Origin: a virus
DNA length: 64,000 bases
IMG/VR virus record: IMGVR_UViG_3300022752_000024
Location: 1 to 64,000 of that record
Direction: 5' to 3' (one strand)
Within the stretch, counting starts at the first letter, position 1. The number at the start of each line of letters is the position of its first letter. Positions 1 to 64,000 of this stretch are shown here, piece by piece. The notes below the pieces were generated by a model. That model was not told where the DNA came from, did no database searches, and was given only the letters and a program-made list of their open reading frames with translations. Both the position numbers and the translations under genes were made by a program.

Positions 1-567
1 AATACAACCATCGTCACTTAGTGTTGATTTGCACTTTTCTAAAAAGTCTTTAGGATATGTATTATGTGCAAAAACATTTTGTGCAATGATTACATCAAAT
101 TTCGTGTTGAGTTTGTTTATACTGTCACTAGTAAGATAATCACAAACTATGTTATGATTTTTTGAACTTAAATGATAAAGGTTTTCTGCTGGATCAATCC
201 CGTGAGTATTATATCCACACTTCTTATATGAATCTAGCTGAGTTCCATCATTACATGCAATATCTAAAACATTTTTTCCTTTAGTGTATTGACTAGTAAA
301 GGACACAAACCAATCAAAATATTCTTTTAATGTTTTTGTGGTACCACTAACATACAAATAGTTCTTAAACAATAAATCAGGATTAACAGAATGAGTTAAT
401 TGTATGTGGGTACAATCTACACAATAGTTAATACCTAAGGGAAATAAATCTTCATTTTCGTTTTTGTCTTTAAGATAACTATTTGCTAAAGGTTGTTCAT
501 TCAAATCTAAAACCATTTTTAAATTAGAACCATCACAACATAAACACTTTTCAATTTTTTTGTACAT
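1..567 (-). CDS. SAM-dependent methyltransferase with N-terminal zinc-binding motif (partial, 3' end beyond left edge)
   Basis: Reading the minus strand from the ATG at 567 gives an open frame to the window edge (189 codons). The start has a CxxC pair (KCLCC) followed by another Cys pair near residues 50-55, like the zinc-binding N-terminus of sugar C-methyltransferases (NovU/TylCIII type). Residues about 97-105 read NVLDIACNDG, a class I SAM-binding motif I, followed by GIDPAEN. Its start overlaps the upstream glycosyltransferase stop by 17 nt, so it belongs to the same operon. By family it would methylate a nucleotide-linked deoxysugar. That substrate is inferred from the neighbours and not shown by the sequence. 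The C-terminus is outside the window. Confidence 0.8.
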   Translation of the reverse strand, partial: MYKKIEKCLCCDGSNLKMVLDLNEQPLANSYLKDKNENEDLFPLGINYCVDCTHIQLTHSVNPDLLFKNYLYVSGTTKTLKEYFDWFVSFTSQYTKGKNVLDIACNDGTQLDSYKKCGYNTHGIDPAENLYHLSSKNHNIVCDYLTSDSINKLNTKFDVIIAQNVFAHNTYPKDFLEKCKSTLSDDGCI

Positions 568-1327
568 ATTCACCACATAGTTTTTTAAACTCACCTTTAA
601 TATCCTCATTAAGTCTAAAATGAGAACCCGCAAAATAATGCATTCCTACCACTTGACCAAACTCATTTCTGTAAATTTGTTTTGTGTTTACTTCTATATT
701 GTCAATCTTCCATCCAATAACCTTTGTATTGTTATCTAGTATGTGTTTTCTGAATCTCCAGCCAGTTTCAATAAAAGAACTTCCAAAATCAACCTCATGT
801 CTATCTACTATCCAAGTATATTTTCTTGCAAATTCAGTTTTGCAAAAATAACAAAAGACGCATGGAATATTATTGAATTTATCTGGATGTCTTTCTCTGA
901 AAGATTTATCACCAAACTCCGATCCTATTGCCTCATATCCTTCGTCAATTCTTTCTTTTACATAATTGTATATATTTTGATCAAGAATAAAGTAATCTGA
1001 ATCAAGAATACAAACAATGTCAGACTCGACAAAAGTTAGACCATAATCAATAGCGGCACCATGAGAAACACCATCAAATTCATTTACGCTATTGCGATAA
1101 ACGATAAGTTCGTTTTCTCTCGCAACAATAGGTTTCTTTTCGTGATCTGGAGTATTGTCAACTATAATTAAACGATAATTACTATTAAATTCTTCAAATA
1201 ATTCTCTCTGAATATCTAAGAGATCATAGTTTCTGAATATAACAATGACGTAATCTATTCTATCCTGTGTAGTCAAAATATCTGTCTCTCGCAACAATAA
1301 TTGGATTCCTATTTTTATAACAGTCAA
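551..1327 (-). CDS. Family 2-like glycosyltransferase
   Basis: The protein is 258 aa with a GT-A-like core: YVIVIFRNYD at the start of the catalytic domain, LIIVDNTPD, and a metal/nucleotide-binding CILDSDYFI at about residues 105-113. It probably transfers a sugar from a nucleotide-sugar donor in the cytoplasm. The start is uncertain. The ATG used overlaps the upstream epimerase by 68 nt, and the recognisable fold begins about 25 residues later, so an internal non-ATG start near residue 17 is possible. It sits between an epimerase and a methyltransferase in the glycan cluster. Acceptor and donor are unknown. Confidence 0.75.
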   Translation of the reverse strand: MTVIKIGIQLLLRETDILTTQDRIDYVIVIFRNYDLLDIQRELFEEFNSNYRLIIVDNTPDHEKKPIVARENELIVYRNSVNEFDGVSHGAAIDYGLTFVESDIVCILDSDYFILDQNIYNYVKERIDEGYEAIGSEFGDKSFRERHPDKFNNIPCVFCYFCKTEFARKYTWIVDRHEVDFGSSFIETGWRFRKHILDNNTKVIGWKIDNIEVNTKQIYRNEFGQVVGMHYFAGSHFRLNEDIKGEFKKLCGEYVQKN

Positions 1328-2153
1328 TCACATCTTCAATGATCGACTCTACTGTTTCTTTAAATTCAAAATTATATACCTGTTCAAATTTAGCCGTGTC
1401 TGTATTGAAATCATAGATACCATTATACTCTCCTTTATCTATAATGTCAACATTTGTATGAATCTTAACCAATTTGGAGATTTTATCTACCGTTGAGTTG
1501 AATGATGCGAGATTGTATATTCCAGAATAAAATTCTCCAACAATAACTCTATACATAGCTCTGCTCAAATCCTTGACAGAAAGTAATGGTCTAGAAACAT
1601 GTTTGTTATTGACACTAATAACACCATCCGTTAATGCAGAATGTACCATAGAATTGATCATTAAATCTCGTCTAATGACTGGTGATCCACCATTAACGGT
1701 ACCAAATCTAAATCCTATAATTTTTCTTCCTCGATTTAATTGTTCTTTGGCAATTAAGTCTAATGATATTTTTGTCAGATCATAATTGTTTACAAATTCG
1801 AGTGAAAAATCATTTTCATTAAAAATTTTTCCGCCTTTATTTCCATAAACTGATGAACTACTTGCGTAAATGATTTTTTGATCATTATTTGTTTTTTCAA
1901 TAAGATTAGAAAAATTTCTGACGTTATTATTCCAAGGAGATTTCAATTCTCCAATACAAGATAGAACACTAGAATTGCCAGCAAGAAGAATGATATATTC
2001 ATATTTTTGTAAATAATCAACGGATAAAAGATTGTAGTCGTTTTGTCTATTTCCACATACATCTACTTCAATTTCATTGTTAGTAAGATAACGTGAAAGA
2101 TATGATCCAATATATCCTTCACCTCCAATAATTAATGTTTTTAATTTTTTCAT
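1260..2153 (-). CDS. NAD(P)-dependent sugar epimerase/dehydratase (extended SDR family)
   Basis: The start was moved to the ATG at 2153 (MKKLKTLIIGGEGYIG), which overlaps the preceding stop as ATGA. The N-terminal Rossmann motif GGEGYIGSYL is at about residues 9-18. IILLAGNSSV follows, then the catalytic region SSSSVYG and the Tyr/Lys pair in YDLTK at about 140. Extended SDRs of this type act on nucleotide sugars (epimerase, dehydratase or reductase). Length is about 297 aa, normal for the family. Context: glycan cluster with aminotransferase, acetyltransferase and methyltransferases. The exact reaction cannot be read from the sequence. Confidence 0.85.
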   Translation of the reverse strand: MKKLKTLIIGGEGYIGSYLSRYLTNNEIEVDVCGNRQNDYNLLSVDYLQKYEYIILLAGNSSVLSCIGELKSPWNNNVRNFSNLIEKTNNDQKIIYASSSSVYGNKGGKIFNENDFSLEFVNNYDLTKISLDLIAKEQLNRGRKIIGFRFGTVNGGSPVIRRDLMINSMVHSALTDGVISVNNKHVSRPLLSVKDLSRAMYRVIVGEFYSGIYNLASFNSTVDKISKLVKIHTNVDIIDKGEYNGIYDFNTDTAKFEQVYNFEFKETVESIIEDVIDCYKNRNPIIVARDRYFDYTG

Positions 2154-2875
2154 GGTATAATAGGTACTATGCAATGTGGAAGGTTACGATCACCAAATAT
2201 TCTAATATCGTTGATGTTGCAATTGATATTGTGTGGTGTTGAATACTTATCTAGTATATCACGCATTCCATATCCAGATTTAGTAAAGTAATCAAGGAAT
2301 CTCATTTGTGTATCCCATGCATCTTGAAGTCTGGTTGAATCGTGAACAAAAAATAGTTCACCGTGTTCTTCTAGAACCTTTTTGCATATGTCTGCACGAA
2401 TGATTGAATTTGGACATGATGAACAGAATTTACCTGGCTCATATTCATCTACAAAAGTAGAAACAAAAGGATATTCTATCGTGCAACGTTCCACAAAATG
2501 CTCATAAAAATTTGGCTCAAGAGGAATAGAATCATCTTCAATCAAAAAGAAGTAATCAAAATCATTTAGATTCTTCTTTATCATATCTCTCCACGCACCA
2601 TATGAATAACCACTATTTTTTCTAAAAACTACTTCAGCATCCATAGTTTTAATTTGCGATACTGTTTCAGTAGCAAGAAGCTTCAGTTCATCGCTGATAT
2701 CATCATTAAAAACAAATGTTGCTCTTTGAATAGGAGTATCTACGCAACGATTTAAAAAATCAACCTGGGTTCTAGCGAAGAACATAGGATCATTTTTAAA
2801 CTTCTCTTGATAACTAGCGTAATCTCTATTTGGACCAATATAAATCACAGGTATATAATTAATTGTATAGCTCAT
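2150..2875 (-). CDS. Putative glycosyltransferase (GT-A-like)
   Basis: The start was set at the ATG at 2875 (MSYTINYIPV); the longer frame adds 14 unlikely residues. The protein is 241 aa. It has the phage glycosyltransferase pattern RKNSGYSYGAWRDM followed by DYFFLIEDDSIPL, where EDD would be the metal-binding acidic motif. A stop/start overlap (ATGA at 2150-2153) couples it to the epimerase downstream. It likely adds or modifies a sugar. The acceptor may be a host surface glycan or a virion protein, which the sequence does not reveal. Confidence rests on the DxD-like motif and context. Confidence 0.6.
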   Translation of the reverse strand: MSYTINYIPVIYIGPNRDYASYQEKFKNDPMFFARTQVDFLNRCVDTPIQRATFVFNDDISDELKLLATETVSQIKTMDAEVVFRKNSGYSYGAWRDMIKKNLNDFDYFFLIEDDSIPLEPNFYEHFVERCTIEYPFVSTFVDEYEPGKFCSSCPNSIIRADICKKVLEEHGELFFVHDSTRLQDAWDTQMRFLDYFTKSGYGMRDILDKYSTPHNINCNINDIRIFGDRNLPHCIVPIIP

Positions 2876-2885
2876 AATATTTTCC

Positions 2886-3551
2886 TTAATCTTTCTGATA
2901 ACGACCGTGTAGTGCAACTATTCCTTCAACCCATATATTATCAAATTCAACAACATCGTCTTTATTTAGGTACTTGTAATATGCATGTTCAATGTCAAAT
3001 CTTCCATCGCAGGATTCAAAAAAATTTTTGAATTTACTCAAATAATCATTAACATTACTATTATGCATTGACCATAATCTTGTTTCATATATTCTTAATT
3101 CTGGTGATATCCAAGATTGAACTGATTTTTTAAAAACATATTTGCCTACAGTTCTTTCGTCGTATTCATCAAAATTAAATTCTTCTGTGATGTTGTGTCT
3201 TCCCGACAATTTAAAAATTCTATTATACTCGTTCAAATTTATATTGTTGGTAATATATTCTAAAGCACCTTTGAATAATAAAAGTTCAGCATGGCTTTTA
3301 TATCCTAGATTACTCAAATCAAATATATTTTTATCATTCTGTGAATCAATAAAAACATCAACCAAATCCGCTATTTGTTTTTTGTATTCATCGGCATTAA
3401 AGACTGATATGTCATTCAATAAAATCTTGCAGTTAGGTATTTTATTTCTTACAGTCTTAATGCTATGTACAGTTTGATTGAATCTATCTTCAATTGGAAC
3501 AACACCTACTCTAGGATATATAGCCGAAGTTATTATGCAAATATTCTTCAT
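2886..3551 (-). CDS. Uncharacterised protein of glycan cluster (glycosyltransferase-like)
   Basis: The protein is 221 aa and not clearly recognised. The first residues (KNICIITSAIYP) look like the first beta strand of a Rossmann or GT-A fold. Later segments (EYNRIFKLSGRHNI, VWVEGIVALHGRY-like C-terminus) resemble cluster-specific glycosyltransferases of the WbbJ/DUF type, but no clear DxD catalytic motif is visible. The stop overlaps the next start by 4 nt and the stop of the upstream methyltransferase by 4 nt, so it is translated as part of the operon. Function is inferred from context only. Confidence 0.45.
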   Translation of the reverse strand: MKNICIITSAIYPRVGVVPIEDRFNQTVHSIKTVRNKIPNCKILLNDISVFNADEYKKQIADLVDVFIDSQNDKNIFDLSNLGYKSHAELLLFKGALEYITNNINLNEYNRIFKLSGRHNITEEFNFDEYDERTVGKYVFKKSVQSWISPELRIYETRLWSMHNSNVNDYLSKFKNFFESCDGRFDIEHAYYKYLNKDDVVEFDNIWVEGIVALHGRYQKD

Positions 3552-4096
3552 TCTTTATAGAGCATCCACGAATCATTTCTAAGAAGTTTTAATTTTTCTT
3601 CCGGTATATTCTTTTCTAATAAAAACTGTTTCAACTCTGATGATACACTAGGCAGTGAATAATCATGTCCTGCAAATATTCCACCAACTTTGACTTTATC
3701 GTAATAGTTTCTTAAATCATTCCTAACATATTCTTGGCTATGATTACCATCAATAAAAATAAAATCAAGAAAACCATCTTCAATGGTTGATGCAGCATCA
3801 TCTGAAGTCATTATTCGTATCTCTGCTCGATCTCCTGCGCCAATAAGTTCAAGATTTCGAAAAGTAACTTCTTTAAAATTGTCAGTCATTCCTTGACTGA
3901 CGGAACCAGCATAATCATTATATTGAATATATGGATCAATGCCAATTAGTTTTTGAATATTATCACAGATTTCTAACATGTGACAATAATTTTCACCATG
4001 ACAAACACCAATTTCACAACCTACAATATTATCACCCAACTGTTTAATATAATCATTTAATTCATTTGAAGGCAAACTTTCTTTATTGAATAGCAT
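3548..4096 (-). CDS. Class I SAM-dependent methyltransferase (Methyltransf_24-like)
   Basis: The protein is 182 aa. Motif I is seen as VGCEIGVCHGEN (about 25-36), the acidic loop as LIGIDPYI (about 52), and FLDFIFIDGNHSQEYVRNDL (about 105-124) is typical of Methyltransf_24/cephalosporin hydroxylase-like enzymes. GGIFAGHDY follows. Its role is probably O-methylation in glycan decoration. The start is coupled to the neighbouring gene. Family assignment is good; substrate unknown. Confidence 0.8.
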   Translation of the reverse strand: MLFNKESLPSNELNDYIKQLGDNIVGCEIGVCHGENYCHMLEICDNIQKLIGIDPYIQYNDYAGSVSQGMTDNFKEVTFRNLELIGAGDRAEIRIMTSDDAASTIEDGFLDFIFIDGNHSQEYVRNDLRNYYDKVKVGGIFAGHDYSLPSVSSELKQFLLEKNIPEEKLKLLRNDSWMLYKE

Positions 4097-4101
4097 TTGA
4101 T

Positions 4102-5181
4102 TTAACCTTTATATTCGTTTAATGTATTTACAACGTGTTTTAAATCTTCATTGCTTAACCACCATCCATTTGGAATGCAAATGTGTGTCTTATCAAAACT
4201 TGTAACTCCAGGCAAGTCCTTTTCTTTAAATTTCAATGTGCAATCGTACATATCATTTCTGTAATGAACTGGACTTGATGCTATTCCTTTAGCTTCAAGA
4301 TAATTGGTAAATTGATGTTTTTGATTGTTCTTAACATGCATACTGAATAACCAGAAAGAGCAAGTTTCATCCCATGCAGGCATGATTAAATTATCATTCT
4401 TCACATTATCGATAATATATTTTGAATTATTTCTATGCTTCAAAACAGAATCATTTGCTGGCTCAAGATTACACAAACCAATAGTAGCATTAATATCATT
4501 CATATGATACTTATAACCAGCTTGAGTGATATTTTGTGTGCATCGGAAAGATTGTCCTTTTGTTCTATCAAGACCAAACCAACGAAGAATTCTTGCCTCA
4601 TTTTCTTTTTCTACTGTCGGACAAATAAGAACACCACCATCGCCGCTAGTTAAGAGTTTAATTGCTTGTAGACTATAACAAACATAATCTCCACGTTCTA
4701 CCGGTTCTTTTAAGAAAGTATCCCACGTATGTGCAGCATCTTCAATAACAGGAACACCAAAGCTTTTTAATTGTTGGTAATCACAAAATCTTCCTGCCCA
4801 ATTAACAGCAATAATTGCTTTTGTTTTCTTTGTGATTAATTTTTCTACTGATTTAGGATCTATCAATCCAGTAATTGGATCAATATCTGCCCAACGAATT
4901 CTAGCTCCTCGATGAATTGCGCCAATCTGTGATGCAAAACAAGTTTGCGGAGTAGAAATCACTTCATCGCCAGAACCAACATCACACAGGTGTAAGGCAA
5001 GATCGATAGCGGTAGTACATGAGTTGAGGGTTACTGGTCTTGTTTTTGTTTTTAGTTGTTGATGTAGTGCATTTTCAAATAACTCAACTTTGGGACCTTG
5101 ACCAATGAATCCTGACTGAAGAACACTACCAAGTTCTTCATTTACTTCAGGAGACATTCTTACTTTAAATAACGGAATCAT
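4102..5181 (-). CDS. DegT/DnrJ/EryC1-family PLP-dependent aminotransferase
   Basis: The protein is 359 aa. The Gly/Ser/Cys-rich region TLNSCTTAIDLALHL (about 53-67) matches the cofactor-phosphate site. VIEDAAHTWD (about 147) carries the Asp that contacts the PLP ring. SLQAIKLLTSGDGG (about 170-183) carries the internal-aldimine Lys. These enzymes aminate keto-deoxy nucleotide sugars (for example 3- or 4-amino sugars). A GNAT acetyltransferase overlapping it upstream suggests the amino sugar is then N-acylated. All key residues are present, so it should be active. Confidence 0.9.
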   Translation of the reverse strand: MIPLFKVRMSPEVNEELGSVLQSGFIGQGPKVELFENALHQQLKTKTRPVTLNSCTTAIDLALHLCDVGSGDEVISTPQTCFASQIGAIHRGARIRWADIDPITGLIDPKSVEKLITKKTKAIIAVNWAGRFCDYQQLKSFGVPVIEDAAHTWDTFLKEPVERGDYVCYSLQAIKLLTSGDGGVLICPTVEKENEARILRWFGLDRTKGQSFRCTQNITQAGYKYHMNDINATIGLCNLEPANDSVLKHRNNSKYIIDNVKNDNLIMPAWDETCSFWLFSMHVKNNQKHQFTNYLEAKGIASSPVHYRNDMYDCTLKFKEKDLPGVTSFDKTHICIPNGWWLSNEDLKHVVNTLNEYKG

Positions 5182-5644
5182 AATTATACTCCATGGTTAT
5201 AAGTTTACCATCATCATTTATAAGTTTAAAGCCTAGTTTAGTATAAACAGAAAATGCGACAGAATTTGTTTTTAGTACTTCTAATTTTATTGGAAGATTG
5301 TAGTTTTTGGAATTTTGAATTAGAAAATGAAATAGAAATTGTCCATGACCTTTTCCTCTTTCAGACTCAGTTAATCCTCCACTCAATAGAACATGATCAT
5401 CTTCTATTCTTATGTATCCGTAACCAATAGCATCAGCTACGACACCATGATAAATTTTATGTAGTAAAAATAATTTATTTTTATCTTTGTTAACGTTAAA
5501 ATACCAATTTATTTGTTGCTCTTGTGAAATTTCTTCTGTGCTTCTAGTCATGAAATTCCTACATTCATTTCTTATTAACCTCAGATTTTCTACATCTTTG
5601 TCTGAAATGACTGGAACAAAAACTAAGTCACCTTCGTGCACCAT
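5165..5644 (-). CDS. GNAT-family N-acetyltransferase
   Basis: The protein is 159 aa. The RimJ/RimL/FlmH-like pattern starts with LRLIRNECRNFMTRST. The acetyl-CoA binding loop is in GGLTESERGKGHGQFLFHF (R-G-K-G-x-G, about 88-102), and VAFSVYTKLGFK is the conserved C-terminal motif B. It overlaps the aminotransferase start by 17 nt. The likely job is N-acetylation of the amino sugar made by that enzyme, like FlmH/WeeI in pseudaminic-type pathways. This pairing is inferred from adjacency. Confidence 0.85.
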   Translation of the reverse strand: MVHEGDLVFVPVISDKDVENLRLIRNECRNFMTRSTEEISQEQQINWYFNVNKDKNKLFLLHKIYHGVVADAIGYGYIRIEDDHVLLSGGLTESERGKGHGQFLFHFLIQNSKNYNLPIKLEVLKTNSVAFSVYTKLGFKLINDDGKLITMEYNYDSVI

Positions 5645-5652
5645 ATTATCTC

Positions 5653-6486
5653 CTATATTTTATAAACAAAAAATAAACTATCATCTTCTTGTTCATATTT
5701 TTCTTGCACAAATTTTTTCCATTCTGGTACACGATCATATTGATGAACAATCGAATAAGGCTTATCATCATAATAAATGACGCCATCTCTTACTGTTGGC
5801 TCTTTGCATAATAGATTTGGTCTAAATTCAGATATTTTAGATGGATCTACAACAGTACCTGCTTCACATGCCCAATCAATTGTCTGCAAAACAATATCTT
5901 TGTATGGTTGTGTGTTGATAAGTACATTAAATACTGCTTGATCACAAATGGAAATAGGTCTATTAATTGCATTAGTGAATATATTAAATGCCATATCTTT
6001 TACGTATTCGGATTTTCCACCAAAAGTTCCAACATTAAAAATTTGATTATTTTTAAACTTTTCATGAACATATGGTCCATATGCTTGCATGAGATTGTCA
6101 TTTCCCCATGGCTCATCCTTATACTTCAAACCTTCTGAGGCAATAACCAATGCTGCATCACCAACAAAAACAGAAAATGGATCTGTTTGAAAGTAAACAT
6201 CTTTTACATCAGTCGTGACAACATAATCATATTTTTCCCAATGTTGTGTAAGAAATTCATAGATCGATAAGAATCGTAAAACATGAATAGGAATATTGTG
6301 CATTTGCACCATAGGAAAAACAATAACGCCTTGTTCTTTTAACCAGTCTGTCGTTTCTTTTGTTACATTGTCTACGACCAAAACCACATCGTTATCACCA
6401 GCAACTTCTTTTGCTGATATAACCCACGGCTTTAGTCGATTGATACCGTAGTTTGTAAATCCACCAATAATTAAATTTTTTGCCAC
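5653..6486 (-). CDS. Glycosyltransferase-like protein (DUF616/GT8-like)
   Basis: The protein is 277 aa. It begins NLIIGGFTNYGINRLKPW, then VVLVVDNVT, and carries VVTTDVKDVYFQTDP (about 88-102), the D-x-x-D type metal site seen in phage and viral GT8/DUF616-like enzymes. IFNVGTFGG and CDQAVFNVL follow in the order expected for that group. It overlaps the next gene by 16 nt. It probably transfers a sugar in the same pathway as its neighbours. The target is not evident. Confidence 0.65.
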   Translation of the reverse strand: MAKNLIIGGFTNYGINRLKPWVISAKEVAGDNDVVLVVDNVTKETTDWLKEQGVIVFPMVQMHNIPIHVLRFLSIYEFLTQHWEKYDYVVTTDVKDVYFQTDPFSVFVGDAALVIASEGLKYKDEPWGNDNLMQAYGPYVHEKFKNNQIFNVGTFGGKSEYVKDMAFNIFTNAINRPISICDQAVFNVLINTQPYKDIVLQTIDWACEAGTVVDPSKISEFRPNLLCKEPTVRDGVIYYDDKPYSIVHQYDRVPEWKKFVQEKYEQEDDSLFFVYKI

Positions 6487-7181
6487 GGAAAATCTCCTCT
6501 ACATTTTTCATTCATTATTTTGTTTCCATTCTCAAAAAATTCTTTAGTAACCGAACCTTCGTTTCCAGCTAATCGATAATTTACAGAATATTGTTTTGTG
6601 CAATCCCACTTTTGAAAATTTTGTGCAATTACTGAAAGAAACACTCTATCTTGACCCCAACCGCCATGCCATACTGATGCTAATTTTATCATAATTTCTT
6701 TGGGAACGCAATAGCTATTTGTATCAATATGATTTGCGCCATGATAAGTTTGCCATCTACCTAGACTTTCACAGTCATCATTGCAAATGAAGTTGCCGTG
6801 TTTATCACATATTTTTCTTAACGAATAGCACCAATCTAAATTATTATTTTTTATTGTTTCGACACACGATAAAACATGTTGTTTTTCGAACCAACAATCT
6901 TGATCCAAAAAAAGAACATAATCTTCGTTGATTAGGTGAGAGAATGCTGCGTAGATTCTATGACCATAGAATCCATTAGCTCCCACGTTTTCAGGAAGGT
7001 AACATACTTTAAAATTTGGATTTCCTAGATAGTTGTCGGCAATAGCTTTTACTTTGCCTCTGTATTGATCACCGTCGCATACCAAGTAGCACTTAGTCTG
7101 ATATGATTGATTTAACACACTCTCAATAGCAATACGAACTTCGGGTGCACCCGTAGTAGGTACAATAACAACAGCACTCAT
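6471..7181 (-). CDS. Family 2 glycosyltransferase
   Basis: The protein is 236 aa. It begins with the GT2 signature AVVIVPTTGAPEVRIAIESV and LNQSYQ. It then has NVGANGFYGHRIY and YVLFLDQDCWFE (about 90-101), where DQD is the metal-binding motif. The ATG is preceded by TAATGGAGAAA, a good ribosome binding site. The sequence GATAAATA at 7193-7200 resembles a late promoter but is one base off the consensus. This is the first gene of the glycan operon. Confidence 0.8.
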   Translation of the reverse strand: MSAVVIVPTTGAPEVRIAIESVLNQSYQTKCYLVCDGDQYRGKVKAIADNYLGNPNFKVCYLPENVGANGFYGHRIYAAFSHLINEDYVLFLDQDCWFEKQHVLSCVETIKNNNLDWCYSLRKICDKHGNFICNDDCESLGRWQTYHGANHIDTNSYCVPKEIMIKLASVWHGGWGQDRVFLSVIAQNFQKWDCTKQYSVNYRLAGNEGSVTKEFFENGNKIMNEKCRGDFPWQKI

Positions 7182-7191
7182 AATTTCTCCA

Positions 7192-7428
7192 TTATTTATC
7201 GCTTATACAATATCCACCTTTGAATTTATAAACACCAGAGAACATATTTACTTGTTCATATATTTCATTTTCATGGCACTTATATGGATCTTTAAAATTT
7301 ATTGTAGCATAATATATGCCATAACCTACACCAGCCAGTATCATAATAATTGGAATATATTTGAGATATTTTACAATCTCAGGCATCATACCTAATAGTT
7401 TAGGTAATATCTCCAATAGTTGTTTCAT
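7192..7428 (-). CDS. Small membrane protein, one transmembrane segment
   Basis: The protein is 78 aa. A hydrophobic segment (IPIIMILAGVGYGIYYA) lies at about residues 26-42, with a Lys-rich N-terminal helix and a C-terminal part carrying two Cys (positions about 51 and 74). The shape and size would suit a small holin, or a virion or envelope protein, but no family is recognised. It lies upstream of the glycan operon and downstream of two small genes, with short gaps. Confidence 0.55.
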   Translation of the reverse strand: MKQLLEILPKLLGMMPEIVKYLKYIPIIMILAGVGYGIYYATINFKDPYKCHENEIYEQVNMFSGVYKFKGGYCISDK

Positions 7429-7447
7429 TTCTTATCTTTACAGTCTA

Positions 7448-7726
7448 TCATTCTCTTGTTAGTTTAAGTATCTTCTCTATTTGTTTCTCTATGATAGGTT
7501 TACGATTAGGCCAGTAGATGTATTCTTTATCCGCAGTTTGATATAATTTTTGCAAAAATGGAATAATTAATTTTTCTACTTCATTTAATCTTGTTTTATA
7601 ATCATCTGCCGTTTCTGCTGTTTTGTTTATAATTGAATTATATTCTTCTTCAGATACAGCAGAAAAACCAAAATCGTTAGCATCATCTTGATATTTGTCA
7701 AATATGTTTTGTAGATTAATACTCAT
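7448..7726 (-). CDS. Hypothetical protein, mostly helical
   Basis: The protein is 92 aa, acidic and predicted helical (LQNIFDKYQDDANDFGFSAV, LNEVEKLIIPFLQKLY). No known motif is seen. Its ATG overlaps the stop of the nuclease-like gene upstream (ATGAG at 7722-7726), so the two are translationally coupled and may act together. Confidence 0.6.
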   Translation of the reverse strand: MSINLQNIFDKYQDDANDFGFSAVSEEEYNSIINKTAETADDYKTRLNEVEKLIIPFLQKLYQTADKEYIYWPNRKPIIEKQIEKILKLTRE

Positions 7727-8445
7727 TTAATAGACCTAGCTTTCAATGCTTTTAAATAGTCTTTATCGTCCAAATCTGCATCTGATTTCGTGAGAGTACC
7801 TTTTACTGCTTGGATAGCTGTCGTAAAACGATAATTATATATTGGTGTACTTCCGCCACGTTTTAATCTTATACGTAATTTTAATTGCAGATCAAACTCT
7901 GGAACTCCTAATTTTGCCTTATCTCTTCCCATGTAATATAATCCATAACCACCTATTTGTATATAATATGTGTCTTTTGAATTATAATATTTTGCTACAC
8001 TATCATTTGGAATGTTTATAAATTTATCTTTAAAATTTTTATAATCATAATCAACATCTGTTTTTTTAAATTGACTAGGTGAAACTATGAATTTTCTTGG
8101 TGGATTTGGACCCCACTCTCTTGTCACAATTTTTGTCACTCCAATAGCAGTTAAAAACTCTCTCATTTGTTCTGCTGAAGCTGTTTTAGCTCCACCAAGA
8201 ATCCAACCTTTTCCTTTTTTATTTAGAGTTCCTAAATCATAATCTAAAGAACCTTGCCCAAAATCTACATTTAAGTCCAATTTCACTTCAACTTTGTAAT
8301 CTTGACCTTGATATGTGATTTGAGCATCTGGAGCATTTGAATCTGATCCTGCAGGTTGAAATGATTTTTTCTGTACTCCTGCTTTTTTCAGATTATCATT
8401 TAAGGTTCTCTCGTAAAGAATACCTTTATTTTCTGATGCTGCCAT
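7723..8445 (-). CDS. Putative PD-(D/E)XK nuclease-like protein
   Basis: The protein is 240 aa. Near the N-terminus NAPDAQITYQGQDYKVEVKL (about 38-57) has the D...ExK spacing of PD-(D/E)XK nucleases: PDA, then EVKLD. An upstream Glu in ENKGILYERTL could complete the site. The rest is beta-rich. A TATAAATA late promoter lies about 22 nt upstream of its ATG, within the end of gp41, so it is likely expressed late. Late expression fits packaging or virion-associated nuclease roles, but that is inference. Confidence 0.5.
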   Translation of the reverse strand: MAASENKGILYERTLNDNLKKAGVQKKSFQPAGSDSNAPDAQITYQGQDYKVEVKLDLNVDFGQGSLDYDLGTLNKKGKGWILGGAKTASAEQMREFLTAIGVTKIVTREWGPNPPRKFIVSPSQFKKTDVDYDYKNFKDKFINIPNDSVAKYYNSKDTYYIQIGGYGLYYMGRDKAKLGVPEFDLQLKLRIRLKRGGSTPIYNYRFTTAIQAVKGTLTKSDADLDDKDYLKALKARSIK

Positions 8446-8466
8446 AGTTCCTCCAAGTTATTGGAC

Positions 8467-8474
8467 TATTTATA
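8467..8474 (-). promoter_or_regulatory. Late promoter TATAAATA
   Basis: Exact T4-type late promoter octamer on the minus strand. It overlaps the 3' end of gp41 and lies just upstream of the nuclease-like gene starting at 8445. gp55 (encoded at 34 kb) would recognise it with the gp45 clamp. Confidence 0.7.
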
Positions 8475-9873
8475 CTTTAAAACCTGCAAATTTTTTCTTT
8501 GTGTTTTTGGGTTGTTCACGATCACCAAAAGAATTTAATGGCTTATTATCTATTTTTCCAGCATCTACGATACCATCTTGAGCAGATTGCTCAACGTCAA
8601 ACAGTCTCATTTTTGCTCTATCAATACCTAAAGCAAATCTCTTATGTGTTGTGGGATCAGAATATCTATTCTTCAACTGTTTGACCATGATCTGACCAAG
8701 TGCTTCAAGTTCTTCTGAAGTAATCAATGCAAACATCAAGTCTGCTGTAGCGGGCAAACCAAAAGACTCACTCGTATCTTCGAGTCCTGGGTCGGAACTT
8801 GTAAAACCACTTCTCGTTGTTTGTGTAGCAGATACAATTGGTACTGAGAATTCAACGGCAAGACCTCGCAGTTCTTCTGCGATGGCTTTAACATAAGTGT
8901 AGCTGTTGACATTTGCTCCGGCTTTGACTCTAGCGGAGGAACAAATATTAAGATAATCAATAAAAATAATATCAGGAAGAAAATTTTTCTTGAGATGGAG
9001 TTCATTAAGTAGAGTTCTAAAGTGAATTGTTGAGGCAGATGCGGTTGGATATTCTTTAATGATTAATTTTCCAGTAGTATTTGTTCTAACTCTCTGAACT
9101 TTTTTATCATACATCTCTTTCGATAGTAGCATCAGATCGTCAACAGTAACATTTAAGAGATTTGCATCAATTCGTTCTGCAATTTTTTCTTCTGCCATCT
9201 CTAAGGTAATATAGAGAACATTCTTTCCTTGAACCATACAACCTGCTGCAACATGACACATAAACAATGACTTACCAACACCAGTGCCTGCAAGAGCAAT
9301 ATTGAGAGTCTTGATTGGAAGTCCGCCTTTTGTGATTTTGTTGAAATACTCTAGATCAAAAGGAATGCGTTCTTCTTTTCTATGATAGAATTCGTATCGA
9401 TCATCTGCATTTTCTAGATAATCATGACCCACGTTAGTATCGAATCCAACAGCAAGAGCATCTGCAAGAATTTTAGGAATTGCACCTTTGTCTTGAGTCT
9501 TATCTTTACCATCAAGAATAGAAATTGATCCAAGGACAGCATTGTAAATAGCTCTCTCTTGACAGAATTGTTCTGTCTTGTCGATCAGCCATTGTACCTT
9601 AGTGTCCTCAGATTTATTCTGTTCGATTTCTTTTACATATTCCTCACAACGACTTAATTCATCACTCGTTAAATTTTTTCTTTCTCTAAGGGCGATGATT
9701 AAGGTTTCAAAGTTTGGTGTAGTGTTATATGAGTTAACAAAATTTGCAACTTCATCAAATAGAGTCTTCTCTGTTCTGTCCGAAAAGTATTCTGGTTTTA
9801 TGAAAGGAATAACTTTACGTAGATATTCTTCATTGTGTACCAGGTTGGTCAATATCGTCTGTTCCAGCTTCAT
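8470..9873 (-). CDS. gp41: Replicative DNA helicase gp41 (DnaB-like)
   Basis: The protein is 467 aa, starting at the ATG at 9873. The N-terminal helical domain is followed by a RecA-like core with Walker A GTGVGKS (about 196-202), Walker B IIFIDYLN (about 300), and SATQTTRSGF (sensor/motif H3-H4). Length fits T4 gp41 (475 aa). It unwinds DNA ahead of the phage polymerase and, by family, interacts with primase and the gp59 loader, neither of which is in this window. It overlaps the small upstream gene by 44 nt. Unlike gp41 genes fractured by split inteins in marine data, this copy is intact. Confidence 0.95.
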   Translation of the reverse strand: MKLEQTILTNLVHNEEYLRKVIPFIKPEYFSDRTEKTLFDEVANFVNSYNTTPNFETLIIALRERKNLTSDELSRCEEYVKEIEQNKSEDTKVQWLIDKTEQFCQERAIYNAVLGSISILDGKDKTQDKGAIPKILADALAVGFDTNVGHDYLENADDRYEFYHRKEERIPFDLEYFNKITKGGLPIKTLNIALAGTGVGKSLFMCHVAAGCMVQGKNVLYITLEMAEEKIAERIDANLLNVTVDDLMLLSKEMYDKKVQRVRTNTTGKLIIKEYPTASASTIHFRTLLNELHLKKNFLPDIIFIDYLNICSSARVKAGANVNSYTYVKAIAEELRGLAVEFSVPIVSATQTTRSGFTSSDPGLEDTSESFGLPATADLMFALITSEELEALGQIMVKQLKNRYSDPTTHKRFALGIDRAKMRLFDVEQSAQDGIVDAGKIDNKPLNSFGDREQPKNTKKKFAGFKV

Positions 9874-10153
9874 CAATTATGTCCTGTTCAAGGTTGCCTG
9901 ACATGATCTGCACCAATAGATCACCAATATTATTTTTAAATTTGGTATCTTTCTCCAACTCTTTAGGTGTACTAACTTCAGATTCTAACACATCATAAGC
10001 AAAAAGTAAATACATTTCTCCGTTTTTTTCTTCAAATTTTACTTTACCATATTTGAAAACAGTATCAGCATATTCACCAGTAAGTAGTCGAACATGAACC
10101 GTTTGTTCTTCATCTTTTGGATATATGAAACAGTAGTCTATTCCTTCAGTCAT
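9830..10153 (-). CDS. Conserved small acidic protein between uvsX and gp41
   Basis: The protein is 107 aa. The N-terminal half looks beta-rich (MTEGIDYCFIYPKDE, VHVRLLTGEYADTVFKYGKV); the C-terminal half is acidic and helical. I recall genes of this size and position in marine T4-like phages but cannot assign a function. The ATG directly follows the uvsX C-terminal fragment's stop (10154), so it is co-translated with the recombination genes. Confidence 0.6.
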   Translation of the reverse strand: MTEGIDYCFIYPKDEEQTVHVRLLTGEYADTVFKYGKVKFEEKNGEMYLLFAYDVLESEVSTPKELEKDTKFKNNIGDLLVQIMSGNLEQDIIDEAGTDDIDQPGTQ

Positions 10154-10699
10154 TTATGCTCCATTCGTTGTTTCTATGTTAAATGTTTCTTCCACAATGT
10201 CATTAGTAATAATGTCTCCATTAGAAACACTATATTTTCTTTCGACAAATTCACGGAAGGTCTTTTGTTTCAAAATAGATGTCCAAAAGTCTTTAGTATC
10301 AGTTTCTTTCAGTCTATATTTTTTATCTTCATACACACCATCTTCATCTCTCTTAGAATACCAACCATTACTAGGTTTAATTACATGACCACTTTCGAGT
10401 GCAATATCCAGTAAACCAGACCACTTACTAATGCCACCATCAAAGGATACACTAACAGGAATTTTTGATTTCTCTTTAACATATCGACTCTTTTCAACAT
10501 TAATAATAAAATTATATCCAACAACTTCAGTTCCTTCTTTTTCTTGTTGACGTCCAAGAATGAATATATTATCTGCTGAGTAATAACTGCCCGTGTTATG
10601 TGTAACTATACCGTTTTCTAGAACATAATGTTCAGCATCTTTAACTGAAATATCATATACCTTCTTTTTACCAACAGGCGTTACTGATTTAATTTTCAT
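10154..10699 (-). CDS. uvsX: Split-intein C-half fused to C-terminal half of UvsX recombinase
   Basis: The protein is 181 aa. I chose the ATG at 10699 because AAAGGA lies 8 nt upstream; a longer frame from 10726 adds nine residues. Residues 1-35 form an intein C-terminus: YDISVKDAEHYVLENGIVTHN (about 15-35) contains the block F/G pattern with final His-Asn. The extein starts at Thr36 (TGSYYSADNIFILGR) and matches the C-terminal half of T4 UvsX after its GG/TGVMYSAD position, ending with NVEKSRYVKEKSK and FDGGISKWSGLLD. It can only act after trans-splicing with the N-half encoded just upstream; the spliced UvsX would be about 356 aa, the usual size. Confidence 0.9.
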   Translation of the reverse strand: MKIKSVTPVGKKKVYDISVKDAEHYVLENGIVTHNTGSYYSADNIFILGRQQEKEGTEVVGYNFIINVEKSRYVKEKSKIPVSVSFDGGISKWSGLLDIALESGHVIKPSNGWYSKRDEDGVYEDKKYRLKETDTKDFWTSILKQKTFREFVERKYSVSNGDIITNDIVEETFNIETTNGA

Positions 10700-10700
10700 T

Positions 10701-10874
10701 TTATGGTTTCCTTTTACATTTATCATTATGCCATCTTTTTAGATTGGAGGCAGTTGTTACAATATCACAATAAGAACATTTATATTTCTGTTCAGGTTTT
10801 ATCTTTCTTGGATTCACCCAATCATCACATTTAAATCTTAGTATTCTGCTGAGTTCATACCGGCAACTAAATCC
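10701..10874 (-). pseudogene. Out-of-frame zinc-finger reading frame between the uvsX intein halves
   Basis: This is an open frame of 57 codons in the -1 frame relative to the intein N-half, with no ATG, ending TAA one base before the ATG of the C-half. It encodes YKCSYCDIVTTASNLKRW followed by HNDKC, a C-x2-C-x12-H-x3-C pattern. That pattern is typical of the C-terminal zinc finger of HNH/GIY-YIG homing endonucleases in phages. It is probably the last remnant of an endonuclease that once sat inside the intein. The stop placed next to the C-half start suggests it may still be translated by frameshift or from a non-ATG start (a GTG lies at codon 20). No upstream nuclease domain is visible. Confidence 0.6.
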
Positions 10875-11746
10875 TTAGCCTCTACCCATTCATTATCAAT
10901 TAAAAATTTATGTTTATCTGAACAAATAACCTTATATCCGTCTTCAAATTCAACTTCAAAACACTCAGGCTCACCATCGTCTAGTGTTTCTGGATTCCAT
11001 GTATATGTCACTTCTTTGTTACCGTCAAGTGTTTTAACTAAATCGCCAACTACGAAATCCTCAACAGATTTAAATGTCCCATCTGATAATTGTATTTTTG
11101 TACCAGCAACTAAACATCCACCACCAACGATATCTTTAGGAAACATTCCAATTTCTTTGTATGTATGATTAACAACGATCATAGGAATATCCTTCATAGT
11201 CAAATGAGGAGTCACCATTCTAAACAATGATTTGATTTGTTTTGCTCTAGACATGTCTGCAACAGATTTCCCTTCGAGTGCATCATCAACTTCTTTCTTT
11301 GATGCTAAGTTGCCTATCGAATCAATAATGATAATTAGCTTATCATCGCGGTCCAAAGAAGTTAATTGTTGCATGACATCAAATTTCAATTGTTCGATAT
11401 CAGTAAGAGGGGTATGGAGCACACGATCGGTATCAATACCGAATGAATTGAAATAAGATTGAGGAGTCCCAAACTCAGAATCGTAAAATAGTAAAGCAGC
11501 GTCATTGTATTTGTCCAAATAAGATTTTGCCATCAAAAGTGAAAATGCAGTCTTAAAATGCTTTGATGGACCTGCCCACATAGTAAGACCAGGTGTTAAT
11601 CCACCATCAAGTTTACCAGAGAGAGCAATGTTGATGGCGGGAATAGATGTTGGGATCATGTCTTTGCTCGTAAAGAACTTAGACTTCGAAAGAATAGCTG
11701 ATTCTTTGATACTACTATTCTTTTTAATTTTATCGAGAATACTCAT
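10838..11746 (-). CDS. uvsX: N-terminal half of UvsX recombinase fused to split-intein N-half
   Basis: The protein is 302 aa. Residues 1-210 are UvsX: GPSKHFKTAFS is Walker A (about 59-69), DKLIIIIDSIGNLA is Walker B (about 137-150), and VVNHTYKEIGMFPKDIVGGG leads to the break point. Residue 211 begins an intein with block A CLVAGTKIQL and block B YKVICSDKHKFLI, ending after 92 intein residues with GMNSAEY and a stop. The intein lacks the F/G blocks, which are encoded in the next gene, so this is a split intein. It starts ATGAG overlapping the upstream membrane gene stop. UvsX pairs homologous DNA for repair and late replication, with UvsY as mediator. Confidence 0.93.
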   Translation of the reverse strand: MSILDKIKKNSSIKESAILSKSKFFTSKDMIPTSIPAINIALSGKLDGGLTPGLTMWAGPSKHFKTAFSLLMAKSYLDKYNDAALLFYDSEFGTPQSYFNSFGIDTDRVLHTPLTDIEQLKFDVMQQLTSLDRDDKLIIIIDSIGNLASKKEVDDALEGKSVADMSRAKQIKSLFRMVTPHLTMKDIPMIVVNHTYKEIGMFPKDIVGGGCLVAGTKIQLSDGTFKSVEDFVVGDLVKTLDGNKEVTYTWNPETLDDGEPECFEVEFEDGYKVICSDKHKFLIDNEWVEAKDLVAGMNSAEY

Positions 11747-12825
11747 TTGTCTTCCTTTTCTTTGAATGCTAGTGGTGATTCTTCATATTCATATGATTCT
11801 AATTTAGTCTTTCTATTAGGAAATCCTCTCTTACTTGCCTTGTTATTTGAAAGAGGTGGTATCGTCTCTCCCGATACTTCATCTATGACAATGAGATTTT
11901 CTTTGTGAACTTGTAGAACTTCACTAGGGCTTTCCTGAGGTCTAGGTTCTTCTTTCCGGGGAACTTCTTCATTAGTCTCAGTCTCTCGTTCCTCAAGCTT
12001 CTTTTTAGCTTCCTGTACTCTTTGATAGACCGGGTCTTCATCTTTTTCATTCTGTTTCTTTTTAGGTTCTTTTTCTTCTCTATTTGCCATAGAAATGTTA
12101 CTTGCAATCAATAGTAACACAGCCAAAGGATCAAATACAACCATGATTAGCATAATTACCAAACGAACTGCTTTGTCGATAATATCTTTATCACCAGAGC
12201 CATAAATTAATTCGGCAACATATTTAATCGGTCCGAAATCCGATTCAGCCTTGCGGAGGTCATTCGCAAGCGGCGATCTTTCTTCTGTGAGTTTACTAAT
12301 CTCTTTTTGTTGCCTCGTAATTTCTTCAGTAAGTTGTATGCGCTCTTTCTGTTGGGTTTTGCGGATTTGAACCGACCTCTCCGCTCCTTTCGCATCTTCA
12401 GTTCGTACCATGACTTGGTCCACAGCCGCATCAAGCTGTTTGAGTGCCAACTTGTTTGCATCGACATTCTCCTTTAATGTTTTTATCTTCTCATCATAAG
12501 TCAATACTTTGTCTGCAATAGGACCAATGTCAGTAGAATGTTCTAAATGCGCTTTTGACAAATAACCAAAAATGCCCATCGATGTGATGAGCATTAGAAT
12601 TGCTACCGCAGAAGTCAAATACCATTTTAATATTCCTGGTGCTGTTTTCCAGTTACGATACAACCAAGACGTAGTTACTAATTTTGCAGATTCTAATACT
12701 GAACCCATCAAAACAACAGGCCAAAATGAACCTGGAAATATTGATGCTAATCCAATCACGGAATAGTAAGCAGCCACACCAGAGAGTAATATGGCATTTA
12801 AAAATGTAAATAGTGCTGTTGTCAT
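11743..12825 (-). CDS. Multi-pass membrane protein with central coiled coil
   Basis: The protein is 360 aa. Hydrophobic segments lie at about 4-30, 34-50, 68-89 and 219-243. A long charged heptad-rich region between 105 and 195 (DEKIKTLKEN, EEITRQQKEISKLTEER) should form a coiled coil. A cytoplasmic, highly charged tail (KEPKKKQNEKDED) follows. It sits between gp43 and uvsX, overlapping both by 4 nt, a position shared by similar proteins in marine T4-like phages as I remember them. It may anchor replication or recombination complexes to the membrane. That role is a guess from context. Confidence 0.6.
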   Translation of the reverse strand: MTTALFTFLNAILLSGVAAYYSVIGLASIFPGSFWPVVLMGSVLESAKLVTTSWLYRNWKTAPGILKWYLTSAVAILMLITSMGIFGYLSKAHLEHSTDIGPIADKVLTYDEKIKTLKENVDANKLALKQLDAAVDQVMVRTEDAKGAERSVQIRKTQQKERIQLTEEITRQQKEISKLTEERSPLANDLRKAESDFGPIKYVAELIYGSGDKDIIDKAVRLVIMLIMVVFDPLAVLLLIASNISMANREEKEPKKKQNEKDEDPVYQRVQEAKKKLEERETETNEEVPRKEEPRPQESPSEVLQVHKENLIVIDEVSGETIPPLSNNKASKRGFPNRKTKLESYEYEESPLAFKEKEDK

Positions 12826-15371
12826 CTGAAGAAATCCTCAAGTGTACTTCGCTTTTCTACTTCCCACCCCATACAATCTAAAACGACTTTAATAGGTTCA
12901 AGAAAAGCTTTTTCGAATTGCATATTATAATCGATATATTTTTCTAAGTCAAATTCTTTTGGGAGTTTTACTGGAAAAGATATGACAGTCTCTTTAAATG
13001 GATTTGGAGCTTTGAGATATGAAAACTTGATTTTCTCACCTTCATTAATTAATGGATATTTCTTATCAAGATTCATTCGTTTGAGTGCATTATTATATAT
13101 GATTGCACCTTTAACATGAATAGGTGTTCCTTTGGAATATAAAGTAACTGAATTGGAATATTTGTTAATGCCACGAATTCCTCGAGGAAATGATATATCT
13201 TCTGCTGGTAGATTTATAAATTCTGATCGAAAATCACTGATGAATTTTTGTATATCTTCTTCAGTACCATGCATCATTAGTTTAATTGTTTGTTTCATCT
13301 TCTCACGAATCGGTGCTGGTGTAGAAGATTTTACCATCTCAAGACCCATCACTTTCAGATGAGGCTCTGCATATTGAACACCTTCATTATTATATACATT
13401 CATGATGTAACGCTTCTTTGCAGTCCAGATACCTTTATCTGCAAGAGCTTCACGTTTCATTTCCATCTTTTGTTCATATGCATGGACATAATCAGTAAGT
13501 GTCTGATAGCTTTGATCAATATATGGTTGAATTTTATCTTCACATACCTTATCCATAAACGAGATAATTTTATCAGTTCGCTCTCCTGATTGAAAGACTT
13601 TGTTCACCAAGCCACCAAGTTTAAGATAAATTGAATCTGTATCTGACGCAATAACATAATCTTCATTTTCTGTTTTAAGTAATTTGTTCAAATAATCATT
13701 TAGTGCATTTTCAATCCAACGAATCGATAGCTGACCAGACATCGTGACTGCTAGAGCAATACGCAAATCAAAGAAACGAAAGAATTCATTACCCATCGCA
13801 CCATATGCAGAGTTCAAACAAACTTTTTTTGCTAGTTGAAGATTATTATATCGTGCAATACGTTTTTCTATCACAAATCTTTTTGCTGAATCGGTTTCTT
13901 TCTCTAAGTTTTGTTTAGCTTCCAGCGATTTCTTTTTATACACCTTACGATCTTCATACATTACTTTCATGAGTTTAGGAAGAAAACCTTGTTTATTTGT
14001 ATAGAAGAATTGTCCGTTAGGGGTAACTGTAACATTAGTGAGTCTTGAAGTATCTACCTGCTGCATTAATAGAGAATCAACAGAAACTCTCTGTGAAAGA
14101 ACTTCATGCATTTCATCTGTATAGTCATCTGAATTTACCAATGTTTCGGGAGAAAGATTGTATTGCATGATAAGGTGTGGGTATAGACTGTTCAAGTCAA
14201 ATGATGCTACCCAATCATGTTTACCTACTTGCGGTTCTTTCACATAAGCACCTTCAAACGCTTGAGACTTATCTTTTCGTTCTGTAGGTGGAATAATTAT
14301 ATTGTCTTTGCGTAAGAAGTTGTATATGATGATATCCCACATACGAACTTGTGTAAACACATCATCATAATTGGTTTTACTATCATATGCTAGAGTCAGA
14401 GCCAATTCAATCAACTTCAGCTTATCTTCTAATTCTTCAATTAGTTGAACGTCAACAATATTATATTCAATAAATTTTTGAAAATTGAGTTTATATAATT
14501 GATGCAGAGAATTATATTCATCGTAAGATAGTTTTTGTTTGTCTAGTTCTACATTGGCAATACTATCTAACTTATATGATTCTTGTGATGCACCACCAGG
14601 AGCATACTTACGATACAGTTCAATATAATCAAGCATAGACACGCCAAATATTTCATAGACGGTATGATCTTTAGCCATCAATACTGCTCTGCGTTCGGCA
14701 ATATAATTCCAAGGTGAAAGTGATTTTGCGTCATCCTCAGAAAGGATACGTTTAAAACGATTGATTAGATATGGGAAGTCAAAGAACTTGATATTCCAAC
14801 CAGTAACGATATCTGGACAATTATCTTTCCAGTCTTTTAAAAATCGCTTACATAACGTCCATTCATCTTTGCATTTGATGTATGTTACAGAATTATCGGT
14901 GTTTTGAAAATCACCACAACCATATACTGTTGTTCCGCCATTTAATTGACGAACAGCGATTGCAGTAATTGGCTCACTAGCAATTGCTGGATCAGGAAAG
15001 CCATTCTCCGAACCAACTTCAATATCAATAATTACAATCGATAGCTGAGATTGATCCCATTCGACTTCGTTTGGATGTTGGTCTGCAATAAAATTGTATT
15101 CAAATCGAGTATTTCCGTAAATCTTTTTATTTGAAATGTCTTGATTTCGTTTTACATAGTCTTTTGCATCACGAATAGAATCAAATTTAAATTCATGAAG
15201 ATTTTCTCCATTTAGTGTTTTAAATGGAGATTCTTTACGAACTATTTCATATAAAGTTGGTTGATACTCAAAACGATCTTTTATTCGTTTACCATTAACT
15301 ACACCCCGATAGAGAATGTAGTTACCAAAACACTGGACGTTCGTATAGAAGTTCGTATAGAAGTTTGACAT
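12822..15371 (-). CDS. gp43: DNA polymerase gp43 (family B)
   Basis: The protein is 849 aa. The exonuclease domain has VIIDIEVGSENG (Exo I) and GWNIKFFDFPYLI (Exo II). The polymerase domain has motif A DLNSLYPHLIMQYNLSPE (about 391), motif B KVCLNSAYGAMGNE, and motif C SDTDSIYLK (about 569). These are the full catalytic residues of a proofreading family B polymerase. Length is close to T4 gp43 (898 aa). No intein is present. It replicates the phage genome with the gp45 clamp and gp44/62 loader. The start overlaps the LSm-like gene stop by 1 nt. Confidence 0.97.
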   Translation of the reverse strand: MSNFYTNFYTNVQCFGNYILYRGVVNGKRIKDRFEYQPTLYEIVRKESPFKTLNGENLHEFKFDSIRDAKDYVKRNQDISNKKIYGNTRFEYNFIADQHPNEVEWDQSQLSIVIIDIEVGSENGFPDPAIASEPITAIAVRQLNGGTTVYGCGDFQNTDNSVTYIKCKDEWTLCKRFLKDWKDNCPDIVTGWNIKFFDFPYLINRFKRILSEDDAKSLSPWNYIAERRAVLMAKDHTVYEIFGVSMLDYIELYRKYAPGGASQESYKLDSIANVELDKQKLSYDEYNSLHQLYKLNFQKFIEYNIVDVQLIEELEDKLKLIELALTLAYDSKTNYDDVFTQVRMWDIIIYNFLRKDNIIIPPTERKDKSQAFEGAYVKEPQVGKHDWVASFDLNSLYPHLIMQYNLSPETLVNSDDYTDEMHEVLSQRVSVDSLLMQQVDTSRLTNVTVTPNGQFFYTNKQGFLPKLMKVMYEDRKVYKKKSLEAKQNLEKETDSAKRFVIEKRIARYNNLQLAKKVCLNSAYGAMGNEFFRFFDLRIALAVTMSGQLSIRWIENALNDYLNKLLKTENEDYVIASDTDSIYLKLGGLVNKVFQSGERTDKIISFMDKVCEDKIQPYIDQSYQTLTDYVHAYEQKMEMKREALADKGIWTAKKRYIMNVYNNEGVQYAEPHLKVMGLEMVKSSTPAPIREKMKQTIKLMMHGTEEDIQKFISDFRSEFINLPAEDISFPRGIRGINKYSNSVTLYSKGTPIHVKGAIIYNNALKRMNLDKKYPLINEGEKIKFSYLKAPNPFKETVISFPVKLPKEFDLEKYIDYNMQFEKAFLEPIKVVLDCMGWEVEKRSTLEDFFR

Positions 15372-15682
15372 TAGCCTGTGATAAGTTGTTTAGCAGGAGG
15401 AAGTACAATACCAGAACCAAAAATCTGATTATAGTTGTTTAGATAATCTTGCATAGGTTCGTAAACATAAAGAACGTGCTTTTTAGCTATTGTAATCTCA
15501 GTATCGACTTTTTGCTCAGAGTGAGTTGGAAATGGAGCAAATCCTACATTTGGTTTACCGTCAGGTCCTGGCATAATAGCCAATCGGACAGGATTAGTAA
15601 TAGTATAATGAGTCTCGGTTTCGCTAACTTCCGCCATAATTTCTTCATTGTTAATAAGCTTAATTATTTGAATATTTTCCAT
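15371..15682 (-). CDS. LSm-like small protein upstream of DNA polymerase
   Basis: The protein is 103 aa. IQIIKLINNEEIMAEV (residues 4-19) matches the Sm1 strand pattern (hydrophobics, then NG/NEE-I-x-G/A-x-V), followed by YTITNPVRLAI. A second gene with the same N-terminal layout occurs at 34638-35018. Phage LSm-like proteins of this type are known by sequence only; RNA binding is inferred. The ATG has AGGAGA five bases upstream, and a sigma-70-type promoter lies at 15709-15737, making this the first gene of the gp43-uvsX-gp41 operon. Confidence 0.6.
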   Translation of the reverse strand: MENIQIIKLINNEEIMAEVSETETHYTITNPVRLAIMPGPDGKPNVGFAPFPTHSEQKVDTEITIAKKHVLYVYEPMQDYLNNYNQIFGSGIVLPPAKQLITG

Positions 15683-15708
15683 GATTTCTCCTAAAAGTGA
15701 GTTTTAAT

Positions 15709-15737
15709 ACTATAACATATTTTCTGATGTAAATCAA
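15709..15737 (-). promoter_or_regulatory. Sigma-70-type promoter for gp43/uvsX operon
   Basis: Minus strand: TTGATT, 17-bp spacer, TATAGT. It lies 27 nt upstream of the LSm-like start codon and drives the replication/recombination operon, so early or middle transcription by host polymerase is likely. The rest of 15715-15851 holds no gene. On the plus strand it has CATAAATA at 15750-15757 and TTGACT at 15791 as possible promoter parts for the plus-strand cassette. Confidence 0.7.
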
Positions 15738-15851
15738 CAATCTCTGTGGCATAAATACTCTAAATAGCATACTTCGCCAACCATTTTAAATTGACTCTGA
15801 TATTAAAGTGATACATTAATTTCTTCGTTATGGTCACCTTACACGGAGAAA

Positions 15852-16649
15852 ATGGATCCACTAACTCTATTTGCTATGGCAAATGGTGCCGTAAAGCTCG
15901 TAAAAGAAGGCTGTAAACTTTATAAAGATATCAAAGCTGCCTCTGGAGAGATTAAGGGTGTTCTCGAAGATTTAGAGGACCAGTTTCATAACGCCCATAA
16001 GAATAGACCTCCAACTGTAGCTGAACACAATCAATACATTCAAGAAAAGAATCGTATTATTGATCTAAACAAAAGAGACGGAGATACATCTAGTATCTAT
16101 ACAGAAATTGGACAACAATTAGGTGTATATTTTGATAATCTCCATAAATGTAATGCAATATTTAGAGAAGAAGAACGCCGCAGTCGTACCGAAGTATATA
16201 CAGGTGAAGATAGTGTAGGTAAACGTGCTTTACAACGTGTTCTACTCAAGAAACAATTAGACACTATGGGTGCAGAATTACGTGAGATTATGGTCTATCA
16301 AAGTCCTCCAGAGTTAGGTGCATTATGGACTGAAGTAGAAGCAATGATGAAGGTAGTAGGTGAAGAACAGTCTGTGGTAATTGCTGAACAGATGCAGAAA
16401 CAAAGAGAATCAGAAATTATTAGACACAGAAGAATTAATAAAATAAGATGTGAAGCATGGAAGTATGGTATAACTGTAACATTTGTAATTTATATCATCT
16501 GGTTAATCTGGGCGGTGGTTCAAATAAGAATAGAACATTCTCCAGAATTGGGAAGATGTTTACTCCCTAAAGGCGGTTGGTTGTATAATCATTATAATAA
16601 TTTAAAATGGATAGATTGTGAAATACCATTAAAAAAGAGGGAAAAATGA
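15852..16649 (+). CDS. Membrane protein of plus-strand cassette, helical cytoplasmic domain
   Basis: The protein is 265 aa, not recognised. The N-terminal 200 residues are helical and charged. A single strong membrane segment (YGITVTFVIYIIWLIWAVVQ) lies at about 206-225, preceded by a basic stretch (RHRRINKIR), so the N-terminus is probably cytoplasmic. The C-terminal 40 residues contain two Cys and would be periplasmic. CGGAG lies six bases before the ATG. It is one of only two or three plus-strand genes in the window and is followed by an exported protein with ATGA overlap. Candidate roles are envelope modification, superinfection exclusion or lysis; none is proven. Confidence 0.65.
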   Translation: MDPLTLFAMANGAVKLVKEGCKLYKDIKAASGEIKGVLEDLEDQFHNAHKNRPPTVAEHNQYIQEKNRIIDLNKRDGDTSSIYTEIGQQLGVYFDNLHKCNAIFREEERRSRTEVYTGEDSVGKRALQRVLLKKQLDTMGAELREIMVYQSPPELGALWTEVEAMMKVVGEEQSVVIAEQMQKQRESEIIRHRRINKIRCEAWKYGITVTFVIYIIWLIWAVVQIRIEHSPELGRCLLPKGGWLYNHYNNLKWIDCEIPLKKREK

Positions 16650-16927
16650 AAAAATTAATTATTATTGCTATGTTATTTGCGAATAGTGCTTTTGCTCTAG
16701 AAGTAAGAAAAGAAAAACCAGTGACATGTTATGATTTTGAAGAAGTTACTCAAAAAATAAAAATCCAATACGGAGAAAGTTTACAGTTTTCCTATTCTAA
16801 TGGATTATATGATCCTCCAACTCAACTCTCAATGTTTTCTAACAAAGAAACAGGATCGTGGACATTAATAGAACATAATGGAGAACTGGGATGTGTTTTA
16901 GCTGTAGGTATTAATTCAAATCTATAG
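16646..16927 (+). CDS. Small exported protein with signal peptide
   Basis: The protein is 93 aa. MKKLIIIAMLFANSAFA is a clear Sec signal peptide with a signal peptidase I site after AFA. The mature part has Cys residues at about 28 and 87, which could form a disulphide in the periplasm. No family is recognised. It is coupled to the membrane protein gene (ATGA overlap, GAGGG ribosome binding site), so the two probably act together at the envelope. It ends 1 nt before the tRNA on the opposite strand. Confidence 0.7.
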   Translation: MKKLIIIAMLFANSAFALEVRKEKPVTCYDFEEVTQKIKIQYGESLQFSYSNGLYDPPTQLSMFSNKETGSWTLIEHNGELGCVLAVGINSNL

Positions 16928-16928
16928 T

Positions 16929-22299: not shown

Positions 22300-22700
22300 T
22301 CTTTATATACTTTCTTGCCAATATTGTATTTAGGTACCAATTCCCACTCATCCTTCTCACGATATCCAATAATTTTGATTTGGGATAAACTCACTTGTAA
22401 ATTTTCGATTTTCTCTGGATTTACTATAGTCAATAGTTCCCAATCTTCCAACAATAAAGCAATCGTATTCCTACGAGCTAAATCGTTTTCTGAGATATCT
22501 GTTGGTTTACCATCTAACGCAAACAATTCTTTAAAGTGTACAATATAGTACTTTCCTTGTTTGTGTAGAATATGGCAAGATTGATAGAGTAGTTTTTCTT
22601 TTTTAGATGCCACACCAATGCGAGTCAATGTTTCACGAACCTTGAGAAAATCATCTTTAGCATTCAGCGTCACTTCAATCATATCTTCTATATGAATCAT
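22296..22700 (-). CDS. regA: Translational repressor RegA
   Basis: The protein is 134 aa. The ATG overlaps the gp62 stop by 1 nt as in other T4-like phages. MIEVTLNAKDDFLKVRETLTR and GIASKKEKLLYQSCHILHK-like order, HFKELFALDGK and ARRNTIALLLEDWELL match the RegA family (T4 RegA is 122 aa). RegA binds early mRNA leaders near start codons and blocks ribosome binding. Position right after gp44-gp62 supports the call. Confidence 0.93.
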   Translation of the reverse strand: MIHIEDMIEVTLNAKDDFLKVRETLTRIGVASKKEKLLYQSCHILHKQGKYYIVHFKELFALDGKPTDISENDLARRNTIALLLEDWELLTIVNPEKIENLQVSLSQIKIIGYREKDEWELVPKYNIGKKVYKD

Positions 22701-23089
22701 TATTTTGTCACTCCGCCTTTATCTATTTTTGTTTTTATATAAGCGATTTGTTCTTCAGATAAGATTCGTAATGCTTCTTTAGCTTTGCTGTTGGAGTATC
22801 CAAAATACTCTTTGACACAATCTAAATTCTTATCTTGATCAAATTTTTGCCACGGTTGAAATTTCCGTTTCATTGATCTGATAGTATTTAGAAGATAATG
22901 GTATTGAAGCTTTGCATCAATGAGATGATTCTTATTCATCTCATTGGCATATAAAACACAGTCTAGGTGATATGACAATGCACGATTTACTACAAAAGGT
23001 TTATAGTCTTTCTGATCTAGTTCATCACGCAGAACGTCTTGTTTTGTCTGAAGAATGGATGGAACTATCTCTTTAAATAGATCAGGCAT
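22700..23089 (-). CDS. gp62: Clamp loader small subunit gp62
   Basis: The protein is 129 aa, shorter than T4 gp62 (187 aa) but the usual size in marine T4-like phages as I recall it. PFVVNRALSYHLDCVLYANE and KRKFQPWQK are typical of gp62. It lies between gp44 and regA with 1-nt overlaps on both sides. It works with gp44 to load the gp45 sliding clamp. Confidence 0.9.
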   Translation of the reverse strand: MPDLFKEIVPSILQTKQDVLRDELDQKDYKPFVVNRALSYHLDCVLYANEMNKNHLIDAKLQYHYLLNTIRSMKRKFQPWQKFDQDKNLDCVKEYFGYSNSKAKEALRILSEEQIAYIKTKIDKGGVTK

Positions 23090-24024
23090 TATGCAAACTC
23101 ACATTCTACCATTATTTCTGTCAAACAAGCAACAAGATTGATTTCTTGATCCGCACAAAATGCTGCCTGATATTGATACTTTGCCAGAATTAATACTGCT
23201 TGAGGAATAGAATTTGGTTTGATGAATTCGTATGTACTATCGTAGATTTTACGATATATTCGTACAGGATCATTATCTAGGTTATTTGTGACCCATTTAC
23301 GAGCAGAAGTAAAGTCTTTACCTTTTAAAGCCTCAACTAGCTCTTGAATTTGTACATCGGAAACAGATGCAAGAATTCCGCTATCAATGTTACCAGAAAC
23401 ACCATAACGCTGAAGTTCATTAAGAATACGGCGATTATCTGGAAAATGTTTCATTATAACAGCAGCTACAACATCTTTAGAGTAAGTAATTTTCTCTTGA
23501 TCGAGAATATACTCAACTCGTTTCATAAATTGAGCAGCGAGCTTTGCTTTACTTCCATTGACTTTAAAATCAATTACAGTACAGCGAGAATGAATAGGAT
23601 CAATAATCCGATTTTTGAAATTACAAGTGAAGATGAAGGAACAATTTGAAGAAAACTCCTCGATTGCTCCACGAAGTGCGGGTTGAGTGGAATTTGGATT
23701 TAGATAATCTGCCTCATCAATGATAATGACTTTTCTACCACCAGTAAGACTTACGGATGATGCATAGTTTTTAATTTTGTTTCTAAGAACGTCAATACCT
23801 GATTCATCTGAACCATTTATAACAATAAAGTCACACCCAACCTCATTGCATAGTGCTTTTGCAATCGTTGTTTTTCCAACTCCTGCGCTACCAGACAATA
23901 GAAGGTTGGGTATTTCTTTTCGTTCGACATATTCTTTGAAAGTTTTCTTAATACTATCATGAAGAATACAGTCTTCAACTTTACGAGGACGATACTTCTC
24001 TACCCACAATAAATGGTCAATCAT
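23089..24024 (-). CDS. gp44: Clamp loader large subunit gp44 (AAA+ ATPase)
   Basis: The protein is 311 aa. LWVEKYRPRKVEDCIL (5-20) is the conserved loader N-terminus, Walker A is GSAGVGKTT (about 44-52), Walker B is KVIIIDEADYLN (about 97-108), and sensor 1 FTCNFKNRI and the SRC motif (HSRC) follow. Complete AAA+ loader core, close to T4 gp44 (319 aa). It opens gp45 and places it on primer-template DNA, with gp62. Confidence 0.96.
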   Translation of the reverse strand: MIDHLLWVEKYRPRKVEDCILHDSIKKTFKEYVERKEIPNLLLSGSAGVGKTTIAKALCNEVGCDFIVINGSDESGIDVLRNKIKNYASSVSLTGGRKVIIIDEADYLNPNSTQPALRGAIEEFSSNCSFIFTCNFKNRIIDPIHSRCTVIDFKVNGSKAKLAAQFMKRVEYILDQEKITYSKDVVAAVIMKHFPDNRRILNELQRYGVSGNIDSGILASVSDVQIQELVEALKGKDFTSARKWVTNNLDNDPVRIYRKIYDSTYEFIKPNSIPQAVLILAKYQYQAAFCADQEINLVACLTEIMVECEFA

Positions 24025-24053
24025 TCACATACTCCCATAATAAAAAAAAATAA

Positions 24054-24338
24054 TTAGTCGTTGGTTTTTAGATTGAATGTCGTTTCAAACAAAGCTTCAA
24101 ATTCTTTATTTTCAACAACTTCTTTACTAAAAGATTGTCTATACTGTGCTTTAGCCATTCGATTGACAATTTTTTTAGGAATCTTCAATTCATCATAAAC
24201 GGCATTTACGATATCTTTAATTGCTTCTTTTTCAGAAGCAACTTTTTCCATACAGACATTAATTTCACTAATTGCATTACTAAGAACTTTAAGTTGGTCA
24301 TCGTTAAACGTACCATATAACGTTTGTACTACTTTCAT
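24054..24338 (-). CDS. DsbA-like double-stranded DNA-binding protein (tentative)
   Basis: The protein is 94 aa and helical. The pattern IKDIVNAVYDEL-x-I-x-K-x-x-NRM, then YRQSF and FEALFETTF lines up by eye with T4 DsbA (IKDIRIRAKDELG, NRLLALYHKD, ELYDTVF). T4 DsbA binds duplex DNA near late promoters. It is between gp45 and gp44, a good place for a late-transcription or replication helper. The match is short and unaligned, so treat as tentative. Confidence 0.5.
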   Translation of the reverse strand: MKVVQTLYGTFNDDQLKVLSNAISEINVCMEKVASEKEAIKDIVNAVYDELKIPKKIVNRMAKAQYRQSFSKEVVENKEFEALFETTFNLKTND

Positions 24339-24526
24339 CGCAACTCACCATTAATTTTGCCTACAACGTCTAACATAGGATCGCTAACAATAATATTTCC
24401 GTTAACTAATACAATAGCTGTTTTGTTTTTATGTTCACCTTCTGGAACAGATAAAACAGAAACAACATGAGTCGGATTAACTGCAACCGAAGAATTACTT
24501 ACTACATCCGTAACATAAATTAACAT
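24335..24526 (-). CDS. Small beta-rich protein (FlbD-like pattern)
   Basis: The protein is 63 aa. MLIYVTDVVSNSSVAVNPTH and the following VVSVL strand, then IVLVNGNIIVSD, give the layout of small beta-sandwich proteins (N-P-x-H-V-x-x-V, V-N-G) similar to FlbD. It overlaps the DsbA-like gene by 4 nt and follows gp45. Function unknown. Confidence 0.5.
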   Translation of the reverse strand: MLIYVTDVVSNSSVAVNPTHVVSVLSVPEGEHKNKTAIVLVNGNIIVSDPMLDVVGKINGELR

Positions 24527-24528
24527 AA

Positions 24529-25206
24529 TTATCCTTTAAAATTTGTTGCATCTTTTTCAGTAGTGATCCAATATTCAATGGAATCTTTAACATTTTTGAA
24601 GTGTGCTATACCTTTTGACGAAATACTAACTTGATATGCTCCAGGAATCATTTTTAGATTTTCGGTTTTAAATACGGCACAAAACTCTTTATCGGTATCT
24701 CCAAGATCAAGAGAGTTTGCATGAGCGGCATCACTGCTAGTATCAAATGATGTAATTTTCAGTTTATTTTCATTACCTATAATTGCAACATTTGGTGATT
24801 GTAATACGTTTGCAGTTCTCATAATCCAATCATAATCGTCAGATGAAAGTTCAAATGAAATTTCTACAGACGGAAGAACGATTGCCTTCTCAGGTGGAGT
24901 TACAATAAATTGTTTATCTGTCACTCGATATTTAATTTTACTACGACCACCTAGAGATTTAATATACACATGCTTATCATCAAAATCCAATTCTGACGCA
25001 TCTTTACCTAAAGACAAGACAGAGAGAAAATTTGTCAAATCATAAATTGCAAATTCTTGAGGAAATTCATCTTTCAATACTGCTTGTGCAAGAACAGTTT
25101 TTGAAGATGAAACTGTTGAGATTGTACTGCCTTGCTTAAAAAGCAAGCCAGAATTAATTGTAGAAAAATTCTTTAATACTGATAGTGTTTCATTGGAAAG
25201 CTTCAT
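24529..25206 (-). CDS. gp45: Sliding clamp gp45
   Basis: The protein is 225 aa, near T4 gp45 (228). MKLSNETLSVLKNFSTINSG matches the gp45 N-terminus, followed by EFAIYDLTNFLSVLSLG and FELSSDDYDWIMRTANVLQSP in the expected order. It forms a trimeric ring that tethers gp43 and also activates late transcription through gp55/gp33. Located directly before the clamp-loader genes. Confidence 0.95.
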   Translation of the reverse strand: MKLSNETLSVLKNFSTINSGLLFKQGSTISTVSSSKTVLAQAVLKDEFPQEFAIYDLTNFLSVLSLGKDASELDFDDKHVYIKSLGGRSKIKYRVTDKQFIVTPPEKAIVLPSVEISFELSSDDYDWIMRTANVLQSPNVAIIGNENKLKITSFDTSSDAAHANSLDLGDTDKEFCAVFKTENLKMIPGAYQVSISSKGIAHFKNVKDSIEYWITTEKDATNFKG

Positions 25207-25523
25207 TTTATTTCTCCATTATACATTGGTTCATCTTTTGAGTACAGTATATCATGTTCAAACAAAAACATCAAGCAACACATAGCATGTGCCAAGTGAT
25301 GTATGCCTGATTCTGGATCAAGTTGTTCACCTTTTCGCCATGCCCAAATATGACGTTCCATGGCATCAAAATATCTGCGTTTTGATCCAGGTACTTTTTG
25401 CCAATTGTTTCTTGCATATTTTTGAGCACCAAAGGTAAGAACTTTAACCGTCTCCTCTAACGCAAGAGGAGGAAGCAAACCAAACTCCAATTTGCCTCCG
25501 TCAAATTTAGTACCTTTTTCCAA
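25203..25523 (-). CDS. dATP/dGTP diphosphohydrolase-like protein (DUF5664/MazZ-like)
   Basis: The protein is 106 aa. GTKFDGGKLEFGLLPPLALE (4-23), VLTFGAQKYARNNWQKV and RHIWAWRKGEQLDPESGIHH with LAHAMCCLMFL follow the motif order of the DUF5664 all-alpha NTP pyrophosphatase-like family (PF18909). Members remove pyrophosphate from purine dNTPs, and MazZ of the 2-aminoadenine (Z) pathway belongs there. No PurZ or DatZ is in this window. It overlaps gp45's start by 4 nt, so it is tied to replication. Confidence 0.8.
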   Translation of the reverse strand: MEKGTKFDGGKLEFGLLPPLALEETVKVLTFGAQKYARNNWQKVPGSKRRYFDAMERHIWAWRKGEQLDPESGIHHLAHAMCCLMFLFEHDILYSKDEPMYNGEIK

Positions 25524-26321
25524 TTACATCTCTCCAACATAATTTGCAATTGCTGGCATATCACCTTGGAAATGATATGTACCAATATGAGATGTTTTTA
25601 CCCATGGACATAGATGAATCTTTCCACCAATATTTCTCCACCATTGACAGAACATATAATCTTCTGACAAGTATCTCTCGGAAGATTTATCAATTACTGT
25701 GTCAAAATATGCATGAATATAACGAGAACCATCGAAGTGTGCTTGCCCAACGTGATCTGGTTTATACTTTAGTTGTGGATAAGCTTCTGCAAACTTTGGG
25801 AAAACTTCACGATTGACCATCATGAATCCAGTACCAATTTCAAGAACTTCAAGAGGTTCTGTTACTGAGAATTGTGCAGTTCCATGTACAGGATTAAAAA
25901 CAAAATCGCCTGCAAGTTTCTCAAGTTCACCTACATCAATGGCAGGGTTTCTTGTGACAGCAGACTTAATGTTTTTCCACTTAATTGCTTTCTTTGGATA
26001 TGGTGCACCAATAACATCTTTATCTAGGGCAAGTAATGCAATAACATCTCTAGGATCAAAACTGATATCAGAATCTAAAAACAAAAGATGTGTACAGTCT
26101 GAACGATTCAAAAATTCATCTACCAAATAGTTTCTTGCTCTAGTAATCAGAGATTCATTAAACAAGAAAGAAAATTTAGTAGCAATACCATATTGCATAC
26201 ACAGACCTTGAAGGTCAAGGCAAGCTTTCATATACATCCCATGATTCATACCACCATACATTGGTGTTGCAATGAATAAGCTTTTTTTTCTTAATTCTTC
26301 TACTTTAATTGAAATTTCCAT
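25524..26321 (-). CDS. Glycosyltransferase-like protein (GT-A, DSD motif)
   Basis: The protein is 265 aa. KSLFIATPMYGGMNHGMYMK opens a GT-A fold, FNESLITRARNYLVDEFL is typical of this phage family, and THLLFLDSDISFDPRDVI (about 76-93) carries the D-x-D metal site. EIGTGFMMVNREVF and SEDYMFCQWW follow as in family 2 enzymes. Location beside gp45 rather than in the glycan cluster raises the option of a DNA- or protein-directed glycosyltransferase. Target unknown. GAGGAT is its ribosome binding site. Confidence 0.75.
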   Translation of the reverse strand: MEISIKVEELRKKSLFIATPMYGGMNHGMYMKACLDLQGLCMQYGIATKFSFLFNESLITRARNYLVDEFLNRSDCTHLLFLDSDISFDPRDVIALLALDKDVIGAPYPKKAIKWKNIKSAVTRNPAIDVGELEKLAGDFVFNPVHGTAQFSVTEPLEVLEIGTGFMMVNREVFPKFAEAYPQLKYKPDHVGQAHFDGSRYIHAYFDTVIDKSSERYLSEDYMFCQWWRNIGGKIHLCPWVKTSHIGTYHFQGDMPAIANYVGEM

Positions 26322-26342
26322 TTAATCCTCATGGGTGTAAAA

Positions 26343-26366
26343 AAAGGAGACCATATGGTCTCCTTT
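26343..26366 (-). terminator. Rho-independent terminator
   Basis: Stem AAAGGAGACC / GGTCTCCTTT (10 bp, 4-nt loop) followed on the minus strand by a T run. It lies directly after the winged-helix-like gene and before the glycosyltransferase gene. Confidence 0.9.
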
Positions 26367-26376
26367 CGATTCAAAA

Positions 26377-26646
26377 TTAACCGGCAAATGAGAAGCCGTT
26401 TTCGATTGCAGATTGAACTAACTTACGTGTAGGTGTACCCAAACGATAGAATTTAGCTTTGCTGCCATCTTGAAGCGTTTTGATATTTGTGTAGATGCAA
26501 TGACCTTCTTTGCGAAGTTCTTCAATTCGGGCAGAAACATTTTGCACACCAAAACGGCGTTGTGCTTGTTTCACGGTAAAGGTGTTGTAGCCTTCAGTTT
26601 TTTTCAAAGCAGCCAACATACGGGCTTTTGCGGATAGTTTGGTCAT
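26377..26646 (-). CDS. Small winged-helix/HTH-like DNA-binding protein
   Basis: The protein is 89 aa from the ATG at 26646 with TTAGGAG upstream. AKARMLAALKKTEGYNTFTV then AQRRFGVQNVSARIEELRKE (recognition-helix-like) and IYTNIKTLQDGSKAKFYRLG (wing) give a helix-turn-helix plus beta wing. It is a monocistronic unit with its own consensus-like promoter (26710-26738) and a strong terminator, so it is probably abundantly expressed early. It might be a transcription regulator or a nucleoid-binding protein. Confidence 0.7.
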   Translation of the reverse strand: MTKLSAKARMLAALKKTEGYNTFTVKQAQRRFGVQNVSARIEELRKEGHCIYTNIKTLQDGSKAKFYRLGTPTRKLVQSAIENGFSFAG

Positions 26647-26709
26647 AATAAAACTCCTAATAAAAAATAATAAAAATAAAATACCTTGCAATGAATAGCA
26701 AGTTTTCAC

Positions 26710-26738
26710 ATCATAACATTATATATTAATAATGTCAA
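26710..26738 (-). promoter_or_regulatory. Sigma-70-type promoter for HTH gene
   Basis: Minus strand TTGACA, 17 bp, TATGAT. Predicted start near 26703, about 57 nt upstream of the ATG. It lies in the 109-nt gap after the DNA methyltransferase gene. Confidence 0.85.
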
Positions 26739-26755
26739 TGAATTTTTTGGTGAAC

Positions 26756-28327
26756 TTACGGCTTATAGAATATAAACACCGGTTCATATTTTAACCACAT
26801 ACCATTTACCTTACAGAAGTTCTTGGCTTTTGGTAAACCAGTATCCGGATCAACTCGATTACCGCCAGGCATTTGAGCCAAAGACATTTTTAGTTTACCT
26901 TTATAAACCATACCAAGTTCTTCTAGAATCTTTCTACTATCTTCTTCAAGAGGCAACATATCACCTCCAAATACAACATCACTAATATTCCAAAGGAGAT
27001 AACGGTCAGAGCGTAACCATTCCACAGCAGTTTCGAGCGTTGGTCGTAAGAAACCGTTTCTCCATTCTTCATATTGACCAAACTTCTTGTATGATTGTGT
27101 TGGATCTTCTGAGTACGCTTCTTTAGCAAAATAAGGTGGTGAAGTAAATACCAAATCAAGTTTGCCTTTATGCTTTTGAAATCTTGGGTCATCTCTTATT
27201 ACTTCTGATCCAAGTTGGTAGATTTCTGTTTCTGTGTGGGAATGTTCGTCTGCCCATAAGCCGCCTTTATTGACATGATTACGGTAGAATTCAGCGATCT
27301 CAAGATATTTTGTGCGACCAGAAGTAGTGTTATGGTCAGTATTGGGATCAGTACCAATATAGAGAATGTTGCGGTCATCACAAATAGACATAGCACCCAA
27401 AAGGCGACCACCCCAACCGCTAGAAGGATCATAGATACGAATCTTATCTTGTCCCACAAGATGTTCAGTGAATTTTTCATATAAGTATTTTGCTGTTAGT
27501 GGAGGAAAATTGACAGCGTATTGGCAAAACGATACACGAAAAGCTTTAAGCCCGACAGGAAACAATTTTTGTTTATATTGATATGGTCTAATAGCATAAT
27601 GTTCTGATTTAGAATAATCAACATTTGTTTTACACTTTTCTGGTATATTTAAAGTTTCGATGTCATCTTTGTGTAAAACAAGATACTTTTGATTTTTAAG
27701 TTCTTCATTATATCCAGTGTACTCTTTGTCAATATCTTTAGGTTGTAACCAATAATCCCACTTACCTTGTTTCCTGAATTCGTTTTCGAAAGAATTAATC
27801 CAGCTAGAAGCATCATTGGATACTGGAAGATATCCATAATGTTCACGTTCATCTGCCTTAGCAACAAAAGAATAATGATAAAAAGAGTCACGTTTAAAAT
27901 GACGGGAAGCATATGTGACAAATGTATCAAGAAGTTCATCCTTCGCAAAATAATCATAAATTGATTTACCATCGTCTTTTTTCGTATAATTGATGCGAGT
28001 TTTCATCATGGTAGGAAACCATTGATTAACTGCATTGCCAATTACACTAGTATTTCTGATGACATCTTTTTCGCCTGTTAGTTCATCCACTACTTCAAAC
28101 TTGTGAACAGGAAAACTGTGCATTTGATTGAATTGGTCGATGATTTCATTTTCATCGTAACCAACTCTAGGCGGGAGATTATGATTGTCCCATAAATCTA
28201 CAACAGTTTTTCGAAGGTCTATGATCCACACACGAAATTCGTCTTTTGACATCCAAAGAACTTCTTCAAAATATTTATTAACTGGTGATTCTAGGAGTTC
28301 ACGATTTTTTTCATAAAACCAGGTCAT
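26756..28327 (-). CDS. DNA methyltransferase (TSPPYF amino-methyltransferase)
   Basis: The protein is 523 aa. IYDPSSGWGGRLLGAMSI (about 299-316) has the DPxxGxG SAM-binding motif. DLVFTSPPYFAKEAY (about 387-401) is the catalytic TSPPYF (class of N4-cytosine/N6-adenine methyltransferases). MPGGNRVDPDTG near the C-terminus is probably target-related. The first 250 residues are not recognised. The start overlaps the 2OG-oxygenase stop as ATGA, so both are made together. It may protect phage DNA from restriction, or act in a base-modification pathway with its partner. Confidence 0.85.
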   Translation of the reverse strand: MTWFYEKNRELLESPVNKYFEEVLWMSKDEFRVWIIDLRKTVVDLWDNHNLPPRVGYDENEIIDQFNQMHSFPVHKFEVVDELTGEKDVIRNTSVIGNAVNQWFPTMMKTRINYTKKDDGKSIYDYFAKDELLDTFVTYASRHFKRDSFYHYSFVAKADEREHYGYLPVSNDASSWINSFENEFRKQGKWDYWLQPKDIDKEYTGYNEELKNQKYLVLHKDDIETLNIPEKCKTNVDYSKSEHYAIRPYQYKQKLFPVGLKAFRVSFCQYAVNFPPLTAKYLYEKFTEHLVGQDKIRIYDPSSGWGGRLLGAMSICDDRNILYIGTDPNTDHNTTSGRTKYLEIAEFYRNHVNKGGLWADEHSHTETEIYQLGSEVIRDDPRFQKHKGKLDLVFTSPPYFAKEAYSEDPTQSYKKFGQYEEWRNGFLRPTLETAVEWLRSDRYLLWNISDVVFGGDMLPLEEDSRKILEELGMVYKGKLKMSLAQMPGGNRVDPDTGLPKAKNFCKVNGMWLKYEPVFIFYKP

Positions 28328-29436
28328 TGTAATATTATCTCTTTTAGGTTAGGGGTAACTTTAACATCGACAACCAAATGTATTCTATTTTGGTCGCCTT
28401 CATTAATTACTGTATGTGGTTTACGAGTGTCAAGTACCCAACACTCACCAACTTTCATATTCACTTCTTTTTTATTACCATTTGGTTCCCACACACCAAA
28501 TCTTACTCTCTCGTTAGTTTGTATAGGAAAATGCAACCTACTAATATTCCCAATATTGCAACCAGAATCCGGATCAACTTGGTCTGTGTGTCGTGTAAGC
28601 TCTCCACCACCAGGCATAAGCTGCATAAACCTAATACGATGTAATTCTGCATCACCCAAGAATTGCAGTAACTCATTAACTTCTGGAAATTCATTACGAA
28701 GGTATGTATCTTGAAGATAAAATTCTTCATCTTTGTGTTCTTCTTTCCATTTTTTGCTCATTTCAATCGGTTTCTCAATACTCATAATATCTGGTGTATA
28801 ACCACGTAGAGAAATTGCAGACCAAGATTTTTTCTTGTTATAGTTGCTGTAGTGATTTTGGAATTTGATATTGAGATTTTCTAATTTGACTTTGATTCTT
28901 GCAAGTATATCAGAGTCTACATCAATTGTCAATTGTTTAACGGAAATATTTTCTACCGGATCTAAATATGGATGAGTTCTTGGTACCAAAACATTTTCAG
29001 AATTTTTAAAGTATACAGCATAAATTTCTCCAAATGTGGTAATCTTGCTTCCTACATAATCAAAGTAATTTTGTGCAATCGATCTGGTAGTTTTATCTTC
29101 AGCCCAAACATATAGCCAAGTATTACCTTCTGCCTGTTCGCAAACATCTTCAATATAATCATCAGTACCACGAAGTTTAGTAATAACATAATCACCAGGC
29201 ACCTTAGCACCAATAGTGATACCAGAATACATGGTAATTGGAGATGATTTACTTACCTTAGTTTTAACATATGAACCATCATTGTCAATAGTCAGATGAC
29301 CGTTATGTAAATCTTCAGCTATGTTATTTTTCTTGTATTCTGCAAAAGGAGAGTCTGCAAACTTATTATAATCTGCGTAAATAGTCTCAAGACTTTTGAG
29401 GTAGTCCAGTTCGTACCCGTGTTGCCAATTTTTCAT
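28324..29436 (-). CDS. 2-oxoglutarate/Fe(II) oxygenase (aspartyl/asparaginyl hydroxylase-like) with N-terminal extension
   Basis: The protein is 370 aa. The C-terminal domain has HRIRFMQLMPGGGELTRHTD (HxD iron ligands, about 268-287), RLHFPIQTN, GECWVLDTRKPHTVINEGDQ (third His ligand) and NRIHLVVD (2OG-binding Arg). This is the aspartyl beta-hydroxylase-like jelly roll. The N-terminal 170 residues (YVITKLRGTDDYIEDV, NTWLYVWAEDKTTRSIAQNY) look acyltransferase-like but are unassigned. It overlaps the deformylase by 50 nt and the DNA methyltransferase by 4 nt. Substrate unknown: a protein side chain by family, a DNA base by context. Confidence 0.8.
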   Translation of the reverse strand: MKNWQHGYELDYLKSLETIYADYNKFADSPFAEYKKNNIAEDLHNGHLTIDNDGSYVKTKVSKSSPITMYSGITIGAKVPGDYVITKLRGTDDYIEDVCEQAEGNTWLYVWAEDKTTRSIAQNYFDYVGSKITTFGEIYAVYFKNSENVLVPRTHPYLDPVENISVKQLTIDVDSDILARIKVKLENLNIKFQNHYSNYNKKKSWSAISLRGYTPDIMSIEKPIEMSKKWKEEHKDEEFYLQDTYLRNEFPEVNELLQFLGDAELHRIRFMQLMPGGGELTRHTDQVDPDSGCNIGNISRLHFPIQTNERVRFGVWEPNGNKKEVNMKVGECWVLDTRKPHTVINEGDQNRIHLVVDVKVTPNLKEIILQ

Positions 29437-30001
29437 TTGCTTTTTTCATCCTCATAACAAGTTTGTCTCGTTTTTGTTTTCCAGTCTTTAACGCCAAAGG
29501 TTTAGCTTTACTTGTATAAACTATTCCGTTTAGATGATCGAGTTCATGTAGGAAACATCGAGCGGTAATACCAGAATATTTGGCTTGTTTTATTTCACCA
29601 TGATAGTCTTGATATTCTACCTGAATAGTATCTGGTCTAGTTATATTTAGGAATAAAAATGGAAAAGATAAACAACCTTCTTGCATGTGTACCAAATTTT
29701 CTGACATAGAGATAATCTTTGGATTAAAGTGTGCGACATAATTACTGCCGGCTCCCATCACAAATACTCTATATCGAAATCCACATTGATTTGCAGATAA
29801 TCCTAATCCATTATAATACTTGCAAGTTTCTACTAATTGAGAAGCGAATGTTATAGGATTAACTGGAGAATTTGCGAATTCAAATTCTGGTAATATTTCT
29901 TGAAGAATTGGATCTTTAGAGTCAACTAATGGAAATAACTTAATTTGTTGAAACTTAGAGGTGTCCTCTGCTTCAGTATCAAATTTAAAAATTTCACTCA
30001 T
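29387..30001 (-). CDS. def: Peptide deformylase
   Basis: The protein is 204 aa. All three PDF motifs are present in order: GLSANQCG (motif 1, G-x-G/S-x-A-x-Q, about 70), EGCLSFP (motif 2 with Cys metal ligand, about 112) and CFLHELDHLNG (motif 3 HExxH, about 149-159). It removes the formyl group from nascent proteins; marine phages often carry small PDFs. It overlaps gp46 by 4 nt. The C-terminal basic tail (TGKQKRDKLVMRMKKANEK) is longer than in minimal phage PDFs. Confidence 0.94.
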   Translation of the reverse strand: MSEIFKFDTEAEDTSKFQQIKLFPLVDSKDPILQEILPEFEFANSPVNPITFASQLVETCKYYNGLGLSANQCGFRYRVFVMGAGSNYVAHFNPKIISMSENLVHMQEGCLSFPFLFLNITRPDTIQVEYQDYHGEIKQAKYSGITARCFLHELDHLNGIVYTSKAKPLALKTGKQKRDKLVMRMKKANEKLATRVRTGLPQKS

Positions 30002-31713
30002 TTTGCTATCCTTGAAAAGTTATTCTTTTTCTCAAATCGAATCACCGACCTAAATTTGTCAAATAATTGGTCACCTTTATGTGAAATGACAAATACATTC
30101 GTGTCTTGTCCAATATCATACATTAATTTTAAAAACTCATCAGTACCTACAGTATCTAGGCTGCTATCAAACACTTCATCTAAAATTAACAAGTTTGTAT
30201 TGACGCTATTCTTTAGTTTTGCTATCTGTCGCCACGTAAACAGTATAGCTAAATCAATACGCATTTTCTCGCCTTCAGAGAAGTTATGATAACTAAAATC
30301 ATCTCTATGACGAGACTTAATCGTTTCTTCAAAATTTTCATTTAAGTTAAAGTTAATAAACGAATCCATTGCAGTCAAATACTTGTTAATCAACTTATTC
30401 ATGATTGGAAGATATTGTTTGATAATCTTCGTTTTGATACCAGTATCTTTCAATAATATTCCTGCAAACTCATAATATTGCTTTTCATCTGCTAGTTGTT
30501 TTTGTTTTTCAACAAGACCGGCAAGTTGCTCTCGTAACTCTTTAAGCTTTGTATTCTCTTCCTCAAGGTTATCTTTTCTGGTTGAGAGTTCTGTAATTTC
30601 TGCATTAAGTTTAGCCACGTATTTGTTGATTGCTGTAATCGATGCATTATGTTTTATTACCTCAGAGTTATGTTCAGATATGTGGTTAATTATTTTTTCG
30701 ATATCTTTGAGTCTTTTAGTTGCAGCTTCGTATTGATTTTTGATTTCCTGGACTCCAGTGCTGACTTCTCCTTTTGCTTGATTGTTTCTATCAAGTTCTC
30801 CAGCTCTGAACGTGTCATCGATATGCTGCTTGCACGTTGGGCAGTTGTCGTTTTGCTCATAAAATAATAACTCCTTTTCTATCTTCTTCAATCTAGATTC
30901 CAGTTTAGATTCTAGTGTAACAAGTTTACCGCTTTTCTTTTTTACAGATTCATGATCTTGAATCTTACTACCAAGAACATCGATGTGTTTTTGAATCGAT
31001 ACGATATCTTTGTTTAGGTGAAACATTTGCGTCTCTGATTTTGTAATTTCTTCTTTCTTCTTTTCAATTTCAGTATCGTTGTGTTTCTTATGTTCCTCGA
31101 TATTCATTTTCTGTAGATTGATTTTCTCCGCAGTCAAATCCATGTCATATTTCAACCGAGTATTGTTATCTTTTATCTCAGACATTTTTTGTTTTACCAA
31201 ACCATTCATGCTAGAGAAGATTTGGATGTCAAGTAAATCTTCAATAATACCTCTACGATCAGTAGCAGATAATTGCATGAATGGAGTAAATGATGCAGAA
31301 CCAAGAATAACAATCTGTGTAAAAGACTTGAAATTTAATTTAAGTATATTCTTTTCTAGAACTTCTTGATAATCTCTTGATGCAGCATCTTGATTCAGCA
31401 GCTTACCTTCTGCATAAATTTCAAAGATATTCGGTTTAATTCCACGAATAATTTTGTATTCTTTTTTACCGACTGTAAATTCAATCTCAACGATACAATC
31501 TTTTTCATTGATTGAATTTGGTAATTGTGGTTTGTTGATTTTTCGAAAAGGTTTACCAAATAAACCAAAGGTCAATGCATCAAGAATTGTTGATTTTCCT
31601 GATCCATTTGTACCAATAATAAGTGTATTTGGTGAACGTGTGAAATCAATTTCTGTAAACCAGTTACCGGTAGATAGAAAATTTTTCCATCTGACCTTAG
31701 AGAATATTATCAT
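29998..31713 (-). CDS. gp46: Recombination endonuclease subunit gp46 (SbcC/Rad50-like)
   Basis: The protein is 571 aa. N-terminal Walker A is GTNGSGKSTILDAL (about 34-47). A long coiled coil with the zinc hook CPTCKQH follows, then a C-terminal half with the ABC signature-like NFSEGEKMRIDLAIL and Walker B NLLILDEVFDS. Complete Rad50-like architecture, similar to T4 gp46 (560 aa). With gp47 it resects DNA ends for recombination-dependent replication and host DNA degradation. Confidence 0.96.
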   Translation of the reverse strand: MIIFSKVRWKNFLSTGNWFTEIDFTRSPNTLIIGTNGSGKSTILDALTFGLFGKPFRKINKPQLPNSINEKDCIVEIEFTVGKKEYKIIRGIKPNIFEIYAEGKLLNQDAASRDYQEVLEKNILKLNFKSFTQIVILGSASFTPFMQLSATDRRGIIEDLLDIQIFSSMNGLVKQKMSEIKDNNTRLKYDMDLTAEKINLQKMNIEEHKKHNDTEIEKKKEEITKSETQMFHLNKDIVSIQKHIDVLGSKIQDHESVKKKSGKLVTLESKLESRLKKIEKELLFYEQNDNCPTCKQHIDDTFRAGELDRNNQAKGEVSTGVQEIKNQYEAATKRLKDIEKIINHISEHNSEVIKHNASITAINKYVAKLNAEITELSTRKDNLEEENTKLKELREQLAGLVEKQKQLADEKQYYEFAGILLKDTGIKTKIIKQYLPIMNKLINKYLTAMDSFINFNLNENFEETIKSRHRDDFSYHNFSEGEKMRIDLAILFTWRQIAKLKNSVNTNLLILDEVFDSSLDTVGTDEFLKLMYDIGQDTNVFVISHKGDQLFDKFRSVIRFEKKNNFSRIAK

Positions 31714-32780
31714 TGTTCTGTATTGATTGCTTCTACGTAAAGTTCTTTAAGAATGTTTTTTAGCTTGCTGGCATCTAAACTATCATCTTGGATTGCATCC
31801 ACATAATTGTTTAAGATAGTGAGAGTGTCTTCAGCTTGATCAATTATATCATTATTAACACCTTCTGTCAAGTCTGTAAAGTCCTCAACAATGGTAATAT
31901 CGGCTGGGTTTGTTTGGTAAAGATTGTTGATGAATACATCGAACAAGTATGGATTAGTTTTATTTAATACCACAACCTTAACAAATTTATTGGTATATGG
32001 CGTCATATCATGGTTAGATATTTCTTTAATCTCTGATTCTTTATCATTATAAATGACTTTATGAAACATTACATTAGGGTTCTCAACAAATACAAGGTGT
32101 CGAGTATCAAGATCAAAAATATGGAAACCACGAGGATCCTTATAGTCTTGCCATGTAAGTTCATATGGGTTACCCAAGTAGTAAATCCCATTAGCAGAAG
32201 ATTTATGATGATAGTGCCCACTAAAAGTAAATTCAAACTTGCGGAAAATTTCACGATTTAATCCTTCTTCTGATGGCATTCCTTTATGCATTGCAAACCC
32301 TGCAATTTCAAAATGACCCATACAGATATCAGAAGTTGACTCTTTAATGAACTGCATAGCTTCATCATAATTATCTGAACATATCCATGGTATCATACAA
32401 ATTTGATGTGAACCTACATGAATATGTTCTGGGCTATCAATCACATGAATGTTACCATATTCTTGTAGTAGCAAATCGACCGAATTAACATCATTGGTAT
32501 TCTTGAAATATGTATCATGATTACCAGCTAACATGAATACTTCAATACCTTCTTCATTTAAAATATCGAAGAACATCTCTTTGGTTCTTTTTAATGTGTA
32601 GAAGTTTACGTACTTTCTTCTATCAAAAGTATCACCAAGTATTAATACTTGGCGTATACCTTCTTCTCTTAATTTTGGAAAAAAAGTTTCTTTGTAAAAT
32701 TTTTCATAATAGTCCAAAAATACAAGAGCGTCATTCCTAGCTCCAAAATGCTGGTCCGTGATTATTGCTACTTTCGACAT
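31710..32780 (-). CDS. gp47: Recombination endonuclease subunit gp47 (SbcD/Mre11-like)
   Basis: The protein is 356 aa. Phosphoesterase motifs IITDQHFGARND (5-16), LGDTFDRR (about 48), MLAGNHDTY (about 82), and GHFE and SGHYHH (about 189) supply the Mn ligands. Length is near T4 gp47 (339). It overlaps gp46 by 4 nt (ATGA) and the nucleotidyltransferase by 13 nt. It forms the nuclease half of the gp46/47 complex. Confidence 0.95.
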   Translation of the reverse strand: MSKVAIITDQHFGARNDALVFLDYYEKFYKETFFPKLREEGIRQVLILGDTFDRRKYVNFYTLKRTKEMFFDILNEEGIEVFMLAGNHDTYFKNTNDVNSVDLLLQEYGNIHVIDSPEHIHVGSHQICMIPWICSDNYDEAMQFIKESTSDICMGHFEIAGFAMHKGMPSEEGLNREIFRKFEFTFSGHYHHKSSANGIYYLGNPYELTWQDYKDPRGFHIFDLDTRHLVFVENPNVMFHKVIYNDKESEIKEISNHDMTPYTNKFVKVVVLNKTNPYLFDVFINNLYQTNPADITIVEDFTDLTEGVNNDIIDQAEDTLTILNNYVDAIQDDSLDASKLKNILKELYVEAINTEQ

Positions 32781-33229
32781 TCATTATATTCCTTATTCAT
32801 TTTTCGCAGTTTCAATGCTTCTGCATCATATACACGTTTACGTAAGGACGAACTACTGTAAGGATGTTCTCTTTCATGGTAATGTAATTCCATGCCATGA
32901 TCTAGGCACCATTGTTTACCAGTAAAATCTTTTGTTTTGTATTCGTCACCAAGAAAACGAATATCAATATGTTGAGTCTTTAGAATATTCAGTAAATCTT
33001 CTTCGGTATGGTATACAATAACTTCATCTACGTAACGACATGCGGAAACACACACATGTCTTTCATATACAGACATGATTGGTTTATTTTTTGTGTCAGG
33101 ACGATCTACTGTTGGGTCAACTTGAATAGCCACGATCAAATAGTCACAATGTCTCTTTTCTTCTTTAAGCATAGTAACATGCCCAGCATGAAACAAGTCA
33201 AATGTGCTACAATTAAATCCAATTTTCAT
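32768..33229 (-). CDS. Cytidylyltransferase-like nucleotidyltransferase
   Basis: The protein is 153 aa. STFDLFHAGHVTML (8-21) carries the HxGH motif, and YSSSSLRKRV near the C-terminus matches ISSSxLR-type motif II. RYVDEVIVYH and RFLGDEYKTKDFTGK follow the TagD/GCT glycerol-3-phosphate cytidylyltransferase layout. It may activate a polyol phosphate or sugar precursor for glycan synthesis. It lies next to an RmlD-like reductase, inserted between gp55 and gp47. Confidence 0.85.
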   Translation of the reverse strand: MKIGFNCSTFDLFHAGHVTMLKEEKRHCDYLIVAIQVDPTVDRPDTKNKPIMSVYERHVCVSACRYVDEVIVYHTEEDLLNILKTQHIDIRFLGDEYKTKDFTGKQWCLDHGMELHYHEREHPYSSSSLRKRVYDAEALKLRKMNKEYNECRK

Positions 33230-34007
33230 TATTCAACTCCTTAATGCATTCATCAAGAGATTCATCAGTTGATCTAATCTTATAAACAGATTCTAACTTA
33301 TCAGTATTCAAAACACAGTTAGAACGAGGTGCAATTACTGAATTTTTAAATTGTTCTTCAGTAAACCACTCTTTGTTTAAACCCATCTTATCAGAAATTT
33401 TCTTTGTTGTTGTAGATCCTACATTACACAAATTGTAAATTCCATAGTCTGGTCTATTCTTATAGAAGAATACGGCAACTTTTGCAATATCATAAACACA
33501 ACTCACGGAATTTTCTTTATCGATCAGTTTATTATATTTGCTTAATTTTGTCAATAGACTTTTTGGATTATTTGTGTCACAAAACGGCATTCTTACTCTC
33601 ATTAGGTAAGATTTTTCCATATAATGACTAAGCAGTTCTTGTGCAAGAGTTTTGGATGCACTGTAGAATGATGCATTGTCAAAATTAAAGTTTGGTGTAT
33701 CTGTCTCTAACCAACCACCATCTTTGTAACCAGTATAAACGCAACCGGATAAAATATGCATAATAGGAACAGATGTTGTTCTTTCCAGATTCAATGGAAA
33801 CAAAACATTGCCTTCAATGGTTGTTTGTTTGTTATGTTCGCAGGCATCTACATTTGGAACACCAGTGTATCCTGCACAATTAATAATGTAACTTGTATCT
33901 GTAGGAACAGAGTCTTTGTGAGAAATCCAGTTATATTCTAAACCTTCTTGTTCCAATTCTTTTTGTATAAAACTTCCAATATAACCATGTCCAATCAATG
34001 TAATCAT
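33213..34007 (-). CDS. RmlD-like sugar nucleotide reductase (SDR)
   Basis: The protein is 264 aa. ITLIGHGYIGSFIQKEL has the GxxGxxG nucleotide motif, YIINCAGYTGVPNVDACEHN (about 46-65) corresponds to the RmlD N-x-A-A-Y-T-x-V-D-x-A-E region, and FYSASKTLAQELL has the catalytic YxxxK. It overlaps the cytidylyltransferase by 17 nt. It is probably an NAD(P)-dependent reductase or epimerase in sugar nucleotide synthesis, contributing to the same products as the cluster at 1-7 kb. That link is inferred. Confidence 0.85.
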   Translation of the reverse strand: MITLIGHGYIGSFIQKELEQEGLEYNWISHKDSVPTDTSYIINCAGYTGVPNVDACEHNKQTTIEGNVLFPLNLERTTSVPIMHILSGCVYTGYKDGGWLETDTPNFNFDNASFYSASKTLAQELLSHYMEKSYLMRVRMPFCDTNNPKSLLTKLSKYNKLIDKENSVSCVYDIAKVAVFFYKNRPDYGIYNLCNVGSTTTKKISDKMGLNKEWFTEEQFKNSVIAPRSNCVLNTDKLESVYKIRSTDESLDECIKELNNENWI

Positions 34008-34010
34008 AAA

Positions 34011-34553
34011 TCACCCTTCAATAAATTTTTCAAGTCCTTTTGGTTTTTTTGCTGCATCTTTTTCTGCTTTCTTTGCATTTTTGGCCTCTTCATAGCTTTC
34101 TATAAATTCAGAAATATTATCATATAATTCAAACTGTCTTGTAGTACCATCTTCAAATTCCATCATTTCATATTCATCTAAAATACCAACTTGTTCGGTA
34201 GTTTTATATTTGATATATAATTGCTTCTTTTCTTTTTGGATTCGGCGAAGAAACGCATAGTATATAATTTGAGTGAAATATGCGAATGGATTGGTTGACT
34301 TTTCTGGATTAAAATTTTCAAAGTACATCAAACAATTTTCAATGCCATCTGAAATCATCTCATCACGATAGGTATAATTGATGAAGTTTGGTTTGTGTGA
34401 GAGTCCTTCAGCGATTTTCATGAAACATTCACCAATATAGTTCGGTACAATTGGTTTTTCAGTTTCATCGATAAGTGCTTGTTTACAATCGGCTTTATAC
34501 TTAACTAGTGCTTTGAGAAAATCTTCATTGTTTACATAGTGCTTTTGTTTCAT
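34011..34553 (-). CDS. gp55: Late sigma factor gp55
   Basis: The protein is 180 aa. I chose the ATG at 34553; a TTG at 34580 would add nine residues. YRDEMISDGIENCLMYFENF and NPFAYFTQIIYYAFLRRIQ (about 80-110) are the region 2-like helices typical of gp55/small ECF-like sigma factors. Length is close to T4 gp55 (185 aa), and the Lys-rich end with a hydrophobic C-terminus (LEKFIEG) fits the gp45-binding tail. With gp45 it directs host RNA polymerase to TATAAATA promoters. Confidence 0.9.
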   Translation of the reverse strand: MKQKHYVNNEDFLKALVKYKADCKQALIDETEKPIVPNYIGECFMKIAEGLSHKPNFINYTYRDEMISDGIENCLMYFENFNPEKSTNPFAYFTQIIYYAFLRRIQKEKKQLYIKYKTTEQVGILDEYEMMEFEDGTTRQFELYDNISEFIESYEEAKNAKKAEKDAAKKPKGLEKFIEG

Positions 34554-34637
34554 AAGTTTACCATAAAAAAGTGTTGACAAAGACTTGACAAGGTTATATA
34601 CTGAGTATGTCCAGAATGATGCTAATAAAAGGATTAA

Positions 34638-35018
34638 TTAATGTAATGTGCTTTCACTTCTATCATCCATTGCTTCAATCATACTCGCAATCTCATCATC
34701 AGTTAGTTTAGCTACTTCTTCTCTCGCTTTATCTATATTGTGTACAGCTTTCAAAGTACCAAGATAGTGATCCACAAAAGTATCAGTAGGTTCAAATTTA
34801 GTTAAAATATCATTATCATAAATCTTACATTCATTTACTTTGATAATTGTTGATGGTGCCCAACTTGCAAGAGTTAGTATTTGTTTCTGGCTACGATGAT
34901 CTTCTTCCATTATGATACAGAAAGCATCTTTAATGTAGCAAGTAGCATAATCATCTTCAACAACAAAACCAATAAGATCCTCACCAGTCTTTAATCGAAC
35001 GATTTTAATTTGTTCCAT
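34638..35018 (-). CDS. LSm-like protein next to uvsW
   Basis: The protein is 126 aa. IKIVRLKTGEDLIGFVVEDD (4-23) has the Sm1 layout (K-x-x-x-G-E-x-L-I-G-x-V), followed by strands (TCYIKDAFCIIM) and an acidic helical C-terminus. A paralogous layout is found at 15371-15682. RNA binding or oligomerisation is possible but unproven. It overlaps the uvsW end by 14 nt. Confidence 0.6.
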   Translation of the reverse strand: MEQIKIVRLKTGEDLIGFVVEDDYATCYIKDAFCIIMEEDHRSQKQILTLASWAPSTIIKVNECKIYDNDILTKFEPTDTFVDHYLGTLKAVHNIDKAREEVAKLTDDEIASMIEAMDDRSESTLH

Positions 35019-36534
35019 CTTTGAGTCCTATCTTATAGAGTTTGTATTTGAAACCCTCATCAGTATATATCTTCACCCGTTCCACAAAGTGCCTTAACGT
35101 AAAATTCATATATTTGTTGATTCTGAGGTCGTCTGCGATGTCATATAGTGTTGCTCTTTCTTTTGTTTCTCCTTTGCGAAGTCCTCTGCCGATTGATTGT
35201 AGATTTCGGATTCTAGACTTACTTGGTGACGCAAAGATAATGTTATGTAAATTCCGTATATTAATACCGGTACTAAAAGTACCGAAAGAAGCAATAACAA
35301 TAGCATCATTTTCTTTCTCCATAATTCTTCTAATGTTTTCTCTATCGTCTGTGTCTGTTCCACCATGAACAAAAAAGACTTTACGATTGCCTATATTTTT
35401 GGCACTGGTAATCTTATCATACAGGACTTGCCCATGTTTGTCAACAAATTGATACAAAATTAATGTATTTGTACCAAGAGAAAGTGCTAGATTTTTAATG
35501 AATCGGTTTCTTGGTTCTGATGATATTAGATACTCTATTTCATCTTTATATTCTTTGCCTTTTAGTTCTTTTGCTTTTTCATCTGGATGTTTAAGAACAA
35601 GACATTTAATTTCAAATTCTGCTAATTGTTTATTGTCAATAAGTTCTTTGGTTGAAGTTACTTTCTCTACTGGTCCAAAAAGACCTTCAAGTACAAGTTT
35701 GTGTGTTTTTGTTCCATCTAATGTACCAGTAAGACCTATACGATATTTTGTATTAATACAAGAAGTCATAATAGTAGTAAGAGATTGTGCCTTAAATAGG
35801 TGAGCTTCATCTCCAATGATATAATCAAACTGCTCAAAGTATTCAGAAGGCATCTTATATAAAGATTGCCAAGTAGATATGATAAGTTTTTTATCAGAAA
35901 CTTTATCTTTACCTTGATATACTCGATGTATGTTCTTTTCTACATCAAATCCATTTTTTGATGAGTAGTCTGCAAAGTCAGTATATAACTGCTCCACTAG
36001 TGATGTAGTCGGGACTATAATTAACCCCTTGTAGCCCTTGTAGTCAAGGAATTGACGTATAAAAAGGTAGATGATAAGAGACTTACCCGAAGCAGTAGGA
36101 GACAGCAATAATGCTCTTTTATGTCGCATAGCATGAGTAAATGCTGCTAACTGATAATCTCTAGTTTCTATAGGTTTACCATGTGCATGTAGATCGAGTT
36201 CATCTACAAACTTTTTAGCTAAGTATAAAGAAAAGTCATCAGTCAAATCTGGTCTTGGATCACCATACTCGACGACATATTGTCTTTCTTCTGCAAAATT
36301 TTCAATGTATGGTAAAAGACCTAAGTATATGCTATTATTTCTTAGATCCATCAATCGAATCTTTCCGTCCCAGATTCGATTTCTAAATGCTGGAGTGAAT
36401 TGATGTCCCGGAACGTAGAACGTAAAGTATTCTGATAGTTCTTTAGCTAAATGTCTTTCACACTCAATAATGGCGTAAACTTCATTAGCTTTTGCAATTG
36501 TTATTTTATCTTGCGCCTTGGATAAATCGCTCAT
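35005..36534 (-). CDS. uvsW: Recombination helicase UvsW
   Basis: The protein is 509 aa. Superfamily 2 motifs appear in order: LLSPTASGKSLIIY (Walker A, about 140), GDEAHLF (motif II, about 238), RIGLTGTLDG (motif III), FVHGGTDTDDR, ASFGTFSTGINI and QSIGRGLRKGE (motif VI). Length equals T4 UvsW (503 aa). The enzyme unwinds R-loops and branched DNA and switches the phage from origin- to recombination-driven replication. It overlaps uvsY by 29 nt. Confidence 0.96.
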   Translation of the reverse strand: MSDLSKAQDKITIAKANEVYAIIECERHLAKELSEYFTFYVPGHQFTPAFRNRIWDGKIRLMDLRNNSIYLGLLPYIENFAEERQYVVEYGDPRPDLTDDFSLYLAKKFVDELDLHAHGKPIETRDYQLAAFTHAMRHKRALLLSPTASGKSLIIYLFIRQFLDYKGYKGLIIVPTTSLVEQLYTDFADYSSKNGFDVEKNIHRVYQGKDKVSDKKLIISTWQSLYKMPSEYFEQFDYIIGDEAHLFKAQSLTTIMTSCINTKYRIGLTGTLDGTKTHKLVLEGLFGPVEKVTSTKELIDNKQLAEFEIKCLVLKHPDEKAKELKGKEYKDEIEYLISSEPRNRFIKNLALSLGTNTLILYQFVDKHGQVLYDKITSAKNIGNRKVFFVHGGTDTDDRENIRRIMEKENDAIVIASFGTFSTGINIRNLHNIIFASPSKSRIRNLQSIGRGLRKGETKERATLYDIADDLRINKYMNFTLRHFVERVKIYTDEGFKYKLYKIGLKDGTN

Positions 36535-36943
36535 GTGTCATGTGTTCACGAAGTTGCCATGTTCTGTTAGCCAATTCTTTAAGAATAGCTGTGCAAACAT
36601 CAACGACTTCTTCATGATATACCTTTTTCTCTAGTAGTTTTATTAAATCGCCGTCCGATTCCAAATAGGTTGTCACGTCGGATTTGAGGGTAAAACGAAA
36701 AGGTTCCCACCCATATTCTTTAAGATCATCTTCATCCATTTTACCTGTATAGTATTCCCATTTGATTTTCTTCATTCTATGATAATCAAACGTAGCTTTC
36801 TTGACAGCAATTTTATGTTTAGTCATAATATTGAGATATTTGCTATGCAGATTTGGAATACGAATAATCTCACGAGAAGGTTCAGTCTCATCAACGACAG
36901 AATCTTTTTCCCATAACTTTAATACTTGCTCTAAGTTTTCCAT
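36506..36943 (-). CDS. uvsY: Recombination mediator UvsY
   Basis: The protein is 145 aa from the ATG at 36943 (MENLEQVLKLWEKDSVVDE); the longer frame adds 14 residues with no homology-like look. NLHSKYLNIMTKHK, KIKWEYYTGKM and FIQGAR match UvsY (T4 137 aa). It loads UvsX on gp32-covered ssDNA. Adjacent to uvsW as in relatives. Confidence 0.94.
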   Translation of the reverse strand: MENLEQVLKLWEKDSVVDETEPSREIIRIPNLHSKYLNIMTKHKIAVKKATFDYHRMKKIKWEYYTGKMDEDDLKEYGWEPFRFTLKSDVTTYLESDGDLIKLLEKKVYHEEVVDVCTAILKELANRTWQLREHMTHERFIQGAR

Positions 36944-37010
36944 AATTAAATTTAAAAATAATATTAGACTCACATTATAACACAATAATTATAACTATGC
37001 AAGCTTTTTG

Positions 37011-37538
37011 TTAATATCTGGTAACGTTGAAGTATGAGAATCTGAAAGAACAGTCGGCAGTAATGGTTGTAGTATTTTCATCCGTGGTACTAAAAATAAT
37101 AGATGATAGTGTGGTTGGAAACATATCCACAAATTGTAGACTTATTTTTGGATTGTTTAATGAAGAAAGAATGGTTAAGGTACCATCTGCATACTGTGGA
37201 GATGGACCGGTTGCAACTGGACTTAAATTTCTAAGATTTTTGTATTGATCAAAGTTGTTGGGAAAAGTCAAACCTTTAATCCAATCATGCAACTGCATCC
37301 ATGCTCTGAGTTCTTCATCGACAATAAATGTTATATTGAAAAGCTCATATTGAATCTTGTTTCCTGGTTTATATAGTTCCACAAAAGGAGTGTTTTGAGC
37401 TAATTCCGATAGAGAAACTCCTGGCATATTAACTTGTTGACAGAAGTATTGTGTATTATTAATTCTAGGAAAACTCAATACAAACTTTGTAGTTTGTAAA
37501 AAATTTGTATTATCTGGTTGCGGAATTAGTTGTGCCAT
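37011..37538 (-). CDS. Tail tube-fold protein at the gene 3 position (gp3 or gp19 paralogue)
   Basis: The protein is 175 aa. NNTQYFCQQVNMPGVSLSEL, TPFVELYKPGNKIQYELFNI and FIVDEELRAWMQLHDWIKGL (about 30-92) follow the T4 gp19/tail-tube superfamily pattern. It lies between gp23 and uvsY, where marine T4-like phages keep gene 3 (tail completion/sheath stabiliser; T4 gp3 is 176 aa). Either a gp3-type terminator or a second tube-like protein is possible. A CATAAATA late-type octamer precedes it. Confidence 0.7.
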   Translation of the reverse strand: MAQLIPQPDNTNFLQTTKFVLSFPRINNTQYFCQQVNMPGVSLSELAQNTPFVELYKPGNKIQYELFNITFIVDEELRAWMQLHDWIKGLTFPNNFDQYKNLRNLSPVATGPSPQYADGTLTILSSLNNPKISLQFVDMFPTTLSSIIFSTTDENTTTITADCSFRFSYFNVTRY

Positions 37539-37557
37539 TATATCTCCTTGTATTGAC

Positions 37558-37565
37558 TATTTATG
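37558..37565 (-). promoter_or_regulatory. Late promoter variant CATAAATA
   Basis: One base off TATAAATA, about 20 nt upstream of the gp3-position gene and just after the gp23 terminator. Confidence 0.5.
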
Positions 37566-37570
37566 AAGAT

Positions 37571-37598
37571 AAAAAAAGAGAGTCCCGAAGGACTCTCT
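37571..37598 (-). terminator. Rho-independent terminator after gp23
   Basis: Stem AGAGAGTCC / GGACTCTCT (9 bp) with a TTCG tetraloop, followed by a run of T on the minus strand. Classic phage terminator, 30 nt past the major capsid stop. Confidence 0.95.
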
Positions 37599-37626
37599 TG
37601 AAATACCACTCTTACTGGTGGTTTTA

Positions 37627-38958
37627 TTACATTAAATTTTTCACGCCGAATATTCTATAGTACACGTTAGTTCTGGCATTAAGTGCACCATTACCAACAG
37701 TTGCACCTTGAGCAAATGGATTTGCAACCATGCCGTAACGGGTTTTGAAACCAATCTTTGGCTGGAAGGTGTACTGATCAACAGCACGAACCATTTGCAG
37801 TGGAACGTATGGGCAATAGAACAGACCAGCGTCATAAGGCGAAGAACCTTTATAACCGACTGTGACTAGTTCTTGATTGCTTGTGTAACCACCAAAGTAT
37901 GGATCGATGTATACTTTGATACGACCATGCAACAGACCAGCAAAAGTATTGCCTGTATCGTCAACTTGCAGATCAGCTTGTAGAGCAGGTGTATACTGTA
38001 GTACACCAGCCATAGCCATAGCAGAAGCAACGTCAGAAGAAACGATCAGAACGTTACCTTTACCTCTACGAGTTTGCTTTGCGATAGTGTTAGCATCACG
38101 TTCGATTTGGAAAATTAGACCTTTGAAACGCTCAACAGACCAACGACCATTTGAGTCTGTATCTAAGTCAAAGTAACCAGCAGTAGTTGTTCCGTACTGA
38201 GCACCCGATACAGCAGTTGCATAAATTGTACGAATAACTTCACGGTTAATTTCAGCTAAGATTTCTGTCGAAAGAATGTTCGACAATTCTGTTTCAGCAT
38301 CCAAACCATGAATTGCTTTCAAGTCTTGTGCTAATTCTAGCGAGTATTCTGCTTTCAAAGCACGGGATTGAGCAGTTACGGAAACTTTCTCAATGCTGAA
38401 TGCCATCTGTTGAAATACAGAACCAGTATCAGTACCTAACAATTCAGCAGTGGCAGTTGGAATACCAATACCAGTAGTGAATGCATTAGCAGTCAAGTTT
38501 GCAACTGGATTTGTACCTGTATCACTAGTTGTTTGAGTGCCTCTGAAACCGTATGGGTTAGCAGAAGAATCTGTACCAGAAAATCGAGTGTTTGCTTCGT
38601 TATAGAAAGCTTCAGAACCAGTCGATTGATTGTCGTACTTTGCTCTCATAGCAAAGATCAAACCAGTTGGACCTGTCATTGGTTGAACGCCAGCAACATC
38701 ATAAGCGATCAAGTTAGGCAATGCACGACGAACTAACGAAATCAAGATTGGGTCAAAGTTCTGAACACCACCTGCAACGTTAGTAGGACCAGCAGAGTTA
38801 ACTTCGCTCAAGAGTTGACCATCTTGCATCATTGCCTGCTGTTGGTTCTCTAGAACCATTGCAGTAACGGCTTTCTTATATGGATCTGTAATGGATGCTA
38901 ATTCTGGATGATCCAGAACTGGCTCCCATTTTGCTTTAAGTTGTTCGGATAAGTACAT
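37627..38958 (-). CDS. gp23: Major capsid protein gp23
   Basis: The protein is 443 aa. The N-terminal helix MYLSEQLKAKWEPVLDHPEL is the part removed on maturation. RRALPNLIAYDVAGVQPMTG and PTGLIFAMRAKY are gp23 core motifs; the C-terminus (KTRYGMVANPFAQG, RIFGVKNLM) is conserved. It forms the hexamers of the head (HK97 fold), folded in T4 with gp31/GroEL and cut by gp21. GGAGATACAGATG gives the start. A terminator follows. The gap before gp22 (38959-38998) shows no exact late octamer. Confidence 0.97.
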   Translation of the reverse strand: MYLSEQLKAKWEPVLDHPELASITDPYKKAVTAMVLENQQQAMMQDGQLLSEVNSAGPTNVAGGVQNFDPILISLVRRALPNLIAYDVAGVQPMTGPTGLIFAMRAKYDNQSTGSEAFYNEANTRFSGTDSSANPYGFRGTQTTSDTGTNPVANLTANAFTTGIGIPTATAELLGTDTGSVFQQMAFSIEKVSVTAQSRALKAEYSLELAQDLKAIHGLDAETELSNILSTEILAEINREVIRTIYATAVSGAQYGTTTAGYFDLDTDSNGRWSVERFKGLIFQIERDANTIAKQTRRGKGNVLIVSSDVASAMAMAGVLQYTPALQADLQVDDTGNTFAGLLHGRIKVYIDPYFGGYTSNQELVTVGYKGSSPYDAGLFYCPYVPLQMVRAVDQYTFQPKIGFKTRYGMVANPFAQGATVGNGALNARTNVYYRIFGVKNLM

Positions 38959-38998
38959 CTGTATCTCCTTTTGTTGTTTTTATTTGAATTTTTTGTTA

Positions 38999-40135
38999 TT
39001 ATTTTGCCACGGATTTCGTAATGGCTTGTGCATAATAGTTCATCATAGGATCAGAAGACTTAACTGCGGGTTTGTCTTCATCGTCATATTGAACTTCTTC
39101 ATTCAGACCTGAAGTTTCAGAGTATCTAACTTGACTTGGAAAATAAGATTCTTTAATAGTCTCTAGTTTCTCTGCAAAATCTTCTTCAGTAGTAAAATCA
39201 ACATTCTCTGCGAGTGCTTTTATTTTTTCTACTTGCGTCTGAGTCAGGCCTTCACATGCTGCGTGGATAGCCTCTAATTTTAAGTGTTCATTGATTTGTG
39301 TTGCGTATTCGACATTCTTTTGAATTTCTTCATTTAAAGCGTCTTCTAATTCTTCAACACGTCCAACCAATTCTTCAACTGCATCAACTTTTTCTTCAGG
39401 AATGTCAATATACGATTCTTCGAATAGTGATTTTAGTTTGCCAATAAATTCTTCGGTAATCTCAGAACGCAAACCTTTTTCAATAGCTAATTCATTTTGT
39501 TCCATCCATTCTAGAACCATATAATTTAGGTACCCATCTAGCTTCTCAGTTAGTTCTTCTTTAACTAGATCAACTGCTACCTCAAATTCCTCAGTCAGTT
39601 TAGTCTCAATCTGTTCAGCAATTGCTTCTACACGAGACATAACAGCAGCTTCAAAAATTGTTGTTGCTTTATTTTTGAATTCTTCAGATAGATTTTCGCC
39701 TTCTAACAACGCATCAACATCGTCACCCATATTAAGGTCTTCATAGAAATTTGCATTTGCATTTTTCATGAATGTTTGAGTGTGTGGATTAATTTTTTTA
39801 CCGTCACGGTGTTCGTCATCGTAAGAAATAACGTCAGCTTTTTTGATGTCCAAAAGATCAGTACGACCATCTGATTGTTGTGGCTGACCAGATAATTTCT
39901 TCATTGGCTCTGATCCAACAGGTGGAGTTGCTCCTGGTGGTGTAGCGGTTGGAACACCTTTAGTTGGATTTGGTGCAGGATCTTTAGATGCCATAGTAAC
40001 AGCAAGACCGATGCTGTCTACTTCTCCTACGGGACCTGCTGGTAATTTTGCGGGTTTATCTTGACCACCTCTTTTAGACGATACAGATGCATCTAAAATT
40101 TCTTTAGCGGCTTCAGAAAGATTGAATTTAGACAT
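38999..40135 (-). CDS. gp22: Prohead core scaffolding protein gp22
   Basis: The protein is 378 aa, longer than T4 gp22 (269 aa). The N-terminus (SKFNLSEAAKEILDASV) is followed by a low-complexity Pro/Gly stretch at about 30-90, then strongly acidic, heptad-rich helices (VEELVGRVEELEDALNEEIQ) as in scaffold cores. It is degraded by gp21 during head maturation. Position between gp21 and gp23 supports the call. A TATAAATA octamer lies 32 nt upstream. Confidence 0.88.
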   Translation of the reverse strand: MSKFNLSEAAKEILDASVSSKRGGQDKPAKLPAGPVGEVDSIGLAVTMASKDPAPNPTKGVPTATPPGATPPVGSEPMKKLSGQPQQSDGRTDLLDIKKADVISYDDEHRDGKKINPHTQTFMKNANANFYEDLNMGDDVDALLEGENLSEEFKNKATTIFEAAVMSRVEAIAEQIETKLTEEFEVAVDLVKEELTEKLDGYLNYMVLEWMEQNELAIEKGLRSEITEEFIGKLKSLFEESYIDIPEEKVDAVEELVGRVEELEDALNEEIQKNVEYATQINEHLKLEAIHAACEGLTQTQVEKIKALAENVDFTTEEDFAEKLETIKESYFPSQVRYSETSGLNEEVQYDDEDKPAVKSSDPMMNYYAQAITKSVAK

Positions 40136-40166
40136 TTTAAAACTCTCCTTGTTTTTCTATATTGGA

Positions 40167-40174
40167 TATTTATA
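40167..40174 (-). promoter_or_regulatory. Late promoter TATAAATA
   Basis: Exact octamer at the 3' end of gp21, 32 nt before the gp22 start. It would drive gp22-gp23. Confidence 0.8.
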
Positions 40175-40175
40175 A

Positions 40176-40820
40176 TTAAAGTTTTTTGATGAAGTTTTCA
40201 AATATGCGAAGACTTACTTGTTCGATCTCTTTTTTGCTTGCGCTACGAATTTGCTGTATTGCTTGAGATTGATCCATTTCAGTCCATATGCCGTTTACTA
40301 ACATCCATTCTTTTCCTTCCATGATACCTTCAACAAATGCTCCTGGTGCAGAAGGATCTGCTACGATATCAGCCGCTGTGGCGAGAAGAAAGTCTGATTG
40401 TACAACATTAACTCCGTTGACAAATTTAAGAGAACCCATGCCTCTTGATGAAACACCTAAACAGGCTCCACCATCAATAAGGTTCTTTGCAATATTTCCC
40501 ATAGGAGTATCTAGCACCTTTGCTTTACCAATCCATTGATTACCATCTTCATGCAATCCAGTAATTAAAATTGCAACACGGTCCAAATTGATTGTAGGAG
40601 AGTCAGGATGACCTAATTCTCCAAAAGCACGATTTTTATTAACATATTCTTCAGTATATCTACTAACTTCTTTTTTCATTGTATTGAATTCATAAAGACG
40701 GCCGTTCTTGTTTTTTCTTTCTGCTACAAGAAATGGTCCTTGAATAAACAACTGTTTATTGCCATCTTTTTCTTCGGTAAGATATTCTACCGCATCGTGA
40801 ACTTCTTTAATTAGCTTCAT
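40176..40820 (-). CDS. gp21: Prohead core protease gp21
   Basis: The protein is 214 aa. FGELGHPDSPTINLDRVA (about 65-82) carries the catalytic His, and CLGVSSRGMGSL (about 119-130) the nucleophile Ser. YEFNTMKKEVSRY comes before. These match the T4 gp21/herpesvirus-type serine protease family (T4 212 aa). It matures the prohead by cutting gp22, gp23 and core proteins. It overlaps the upstream gene by 4 nt. Confidence 0.95.
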   Translation of the reverse strand: MKLIKEVHDAVEYLTEEKDGNKQLFIQGPFLVAERKNKNGRLYEFNTMKKEVSRYTEEYVNKNRAFGELGHPDSPTINLDRVAILITGLHEDGNQWIGKAKVLDTPMGNIAKNLIDGGACLGVSSRGMGSLKFVNGVNVVQSDFLLATAADIVADPSAPGAFVEGIMEGKEWMLVNGIWTEMDQSQAIQQIRSASKKEIEQVSLRIFENFIKKL

Positions 40821-41347
40821 GGCGTTAATCCATATGGTGGGTAGTTAAACGCTGCTGGATCATTAAACTGACCAGCTTGGAAGTATCTATTGTCTTTATG
40901 TAATTCGATAATTAGAGTATATGCTGCGTTTGCTGTTGTACCAACTGTTTGAATAGTAATATTTCCTGTTGGGGCAGTCGCATTGTTCCAAATAGCAGGT
41001 AAGTTGTCGTTAGGATTGGTATCACCAGCACCTACTCCAAGAGCAAGAATTGTTTTATCGTTACCTGTACCTGTTCCTTGCCATTTTAATTGAAGGTGAC
41101 CAACCTCAGCATCCACGTTATATACTACTCGTTTAATGGTTACACAGTTAGCACCAAAACCAGATGGTAGAGTATTTGCTATTGTCCATTGACGTCCATT
41201 GGCATCTAATGTACCGCTCAGATATCTCGGATCAATAATAACTGTCTGAGTTTCGTCTCCTCCAGTAGCATCAAAAATACCAACACGTTTAATAATGGTT
41301 CTTTTTGTGGTATCAATTATAGTTTGTTGCGAATTAGATGTTGCCAT
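40817..41347 (-). CDS. Putative virion protein, beta-rich
   Basis: The protein is 176 aa with an all-beta look: TIIKRVGIFDATGG, VVYNVDAEVGHLQLKWQGTG, AAYTLIIELHKDNRYF, and an aromatic Pro-rich C-terminus (AFNYPPYGLTP). It is located inside the head gene block between gp21 and core genes. I suspect a head decoration or structural protein. Function is inferred from location only. Confidence 0.55.
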   Translation of the reverse strand: MATSNSQQTIIDTTKRTIIKRVGIFDATGGDETQTVIIDPRYLSGTLDANGRQWTIANTLPSGFGANCVTIKRVVYNVDAEVGHLQLKWQGTGTGNDKTILALGVGAGDTNPNDNLPAIWNNATAPTGNITIQTVGTTANAAYTLIIELHKDNRYFQAGQFNDPAAFNYPPYGLTP

Positions 41348-41349
41348 TT

Positions 41350-41844
41350 TTAATCCTTAGCTTTATAAGTTGTATGTTTCCAGGCAAAATCAGCAACTTT
41401 CTTAAAGTGCGATTTGCTCTTATGAGCCATATCTGAAACTTTTTTCTTGTTTTCATTATTTAATGCGCCATGAACTTTCATAATTGCATTCGCTGTTTGT
41501 ACATCGACTTTCATAGAAGAACCATCTTTAAACTTCAAAGACTTTGCAGAATGATTATCAACAATAGACTTTAAATGATGCATTACATTTTCTTCGATTA
41601 CACCATCAGTTATTTCTAGTTCTTCTGCTGCCCATGCCATTTCACCATATGGAATAGTAACATATTTATTGAGTTTATCAACATAATACATTGCCACTCG
41701 TTGACCGTTTCCAAATTGGCGAATAGATTTTCTACGCATAATCAAAATAGGAGGAGGATCCATTGGTTTTGCCAATAGAGCCTGTTCGTCTTCCTGTAAA
41801 GAATCTTCTTCAGATTCATCAATAAAATCTTTTAGCGATTTCAT
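41350..41844 (-). CDS. Putative prohead core/head protein
   Basis: The protein is 164 aa. The acidic N-terminus (SLKDFIDESEEDSLQEDEQA) has a Pro-rich linker and a central part (RMAMYYVDKLNKYVTIPYGE-like segment, read RVAMYYVDKLNKYV). The C-terminus is basic and His/Lys-rich (HKSKSHFKKVADFAWKH). In T4-like genomes this position (after gp20, before gp21) holds gp67/gp68 core proteins. No clear match to either. The start overlaps the small upstream gene by 4 nt. Confidence 0.5.
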   Translation of the reverse strand: MKSLKDFIDESEEDSLQEDEQALLAKPMDPPPILIMRRKSIRQFGNGQRVAMYYVDKLNKYVTIPYGEMAWAAEELEITDGVIEENVMHHLKSIVDNHSAKSLKFKDGSSMKVDVQTANAIMKVHGALNNENKKKVSDMAHKSKSHFKKVADFAWKHTTYKAKD

Positions 41845-42014
41845 TCTTCTTCGTAATCTTCTTGGTCTTCGTTAGAAATAAAATTTCTTGCGATTTCTTG
41901 TTTTTTTGCTTCAATGTGTGAATTAACTCTATCCATAATTTCGGAGTATAGAGCATCACGCATTGCAACAGCGTTGTCATCATCCGCATAATCAATAATT
42001 GCTCTTGTAGTCAT
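41841..42014 (-). CDS. Small prohead core protein (gp67-like position)
   Basis: The protein is 57 aa from the ATG at 42014 (AAAGGAAT upstream). MTTRAIIDYADDDNAVAMRD then YSEIMDRVNSHIEAKKQEIA is helical and charged with an acidic end, like the small core proteins next to gp20 in marine T4-like phages. A TATAAATA promoter is 30 nt upstream. Role in scaffold assembly is inferred from position. Confidence 0.65.
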   Translation of the reverse strand: MTTRAIIDYADDDNAVAMRDALYSEIMDRVNSHIEAKKQEIARNFISNEDQEDYEEE

Positions 42015-42043
42015 TTTAATTCCTTTCAATACTGGTCATTTTA

Positions 42044-42051
42044 TATTTATA
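42044..42051 (-). promoter_or_regulatory. Late promoter TATAAATA
   Basis: Exact octamer overlapping the end of gp20, upstream of the core-protein/gp21 group. Confidence 0.8.
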
Positions 42052-43687
42052 ATATTCTAGAAAGTCTCTTTATTGTAGATTCTTCATTAGAACTTTGTTG
42101 CGATTTTTCTTGATCTTGTTGTTCCGGATCTTGTTGAGCATCCATTTGAGTCTGCATTATCATTTGTTGCTGAGTCACAGCATTTTTAATATCAGTTGGA
42201 ACTTCAAATCCGTTTTTCTTTTCTTTTTCGATTTCAATATCAATACTTCTAATTTCTTCATCATCCATTCTAAGAACATTTCTACGAATCCATCCCATAG
42301 AATAATATGTACCAGTATACGGATCAACTTGTTGCAGTAACGAAAGTCTTTCTTTCATTAACTCTGCGTCTTTTAACTCAGTAAAGTTGTTATCTTTAAT
42401 GAAGTCATAGAAAATATGTTCTTTAAATTCATTGTATTCTGCATCAGTACAGATACCTTTTAGTACACATTGAACTCTTAATGCTTGGTCAAATAATTCA
42501 GCAAATTTATTACGAAGTCTACCAATAAATTTTGAAAATTTTAATTCGTCTCTGGTAATCTCAGATGAACGACCAATACTAAAACCTGATGCTGACTCTA
42601 AACGAGAAGTCGGTACGTTTAAACACTTGTATAGCTTCTTTTCGAAATACTTAACATCTTCTAATTCACCAAGATTTTGACCTCCTGGCAATGTAGTGAT
42701 CTCTGTTCCTTTGCCGCCTTCTCTACGAGGTAACCAAAAATCTTCCATCATAGATAAGAACTTGCGGTCATCACGAACTTCACCAGTATTGGCATCGTAA
42801 ACTAATTTATTCTTGTATTTAACCATAATATCACGCAGGTATTGTTCAGCTTTAAGCTTAGGTAAATTACCTACATCAATGTAAAAAATTCTTCTTTCTG
42901 GTGCTCTAGAAATACGATAGATAACCGTAGCATCTTCAATCATACGCAATTGATTTAATGGCTTAATTGCTTTATGTAGATACGACAAAACCACTGCTCT
43001 GCGAGAATCCATTAGTCCAGAATTAATATTAATGATGGAATCTTTGGTAATTCTAGTACCTACTGGACCATAATTAGACTGTGATCCAGAAATAGCCTTG
43101 TCATTATAGATGTAATACTCATTGATTACATTCATAATATCTACACCAGATCGATCATCTTTCTTCTTTTTAATTTCACGAACTTTACGAATTTTGCGAG
43201 GATCAACATAGCGAAGTTCTTTAATACCTAAAGTTGGATTATCTCTATCAATAATAATATGATAAAATAATCTTCCATCAATATAGTATCTTCTGAAAAT
43301 ATCTTGTGCCATGTTGTTATAGTTCAACAGACGAAGAATAGTGTTAAATTCTTCAGTTATGGCTTTTTTAATTTTGTCAGGTTGTTTTAACGAGTCCATA
43401 ACAATCTTAATGTTTTTGCCGTCATCGTCTTGTACTATAGCTTCATTCATTATGTCATCAATAGCGGACTCTATTTCTGGCTGCATAGCCATCTCACGAT
43501 AGCGAGAGATTAATTCTACTTCATTCTTTGCAGTACCGTCTAAGTCAACATATGTACCATAATAAGCAGCAGATGTAATGGTGAGCGCACCGTCATCATT
43601 ATTAGGGACGGCAAACGACTGCTGAACTTTTGCATCATCTTCAGCAGTTTGTCTTGATATCGTAAAACCAAATAAACTTAGAGCCAA
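42047..43687 (-). CDS. gp20: Portal protein gp20
   Basis: The protein is 546 aa, near T4 gp20 (524). YGTYVDLDGTAKNEVELISR (the early part), RYREMAMQPEIESAIDDIMN, YIDGRLFYHIIIDRDNP, RRIFYIDVGNLPKLKAEQYL (the conserved block used for g20 diversity surveys) and FKDxxLRVQC-like parts are present in order. It forms the dodecameric DNA portal and nucleates head assembly. A terminator lies just downstream of gp19, so gp20 starts a new unit. Confidence 0.97.
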   Translation of the reverse strand: MALSLFGFTISRQTAEDDAKVQQSFAVPNNDDGALTITSAAYYGTYVDLDGTAKNEVELISRYREMAMQPEIESAIDDIMNEAIVQDDDGKNIKIVMDSLKQPDKIKKAITEEFNTILRLLNYNNMAQDIFRRYYIDGRLFYHIIIDRDNPTLGIKELRYVDPRKIRKVREIKKKKDDRSGVDIMNVINEYYIYNDKAISGSQSNYGPVGTRITKDSIININSGLMDSRRAVVLSYLHKAIKPLNQLRMIEDATVIYRISRAPERRIFYIDVGNLPKLKAEQYLRDIMVKYKNKLVYDANTGEVRDDRKFLSMMEDFWLPRREGGKGTEITTLPGGQNLGELEDVKYFEKKLYKCLNVPTSRLESASGFSIGRSSEITRDELKFSKFIGRLRNKFAELFDQALRVQCVLKGICTDAEYNEFKEHIFYDFIKDNNFTELKDAELMKERLSLLQQVDPYTGTYYSMGWIRRNVLRMDDEEIRSIDIEIEKEKKNGFEVPTDIKNAVTQQQMIMQTQMDAQQDPEQQDQEKSQQSSNEESTIKRLSRIL

Positions 43688-43712
43688 AATATTTCTCCTA
43701 CATTATAAAATC

Positions 43713-43750
43713 AAAAAAAAAACATAGAGAGAGAACCAAAGTTCTCTCTC
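43713..43750 (-). terminator. Terminator after gp19
   Basis: Stem GAGAGAGAAC / GTTCTCTCTC (10 bp, 4-nt loop) at 43727-43750, followed after TATG by a T run on the minus strand. It separates gp18-gp19 from gp20. Confidence 0.9.
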
Positions 43751-43762
43751 AAATAAATCAAA

Positions 43763-44305
43763 TTATGTTGTTGTGTTAGTTTCCCACCATTGATATGCAA
43801 AGGTGGCTTGATATTCTTCGATAGAATCATTATTACCCCAATCTAGATCAATTGGAGAAATATCTACTGGAAACATACCTACGAAGTTATAAGTTTTTAA
43901 CACATTACCTGCTTTGCCATATTGAGTAACTAAGGCATCTACAGTATATCCTGCAGGATTTGATGCAGCACCATTTCTAATGTTTCCTGCATTACTGTTG
44001 ATTGCATTCATCCACGACTCTAGAGAATTTCTAATAGTAAAATCTTCATCATTGATGATTGTTAGTGACCAGTCTGCAAAATTTCTATTTCCCGCAAACT
44101 TTAGTTCACGACCAAAATAAAATAATGGAGCAATACCAATTGATGATCCTGGTAATTGTGCTGATTTTGCCATAAATGTAGCTTTGGATCCAGCAACGGA
44201 TCCATTAGCCGCAATAGTTGGGAATGTTAATGTCACGGCAAATAGATTAGGACGGGCACCATCTCCCGTCATATTTGCTCTAAATTCTGATACGTTAAAA
44301 GCCAT
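43763..44305 (-). CDS. gp19: Tail tube protein gp19
   Basis: The protein is 180 aa (T4 163). MAFNVSEFRANMTGDGARPN, FPTIAANGSV, GIAPLFYFGRELKFAGNRNF, WSLTIINDEDFTIRNSLESW and FPVDISPIDLDWGNNDSIEE are standard gp19 blocks. It stacks as hexamers within the sheath. It follows gp18, with an AATAAATA late-type octamer at its front and a strong terminator behind. Confidence 0.96.
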   Translation of the reverse strand: MAFNVSEFRANMTGDGARPNLFAVTLTFPTIAANGSVAGSKATFMAKSAQLPGSSIGIAPLFYFGRELKFAGNRNFADWSLTIINDEDFTIRNSLESWMNAINSNAGNIRNGAASNPAGYTVDALVTQYGKAGNVLKTYNFVGMFPVDISPIDLDWGNNDSIEEYQATFAYQWWETNTTT

Positions 44306-44326
44306 TATTGTCTCCTATTGTTCTTT

Positions 44327-44334
44327 TATTTATT
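44327..44334 (-). promoter_or_regulatory. Late promoter variant AATAAATA
   Basis: One base off the late octamer, 22 nt upstream of the gp19 start; overlaps the gp18 stop. Confidence 0.5.
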
Positions 44335-46098
44335 AGATAGCGCCAGTGACTTCAGTAAACTGAACTCCAGTACCAACTGCAATAAAGTTTAGTCTGATAA
44401 AGTTAATAGAACGAGCAGGCTTAATATAAATGTCTCCAATGAATTGGTTGCTATCGATAACTTGTGGTGTGTTGTTTGTCGTGTCGCAAACTACTCGGAA
44501 ATCATAGATACCGCGGCGACCTTGAACATCACGCAAGAATGGAGCTACCAGAGCAACAAACTGCGCTCTAGTAAAGTCATCGTAAATTCAAATAGTGAAT
44601 ATTTTGCTGCTCTAGCGATTGCTTTCTCTAAAACAATAAACAGTCTACGAACATTGATTCTATCAAAAGCTGAAGGTTTAGCTTGTAGAGTTTTGTCACC
44701 ATACAGAACTGTACCATTTCCTGGGAATGAAACAATAGGATTAATACCTACTGGATATAAAATATCTCTTTGAGTTTGATTTGGATTCCAAGCAAGTTTA
44801 ACTGCATTCTTTACTGCACCGCGGTTAAAACCAGCTGGTGAGTACCAAGGATCACGAACAGAATCCGTGTATACGCATAGTCCAGCAACATCACCATTCA
44901 AAGGAATATAACGATATACACCATTATATTTGTCGTACATATACTTCCATCCGCTATCTGCAACAACGTATGAACTTGAACGAGACAGAGTATTTAACCA
45001 AGTTTGAATATTTGTAGTCTCATTACCGGTCTGGTTAACAACACTAGAATATGGTGGAGAAATAAATGCGATAGCATCTCCAGATCGACCAGTGACACTA
45101 CCAGCACTTGTTACAATGTTATCTATAACGTACTGTTGAACTGTAGTACTAGCATCTCCTGTTAGTACCAAAGAAACATCTACAGCGTCTTTATTTGCAA
45201 ATAAAGAAAAAGCAGATTGTAAATTGGCGTCAGAAATTGCTACATCAGTTCCTCCGGATAATGCTATAGTCGCATTTCCATTTGGATATGTATCTGTAGA
45301 GATTCTAGCAAAAGTCTTTCCTGCTGCTGTAGTGCCCCATGTTGCAACTGTATTCGAATAGTCAGCAGGATCCATAGCATGAACATACTTAGATTGTGCA
45401 GCTACTACATTTTTCCAGTAGGTAGTTTGATTGTTTCCGTCTGTTGCATCAAATGCTTTAGATACATACGAAAACACTTCTAAAACAGTACCTTTTGTTC
45501 CCGTAAACAGTCCACCTGCATCTGTGACTGCAATGTGAAATTCATCGTTAGCTCCACCCGCATTACTTACATATGTTGATGTTCCTGGTGCACCATTTAC
45601 CAAACCAGACCACGACTTTGATACGCTTCCAGTAGTAATAGTTGCGTTAGAAAACAGAGTTGTGTTACTAGAATCAAAAATGTCAACTTGAATTGAGTTT
45701 CCTAATGCACCAGGATATCTTGCTGCAAAAGGACCATAGGTGTTTGCATTATTATTAAAATGGTAGTTTGCTTCATAAACGTCATCATTAGCAATTTGTA
45801 TTTGGTTTGATGTATTAGCGTCAGCATTATACGTAACATTTGTGACTGCACGAACTACACGCAAATCGTTTCCGTATGCTAAAAAGCTTGCTGCTGTGTA
45901 GTATCCAATGTATGTGTTAGAGTTTGGTTGACCAAAAACACTAGCCAAAGTAGTTTCACTATCGATAGGCTTTATAACGTTCGCTGGACCCCAGGCAAAC
46001 CTGCCAGCAAAGGCACCGGTTGACGATGAGACCGAAGGAACAACGGTTGTTAAGTCGACTTCATTTACGACTACTCCCGGAGATAACTGAATTGCCAT
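44333..46098 (-). CDS. gp18: Tail sheath protein gp18, interrupted by a one-base frame break
   Basis: The main frame (44545-46098, 517 aa) starts MAIQLSPGVVVNEVDLTTVV and has SSTGAFAGRFAWGPANVIKP, typical of gp18. It ends AAKYSLFEF followed by an aberrant 12 residues and a stop. The other frame continues with DDFTRAQFVALVAPFLRDVQ, GRRGIYDFRVVCDTTNN and VGTGVQFTEV, the conserved sheath C-terminus needed for packing around the tube. A single missing base near 44582-44588 (GAATTTACGATG where GAATTTAACGATG is expected) restores a protein of about 588 aa. It is either a sequencing or assembly deletion, a real lesion, or less likely a -1 frameshift site. Confidence 0.9.
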
Positions 46099-46163
46099 TT
46101 TTTTCTCCCTATTCTATTATAAGTTTGGCAGGTATTAAAACTATATTGTATATTTAGAAAATA

Positions 46164-47849
46164 TCAATTTCTCATAATTTCTTTAAAATATTCTCCATAA
46201 ACGTCATCTTTTCCTCCAGCAACCCAAACATCTCCATCTTCAACTAAAAAAGGAACATCTAGTCCATTATCCATAATGAGTGAAGGAACATATTCATCTT
46301 CTATTTGTGACAGCTTTTCTAATTGAAGTTGTTTTCTCAGGTCATGGTTAACCACATCTTTAAAATATTTCTGTGTGGTCATCCATGCAAACATTACGTT
46401 AGTCATCACCATATCATCAGTCTTACCTTCTTCTGCTTTCCATGTTACTCCGTCGGAAACAAAAGATGTTAATTCTGAGATTGTATCAAAATCTTTAATT
46501 ATAAGCTTATTATTTTCAATAAGCATTTTTAAATTTGTGCAACCAATTCGTTTAACTTGGGTGCTCATTTTTAACCCAAGTTGAACACCTCTACCAAATC
46601 CTGCTGAGATTTGCTGTGCTTTTTTATTTCCGGTTTGAACTTTTATGAGGTTTTCATATTCAAGTTCACTGTGCAAAATTTCAGCAATTTGCGGAGTATT
46701 ATTAATTTCCACTAATACATGTGCATTATTATACAGTTTTGCAGCATTGTATATGATGGTAGGAAATAAAACCGGAGAGATGAATGAACTAGCATATTTA
46801 GCTACTTGCCTATATGGGGTTTCAGATATGTCAAATATTGAAAATGCCGACAAGTCCATGCTCTTGCCTTCTGCCACGTCCACGCACATTGCATAAGTAT
46901 GATCTTTTGTTATTTCTCCATCGCCAATAACTGGAGCCTCATAGACATCTAGTATTTCTTCTTTGGCAATTTTCTTTTTTTCGATAGGATCAGTATACGC
47001 TAGTTCTTGTAATTTAGATCCTGCAATTAAAGTATTTGTTGAACCCAAGAATTCTGTACAGAATTCTTGTTGGAATTGTCGTTCTGAAGTGTTTCGAATG
47101 GTTTCTTCACGCCACTCTGATGTTCTTCCTGGTACCATTGACCAGTGAATTTCAAATGTTTTATAGTTATTCTTCTTATTAATTGCATCCATCCACAACT
47201 TATAAAACAAATTCATTCCATTTGGAGTAGAAACAATAATAATCTTTGTTGTTTTACCAGAAGAAATGACGGGATAGACGGAGTTGAAGAATTCATGAGC
47301 AATACTAGATGGAACAAAAGCAAATTCATCAAGAAAAACAATATTAAATGATCCACCACGTACTGCTGAAGATGATGTTGCAGCAGCAATTACTTTTGAG
47401 CCATTTTCGAGTTCAATATTTCTTTTGTTCCATGTGATCACACCTTGCTGCAACCACATAGGAAGATTTTCGTATGCTAACTGATATTTTCCAAGGATAT
47501 CTTGAGCTAATTGTCCTTTGTTGGCTAGAACAGCAATACTCTGTGAGTCTTGAAATATTGATGCCCAGAGAAGATAAGCAACTGTAGTAGTAGTTTTACC
47601 AACTTGACGAGGACACTTGGTAATAGAAAAACGATTCTCGTGATATGTTTTAATCATATCTCGTTGAAAATTCCACATCTTAAAATCCATCAACCCTTCA
47701 TCAACGTTGACAATTTTAATATATTTTTCTGAAAAGTATATAGGATCCTTAGAGCATTTGATGTATTCTTCGATCTGCTCTTTCGTATATTCTAGTTTTA
47801 CTCCTGCTCGTTTAAGCAGAGGATTGTCTCTGTAAGCTGTTTTATCCAT
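46164..47849 (-). CDS. gp17: Terminase large subunit gp17
   Basis: The protein is 561 aa. ATPase: CPRQVGKTTTTVAYLLW (Walker A, about 80) and NIVFLDEFAFVP (Walker B, about 177). Nuclease: YAMCVDVAEGKSMDLSAFSI (first Asp, about 318), VLVEINNTPQIAEI and MVMTNVMFAWM. These are the two domains of T4-type terminases (T4 gp17 610 aa). It cuts and pumps DNA into the head. No intein. The stop is 65 nt before gp18. Confidence 0.97.
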   Translation of the reverse strand: MDKTAYRDNPLLKRAGVKLEYTKEQIEEYIKCSKDPIYFSEKYIKIVNVDEGLMDFKMWNFQRDMIKTYHENRFSITKCPRQVGKTTTTVAYLLWASIFQDSQSIAVLANKGQLAQDILGKYQLAYENLPMWLQQGVITWNKRNIELENGSKVIAAATSSSAVRGGSFNIVFLDEFAFVPSSIAHEFFNSVYPVISSGKTTKIIIVSTPNGMNLFYKLWMDAINKKNNYKTFEIHWSMVPGRTSEWREETIRNTSERQFQQEFCTEFLGSTNTLIAGSKLQELAYTDPIEKKKIAKEEILDVYEAPVIGDGEITKDHTYAMCVDVAEGKSMDLSAFSIFDISETPYRQVAKYASSFISPVLFPTIIYNAAKLYNNAHVLVEINNTPQIAEILHSELEYENLIKVQTGNKKAQQISAGFGRGVQLGLKMSTQVKRIGCTNLKMLIENNKLIIKDFDTISELTSFVSDGVTWKAEEGKTDDMVMTNVMFAWMTTQKYFKDVVNHDLRKQLQLEKLSQIEDEYVPSLIMDNGLDVPFLVEDGDVWVAGGKDDVYGEYFKEIMRN

Positions 47850-47851
47850 TA

Positions 47852-48250
47852 TTATCTTTGCGTTGTTCTCTCAACTTGATCGTCTTTCATATGCCAAGGA
47901 ACAGTAACTTTTCTTTGGTAATGAGTCTTTACATGCTCATATGGACTTGCACTTCTTGATCCTAAATGATATGATGCATGATGAGTGTATCCATCTTCAT
48001 CTTTTTTAGATGAAGCAACTTGAACTTTTCTTACCTTAAAGTTGTCATATGATTTGGTTTTAATTCTATAATGCAGATGTCCAGAACCACCATGTGCAAG
48101 ATCATGATTTGCTAATATTCTGTGTTCTTTGCTGGCATGAATTTGTTTAAGTGCAGTTTTAGGTATGTGTTTGGCTAAATCAGAACTTGACATCCATTCG
48201 GAGGTATGTTCATCTTCAGACTCTTTAACATACTCTATAAAATTTCTCAT
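47852..48250 (-). CDS. Hypothetical protein between gp16 and gp17
   Basis: The protein is 132 aa, rich in His, Lys and Ser. The N-terminus MRNFIEYVKESEDEH resembles other virion-linked small phage proteins; HRILANHDLAHGGSGHLHYR and HHASYHLGSRSASPYEHVK follow. It overlaps the HAD-like gene by 4 nt and is 2 nt from gp17, so it is part of the packaging operon. No known family. Confidence 0.55.
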   Translation of the reverse strand: MRNFIEYVKESEDEHTSEWMSSSDLAKHIPKTALKQIHASKEHRILANHDLAHGGSGHLHYRIKTKSYDNFKVRKVQVASSKKDEDGYTHHASYHLGSRSASPYEHVKTHYQRKVTVPWHMKDDQVERTTQR

Positions 48251-48891
48251 TTGAGTGATCTAGTCGTTAAGACAACGTTACCTGTTTTTGGATCATGATC
48301 CACATGATGAGCATGAAGTTCTACATCAGGATGATCTTGTTTGAGACTCAAAAAATGATTTAAGTTTTGATGTGAATCATCATATAGATGAACTTTTTTA
48401 TATCCGTGTTTTTTGATGAGATTACTAATAACTTTTCTTTTGTTGTCACCAGGAGAATCACCAGATAAATTTCCTGCTCTACGAACATGAATCTCGTTTG
48501 GATCAATGCCATGCTTTTGCAAAGCACTCATAAAACCTTTTTTATCATCCATGTCAGACCGTGCAGTAACAATCTCTACATTCTTATTTTTTTTATGAAT
48601 AGCTTTTAGTTTAGAAATCATCTTATGAATAGGATGAGCAGACTGATTAAATACATGAGTTGATCTAAAATCTCCAAAATCATATGAGTGACCATGCTGT
48701 AATTTATGGTCATTAAATTCTTGATTGGTTAATGAATGTACTCGTTTACCTTTCTCATCATTTACATGAACTTTTACTTTAGTGTGATCGTGATGAAATA
48801 ATGTTTCATCCATATCAAAGGCATGGAGAGTTTTTGATTTTGGATCTTTTGTTTCTGAAATTTCTTCTCTTAAATACCTAAAGTATTTCAT
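48247..48891 (-). CDS. HAD-superfamily phosphatase-like protein
   Basis: The protein is 214 aa. TLHAFDMDETLFHHDHTKVK (about 21-40) has the DxDET nucleophile motif, VEIVTARSDMDDKKGF (about 99-114) gives motif II (T), and VHLYDDSHQNLNHFL (about 160) the acidic motif IV. The enzymes hydrolyse phosphate esters. Similar proteins occur in marine T4-like packaging regions. It is located between gp16 and gp17, overlapping both neighbours by 4 nt; a role in head maturation or DNA end processing is possible. Confidence 0.8.
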   Translation of the reverse strand: MKYFRYLREEISETKDPKSKTLHAFDMDETLFHHDHTKVKVHVNDEKGKRVHSLTNQEFNDHKLQHGHSYDFGDFRSTHVFNQSAHPIHKMISKLKAIHKKNKNVEIVTARSDMDDKKGFMSALQKHGIDPNEIHVRRAGNLSGDSPGDNKRKVISNLIKKHGYKKVHLYDDSHQNLNHFLSLKQDHPDVELHAHHVDHDPKTGNVVLTTRSLK

Positions 48892-49307
48892 TCTTTACCT
48901 TTCAACATTTTGTTTAGGTCTGCTGTGCTGCCAACAAAAATAGCTTTATCTATTTTAGTCGTACCTGTTTCTTTTCCTGCTGCTTTATTCATCTCTCGCA
49001 TTTGTTTTTGCAGAATAATTAGTTTTTCGTTAGCATCAGCAACATTTTTAATCATAGTAGCTGCAACTTCAAATGCTCTTGGATGTTGAGAATCTCTTGC
49101 TATATCTAAGATAGTATCAATAGCGTCAACACCTTTCTCAATAATTTCTTCATAATTTTGGCGAACTTTGTTGTAATCTTTCTGCAAATCGCTATCTAAT
49201 CTTTCATTATCATTTGCAATAGGTTCTTTGACAACAATAGGATTTTCTTTTACAACTGTTGGTGATACATCAAAAATATCACTCATATTTTTTTCAAACT
49301 TAGACAT
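48888..49307 (-). CDS. gp16: Terminase small subunit gp16
   Basis: The protein is 139 aa (T4 164). DLQKDYNKVRQNYEEIIEKG, AIDTILDIARDSQHPRAFEV and VADANEKLIILQKQMREMNK form the central coiled coil of gp16. It recognises DNA and regulates the gp17 motor. Position directly upstream of the gp17 group supports this. Confidence 0.93.
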   Translation of the reverse strand: MSKFEKNMSDIFDVSPTVVKENPIVVKEPIANDNERLDSDLQKDYNKVRQNYEEIIEKGVDAIDTILDIARDSQHPRAFEVAATMIKNVADANEKLIILQKQMREMNKAAGKETGTTKIDKAIFVGSTADLNKMLKGKE

Positions 49308-49322
49308 TATTTTGTTCCATAA

Positions 49323-51731
49323 TTAAAATGTTGCATTACTTGGGAATCTCAATGTAGGAGATGAATTATATAATATTCGAACTGCACCACTAGATCCTGC
49401 AAGAGCAACATATGGTATATCTGGAGTTAAATTATATAAGCTGGTGCTTGTGCTATACTCAACATTAGCAGCATATCTATTTCCTGCACCATAGCCTGTT
49501 TGACCCGCACCAACATATGCATCTCTCAAACTACCATTTGGTGCGCTACCTACTGTAGTACCATATAGACCTATTCCTCCAGGAGAAATCAATTGACCTA
49601 TTGTTCCACCGCCACCTCCTCCAGAACCTAATGTAGCATTACCAAAACCAACACTATTAGATCCATCTCCTCCATTTCCTAAATATCCTGCTGCTCCACC
49701 GCCACCATAAGTTCTTCCTGTTCCTCCTACTGCTCCAACTACTCCAGAAATTCCGTCATATGATCCTCCTGGCTGATCTGCGGTATTTGCAACATCTCCA
49801 ACAGAAGATGAACTATAGTTAACTGTTCCTTGTGGAGCAGAAGAACCTCGATACGCTCTTACTATAACAGTACCATTTGGAGACACAAATCTAGTATTTG
49901 CGAGACTGCTAGAAGCATCACCTCTTCCGCTTCCGACTACAACTGTATAAATGTCTCCTTGATTTACTGATATATCATTAATATAAGCTAATCCACCTCC
50001 ACCACCAGCAGAATTTAATCTATAATTATTCGTATAATCAGGATCGGAACCTGTTTGATATGCTCCGCGAACTGAAGTATACCCTCCAGGTCCAACAGCA
50101 ACAATACTAACATTACTTGCACCAGTAGGAACAGTCCAAGAATATGTTCCTGGTGAATTAAATATTACTTCTCTTAAAAGAGTAGAAGTAGTAGTATATT
50201 GAAAAGTATTTGCAGCCGAGAAATTATTATAGAAATCATTCGCAGTATTTGCTGATACTGTTACTGTAATTGCAGTATTTAATGGTAAATCTACTCCTAA
50301 TGTCAAAGCATTAGAAGAAACAGAATTGCTAAGTATTGGATATATAGTTGCGCCGCTTGACACTACAATATTTTGTACATTTTTAGTGTTTATATTTCTA
50401 TTAAATTGAATAATGATGTTATTGTCGGGTGCTGCCGATAAAGATTTTCCAGGGTTAATGGCATTAGGAGTAAACGGACTGGTTGCATAAGAAGTTGTGA
50501 TACTTCCAGATCGTAGATTTTTTGTTTGCGTACCACCAACATAACTGTATCCTCCTGGTTGAACAGATATAGTTACACTACCATCTTGATTTGGTGGTGG
50601 AGTATAATCAAACAGATACGAAGTAGTATCATCAATTGCTTCTCTTAAATTTGAAATTGTTCCAACCGTAGCATTAAACTTACTTATTGCTATACTATTA
50701 CTAGTATTCATAAGATTTCTAGTAAAAAATGACACAGAAGGACTTACTCTATAAGTAACAGTAGTATTTCCTATTCCACTTGTACCAAAATTTGATGAAT
50801 AATTTAAAAAATTAGCACTTAATGTATCTGCTGCAACATATAATTTGAGTTTTTTTCCTATCTGATTAAATACACTGGTTCTTACGTTATCTCTAAATGA
50901 CGATGGATTAACATATATTGTTGCAATACCGGTTGCTGTACTAGTGGTAATTACGTTAAAAGTTCTTAATCCTGCAACTATTCCTAGTGTTGCAGCATTT
51001 GATATTCCTGTTCCCGTTGAACTCAAAATCATATCAGAAATATCAAAACTGTTTACACCAACACCACTGGTTATCCTAGCACCCATATCAGAAGGAAGTA
51101 TTCTGACATTGCAAGTGTATGTTCCTGAATTGAATATATATTGACCAACATTACGAGGCGGCTCTACTACTGCTGTTAAGAATGGATACAAATTTAATAT
51201 TGCTGTGTTTGATTCTTGATTATAATTGTTTCCATATTGTGCTGTAGATGTGGTACTATTTTTTGGTAAAACAATTGTTGCATTAAATCCATTTCGTATA
51301 CCACCTGCTATTTTTGGTGTTGGTTGGAAAGAACCAAAATCTTCCAAAGTATCCATAGTGAACACGGAAGTAAATGAACTCGATATTATACTTGGACTTA
51401 TCGATGATAGTGTACCATTGGTTACAATTACTTTATCTGCAATAAAAGGATTAACTAAAACCGGAGCATTATTAGCATCGGTAAAAGTAAAAGTTAAGTT
51501 TGCTTTCATTTGGTTACCGGATCTAATACCAGTAACTATTGAATCAGTTCCTTCACTTGTGCTATATAAATCATACGCATCTGACGTTATTGTACAAAAA
51601 ACATTAGATACTGATGCTGGTGGAATATATGTAAGACTAAGATCCCATGCCGAACCATTCCACGTATACACTCTTCCATTTAATGTATAAGTATCATTCG
51701 TTGCAGGGTTGCTAGGAAAAGTAAATGGCAT
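49323..51731 (-). CDS. Large glycine-rich tail fibre/adhesin-like protein
   Basis: The protein is 802 aa. The N-terminus FTFPSNPATNDTYTLNGRVY then TWNGSAWDL is a common phage structural start. The middle is Ig-like or repetitive beta (SLSAAPDNNIIIQFNRNI, TVTVSANTANDFYNN). From about residue 520 the sequence turns into a Gly-rich domain (GGGLAYINDISVNQGDIYTV, GGGAAGYLGNGGDG, GSGGGGGGTIGQL), like polyglycine-II receptor-binding domains of T-even adhesins. It is probably a receptor-binding or whisker-like protein. It sits between gp15 and gp16, where T4 has none. Confidence 0.7.
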   Translation of the reverse strand: MPFTFPSNPATNDTYTLNGRVYTWNGSAWDLSLTYIPPASVSNVFCTITSDAYDLYSTSEGTDSIVTGIRSGNQMKANLTFTFTDANNAPVLVNPFIADKVIVTNGTLSSISPSIISSSFTSVFTMDTLEDFGSFQPTPKIAGGIRNGFNATIVLPKNSTTSTAQYGNNYNQESNTAILNLYPFLTAVVEPPRNVGQYIFNSGTYTCNVRILPSDMGARITSGVGVNSFDISDMILSSTGTGISNAATLGIVAGLRTFNVITTSTATGIATIYVNPSSFRDNVRTSVFNQIGKKLKLYVAADTLSANFLNYSSNFGTSGIGNTTVTYRVSPSVSFFTRNLMNTSNSIAISKFNATVGTISNLREAIDDTTSYLFDYTPPPNQDGSVTISVQPGGYSYVGGTQTKNLRSGSITTSYATSPFTPNAINPGKSLSAAPDNNIIIQFNRNINTKNVQNIVVSSGATIYPILSNSVSSNALTLGVDLPLNTAITVTVSANTANDFYNNFSAANTFQYTTTSTLLREVIFNSPGTYSWTVPTGASNVSIVAVGPGGYTSVRGAYQTGSDPDYTNNYRLNSAGGGGGLAYINDISVNQGDIYTVVVGSGRGDASSSLANTRFVSPNGTVIVRAYRGSSAPQGTVNYSSSSVGDVANTADQPGGSYDGISGVVGAVGGTGRTYGGGGAAGYLGNGGDGSNSVGFGNATLGSGGGGGGTIGQLISPGGIGLYGTTVGSAPNGSLRDAYVGAGQTGYGAGNRYAANVEYSTSTSLYNLTPDIPYVALAGSSGAVRILYNSSPTLRFPSNATF

Positions 51732-51737
51732 AATATA

Positions 51738-53378
51738 TTAACCTAATTGAATCCAATTTTTAACGCTTGCAGAATCTGAAATTAATATATATTGTCTTCC
51801 TGTATCAGAATTAATCCACAAATCTCCAACTAAAGAAGATGCTGTTGATGGTGGTGAACTAGATGTAGTCACTCTTGTTTTGTTTTCAAATTTACTTCCG
51901 TTATATGTTAATACTTGACCAGCAGTAGGAAAAAAAACTGAAAAATCATCTATTTTGCCAATAGAAAGAGTAGGAACAGCTCCAATTGAAATTTGTCCAC
52001 CCGAATCTAATCCAGCAACTCCATTAAGAGCATTAATCGATGAAATTGCAATTCTTGGGGTGCTATCTACTGCATTGATTGTTATGTTTTGAGTACCGTT
52101 AAATGGGACTCCATTAATTGTTCTTGCTGTAGATAATAGATTCGCCGTATTTGATGCTTCTACTTTTAGAATGGTAATGTTTTGAGAACCATCAAACGAA
52201 ATATCATTAATTGTTCTTGGTGTAGATAATTTATTAGCTTGGTTAGCTGTGTTAGCTAGAATAGCTTGATTTGCTGTATTTGATGCTTCTACTTTTAAAA
52301 TGGTAATATTTCGAGAACCATCAAACGAAATATCATTAATTGTTCTTGCTGTAGATAATTGATTTGCTGTATTTGATGCTTCTACTTTTAGAATGGTAAT
52401 GTTTTGAGAACCATCAAACGAAATATCATTAATTGTTCTTGCTGTAGTTAACTGTGGTGCGCTAATAACGTTTGCTATTAATTGATTAGTATCATCAGAA
52501 TAGGTAAAAGTTATTTTTCCATTAATGTGACTTGAATGTGCTAATAACGGGGCAACGTAGTCTTGAACTTGTTCTTGAGTTAGTTGACCTTGTGCGGCTA
52601 ACAACAATGCTGTGTTTGCTGTGTTAAAAGCAGATTGAACGGAATCTCTTGCGTATTGATCTACTCCACTACCGCCGTTACCTCCATTACTGCTATTACT
52701 ACTCAAACTACTAATAACATTTGCTATTATTAAATTATGTACATCATCATATGTAAATGTTATTCTTCCACCATCATGATAATTGTGTGTGAATAGTGGA
52801 GCAACATAGTCTTGCACATCTTCTTGCGTTACTGATCCGCCAATACCACCGCTACTAGTAATTGCTATTACCGCAGTAATTGGATTTGAAGATACTGAAC
52901 TAATTCTTCCATTAGATTCTAAAGTAATCACTGGAACATGGGTTGAGTTTCCATAAGTTCCTGGTGCTACACTAATATTTGTCTTATCGGTGTTTGCAGT
53001 ATTGTAAGCTGCTTGTGCTAAAGTAGTTGCCGTATTACCTTGATTGAACGCTGACTGTGCAAGAGTAGTTGATGAATTTGCTTTATCAAAAGCTGCTTGA
53101 GAAGTTGCTCTAGCACTTAAATCTGCCGTACGAGTTTGTGCTGCGTTTGCTGCAATAAAAGCAGAATTTGCTGTGTCTCTTGCAGCTTGAGCGACTAATA
53201 GTGTTCTTTCTGTAGTTGCTCCACTATTTGCTGAAGATATTTCGTAGCCACCTTTAAAGACGCCATCGTGCAGTCTCAACGCCTTAGCTTGAAGATCGAC
53301 AAATATCTCACCTTCTTGTCCGGTAAGAGCATTTGCATCAGCAGTGGTACCTCTACGAAATTTAAATACTGATGTCAT
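51738..53378 (-). CDS. Tail fibre-like protein with repeated helical segments
   Basis: The protein is 546 aa. The N-terminus FKFRRGTTADANALTGQEGE then IFVDLQAKALRLHDG is the trimerisation/attachment head found in many phage fibres. AxDTANSAFIAANAAQ-type coiled segments and three copies of LSTARTINDISFDGS followed by QNITILKVEASNTA follow; the C-terminal GDLWINSDTGRQYILISD is a typical cap. It is probably a short fibre bound to the neck or baseplate. Direct repeats in DNA sit at about 52100-52440. Confidence 0.75.
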   Translation of the reverse strand: MTSVFKFRRGTTADANALTGQEGEIFVDLQAKALRLHDGVFKGGYEISSANSGATTERTLLVAQAARDTANSAFIAANAAQTRTADLSARATSQAAFDKANSSTTLAQSAFNQGNTATTLAQAAYNTANTDKTNISVAPGTYGNSTHVPVITLESNGRISSVSSNPITAVIAITSSGGIGGSVTQEDVQDYVAPLFTHNYHDGGRITFTYDDVHNLIIANVISSLSSNSSNGGNGGSGVDQYARDSVQSAFNTANTALLLAAQGQLTQEQVQDYVAPLLAHSSHINGKITFTYSDDTNQLIANVISAPQLTTARTINDISFDGSQNITILKVEASNTANQLSTARTINDISFDGSRNITILKVEASNTANQAILANTANQANKLSTPRTINDISFDGSQNITILKVEASNTANLLSTARTINGVPFNGTQNITINAVDSTPRIAISSINALNGVAGLDSGGQISIGAVPTLSIGKIDDFSVFFPTAGQVLTYNGSKFENKTRVTTSSSPPSTASSLVGDLWINSDTGRQYILISDSASVKNWIQLG

Positions 53379-53379
53379 C

Positions 53380-54459
53380 TTATAATAGGTCTATAATTTG
53401 ATTACCTGGGTCATTAAGATCCAAAATAACGCTTTGTGGAACAATCGCTACTGTAGCATTAGCATTAATGTTTGGTGCCTCTGTAACTATAGTATTGATT
53501 GTGTGTGGAGTATTTATATTTGCTGTTAGTGGATTAACTGTCGTATTTGCTAATGCTAACTTTCCACCTTGTTGGTTACCTGAAATCAAATCTCTTTCGG
53601 CAAGACTATCGGCACCAATTATAACTGATCCAACTTCAAAGGTACCTGATATGTCCTTGAGTATTAGAACATTTGTTGATGAGTTAAAAGAAACTACAAC
53701 TCCGGTAGCCGTAGCACTATCTAGAGAGTATCCTTGATAGACAGTTTCACCTTGTTTAAAGTTTCCAAATCCAGTATTAGTGACATTAAATTCTACTGTT
53801 CCGTTTTGCGAAATATTTAAATTACTTAGTGATAATAAAGTTTGTTTAATTACTTTGCCTTCTTGTATAGCACCATATACAAAACCTTTAGCAGTAAATC
53901 CTAAAGTCCAAACAATTATTCGAGTAGGAGAAGGTCCTTCGCCTTCATAGTCTACACTATAATCTACTTTGTTTAACAGAATAGGAATTTCTTTTGTTAT
54001 TCCCATCGAAGGAATAAGATTTAATTTGATTGTATAATCTGGAGTAAAATATGGTAAAATATGTTCTATGATTTGAGTACCATCTTCTATGTTTCGAACA
54101 TAAAGATAGAGTTCAAAATTAAAATTATATGGTACTGGATTATACTGTGCTAATTTAGTATTTCCATTAGAAGAAGATGCAAAATTTTTTACGTTAGTAA
54201 CTTGTTTTCTTGTCGAGTCATACTGCATACTTGTTAAATCAAATGACATTCTAGGCAATGTAGTTTGAATTTTTTTATCGAGATCAGGATCACCAAGTAG
54301 TCTTGCAACATATTTCTCTTTAGGAGAATAGATAATAGGAACTTTAATTCTTCTATTTTCAGTATTATCCAAATTATAGCGAATTAAAGTTATGTTGTCG
54401 AATAAGTTACCAAAACCTATAACAAGTTTGCGAATAATTCTATGGTAGGTGTTTGACAT
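53380..54459 (-). CDS. gp15: Tail sheath stabiliser/completion protein gp15
   Basis: The protein is 359 aa; T4 gp15 is 272. IIRKLVIGFGNLFDNITLIR (about 9-28), YSPKEKYVARLLGDPDLDKK (about 44-63), TLPRMSFDLTSMQYDSTRK and PVPYNFNFELYLYVRNIEDG are standard gp15 blocks. The C-terminal about 90 residues (after VNVTNTGFGNF-type part) exceed T4. The start overlaps gp14's stop by 1 nt. It terminates the tail tube/sheath and joins neck and tail. Confidence 0.93.
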   Translation of the reverse strand: MSNTYHRIIRKLVIGFGNLFDNITLIRYNLDNTENRRIKVPIIYSPKEKYVARLLGDPDLDKKIQTTLPRMSFDLTSMQYDSTRKQVTNVKNFASSSNGNTKLAQYNPVPYNFNFELYLYVRNIEDGTQIIEHILPYFTPDYTIKLNLIPSMGITKEIPILLNKVDYSVDYEGEGPSPTRIIVWTLGFTAKGFVYGAIQEGKVIKQTLLSLSNLNISQNGTVEFNVTNTGFGNFKQGETVYQGYSLDSATATGVVVSFNSSTNVLILKDISGTFEVGSVIIGADSLAERDLISGNQQGGKLALANTTVNPLTANINTPHTINTIVTEAPNINANATVAIVPQSVILDLNDPGNQIIDLL

Positions 54460-55346
54460 TATATGTTACCAAATGGATTATTTTCTGTGAAATCGATAAT
54501 TGTATTGGCTTCATCGTGAAGGTGTTTATTATCATATTCAGCATGTAGTTGGCTTTGTAAATATTCATCAGTTGATGATATAGTTGATCTAGCATTAGAT
54601 AGTTGACCTCTAACTATATTTCCTAACAAGAATTCTCCTTGTATCTCATTTAATTCTAATGAGTTATTGACTGGATCATAGTAGGAAATAACTCCGCTGG
54701 CATATGAATTCGCAATAGTAATATCTGTACTTTGAAATGCAACTTCTCCAAGTTGATATCTTCCATTTGCCGAAGAAATAATAAATTTCTGAGAATATGC
54801 TTCAACATCTTGTATTATATCAATTCCTTCGATTCCTGTACTTATAGTTTCTTGTGAATACTTGAACTTCTCTAGCTCTATCTCGTAGAAATATGGAACT
54901 TTACGACCTAACATTGCCATGTCTTTATTTTGATTGACAAATTTGATTTCAAACAATTCACCTTGACCATTTAGAACTGGAACATAGATGAGATCGCCTT
55001 CTCTTGGTCGAGTAATTGTTGATCCGTTTGCAATTCTCTGAGCAAATGATCTTTTGGACACGATCATTGTCATCGTACTCTTTATTTCTAATCCAAATTT
55101 ACTAAAGAATTCTTTCTCTCCTCCATATTCCATCACATTGCTAGGATATAGTTCAATTGAATATACAGTAGTAAATGTTTTTAGTGGATCTTCACCGTAG
55201 ATTAAATCTCTAGATTCTTCGTTATTATTGGGAAGATAATAGCAATCCGTACCCATTATTTTAATGGATTCTGTAATTAAATCTTCAACTAAGCGTTGTT
55301 CTGTATATTTTGCGCCGTAGTTATTAAAATAGTGATTAGTTGGGAT
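54459..55346 (-). CDS. gp14: Neck protein gp14, apparent AUC start
   Basis: An ATG at 55256 gives 265 aa, but the same frame is open and gp14-like for 30 more codons: PTNHYFNNYGAKYTEQRLVE then DLITESIKI, matching the N-terminus expected in marine gp14 proteins. The only sensible start there is ATC at 55344-55346, 8 nt after AAAAAGG, where relatives would have ATG. The core includes DLIYGEDPLKTFTTVYSIEL, YSxSKFGLEI-like and RPREGDLIYVPVLNGQGELF. Its 295 aa suits the family (T4 256). gp14 with gp13 forms the neck collar joined to the head. Confidence 0.85.
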   Translation of the reverse strand: MPTNHYFNNYGAKYTEQRLVEDLITESIKIMGTDCYYLPNNNEESRDLIYGEDPLKTFTTVYSIELYPSNVMEYGGEKEFFSKFGLEIKSTMTMIVSKRSFAQRIANGSTITRPREGDLIYVPVLNGQGELFEIKFVNQNKDMAMLGRKVPYFYEIELEKFKYSQETISTGIEGIDIIQDVEAYSQKFIISSANGRYQLGEVAFQSTDITIANSYASGVISYYDPVNNSLELNEIQGEFLLGNIVRGQLSNARSTISSTDEYLQSQLHAEYDNKHLHDEANTIIDFTENNPFGNI

Positions 55347-55370
55347 TTTATTTACCTTTTTACTTGTATA

Positions 55371-56150
55371 TTAATTGAGGAAAAACTCAAGAGGAGCCCC
55401 AAAATTATTCTCCATCTCTTTCTCTAATCTCTCTATTTCGTCGGCAGCTTCTTGGTAAATCTTATCACCATTTAATGTTACACCACCAAGCAATTGAACA
55501 CCATCGAATTTCTTTAAGTTGTTTCCCCATGTTCTTTTTATAAGTGCTGTAGCATACTCTTTGAGCCAACGATCTTGCCATACTCCATGGTAAATATCAG
55601 GATTAATTATTGCATAACATTCTGCGATAACAACAGTTCCTGCAGGTGCTTGAGATGATCCCCATGCCCAATCAATAAACAATTTTTTCATATGTCTCTG
55701 ATAGCGAATAGGTACCTCTCCAGTGAACATTAATTCAAGACTACGAAGATGTTGTTGAGTAAGAGTGTAGTTGATGTATGACGCTGATGTGAAGTCGTAA
55801 AGCTCATTTAAACGCAATTGATAACGAAGATCGAACATATTGATTGTTGCCTGAGAATCTTGAATAGGAAAAATTCTAGATACACCAACAATTTCTAATT
55901 GATTATTTGCTGCGTCTTTGGTAACAGACGGGTCCATATTTACATATTTATTATTGACATCCTCTTGCGAAAGTGCTTTAATATAATACACTTTTTGAAG
56001 ACCATCAAAATGATAATCTTGCCAATATTGCAACGCATCGTCGATACGATCTTCCACTTGATCGTCATCCACGTTAATATCAATAACAGGAAACCCTAAT
56101 CTACGAAGGCAGTAGTCTTTAAAATTTTCTCTGGTTTGTATTGTAGCCAT
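55371..56150 (-). CDS. gp13: Neck protein gp13
   Basis: The protein is 259 aa (T4 gp13 309). TRENFKDYCLRRLGFPVIDI (about 6-25), VDDDQVEDRIDDALQYWQDY (about 27-46), GVSRIFPI and VVIAECYAIINPDIYHGVWQ are gp13 blocks. It closes the head after packaging and binds the tail. GGAG is upstream of ATG; it precedes gp14 by 24 nt. An AATAAATA late-type octamer is at 56172-56179. Confidence 0.92.
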   Translation of the reverse strand: MATIQTRENFKDYCLRRLGFPVIDINVDDDQVEDRIDDALQYWQDYHFDGLQKVYYIKALSQEDVNNKYVNMDPSVTKDAANNQLEIVGVSRIFPIQDSQATINMFDLRYQLRLNELYDFTSASYINYTLTQQHLRSLELMFTGEVPIRYQRHMKKLFIDWAWGSSQAPAGTVVIAECYAIINPDIYHGVWQDRWLKEYATALIKRTWGNNLKKFDGVQLLGGVTLNGDKIYQEAADEIERLEKEMENNFGAPLEFFLN

Positions 56151-56171
56151 ATAATTCTCCTGATTATACTC

Positions 56172-56179
56172 TATTTATT
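56172..56179 (-). promoter_or_regulatory. Late promoter variant AATAAATA
   Basis: One base off TATAAATA, 21 nt upstream of gp13; overlaps the end of the glycine-rich adhesin gene. Confidence 0.5.
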
Positions 56180-57999
56180 TAATCAATAATATAGCCAAAT
56201 GTGTATCCGTTATTACCTAATTGCGCTGCGTTTGGATCATATGTGTATGTAATAACTAATAATCCTGATCCACCACGACCTATATCTCTTGATGAGTTCT
56301 CGAATCTTCCTCCTCCACCTCCTCCACCATATGCACCATTTGCCTGTGCCGCGGTTCCATTGTAACCTGCACTGCCAGGATAACCGGTATTGTTAGCTCC
56401 ACCGCCTCCTCCACCTGGTCCAACAGGTCCAACTATACCAATATATGTATCTGTGTACCAAGAAGCTACATTGTATATCGCTCCATTACCTGACTGTCTT
56501 GCTCCACCTTGTCCTGTAAATCCGCCACCACCTCCTCCACCATTTGTACCATCTCCTGCTATTGCAGCGGAAGTACCTCCAGTACCTCCAGAACCGCCAT
56601 TAGTTCCAGCATTTCCTCCAGCACCACCTACTGTTGCTGTTGCTGCACCTCCACTAGAACCTGCTGAACCTAATGGGCCTGTTGCGGCACCACCACCTCC
56701 GCCTCCAGGAAGAGAGCTTGTTGAAGTGGTATTGTTTGCGCTACTTCCGCTACCACCATCAAACCAATATGGTGCTCCTCCACCACCACCTCCTCTCCTA
56801 ACAGTTGTGGATTTTGTACCAGTAAATCCTAGTCCACCATCACCACCGTTTGCTACTCTTTGTCCTATGGAAGTTTTTATAGAATTAATTCCATATGCTG
56901 TTTTTGCAGTTACAGAAAAAGTACTTTGTGACGCTAATGTAGGTTCACCTGTGGATCCTATAGATGCGTATGTATTTGTTGTTACTGTGTTCCATGTAGC
57001 CGCCGGGGCAACTTGATATGCAATAAATGAACCAGTTGGAAAAGTTGTAGTATTTACTGTATTTGCGTAACCACCTGCTCCACCGCCATGTAAGTTATTG
57101 GTGGATGTACCTGATAACACAATGTTACCTTGACTTCCTCCACCAATAGCATCTATTGTTACTTTTGTAGTACCGGCAGGAAGAATTAAATACTGTTCTG
57201 TTGTTGTTGAAGATTTGAATACCCGGGTTACAGTAGTAGCACTAGATGGCTTTTGTCTGGTGTACGTAATTACAACTAAACCTTGAGAACCAGAGCCACC
57301 GCCTCCTCCATATAGGTCTGCTATGGGTCCACGACCTCCTAGATTACCACCACTACCACCTGACAGACCATAAGAAGTTCCTGTAACGTCCGTCCAAATA
57401 TAATCTACTGTTCCTTTGCTATTGACAGCACCACCATCTCCTCCAGTACTGCTGTTTGCTCTTTTTGTTCCTGGTGTAGTTAAATATGCATAAGTTCCTC
57501 CGTTTGCAGCACCACCTGCACCAGCGACTACTCCTGGTGTAGCATCACCACCATTACCACCTCGTCCATTTGGTCCCGCAGAACCTCCATTGCCACCAAA
57601 ATACGTTGATCCGCTTCCACTAGTTGGATTTCCTGCTACTCCACCATTCCACTTAACATTTCCTATACCATTACTTTCATTATAAACTCCTGAGCAACAT
57701 GCTGATACAGCGCCGTAATTATTAGGTACAGCGTAACAACCTTCTGATGTACTTGTAGGTCCTGTAAATGATACTTTGTTTACCCAAGAGCCGCCAGCAG
57801 CAGCACCAACTGAAATATATAACTTTGATCCTGGCGTTACCGAAAGACTATTTGTTTTGGAATATGCTGAACCGTCACCATCTACGAAAGCGTATCCTGT
57901 TCCACTCAGACACTCGATCTGAATAGAAGTGCAATCTTCAGGAACAATCCAACCATTAACTGAGGATTTAAAGACTACTACGGCTTTAGATGCTGCCAT
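56179..57999 (-). CDS. Very glycine-rich adhesin/tail fibre protein
   Basis: The protein is 606 aa with extreme Gly content, including SGSTYFGGNGGSAGPNGRGG, GGGGGGAPYWFDGG and GGGGGGAATGPLGSAGSSGG. It starts KAVVVFKSSVNGWIVPEDCT then SIQIECLSGTG, a recurring beta module that reappears at about residue 262 (VFKSSTTTEQYLILPAGT), so the protein contains two beta + Gly-rich modules. Such proteins are phage adhesins with polyglycine helices. The large open frame on the opposite strand (56390-57016) is a mirror artefact of Gly codons. Confidence 0.72.
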   Translation of the reverse strand: MAASKAVVVFKSSVNGWIVPEDCTSIQIECLSGTGYAFVDGDGSAYSKTNSLSVTPGSKLYISVGAAAGGSWVNKVSFTGPTSTSEGCYAVPNNYGAVSACCSGVYNESNGIGNVKWNGGVAGNPTSGSGSTYFGGNGGSAGPNGRGGNGGDATPGVVAGAGGAANGGTYAYLTTPGTKRANSSTGGDGGAVNSKGTVDYIWTDVTGTSYGLSGGSGGNLGGRGPIADLYGGGGGSGSQGLVVITYTRQKPSSATTVTRVFKSSTTTEQYLILPAGTTKVTIDAIGGGSQGNIVLSGTSTNNLHGGGAGGYANTVNTTTFPTGSFIAYQVAPAATWNTVTTNTYASIGSTGEPTLASQSTFSVTAKTAYGINSIKTSIGQRVANGGDGGLGFTGTKSTTVRRGGGGGGAPYWFDGGSGSSANNTTSTSSLPGGGGGGAATGPLGSAGSSGGAATATVGGAGGNAGTNGGSGGTGGTSAAIAGDGTNGGGGGGGFTGQGGARQSGNGAIYNVASWYTDTYIGIVGPVGPGGGGGGANNTGYPGSAGYNGTAAQANGAYGGGGGGGRFENSSRDIGRGGSGLLVITYTYDPNAAQLGNNGYTFGYIID

Positions 58000-58002
58000 A
58001 TT

Positions 58003-58197
58003 CTATAGTGTCTCCAAAGTAATGTTCTGCGGCCGCAAAGATTGTAGTTCTTCGTATGTTATAAATTTATTCATGTACCATACATATCCTTCGGGAATTA
58101 ATTTTTTTTCCCAACCGGCGGGCAATTCGAAATTTTCATCACATACAATGTTGTTTTGAAATTTATTATTTTCATCAAAAATAGCGTAATTAGGCAT
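58003..58197 (-). CDS. Small fibre-associated protein
   Basis: The protein is 64 aa from the ATG at 58197 (AAGGAAAAGATA upstream). MPNYAIFDENNKFQNNIVCD then ENFELPAGWEKKLIPEGYVW resembles short phage proteins next to fibre genes. It overlaps the cupin gene by 8 nt. It may be a chaperone or a small virion protein; unproven. Confidence 0.6.
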   Translation of the reverse strand: MPNYAIFDENNKFQNNIVCDENFELPAGWEKKLIPEGYVWYMNKFITYEELQSLRPQNITLETL

Positions 58198-58492
58198 TAT
58201 CTTTTCCTTCAAATATATTAATAAAAACAGTATTATCTTCCAATGCTTCTACTTCGTGCCATTCGTTTTCTTTTAGTATAATTGGTGGATGATCTTTATC
58301 CATTTCTTTGTAAATATTTTCTTTTCTTAATGCTGTTTTTCCGGAGACAGTAACAGTTAAATGTGGAAAAGTGTGTTCGTGTTTTGATAAACCTTCACCG
58401 GTATTTACGTTATATGAATTAAATGTCATATTTTTATATTGGAAGGTATACTTTGGACCAACATTAATTATGTTTTTGTTACTTTCAGACAT
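58190..58492 (-). CDS. Cupin-like small protein
   Basis: The protein is 100 aa. HEHTFPHLTVTVSGKTALRK (about 38-57) has the G-x5-HxH-x3,4 layout of a cupin motif 1, and ILKENEWHEVEALEDNTVFI (about 73-92) of motif 2, each with possible metal His. It is found between a long fibre gene (25-nt overlap) and a small fibre-associated gene. Sugar- or metal-binding is possible; the role is not known. Confidence 0.7.
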   Translation of the reverse strand: MSESNKNIINVGPKYTFQYKNMTFNSYNVNTGEGLSKHEHTFPHLTVTVSGKTALRKENIYKEMDKDHPPIILKENEWHEVEALEDNTVFINIFEGKDNA

Positions 58493-61400
58493 ATCGATGC
58501 TCTCGTAATTGTAGAAACAGTTTGCACATTATATGATAATATATTTGATGCTGCTATTGCTGTTGGTGTAATTAAAGTATAATTATTTTTTGATGCAGAA
58601 CTTGTTATAGAAATAGGAACACCAAAACTAATTTCATTTGTTCTTGGTAATGTTGATCCCCATGTACTATAATTCTCATTATATACGTTCATTCCTATAG
58701 TACCATTCTGGTCAGTCAAAATAGTCCAAGAGACAACATTACAGTTAAACGGTATTTCAAGTGAACCACGAAGTCCTGTAGATATAACAGATCCTCCACC
58801 ATCTATAACAAATACAATTTCTGAGTTTCCTGTTGCAGCTCCACCTCCACCAGAAACTGCGGTAGTAGAAACAGAACTTATTCTACCATTGGCGGCAACA
58901 GTAATTACTGGAACAAGACTACCACTACCATAAGTACCAGCAGTTGCATTGATATTGGTTACATCTGTATTGGCTTGATTGAATGCTGCTTGCGCCAATA
59001 CATTAGCACTATTAGCTTTATTAAAAGCAGCTTGAGCAACTACGTTAGCAGTATTGGCTTGACCATATGCCGATTGAGCAACTACGTTAGCAGTATTAGC
59101 TTGATTAAATGCAGCTTGAGCTAACACATTGGCGGTATTGGCTTGATCGTATGCTGCTTGAGCATATGTCAAAGAAGAAAAATATGTAGAGTCGTTACCG
59201 TCAAGTAAATCTGCATCTAGTCCTGATCCAGAACCATCGACTGTCTTGATACCTTCAATCAAAGCAGTATTTGATATTGCTGGTCCTGTTGATCCAGCAA
59301 CGCTTGTTACTGCTGACTGATTTGATATCTGAACAATTCTACCTTGTGCATCCACATTCAATAAAGGATATGTGTATTGTCCTGCTGTTATGGTTGAAAT
59401 TGTTTTTAAACCAATTGTTATGTCACCGGTGGTTCCTGTTGCAGAAAGAGTAGAATCATTAGCCAAACTGGTAACTGCACTAATTGAAGTATTAACAATG
59501 TTAGTTACTCTACCATTAGCAGCAACAGTAATTACTGGTATAGTTTTGTTATTACCATAAGTACCAGCAGTTGTACTAATATTGGTTACATCAGTATTAG
59601 CAGTATTAAAAGCAGCTTGTGCCTTGGTGTCTACATTGGTTATATTGGTATTTTGTGTTGCATTAATACCTACTTGCAAAGCCACATTAGAAGATAAGTT
59701 TGTTACTGTGGTGTTAGCTTGATCGAAGGCAGCTTGAGTATAGGTATTCTGTGTTGCATTAATACCTACCTGAAGTGTAACATTAGAAGACAAATTGGTT
59801 GCTACAGTATTAGCTGCATCAAAAGCAGCTTGAGTATAGGTATTTTGTGTTGCATTAATACCAACTTGTAAAGTAACATTGGATGATAAATTAGTAGCTG
59901 TGGTATTTGCTTGATCGAAGGCAGCTTGTGCTAACACATTGGCACTATTAGCTTTATCATAAGCAGCTTGTGCCTTGGTGTCTACATTGGTTATATTGGT
60001 ATTTTGTGTTGCATTAATACCTACTTGCAAAGCCACATTAGAAGATAAGTTTGTTACTGTGGTGTTAGCTTGATTAAAAGCAGCTTGAGCAACCACATTG
60101 GCTGTATTAGCAGTATCTCTAGCATATTGGTCTGTTGTACTGCTTCCACCAGATATGGCAGTATTTACTACAGACACTATCCTACCATTGGCGGCAACAG
60201 TAATTACTGGAACAAGACTACCACTACCATAAGTACCAGCAGTTGTACTAATATTCGTTACATCTGTATTTGCTTGATTAAAAGCAGCTTGTCCTATTGG
60301 TTCTGATGTTAGAACTAAGCTGCCTCCAGAATATACTGCACCCGCATATACATTACCAACAACTCCAAGACCACCTTTGACTTGCAAAGCACCTGTTGTT
60401 GTAGAAGTGCTTGTGTTTGTAGTTTTAATTACAACAGTATTTGCTGCTGTAATTCTCATTACTTCATTTTCTGTATTTAATCCACGAGTAGCAAATATAA
60501 TATCATTATTCAATCCAGTAGCAACAATTAAGTCACCGCCACCAGTGCTTGTGTTACCATATGCAAACAAATATCCATCGTTAGGACCAATTAAGGTATA
60601 TCCTGGATAATTATATGTACTTGATCCAATACCTAAATCAACATATCCATCGAGTTGTGTTCCATTATCTGCCGTTATAAACAAATCTGAAGATGAATTT
60701 GCTCCGGAGTTAATATTTTGCATATTAAGACCAGAATATCCATTATAATTGGAACTTATTTGAACTGTTATTTGTGGTTCGAGCAAGTATCCGGTTGGTA
60801 TACCAGCATAAAGAGCATTGAATCCATTAGATGCATATCCAAAGAATTGACCAGTATTACCTTTAACTGTAATCGAAGTAACATTACCAATAAAGTTGAC
60901 GTTTCCTTGTACCGTCAAATCATTTTGAACAGTAACTGATCCTGATACAGTACCGCCTCCAGTAACAAAGTTATATCCTGTGTTTGCAGTATTATATGCT
61001 GCTTGAGCTAAAACGTTAGCACTATTAGCTTTATCAAAAGCTGCTTGTGCTTTGGTGTTCGCATTAGTTATATTAGTATTTTGTGTAGCATTAATACCAA
61101 CTTGGAGTGTAACATTGGATGATAGATCAGTTACTGTAGTATTAGCTTGGTTAAATGCTGCTTGTGCTTTGGTGTCTACATTGGTTATATTGGTATTTTG
61201 TGTAGCATTAATACCTACCTGAAGTGTAACATTAGATGATAAATTGGTAGCTACAGTGTTTGCTTGATCAAAAGCAGCTTGTGCCTTGGTGTTTGCATTA
61301 GTTATATTAGTATTCTGTGTTGCATTAATACCTACTTGCAACGCCACATTGGACGATAGGTCGGTTACTGTATTATTAGCTTGGTTAAATGCTGCTTGAG

Positions 61401-62748
61401 CCTTGGTGTCTACATTGGTTATATTGGTATTCTGTGTTGCATTAATACCGACTTGGAGTGTAACATTAGATGATAAATTGGTAGTTACAGTATTTGCTTG
61501 GTTAAAAGCAGCTTGAGCAACTACGTTAGCGGTATTAGCAGTATCTCTAGCATATTGGTCTGTTGTTCCTCCACCACCACTACCAGATATAGCAGTATTT
61601 ACTACAGACACTATTCTACCATTAGCAGCAACAGTAATTACAGGAACGTAACTAGTATTGCCATAAGTACCAGCAGTTGTATTGATATTGGTTACGTCTG
61701 TATTTGCTCTATCAAAAGCAGCTTGAGTATATGTATTTTGTGTTGCATTGATACCTACTTGTAAAGCAACATTAGATGATAAATTAGTAGCTACAGTATT
61801 TGCTTGATCGTATGCAGCTTGTGCAAGTGTTGATATTCTTGTAGATCCATCATATACACTATCTGCTCTTACTGCTCCAGCAACTCCAACACCACCTTGC
61901 ACAATTAGAGTGCCTGTAGAATTACTTGATGATGCTACTTCAGCTTTTAATTTAAATCCACCACCCATAGAAAATCTTGCAATCTCATTATAATTTTCTC
62001 CTTGGATGAATACAATATCTCCAACTCGTGTTCCACCAACTAAAGTTCCGCTTCCTGTAGTACCATAATATACATTTCCACCAAAAGTTTGACCTTGATT
62101 TCCTACTAGCATAACATATCCATCATTTGGATATGCCATAGGCATAGAGTTGAATGATGTATTATTGTATACTGAACCTGTTATTCCCATATCAATATAG
62201 TTAACAGAATCAGTACCGTTATCTGAAGTAACAACAAAATCTCCACTGCCCAACCCAGATAAGTTTTGTTGATTGACTTGAGAGTAATTATCAGAATAGC
62301 CAGTAAACTGGGAAATCAAGTTAGGTAGAAGTACAAAGCCACCTCCACCAACAGATAATCTTTGCGTTACATTAGCTTGACCCTGAATGTCTAAATTTCC
62401 AGTTATTGTATCGCCTGATTTACTTACTTTGTTATTTGCTGTATTATATGAAGATTGGGCAATTACATTAGCAGTATTGGCTTTATCAAACGCTGCTTGT
62501 GCTTTGGTGTCTACATTGGTCGTATTGGTATTTTGTGTTGCATTAATACCTACCTGCAAGGTAACGTTGGATGATAAATTAGTAGCTACAGTATTAGCTT
62601 GATTAAATGCAGCATTTGATTGTGCATACGCAGCAGTTGACTGAATAATTGCAGTATTTACTGAATCTTGAACATTTGAAGCACCAGTAAATGTTGATGT
62701 TGAAAATACAGTTGCTCTTTGAGTTGGTTTGACTATAAAATTTGCCAT
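58468..62748 (-). CDS. Long repetitive tail fibre protein
   Basis: The protein is 1426 aa. After an N-terminal anchor (NFIVKPTQRATVFSTSTFTG) it alternates two element types. Helical repeats read QAAFNQANTVATNLSSNVTL then QVGINATQNTN (well over ten copies). Beta modules read TAGTYGSGSLVPVITVAANG or INGQANVTQRLSV-like (actually IQGQANVTQRLSVGGG). Similar TAGTYGN modules occur in the fibres at 51738 and 63164. The C-terminal 130 residues look globular. It is probably a trimeric long tail fibre. Confidence 0.8.
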   Translation of the reverse strand: MANFIVKPTQRATVFSTSTFTGASNVQDSVNTAIIQSTAAYAQSNAAFNQANTVATNLSSNVTLQVGINATQNTNTTNVDTKAQAAFDKANTANVIAQSSYNTANNKVSKSGDTITGNLDIQGQANVTQRLSVGGGGFVLLPNLISQFTGYSDNYSQVNQQNLSGLGSGDFVVTSDNGTDSVNYIDMGITGSVYNNTSFNSMPMAYPNDGYVMLVGNQGQTFGGNVYYGTTGSGTLVGGTRVGDIVFIQGENYNEIARFSMGGGFKLKAEVASSSNSTGTLIVQGGVGVAGAVRADSVYDGSTRISTLAQAAYDQANTVATNLSSNVALQVGINATQNTYTQAAFDRANTDVTNINTTAGTYGNTSYVPVITVAANGRIVSVVNTAISGSGGGGTTDQYARDTANTANVVAQAAFNQANTVTTNLSSNVTLQVGINATQNTNITNVDTKAQAAFNQANNTVTDLSSNVALQVGINATQNTNITNANTKAQAAFDQANTVATNLSSNVTLQVGINATQNTNITNVDTKAQAAFNQANTTVTDLSSNVTLQVGINATQNTNITNANTKAQAAFDKANSANVLAQAAYNTANTGYNFVTGGGTVSGSVTVQNDLTVQGNVNFIGNVTSITVKGNTGQFFGYASNGFNALYAGIPTGYLLEPQITVQISSNYNGYSGLNMQNINSGANSSSDLFITADNGTQLDGYVDLGIGSSTYNYPGYTLIGPNDGYLFAYGNTSTGGGDLIVATGLNNDIIFATRGLNTENEVMRITAANTVVIKTTNTSTSTTTGALQVKGGLGVVGNVYAGAVYSGGSLVLTSEPIGQAAFNQANTDVTNISTTAGTYGSGSLVPVITVAANGRIVSVVNTAISGGSSTTDQYARDTANTANVVAQAAFNQANTTVTNLSSNVALQVGINATQNTNITNVDTKAQAAYDKANSANVLAQAAFDQANTTATNLSSNVTLQVGINATQNTYTQAAFDAANTVATNLSSNVTLQVGINATQNTYTQAAFDQANTTVTNLSSNVALQVGINATQNTNITNVDTKAQAAFNTANTDVTNISTTAGTYGNNKTIPVITVAANGRVTNIVNTSISAVTSLANDSTLSATGTTGDITIGLKTISTITAGQYTYPLLNVDAQGRIVQISNQSAVTSVAGSTGPAISNTALIEGIKTVDGSGSGLDADLLDGNDSTYFSSLTYAQAAYDQANTANVLAQAAFNQANTANVVAQSAYGQANTANVVAQAAFNKANSANVLAQAAFNQANTDVTNINATAGTYGSGSLVPVITVAANGRISSVSTTAVSGGGGAATGNSEIVFVIDGGGSVISTGLRGSLEIPFNCNVVSWTILTDQNGTIGMNVYNENYSTWGSTLPRTNEISFGVPISITSSASKNNYTLITPTAIAASNILSYNVQTVSTITRASICLKVTKT

Positions 62749-62751
62749 GCG

Positions 62752-63096
62752 TTACCTTGTTGCAGAAGGAGAGACAAAAATTTGACCTTCTAATACTCTT
62801 GTTATTGATCCTGAGAGGGTATCTGTTATAATAACGTCATACACTAATTTTTGCCTAGGTGATATGTTTGTAGTAACCGCAGAATTTGCGCTTAATTGAA
62901 TAATACCACTATTCGCATTATAGATTGAAGCATTAAAAACCAATGAGGCAGTATTTGAATAATAAGATGTTCTCGCTTGACTACGAACAGTAAATCCTGT
63001 CAAATTATAAGGTGCACCATTAGTATCGGAAAGAGTTGCTTGAGTGGTAAAAGTTGTACCTTGTTCGATGAATAAGTCGAGATATCCGGCAGCCAT
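62752..63096 (-). CDS. Small fibre/baseplate-associated beta protein
   Basis: The protein is 114 aa. LDLFIEQGTTFTTQATLSDT then GAPYNLTGFTVRSQARTSYY is a short beta-sandwich known at the N-terminus of BppU-like baseplate proteins and free-standing in marine phages. It is the first gene downstream of the fibre at 63164 after a terminator. It likely connects fibres to the virion; this is inferred from family and location. Confidence 0.65.
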   Translation of the reverse strand: MAAGYLDLFIEQGTTFTTQATLSDTNGAPYNLTGFTVRSQARTSYYSNTASLVFNASIYNANSGIIQLSANSAVTTNISPRQKLVYDVIITDTLSGSITRVLEGQIFVSPSATR

Positions 63097-63111
63097 TGTT
63101 TGTCCTATAGA

Positions 63112-63145
63112 TAAAAAATCCTCTCATGTATTTAGCTGAGAGGAT
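63112..63145 (-). terminator. Terminator after the S74 fibre gene
   Basis: Stem ATCCTCTCA / TGAGAGGAT (9 bp, 10-nt loop) at 63118-63145, with a T run on the minus strand. The plus strand also has a short T run, so it may act both ways. Confidence 0.9.
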
Positions 63146-63163
63146 TTTAATAGTTTATCAATA

Positions 63164-64000
63164 TTATCTATTAATTTGAGATTTCAAATTATTAACTTCT
63201 GCTTTGAGTTCCTTAATAGCTTCAATCAACAAACCAATCATATTTGAATACATCACAGACTTACCATGTTCGTTTTCTGATATTAGATATGGTATAATTT
63301 TTTCAACTTCTTGTGCAATTAGACCCATACCTTTTGTACCATTATCTATCCATTCATATTCGACACCTCTTAGTCTATTAACTGTATCTAATGCGTTTGA
63401 AATTTCAACGATGTTAGTTTTTAATTTCTCATCAGAGGTTGATGTCATTACCGTCGAAGATAATGTTCCTGTAGATGCAACGTAAGTTAGTTTGGTACTT
63501 GATGTGTTTGCTAAAGTTAATATTCCACTGGTTAACGATGTAATTAATGGATATTGTGTTGTAGCTGTTGTGGTATCGTTATTTATTGTTGCTACAGATA
63601 TAGCAGTATTTACTACAGAACTTATTCTACCATTGGCGGCAACAGTAATTACAGGAACGTAACTAGTATTGCCATAAGTACCAGCAGTTGTGTTAATATT
63701 GGTTACATCAGTATTGGCTCTATCATAAGCATTTTGTGCAAGTGTTGTACTGATAGCAGTATTTACTACAGAACTTATTCTACCATTGGCGGCAACAGTA
63801 ATTACAGGAACGTAACTAGTATTGCCATAAGTACCAGCAGTAGTATTGATGTTGGTTACATCAGTATTGGCTCTATCATAAGCATTTTGTGCAAGTGTTG
63901 TACTGATAGCAGTATTTACTACAGACACTATTCTACCATTAGCAGCAACAGTAATTACAGGAACGTAACTAGTATTGCCATAAGTACCAGCAGTAGTATT
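63164..64000 (-). CDS. Tail fibre with C-terminal S74 chaperone domain (partial, 5' end beyond right edge)
   Basis: The frame is open to the right edge. The part present has two-and-a-half copies of a 51-residue repeat (TAGTYGNTSYVPVITVAANG, RISSVVNTAIS, TLAQNAYDRANTDV). It then has a peptidase S74/endosialidase-type chaperone domain: STSDEKLKTNIVEI (with Ser-Asp cleavage-like start), VNRLRGVEYEW, GMGLIAQEVEKIIP and a C-terminal coiled coil. Such domains fold the trimeric fibre, then often self-cleave. A strong terminator follows. Confidence 0.88.
   Translation of the reverse strand, partial: NTTAGTYGNTSYVPVITVAANGRIVSVVNTAISTTLAQNAYDRANTDVTNINTTAGTYGNTSYVPVITVAANGRISSVVNTAISTTLAQNAYDRANTDVTNINTTAGTYGNTSYVPVITVAANGRISSVVNTAISVATINNDTTTATTQYPLITSLTSGILTLANTSSTKLTYVASTGTLSSTVMTSTSDEKLKTNIVEISNALDTVNRLRGVEYEWIDNGTKGMGLIAQEVEKIIPYLISENEHGKSVMYSNMIGLLIEAIKELKAEVNNLKSQINR
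63601..63954 (-). repeat. Tandem 153-nt repeats in tail fibre gene
   Basis: Near-identical units begin at 63601, 63754 and 63907 (exact spacing 153 nt = 51 codons), and the series continues towards the window edge. They encode the beta/helix module of the fibre shaft. Confidence 0.9.

What the first reader, a model, noticed from the sequence alone, without database searches (positions are those of the whole stretch)
10154..11746. UvsX recombinase encoded as two genes joined by a split intein
Seen: the N-half has UvsX up to VVNHTYKEIGMFPKDIVGGG, then CLVAGTKIQL (intein block A) and a block B with H, then a stop. A separate downstream gene starts with 35 residues ending GIVTHN and continues UvsX as TGSYYSADN. 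T4 UvsX is continuous at the matching GG/TG site. Known: fractured genes with split inteins (gp41-1, NrdJ-1, IMPDH-1 families) come from marine phage-like DNA. Inference: functional UvsX is made by trans-splicing. Split inteins at this size (92 + 35 aa) can be very fast, and a recA-family host gene would be a distinct insertion site.
Basis: partly seen in the sequence, partly recalled or inferred. Interest (0 to 1): 0.88.

Follow-up and report, generated by a model that had tools for sequence, protein, structure and literature searches.

The report
Phage UvsX made by split intein
A T4-like phage encodes its recombination protein UvsX as two separate genes whose products carry the two halves of a self-splicing intein; the endonuclease gene that relatives keep between the halves has been deleted here down to a stub, and some relatives have gone one step further and fused the halves back together.

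Summary
On the minus strand, gene 1 (10838-11746) encodes UvsX residues 1-210 plus a 92-aa intein N-half. Gene 2 (ATG 10699 to 10154) encodes a 35-aa intein C-half plus the last 146 UvsX residues. Joined at the predicted junction they give 356 aa, aligning end to end with intein-free phage UvsX (90% identity, no gap). No second uvsX exists in the 142,881-base record. The splicing residues are conserved in about 20 diverse relatives, and both intein halves are under strong purifying selection. The same split uvsX occurs in cultured T4-like phages (TG1, HY03, Thanatos-1, Pm5461 and others), annotated as separate genes and with no second uvsX.

Its last codons supply the ribosome-binding site of gene 2. 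Near-identical phages show intact endonuclease, deleted endonuclease and a fused one-gene intein whose linker is the translated ribosome-binding site. The intein is 98-100% identical between phages whose flanking UvsX is 73-82% identical, so it moves horizontally.

Kind: fractured gene with a typical class 1 split intein. Splicing itself is inferred, not shown.

The parts
11117..11746 (-). uvsX gene 1, N-extein (UvsX residues 1-210, Walker A GPSKHFKT, Walker B IIIIDS)
   Evidence: 90% identical to intein-free UvsX when joined to the C-extein
10838..11116 (-). intein N-half (IN), 92 aa CLVAGT...NSAEY plus stop; Cys1 and block B CSDKH
10701..10837 (-). gap: stub of a free-standing homing endonuclease gene (C-terminal zinc-finger codons, WVNPRKIKPEQKYKCSYCDIVTTASNLKRWHNDKCKRKP*); deletion junction near TAAGATT (10834-10840)
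   Evidence: 70-79% identical to the C-termini of HNH/NUMOD3 endonucleases in the same gap of L020, L022, L024; junction comparison
10709..10715 (-). predicted ribosome-binding site AAAAGGA of gene 2, inside the last codons of the endonuclease stub
   Evidence: sequence; same position in split relatives
10595..10699 (-). intein C-half (IC), 35 aa MKIKSV...GIVTHN, start codon ATG 10699
10154..10594 (-). uvsX gene 2, C-extein (146 aa, +1 Thr) with T4_UVSX_C domain, plus stop
   Evidence: (PF21134, 2.4e-17)

Best explanation
uvsX is a fractured gene. Two genes are translated separately; the 92-aa IN and 35-aa IC associate, fold as one Hint domain and, by the class 1 route (Cys1, block B His, penultimate His, terminal Asn, +1 Thr), ligate UvsX 1-210 to the last 146 residues, giving a normal 356-aa UvsX. 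The halves are the remains of a composite mobile element (IN, free-standing homing endonuclease gene, IC). In this phage the endonuclease has been deleted except for its 3' end, which keeps the ribosome-binding site of gene 2. The phage therefore depends on trans-splicing but can no longer home by itself. Shown by sequence: architecture, conservation, selection, endonuclease stub, horizontal movement of the element in relatives. Inferred: splicing activity, homing activity, ribosome-binding-site role.
For: Exteins match T4 UvsX on both sides of one point and give a gap-free 356-aa UvsX. Only one copy of each half in the record; cultured phages with the split gene, deposited as complete genomes, also list a single place per half. 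Intein hallmarks C1, block B SxxH, HN and +1 T/S are invariant in 20 aligned loci at 49-86% IN identity (IN columns). pN/pS against close relatives is 0.19-0.31 for IN and 0.13-0.28 for IC, with synonymous changes near saturation. The related fused intein of L017 best matches the gp41-1 intein by sequence (6qaz, 4.6e-6) and by fold search (6qaz, 3.5e-5). Intact endonuclease in the gap of most relatives, stubs in several separate groups. Near-isogenic series and homing-like identity profile.
Against: No splicing assay exists here. The record (142,881 bases) is not shown to be complete, so a distant second uvsX cannot be fully excluded for this phage. The AlphaFold model of the intein is of moderate confidence (pLDDT 65.6, TM about 0.4 to inteins), so the structural support is weak.
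Confidence: 0.92

Rival explanations
1. The two halves assemble non-covalently into working UvsX without splicing, as shown for split NrdA of phage Aeh1 and split gp43 of phage 25; the intein pieces are only docking tails.
For: Precedents for split phage enzymes that work as two chains (PMC2988022).
Against: The catalytic residues Cys1, His, His-Asn and the +1 nucleophile are invariant across diverse loci and the halves are under purifying selection, which docking alone would not need. Fused one-gene versions would leave about 140 aa inserted after the conserved GG of UvsX if not spliced.
Confidence: 0.04
2. The gene is broken and non-functional: decay after endonuclease insertion, with recombination supplied by the host or another protein.
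For: The endonuclease itself is decayed in the window, and UvsX is not strictly essential in T4 (own knowledge).
Against: Exteins and intein halves keep pN/pS of 0.13-0.42 against close relatives with no stop; the same split uvsX is the only copy in many complete cultured phages.
Confidence: 0.02
3. The gap is removed at RNA level (group I or II intron), or the split is an assembly error.
For: Introns with endonucleases are common in T4-like phages.
Against: No intron family hit in 9800-12800; the only hit is a sub-threshold CRISPR repeat model, E 0.7. The flanks of the gap are intein halves. The arrangement recurs in dozens of independent contigs and cultured genomes.
Confidence: 0.01

Closest known systems
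Fractured genes with typical split inteins (gp41-1, gp41-8, NrdJ-1, IMPDH-1; Dassa et al. 2009, NAR 37:2560)
   Same: Conserved DNA-metabolism enzyme broken by a split intein at the endonuclease-insertion site; IN about 90, IC about 35 aa; phage setting; endonuclease gene between halves in relatives. The fused relative's best structure hit is gp41-1.
   Different: Host gene is uvsX; the gap endonucleases here are HNH/NUMOD3/zinc-finger or GIY-YIG/NUMOD3, whereas Dassa's new family is Vsr-like (abstract, from memory); in the window the endonuclease is reduced to a stub. The paper was not held; I recall it reports eight enzyme types and cannot check whether UvsX is one.
Split uvsX of cultured Straboviridae (Yersinia TG1, Escherichia HY03, Shewanella Thanatos-1, Proteus Pm5461 and PM2, Pseudomonas PspYZU05, Vibrio VmeM-32)
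   Same: Same gene, same insertion point, homologous intein (IN 56-67%), same two-gene layout.
   Different: Carry GIY-YIG endonucleases in the gap, mostly full length; records annotate the halves as 'DNA repair protein', 'recombinase', 'recombination protein' or hypothetical. Only the VmeM-32 note mentions HintC.
Mycobacterial RecA inteins
   Same: RecA-family host protein.
   Different: Contiguous, not split; M. tuberculosis and M. leprae sites differ from each other (PMC5874633); exact relation to the UvsX site not tested.
Split PolB inteins of T4-like phages (Aes123 PolB1, CP21 PolB1; PMC11923092, PMC12707363)
   Same: Naturally split inteins of replication genes in T4-like phages.
   Different: Cysteine-less, other host gene, IN 115-120 aa for the newer ones.

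Membership tests
Class 1 intein (Hint splicing domain) | N-terminal nucleophile Cys/Ser at position 1 | tested here: met
   Cys1 in window and all 20 aligned loci
Class 1 intein (Hint splicing domain) | Block B TxxH-type motif | tested here: met
   CSDKH in window; S and H invariant; first position C/T/V as in gp41-1 CSEEH
Class 1 intein (Hint splicing domain) | C-terminal His-Asn and +1 Ser/Thr/Cys | tested here: met
   THN|T; HN invariant, +1 T (S in L025)
Class 1 intein (Hint splicing domain) | Homology to known inteins | tested here: met
   PF14890 37.2 bits over cut-off across both genes with stops read through; 6qaz 4.6e-6 for the cis relative
Naturally split intein | Halves on two separate genes, split at the endonuclease-insertion site | tested here: met
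   Stop, 138-nt gap, new start; IN 92 and IC 35 aa; cis relative joins at the same point
Naturally split intein | Trans-splicing activity | not testable with these tools
   Needs co-expression
Fractured gene (Dassa type) | Free-standing endonuclease gene between the intein halves | tested here: not met
   Only a C-terminal stub in the window; met in L020, L022, L168, L184 and cultured phages. The window is best called a fractured gene that lost its endonuclease.
UvsX recombinase | RecA ATPase core plus T4 UvsX C-terminal domain in colinear order once joined | tested here: met
   PF00154, PF21134; 3io5 on both sides; 356/356 ungapped

The most novel reading that the evidence does not exclude
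Fractured uvsX genes pass through a traceable life cycle. A split intein plus endonuclease gene moves between phages as one unit; the endonuclease is then repeatedly deleted, leaving a trans-splicing gene; in some lineages a further in-frame deletion fuses the halves back into a contiguous mini-intein that still carries the translated ribosome-binding site and start codon of the second gene (linker EEIM). This would be a natural reversion from split to contiguous intein, with the window phage as an intermediate.
Probability: 0.75. Interest if true: 0.75.

Novelty: new member of a known kind. Interest (0 to 1): 0.62.

Why it matters
Complete cultured T4-like phages appear to have no UvsX except one stitched together from two proteins, so protein trans-splicing may be required for their recombination. 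The near-isogenic set (endonuclease present, deleted, fused) gives a natural comparison for how split inteins arise, persist and revert, and the gene itself is the strand-exchange enzyme that homing needs. It also adds a set of new split-intein pairs, in culturable phages, that can be assayed directly.

Tried and rejected
Whole-precursor AlphaFold model of L017: too poor to use (pLDDT 50.7). Joint MAFFT alignments of IN and IC rows with the cis form misplaced the C-halves, so they were not used for inference. Whether the zinc-finger stub is still a working protein: pN/pS versus L020 is 0.11, but this can date from before the deletion and no good start signal was seen, so I treat it as a stub whose 3' end serves as leader for gene 2. 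RNA intron: no support. Literature: no held paper combines 'split intein' and 'uvsX'; nine hold uvsX and intein; of these I opened five and none of those concerns this, the other four being judged by title and abstract only.

Full report
What is there. The window lies in an IMG/VR virus record of 142,881 bases with T4-type replication genes (DNA polymerase 12822-15371, gp41-type helicase 8470-9876), a major head protein, tail sheath and terminase. Between polymerase and helicase, on the minus strand, UvsX is encoded in two genes. Gene 1 (10838-11746) is UvsX 1-210 followed by CLVAGTKIQLSDG...CSDKHKF...NSAEY and a stop. Gene 2 starts at ATG 10699 with MKIKSVTPVGKKKVYDISVKDAEHYVLENGIVTHN and continues TGSYYSADN to the UvsX C-terminus at 10154. 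T4 UvsX (3io5) matches gene 1 at 1.2e-62 and gene 2 at 9.7e-39, meeting at MGGG/TGPMYSAD. Joined, the exteins are 356 aa and align end to end without a gap to intein-free environmental UvsX (L119, 90.2%, 356 of 356); 130 of 130 intein-free relatives have no gap within 8 residues of the junction (these were selected for containing the GGGTG motif, so this shows colinearity rather than frequency). The site follows the glycine pair (RecA G211-G212) that PMC2663765 reports as completely conserved among the distant RecA homologs RadA/Rad51 and UvsX (the correspondence of the residues is my alignment-based inference).

It is a split intein. The halves carry Cys1, block B with an invariant S and H, the terminal His-Asn and a +1 Thr; these are conserved in 20 aligned loci whose IN is 49-86% identical to the window's. 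Pfam Intein_splicing passes its cut-off across the two genes when stops are read through, as the only hit in the record. pN/pS against the closest relatives is 0.19-0.31 (IN) and 0.13-0.28 (IC), like the exteins (0.16-0.42). A fused relative (L017) best matches the gp41-1 intein by sequence (4.6e-6), and its moderate-confidence model best matches gp41-1 by fold (3.5e-5; TM about 0.4; the list is dominated by intein and Hint domains).

It is the only uvsX seen. Each half has one place in the record. The same split uvsX occurs in 25 records of cultured phages at 56-67% IN identity (some are GenBank/RefSeq duplicates), including Yersinia TG1, Escherichia HY03, Shewanella Thanatos-1, Proteus Pm5461, Pseudomonas PspYZU05 and Vibrio VmeM-32; all listed hits show a single place per record. 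The records name the halves as separate genes.

The gap. In most relatives the gap (about 500-1070 nt) holds an endonuclease gene: GIY-YIG type in the cultured phages, HNH/NUMOD3 with a C-terminal zinc finger in the environmental ones (the HNH match itself, 19.4 bits, is just under Pfam's cut-off of 21.4, NUMOD3 is above). In the window only 138 nt remain, reading as the last 40-50 codons of that endonuclease (zinc finger 70-79% identical to L020, L022 and L024). Compared with L020 and L170, the junction lies at a short shared AGATT, consistent with a deletion of about 600 bp (the true ancestor is unknown). The last codons of the endonuclease (tgt aaa agg aaa) provide the AAAAGGA before the ATG of gene 2, and a similar purine-rich site is kept in the reduced versions, which probably explains why the 3' end survives.

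Life cycle in relatives. L183, L184, L189 and L190 carry the intact 234-aa endonuclease (gap 732 nt); L186, L187 and L188 have 52 nt left; L185 has 36 nt; in L017, L018 and L182 IN and IC are one reading frame...SVEY-EEI-MKIK..., where gaggaaattATG is exactly the end of the endonuclease gene and ribosome-binding site plus start codon of the split forms. L182 (fused) and L190 (split, endonuclease intact) are 99.9% identical over 963 nt before and 98.5% over 2,248 nt after the endonuclease; L017 (fused) and L186 (52-nt gap) are about 98%. Fused forms lie inside the split group in the intein tree, and endonuclease loss needs about five changes (few branches are strongly supported and the root is arbitrary). 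The direction split to fused is inferred from the relic linker and nesting; the opposite order would need the endonuclease to have landed exactly so that its conserved C-terminal codons coincided with pre-existing sequence. L199 is a second fused form with a different linker.

Mobility. Between L017, L182, L184 and L185 the IN is 97.7-100% and IC 99-100% identical at nucleotide level, while the flanking 300 bp of N-extein are only 74-82% and the C-extein 63-81% identical to L017, with sharp breaks at the intein ends. That is the pattern expected of homing of the whole element. The window's own closest UvsX relatives (90% over 356 aa) lack the intein, whereas its closest intein (86%, L168) sits in another phage with an intact endonuclease.

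Verdict. The phenomenon is a new member of a known kind (fractured gene with split intein); what goes beyond is the endonuclease-deleted state of this locus and the natural set of intact, deleted and re-fused versions. I found no held paper on a UvsX split intein, but the key paper (Dassa et al. 2009) was not held and may list UvsX among its enzymes, so priority is open. Splicing, homing and the role of the ribosome-binding site remain to be tested at the bench.

Noticed in passing
L187:5804-6291, L018:3855-4342, L190:3165-3781, L182:4917-5533: gp41-type helicase of related phages carries a second, atypically split intein at the Walker A loop (ALAG|TGVGKS): IN only 16 aa (CVHPETRVRIRFRKKQ*), IC roughly 110-120 aa ending GVSSHN. 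L017 and the window lack it. Single phages thus hold two split inteins of different layout.
   Followed up: partly
L199:3986-4390: A second contiguous uvsX intein with a different linker (SGGRVKL) and no start codon relic; may be an independent or older fusion.
   Followed up: partly
L101:3205-3468: Endonuclease with an in-frame internal deletion that keeps start, N-terminus and zinc finger (88-codon stop-to-stop ORF); possibly a DNA-binding remnant.
   Followed up: no
L005:2659-2736: Vibrio phage VmeM-32 has DNA polymerase in several genes with an intein-C-like match; possibly another fractured gene.
   Followed up: no
window:11743-12825: 360-aa gene between polymerase and uvsX, N-terminal membrane-like segments and coiled-coil-like middle, only weak matches to PHROG families (best E 0.00077).
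   Followed up: no
MF360958.1:203783-204007: Salicola jumbo phage SCTP-2 hypothetical protein has a 44% match to the IN half; host gene unknown.
   Followed up: no
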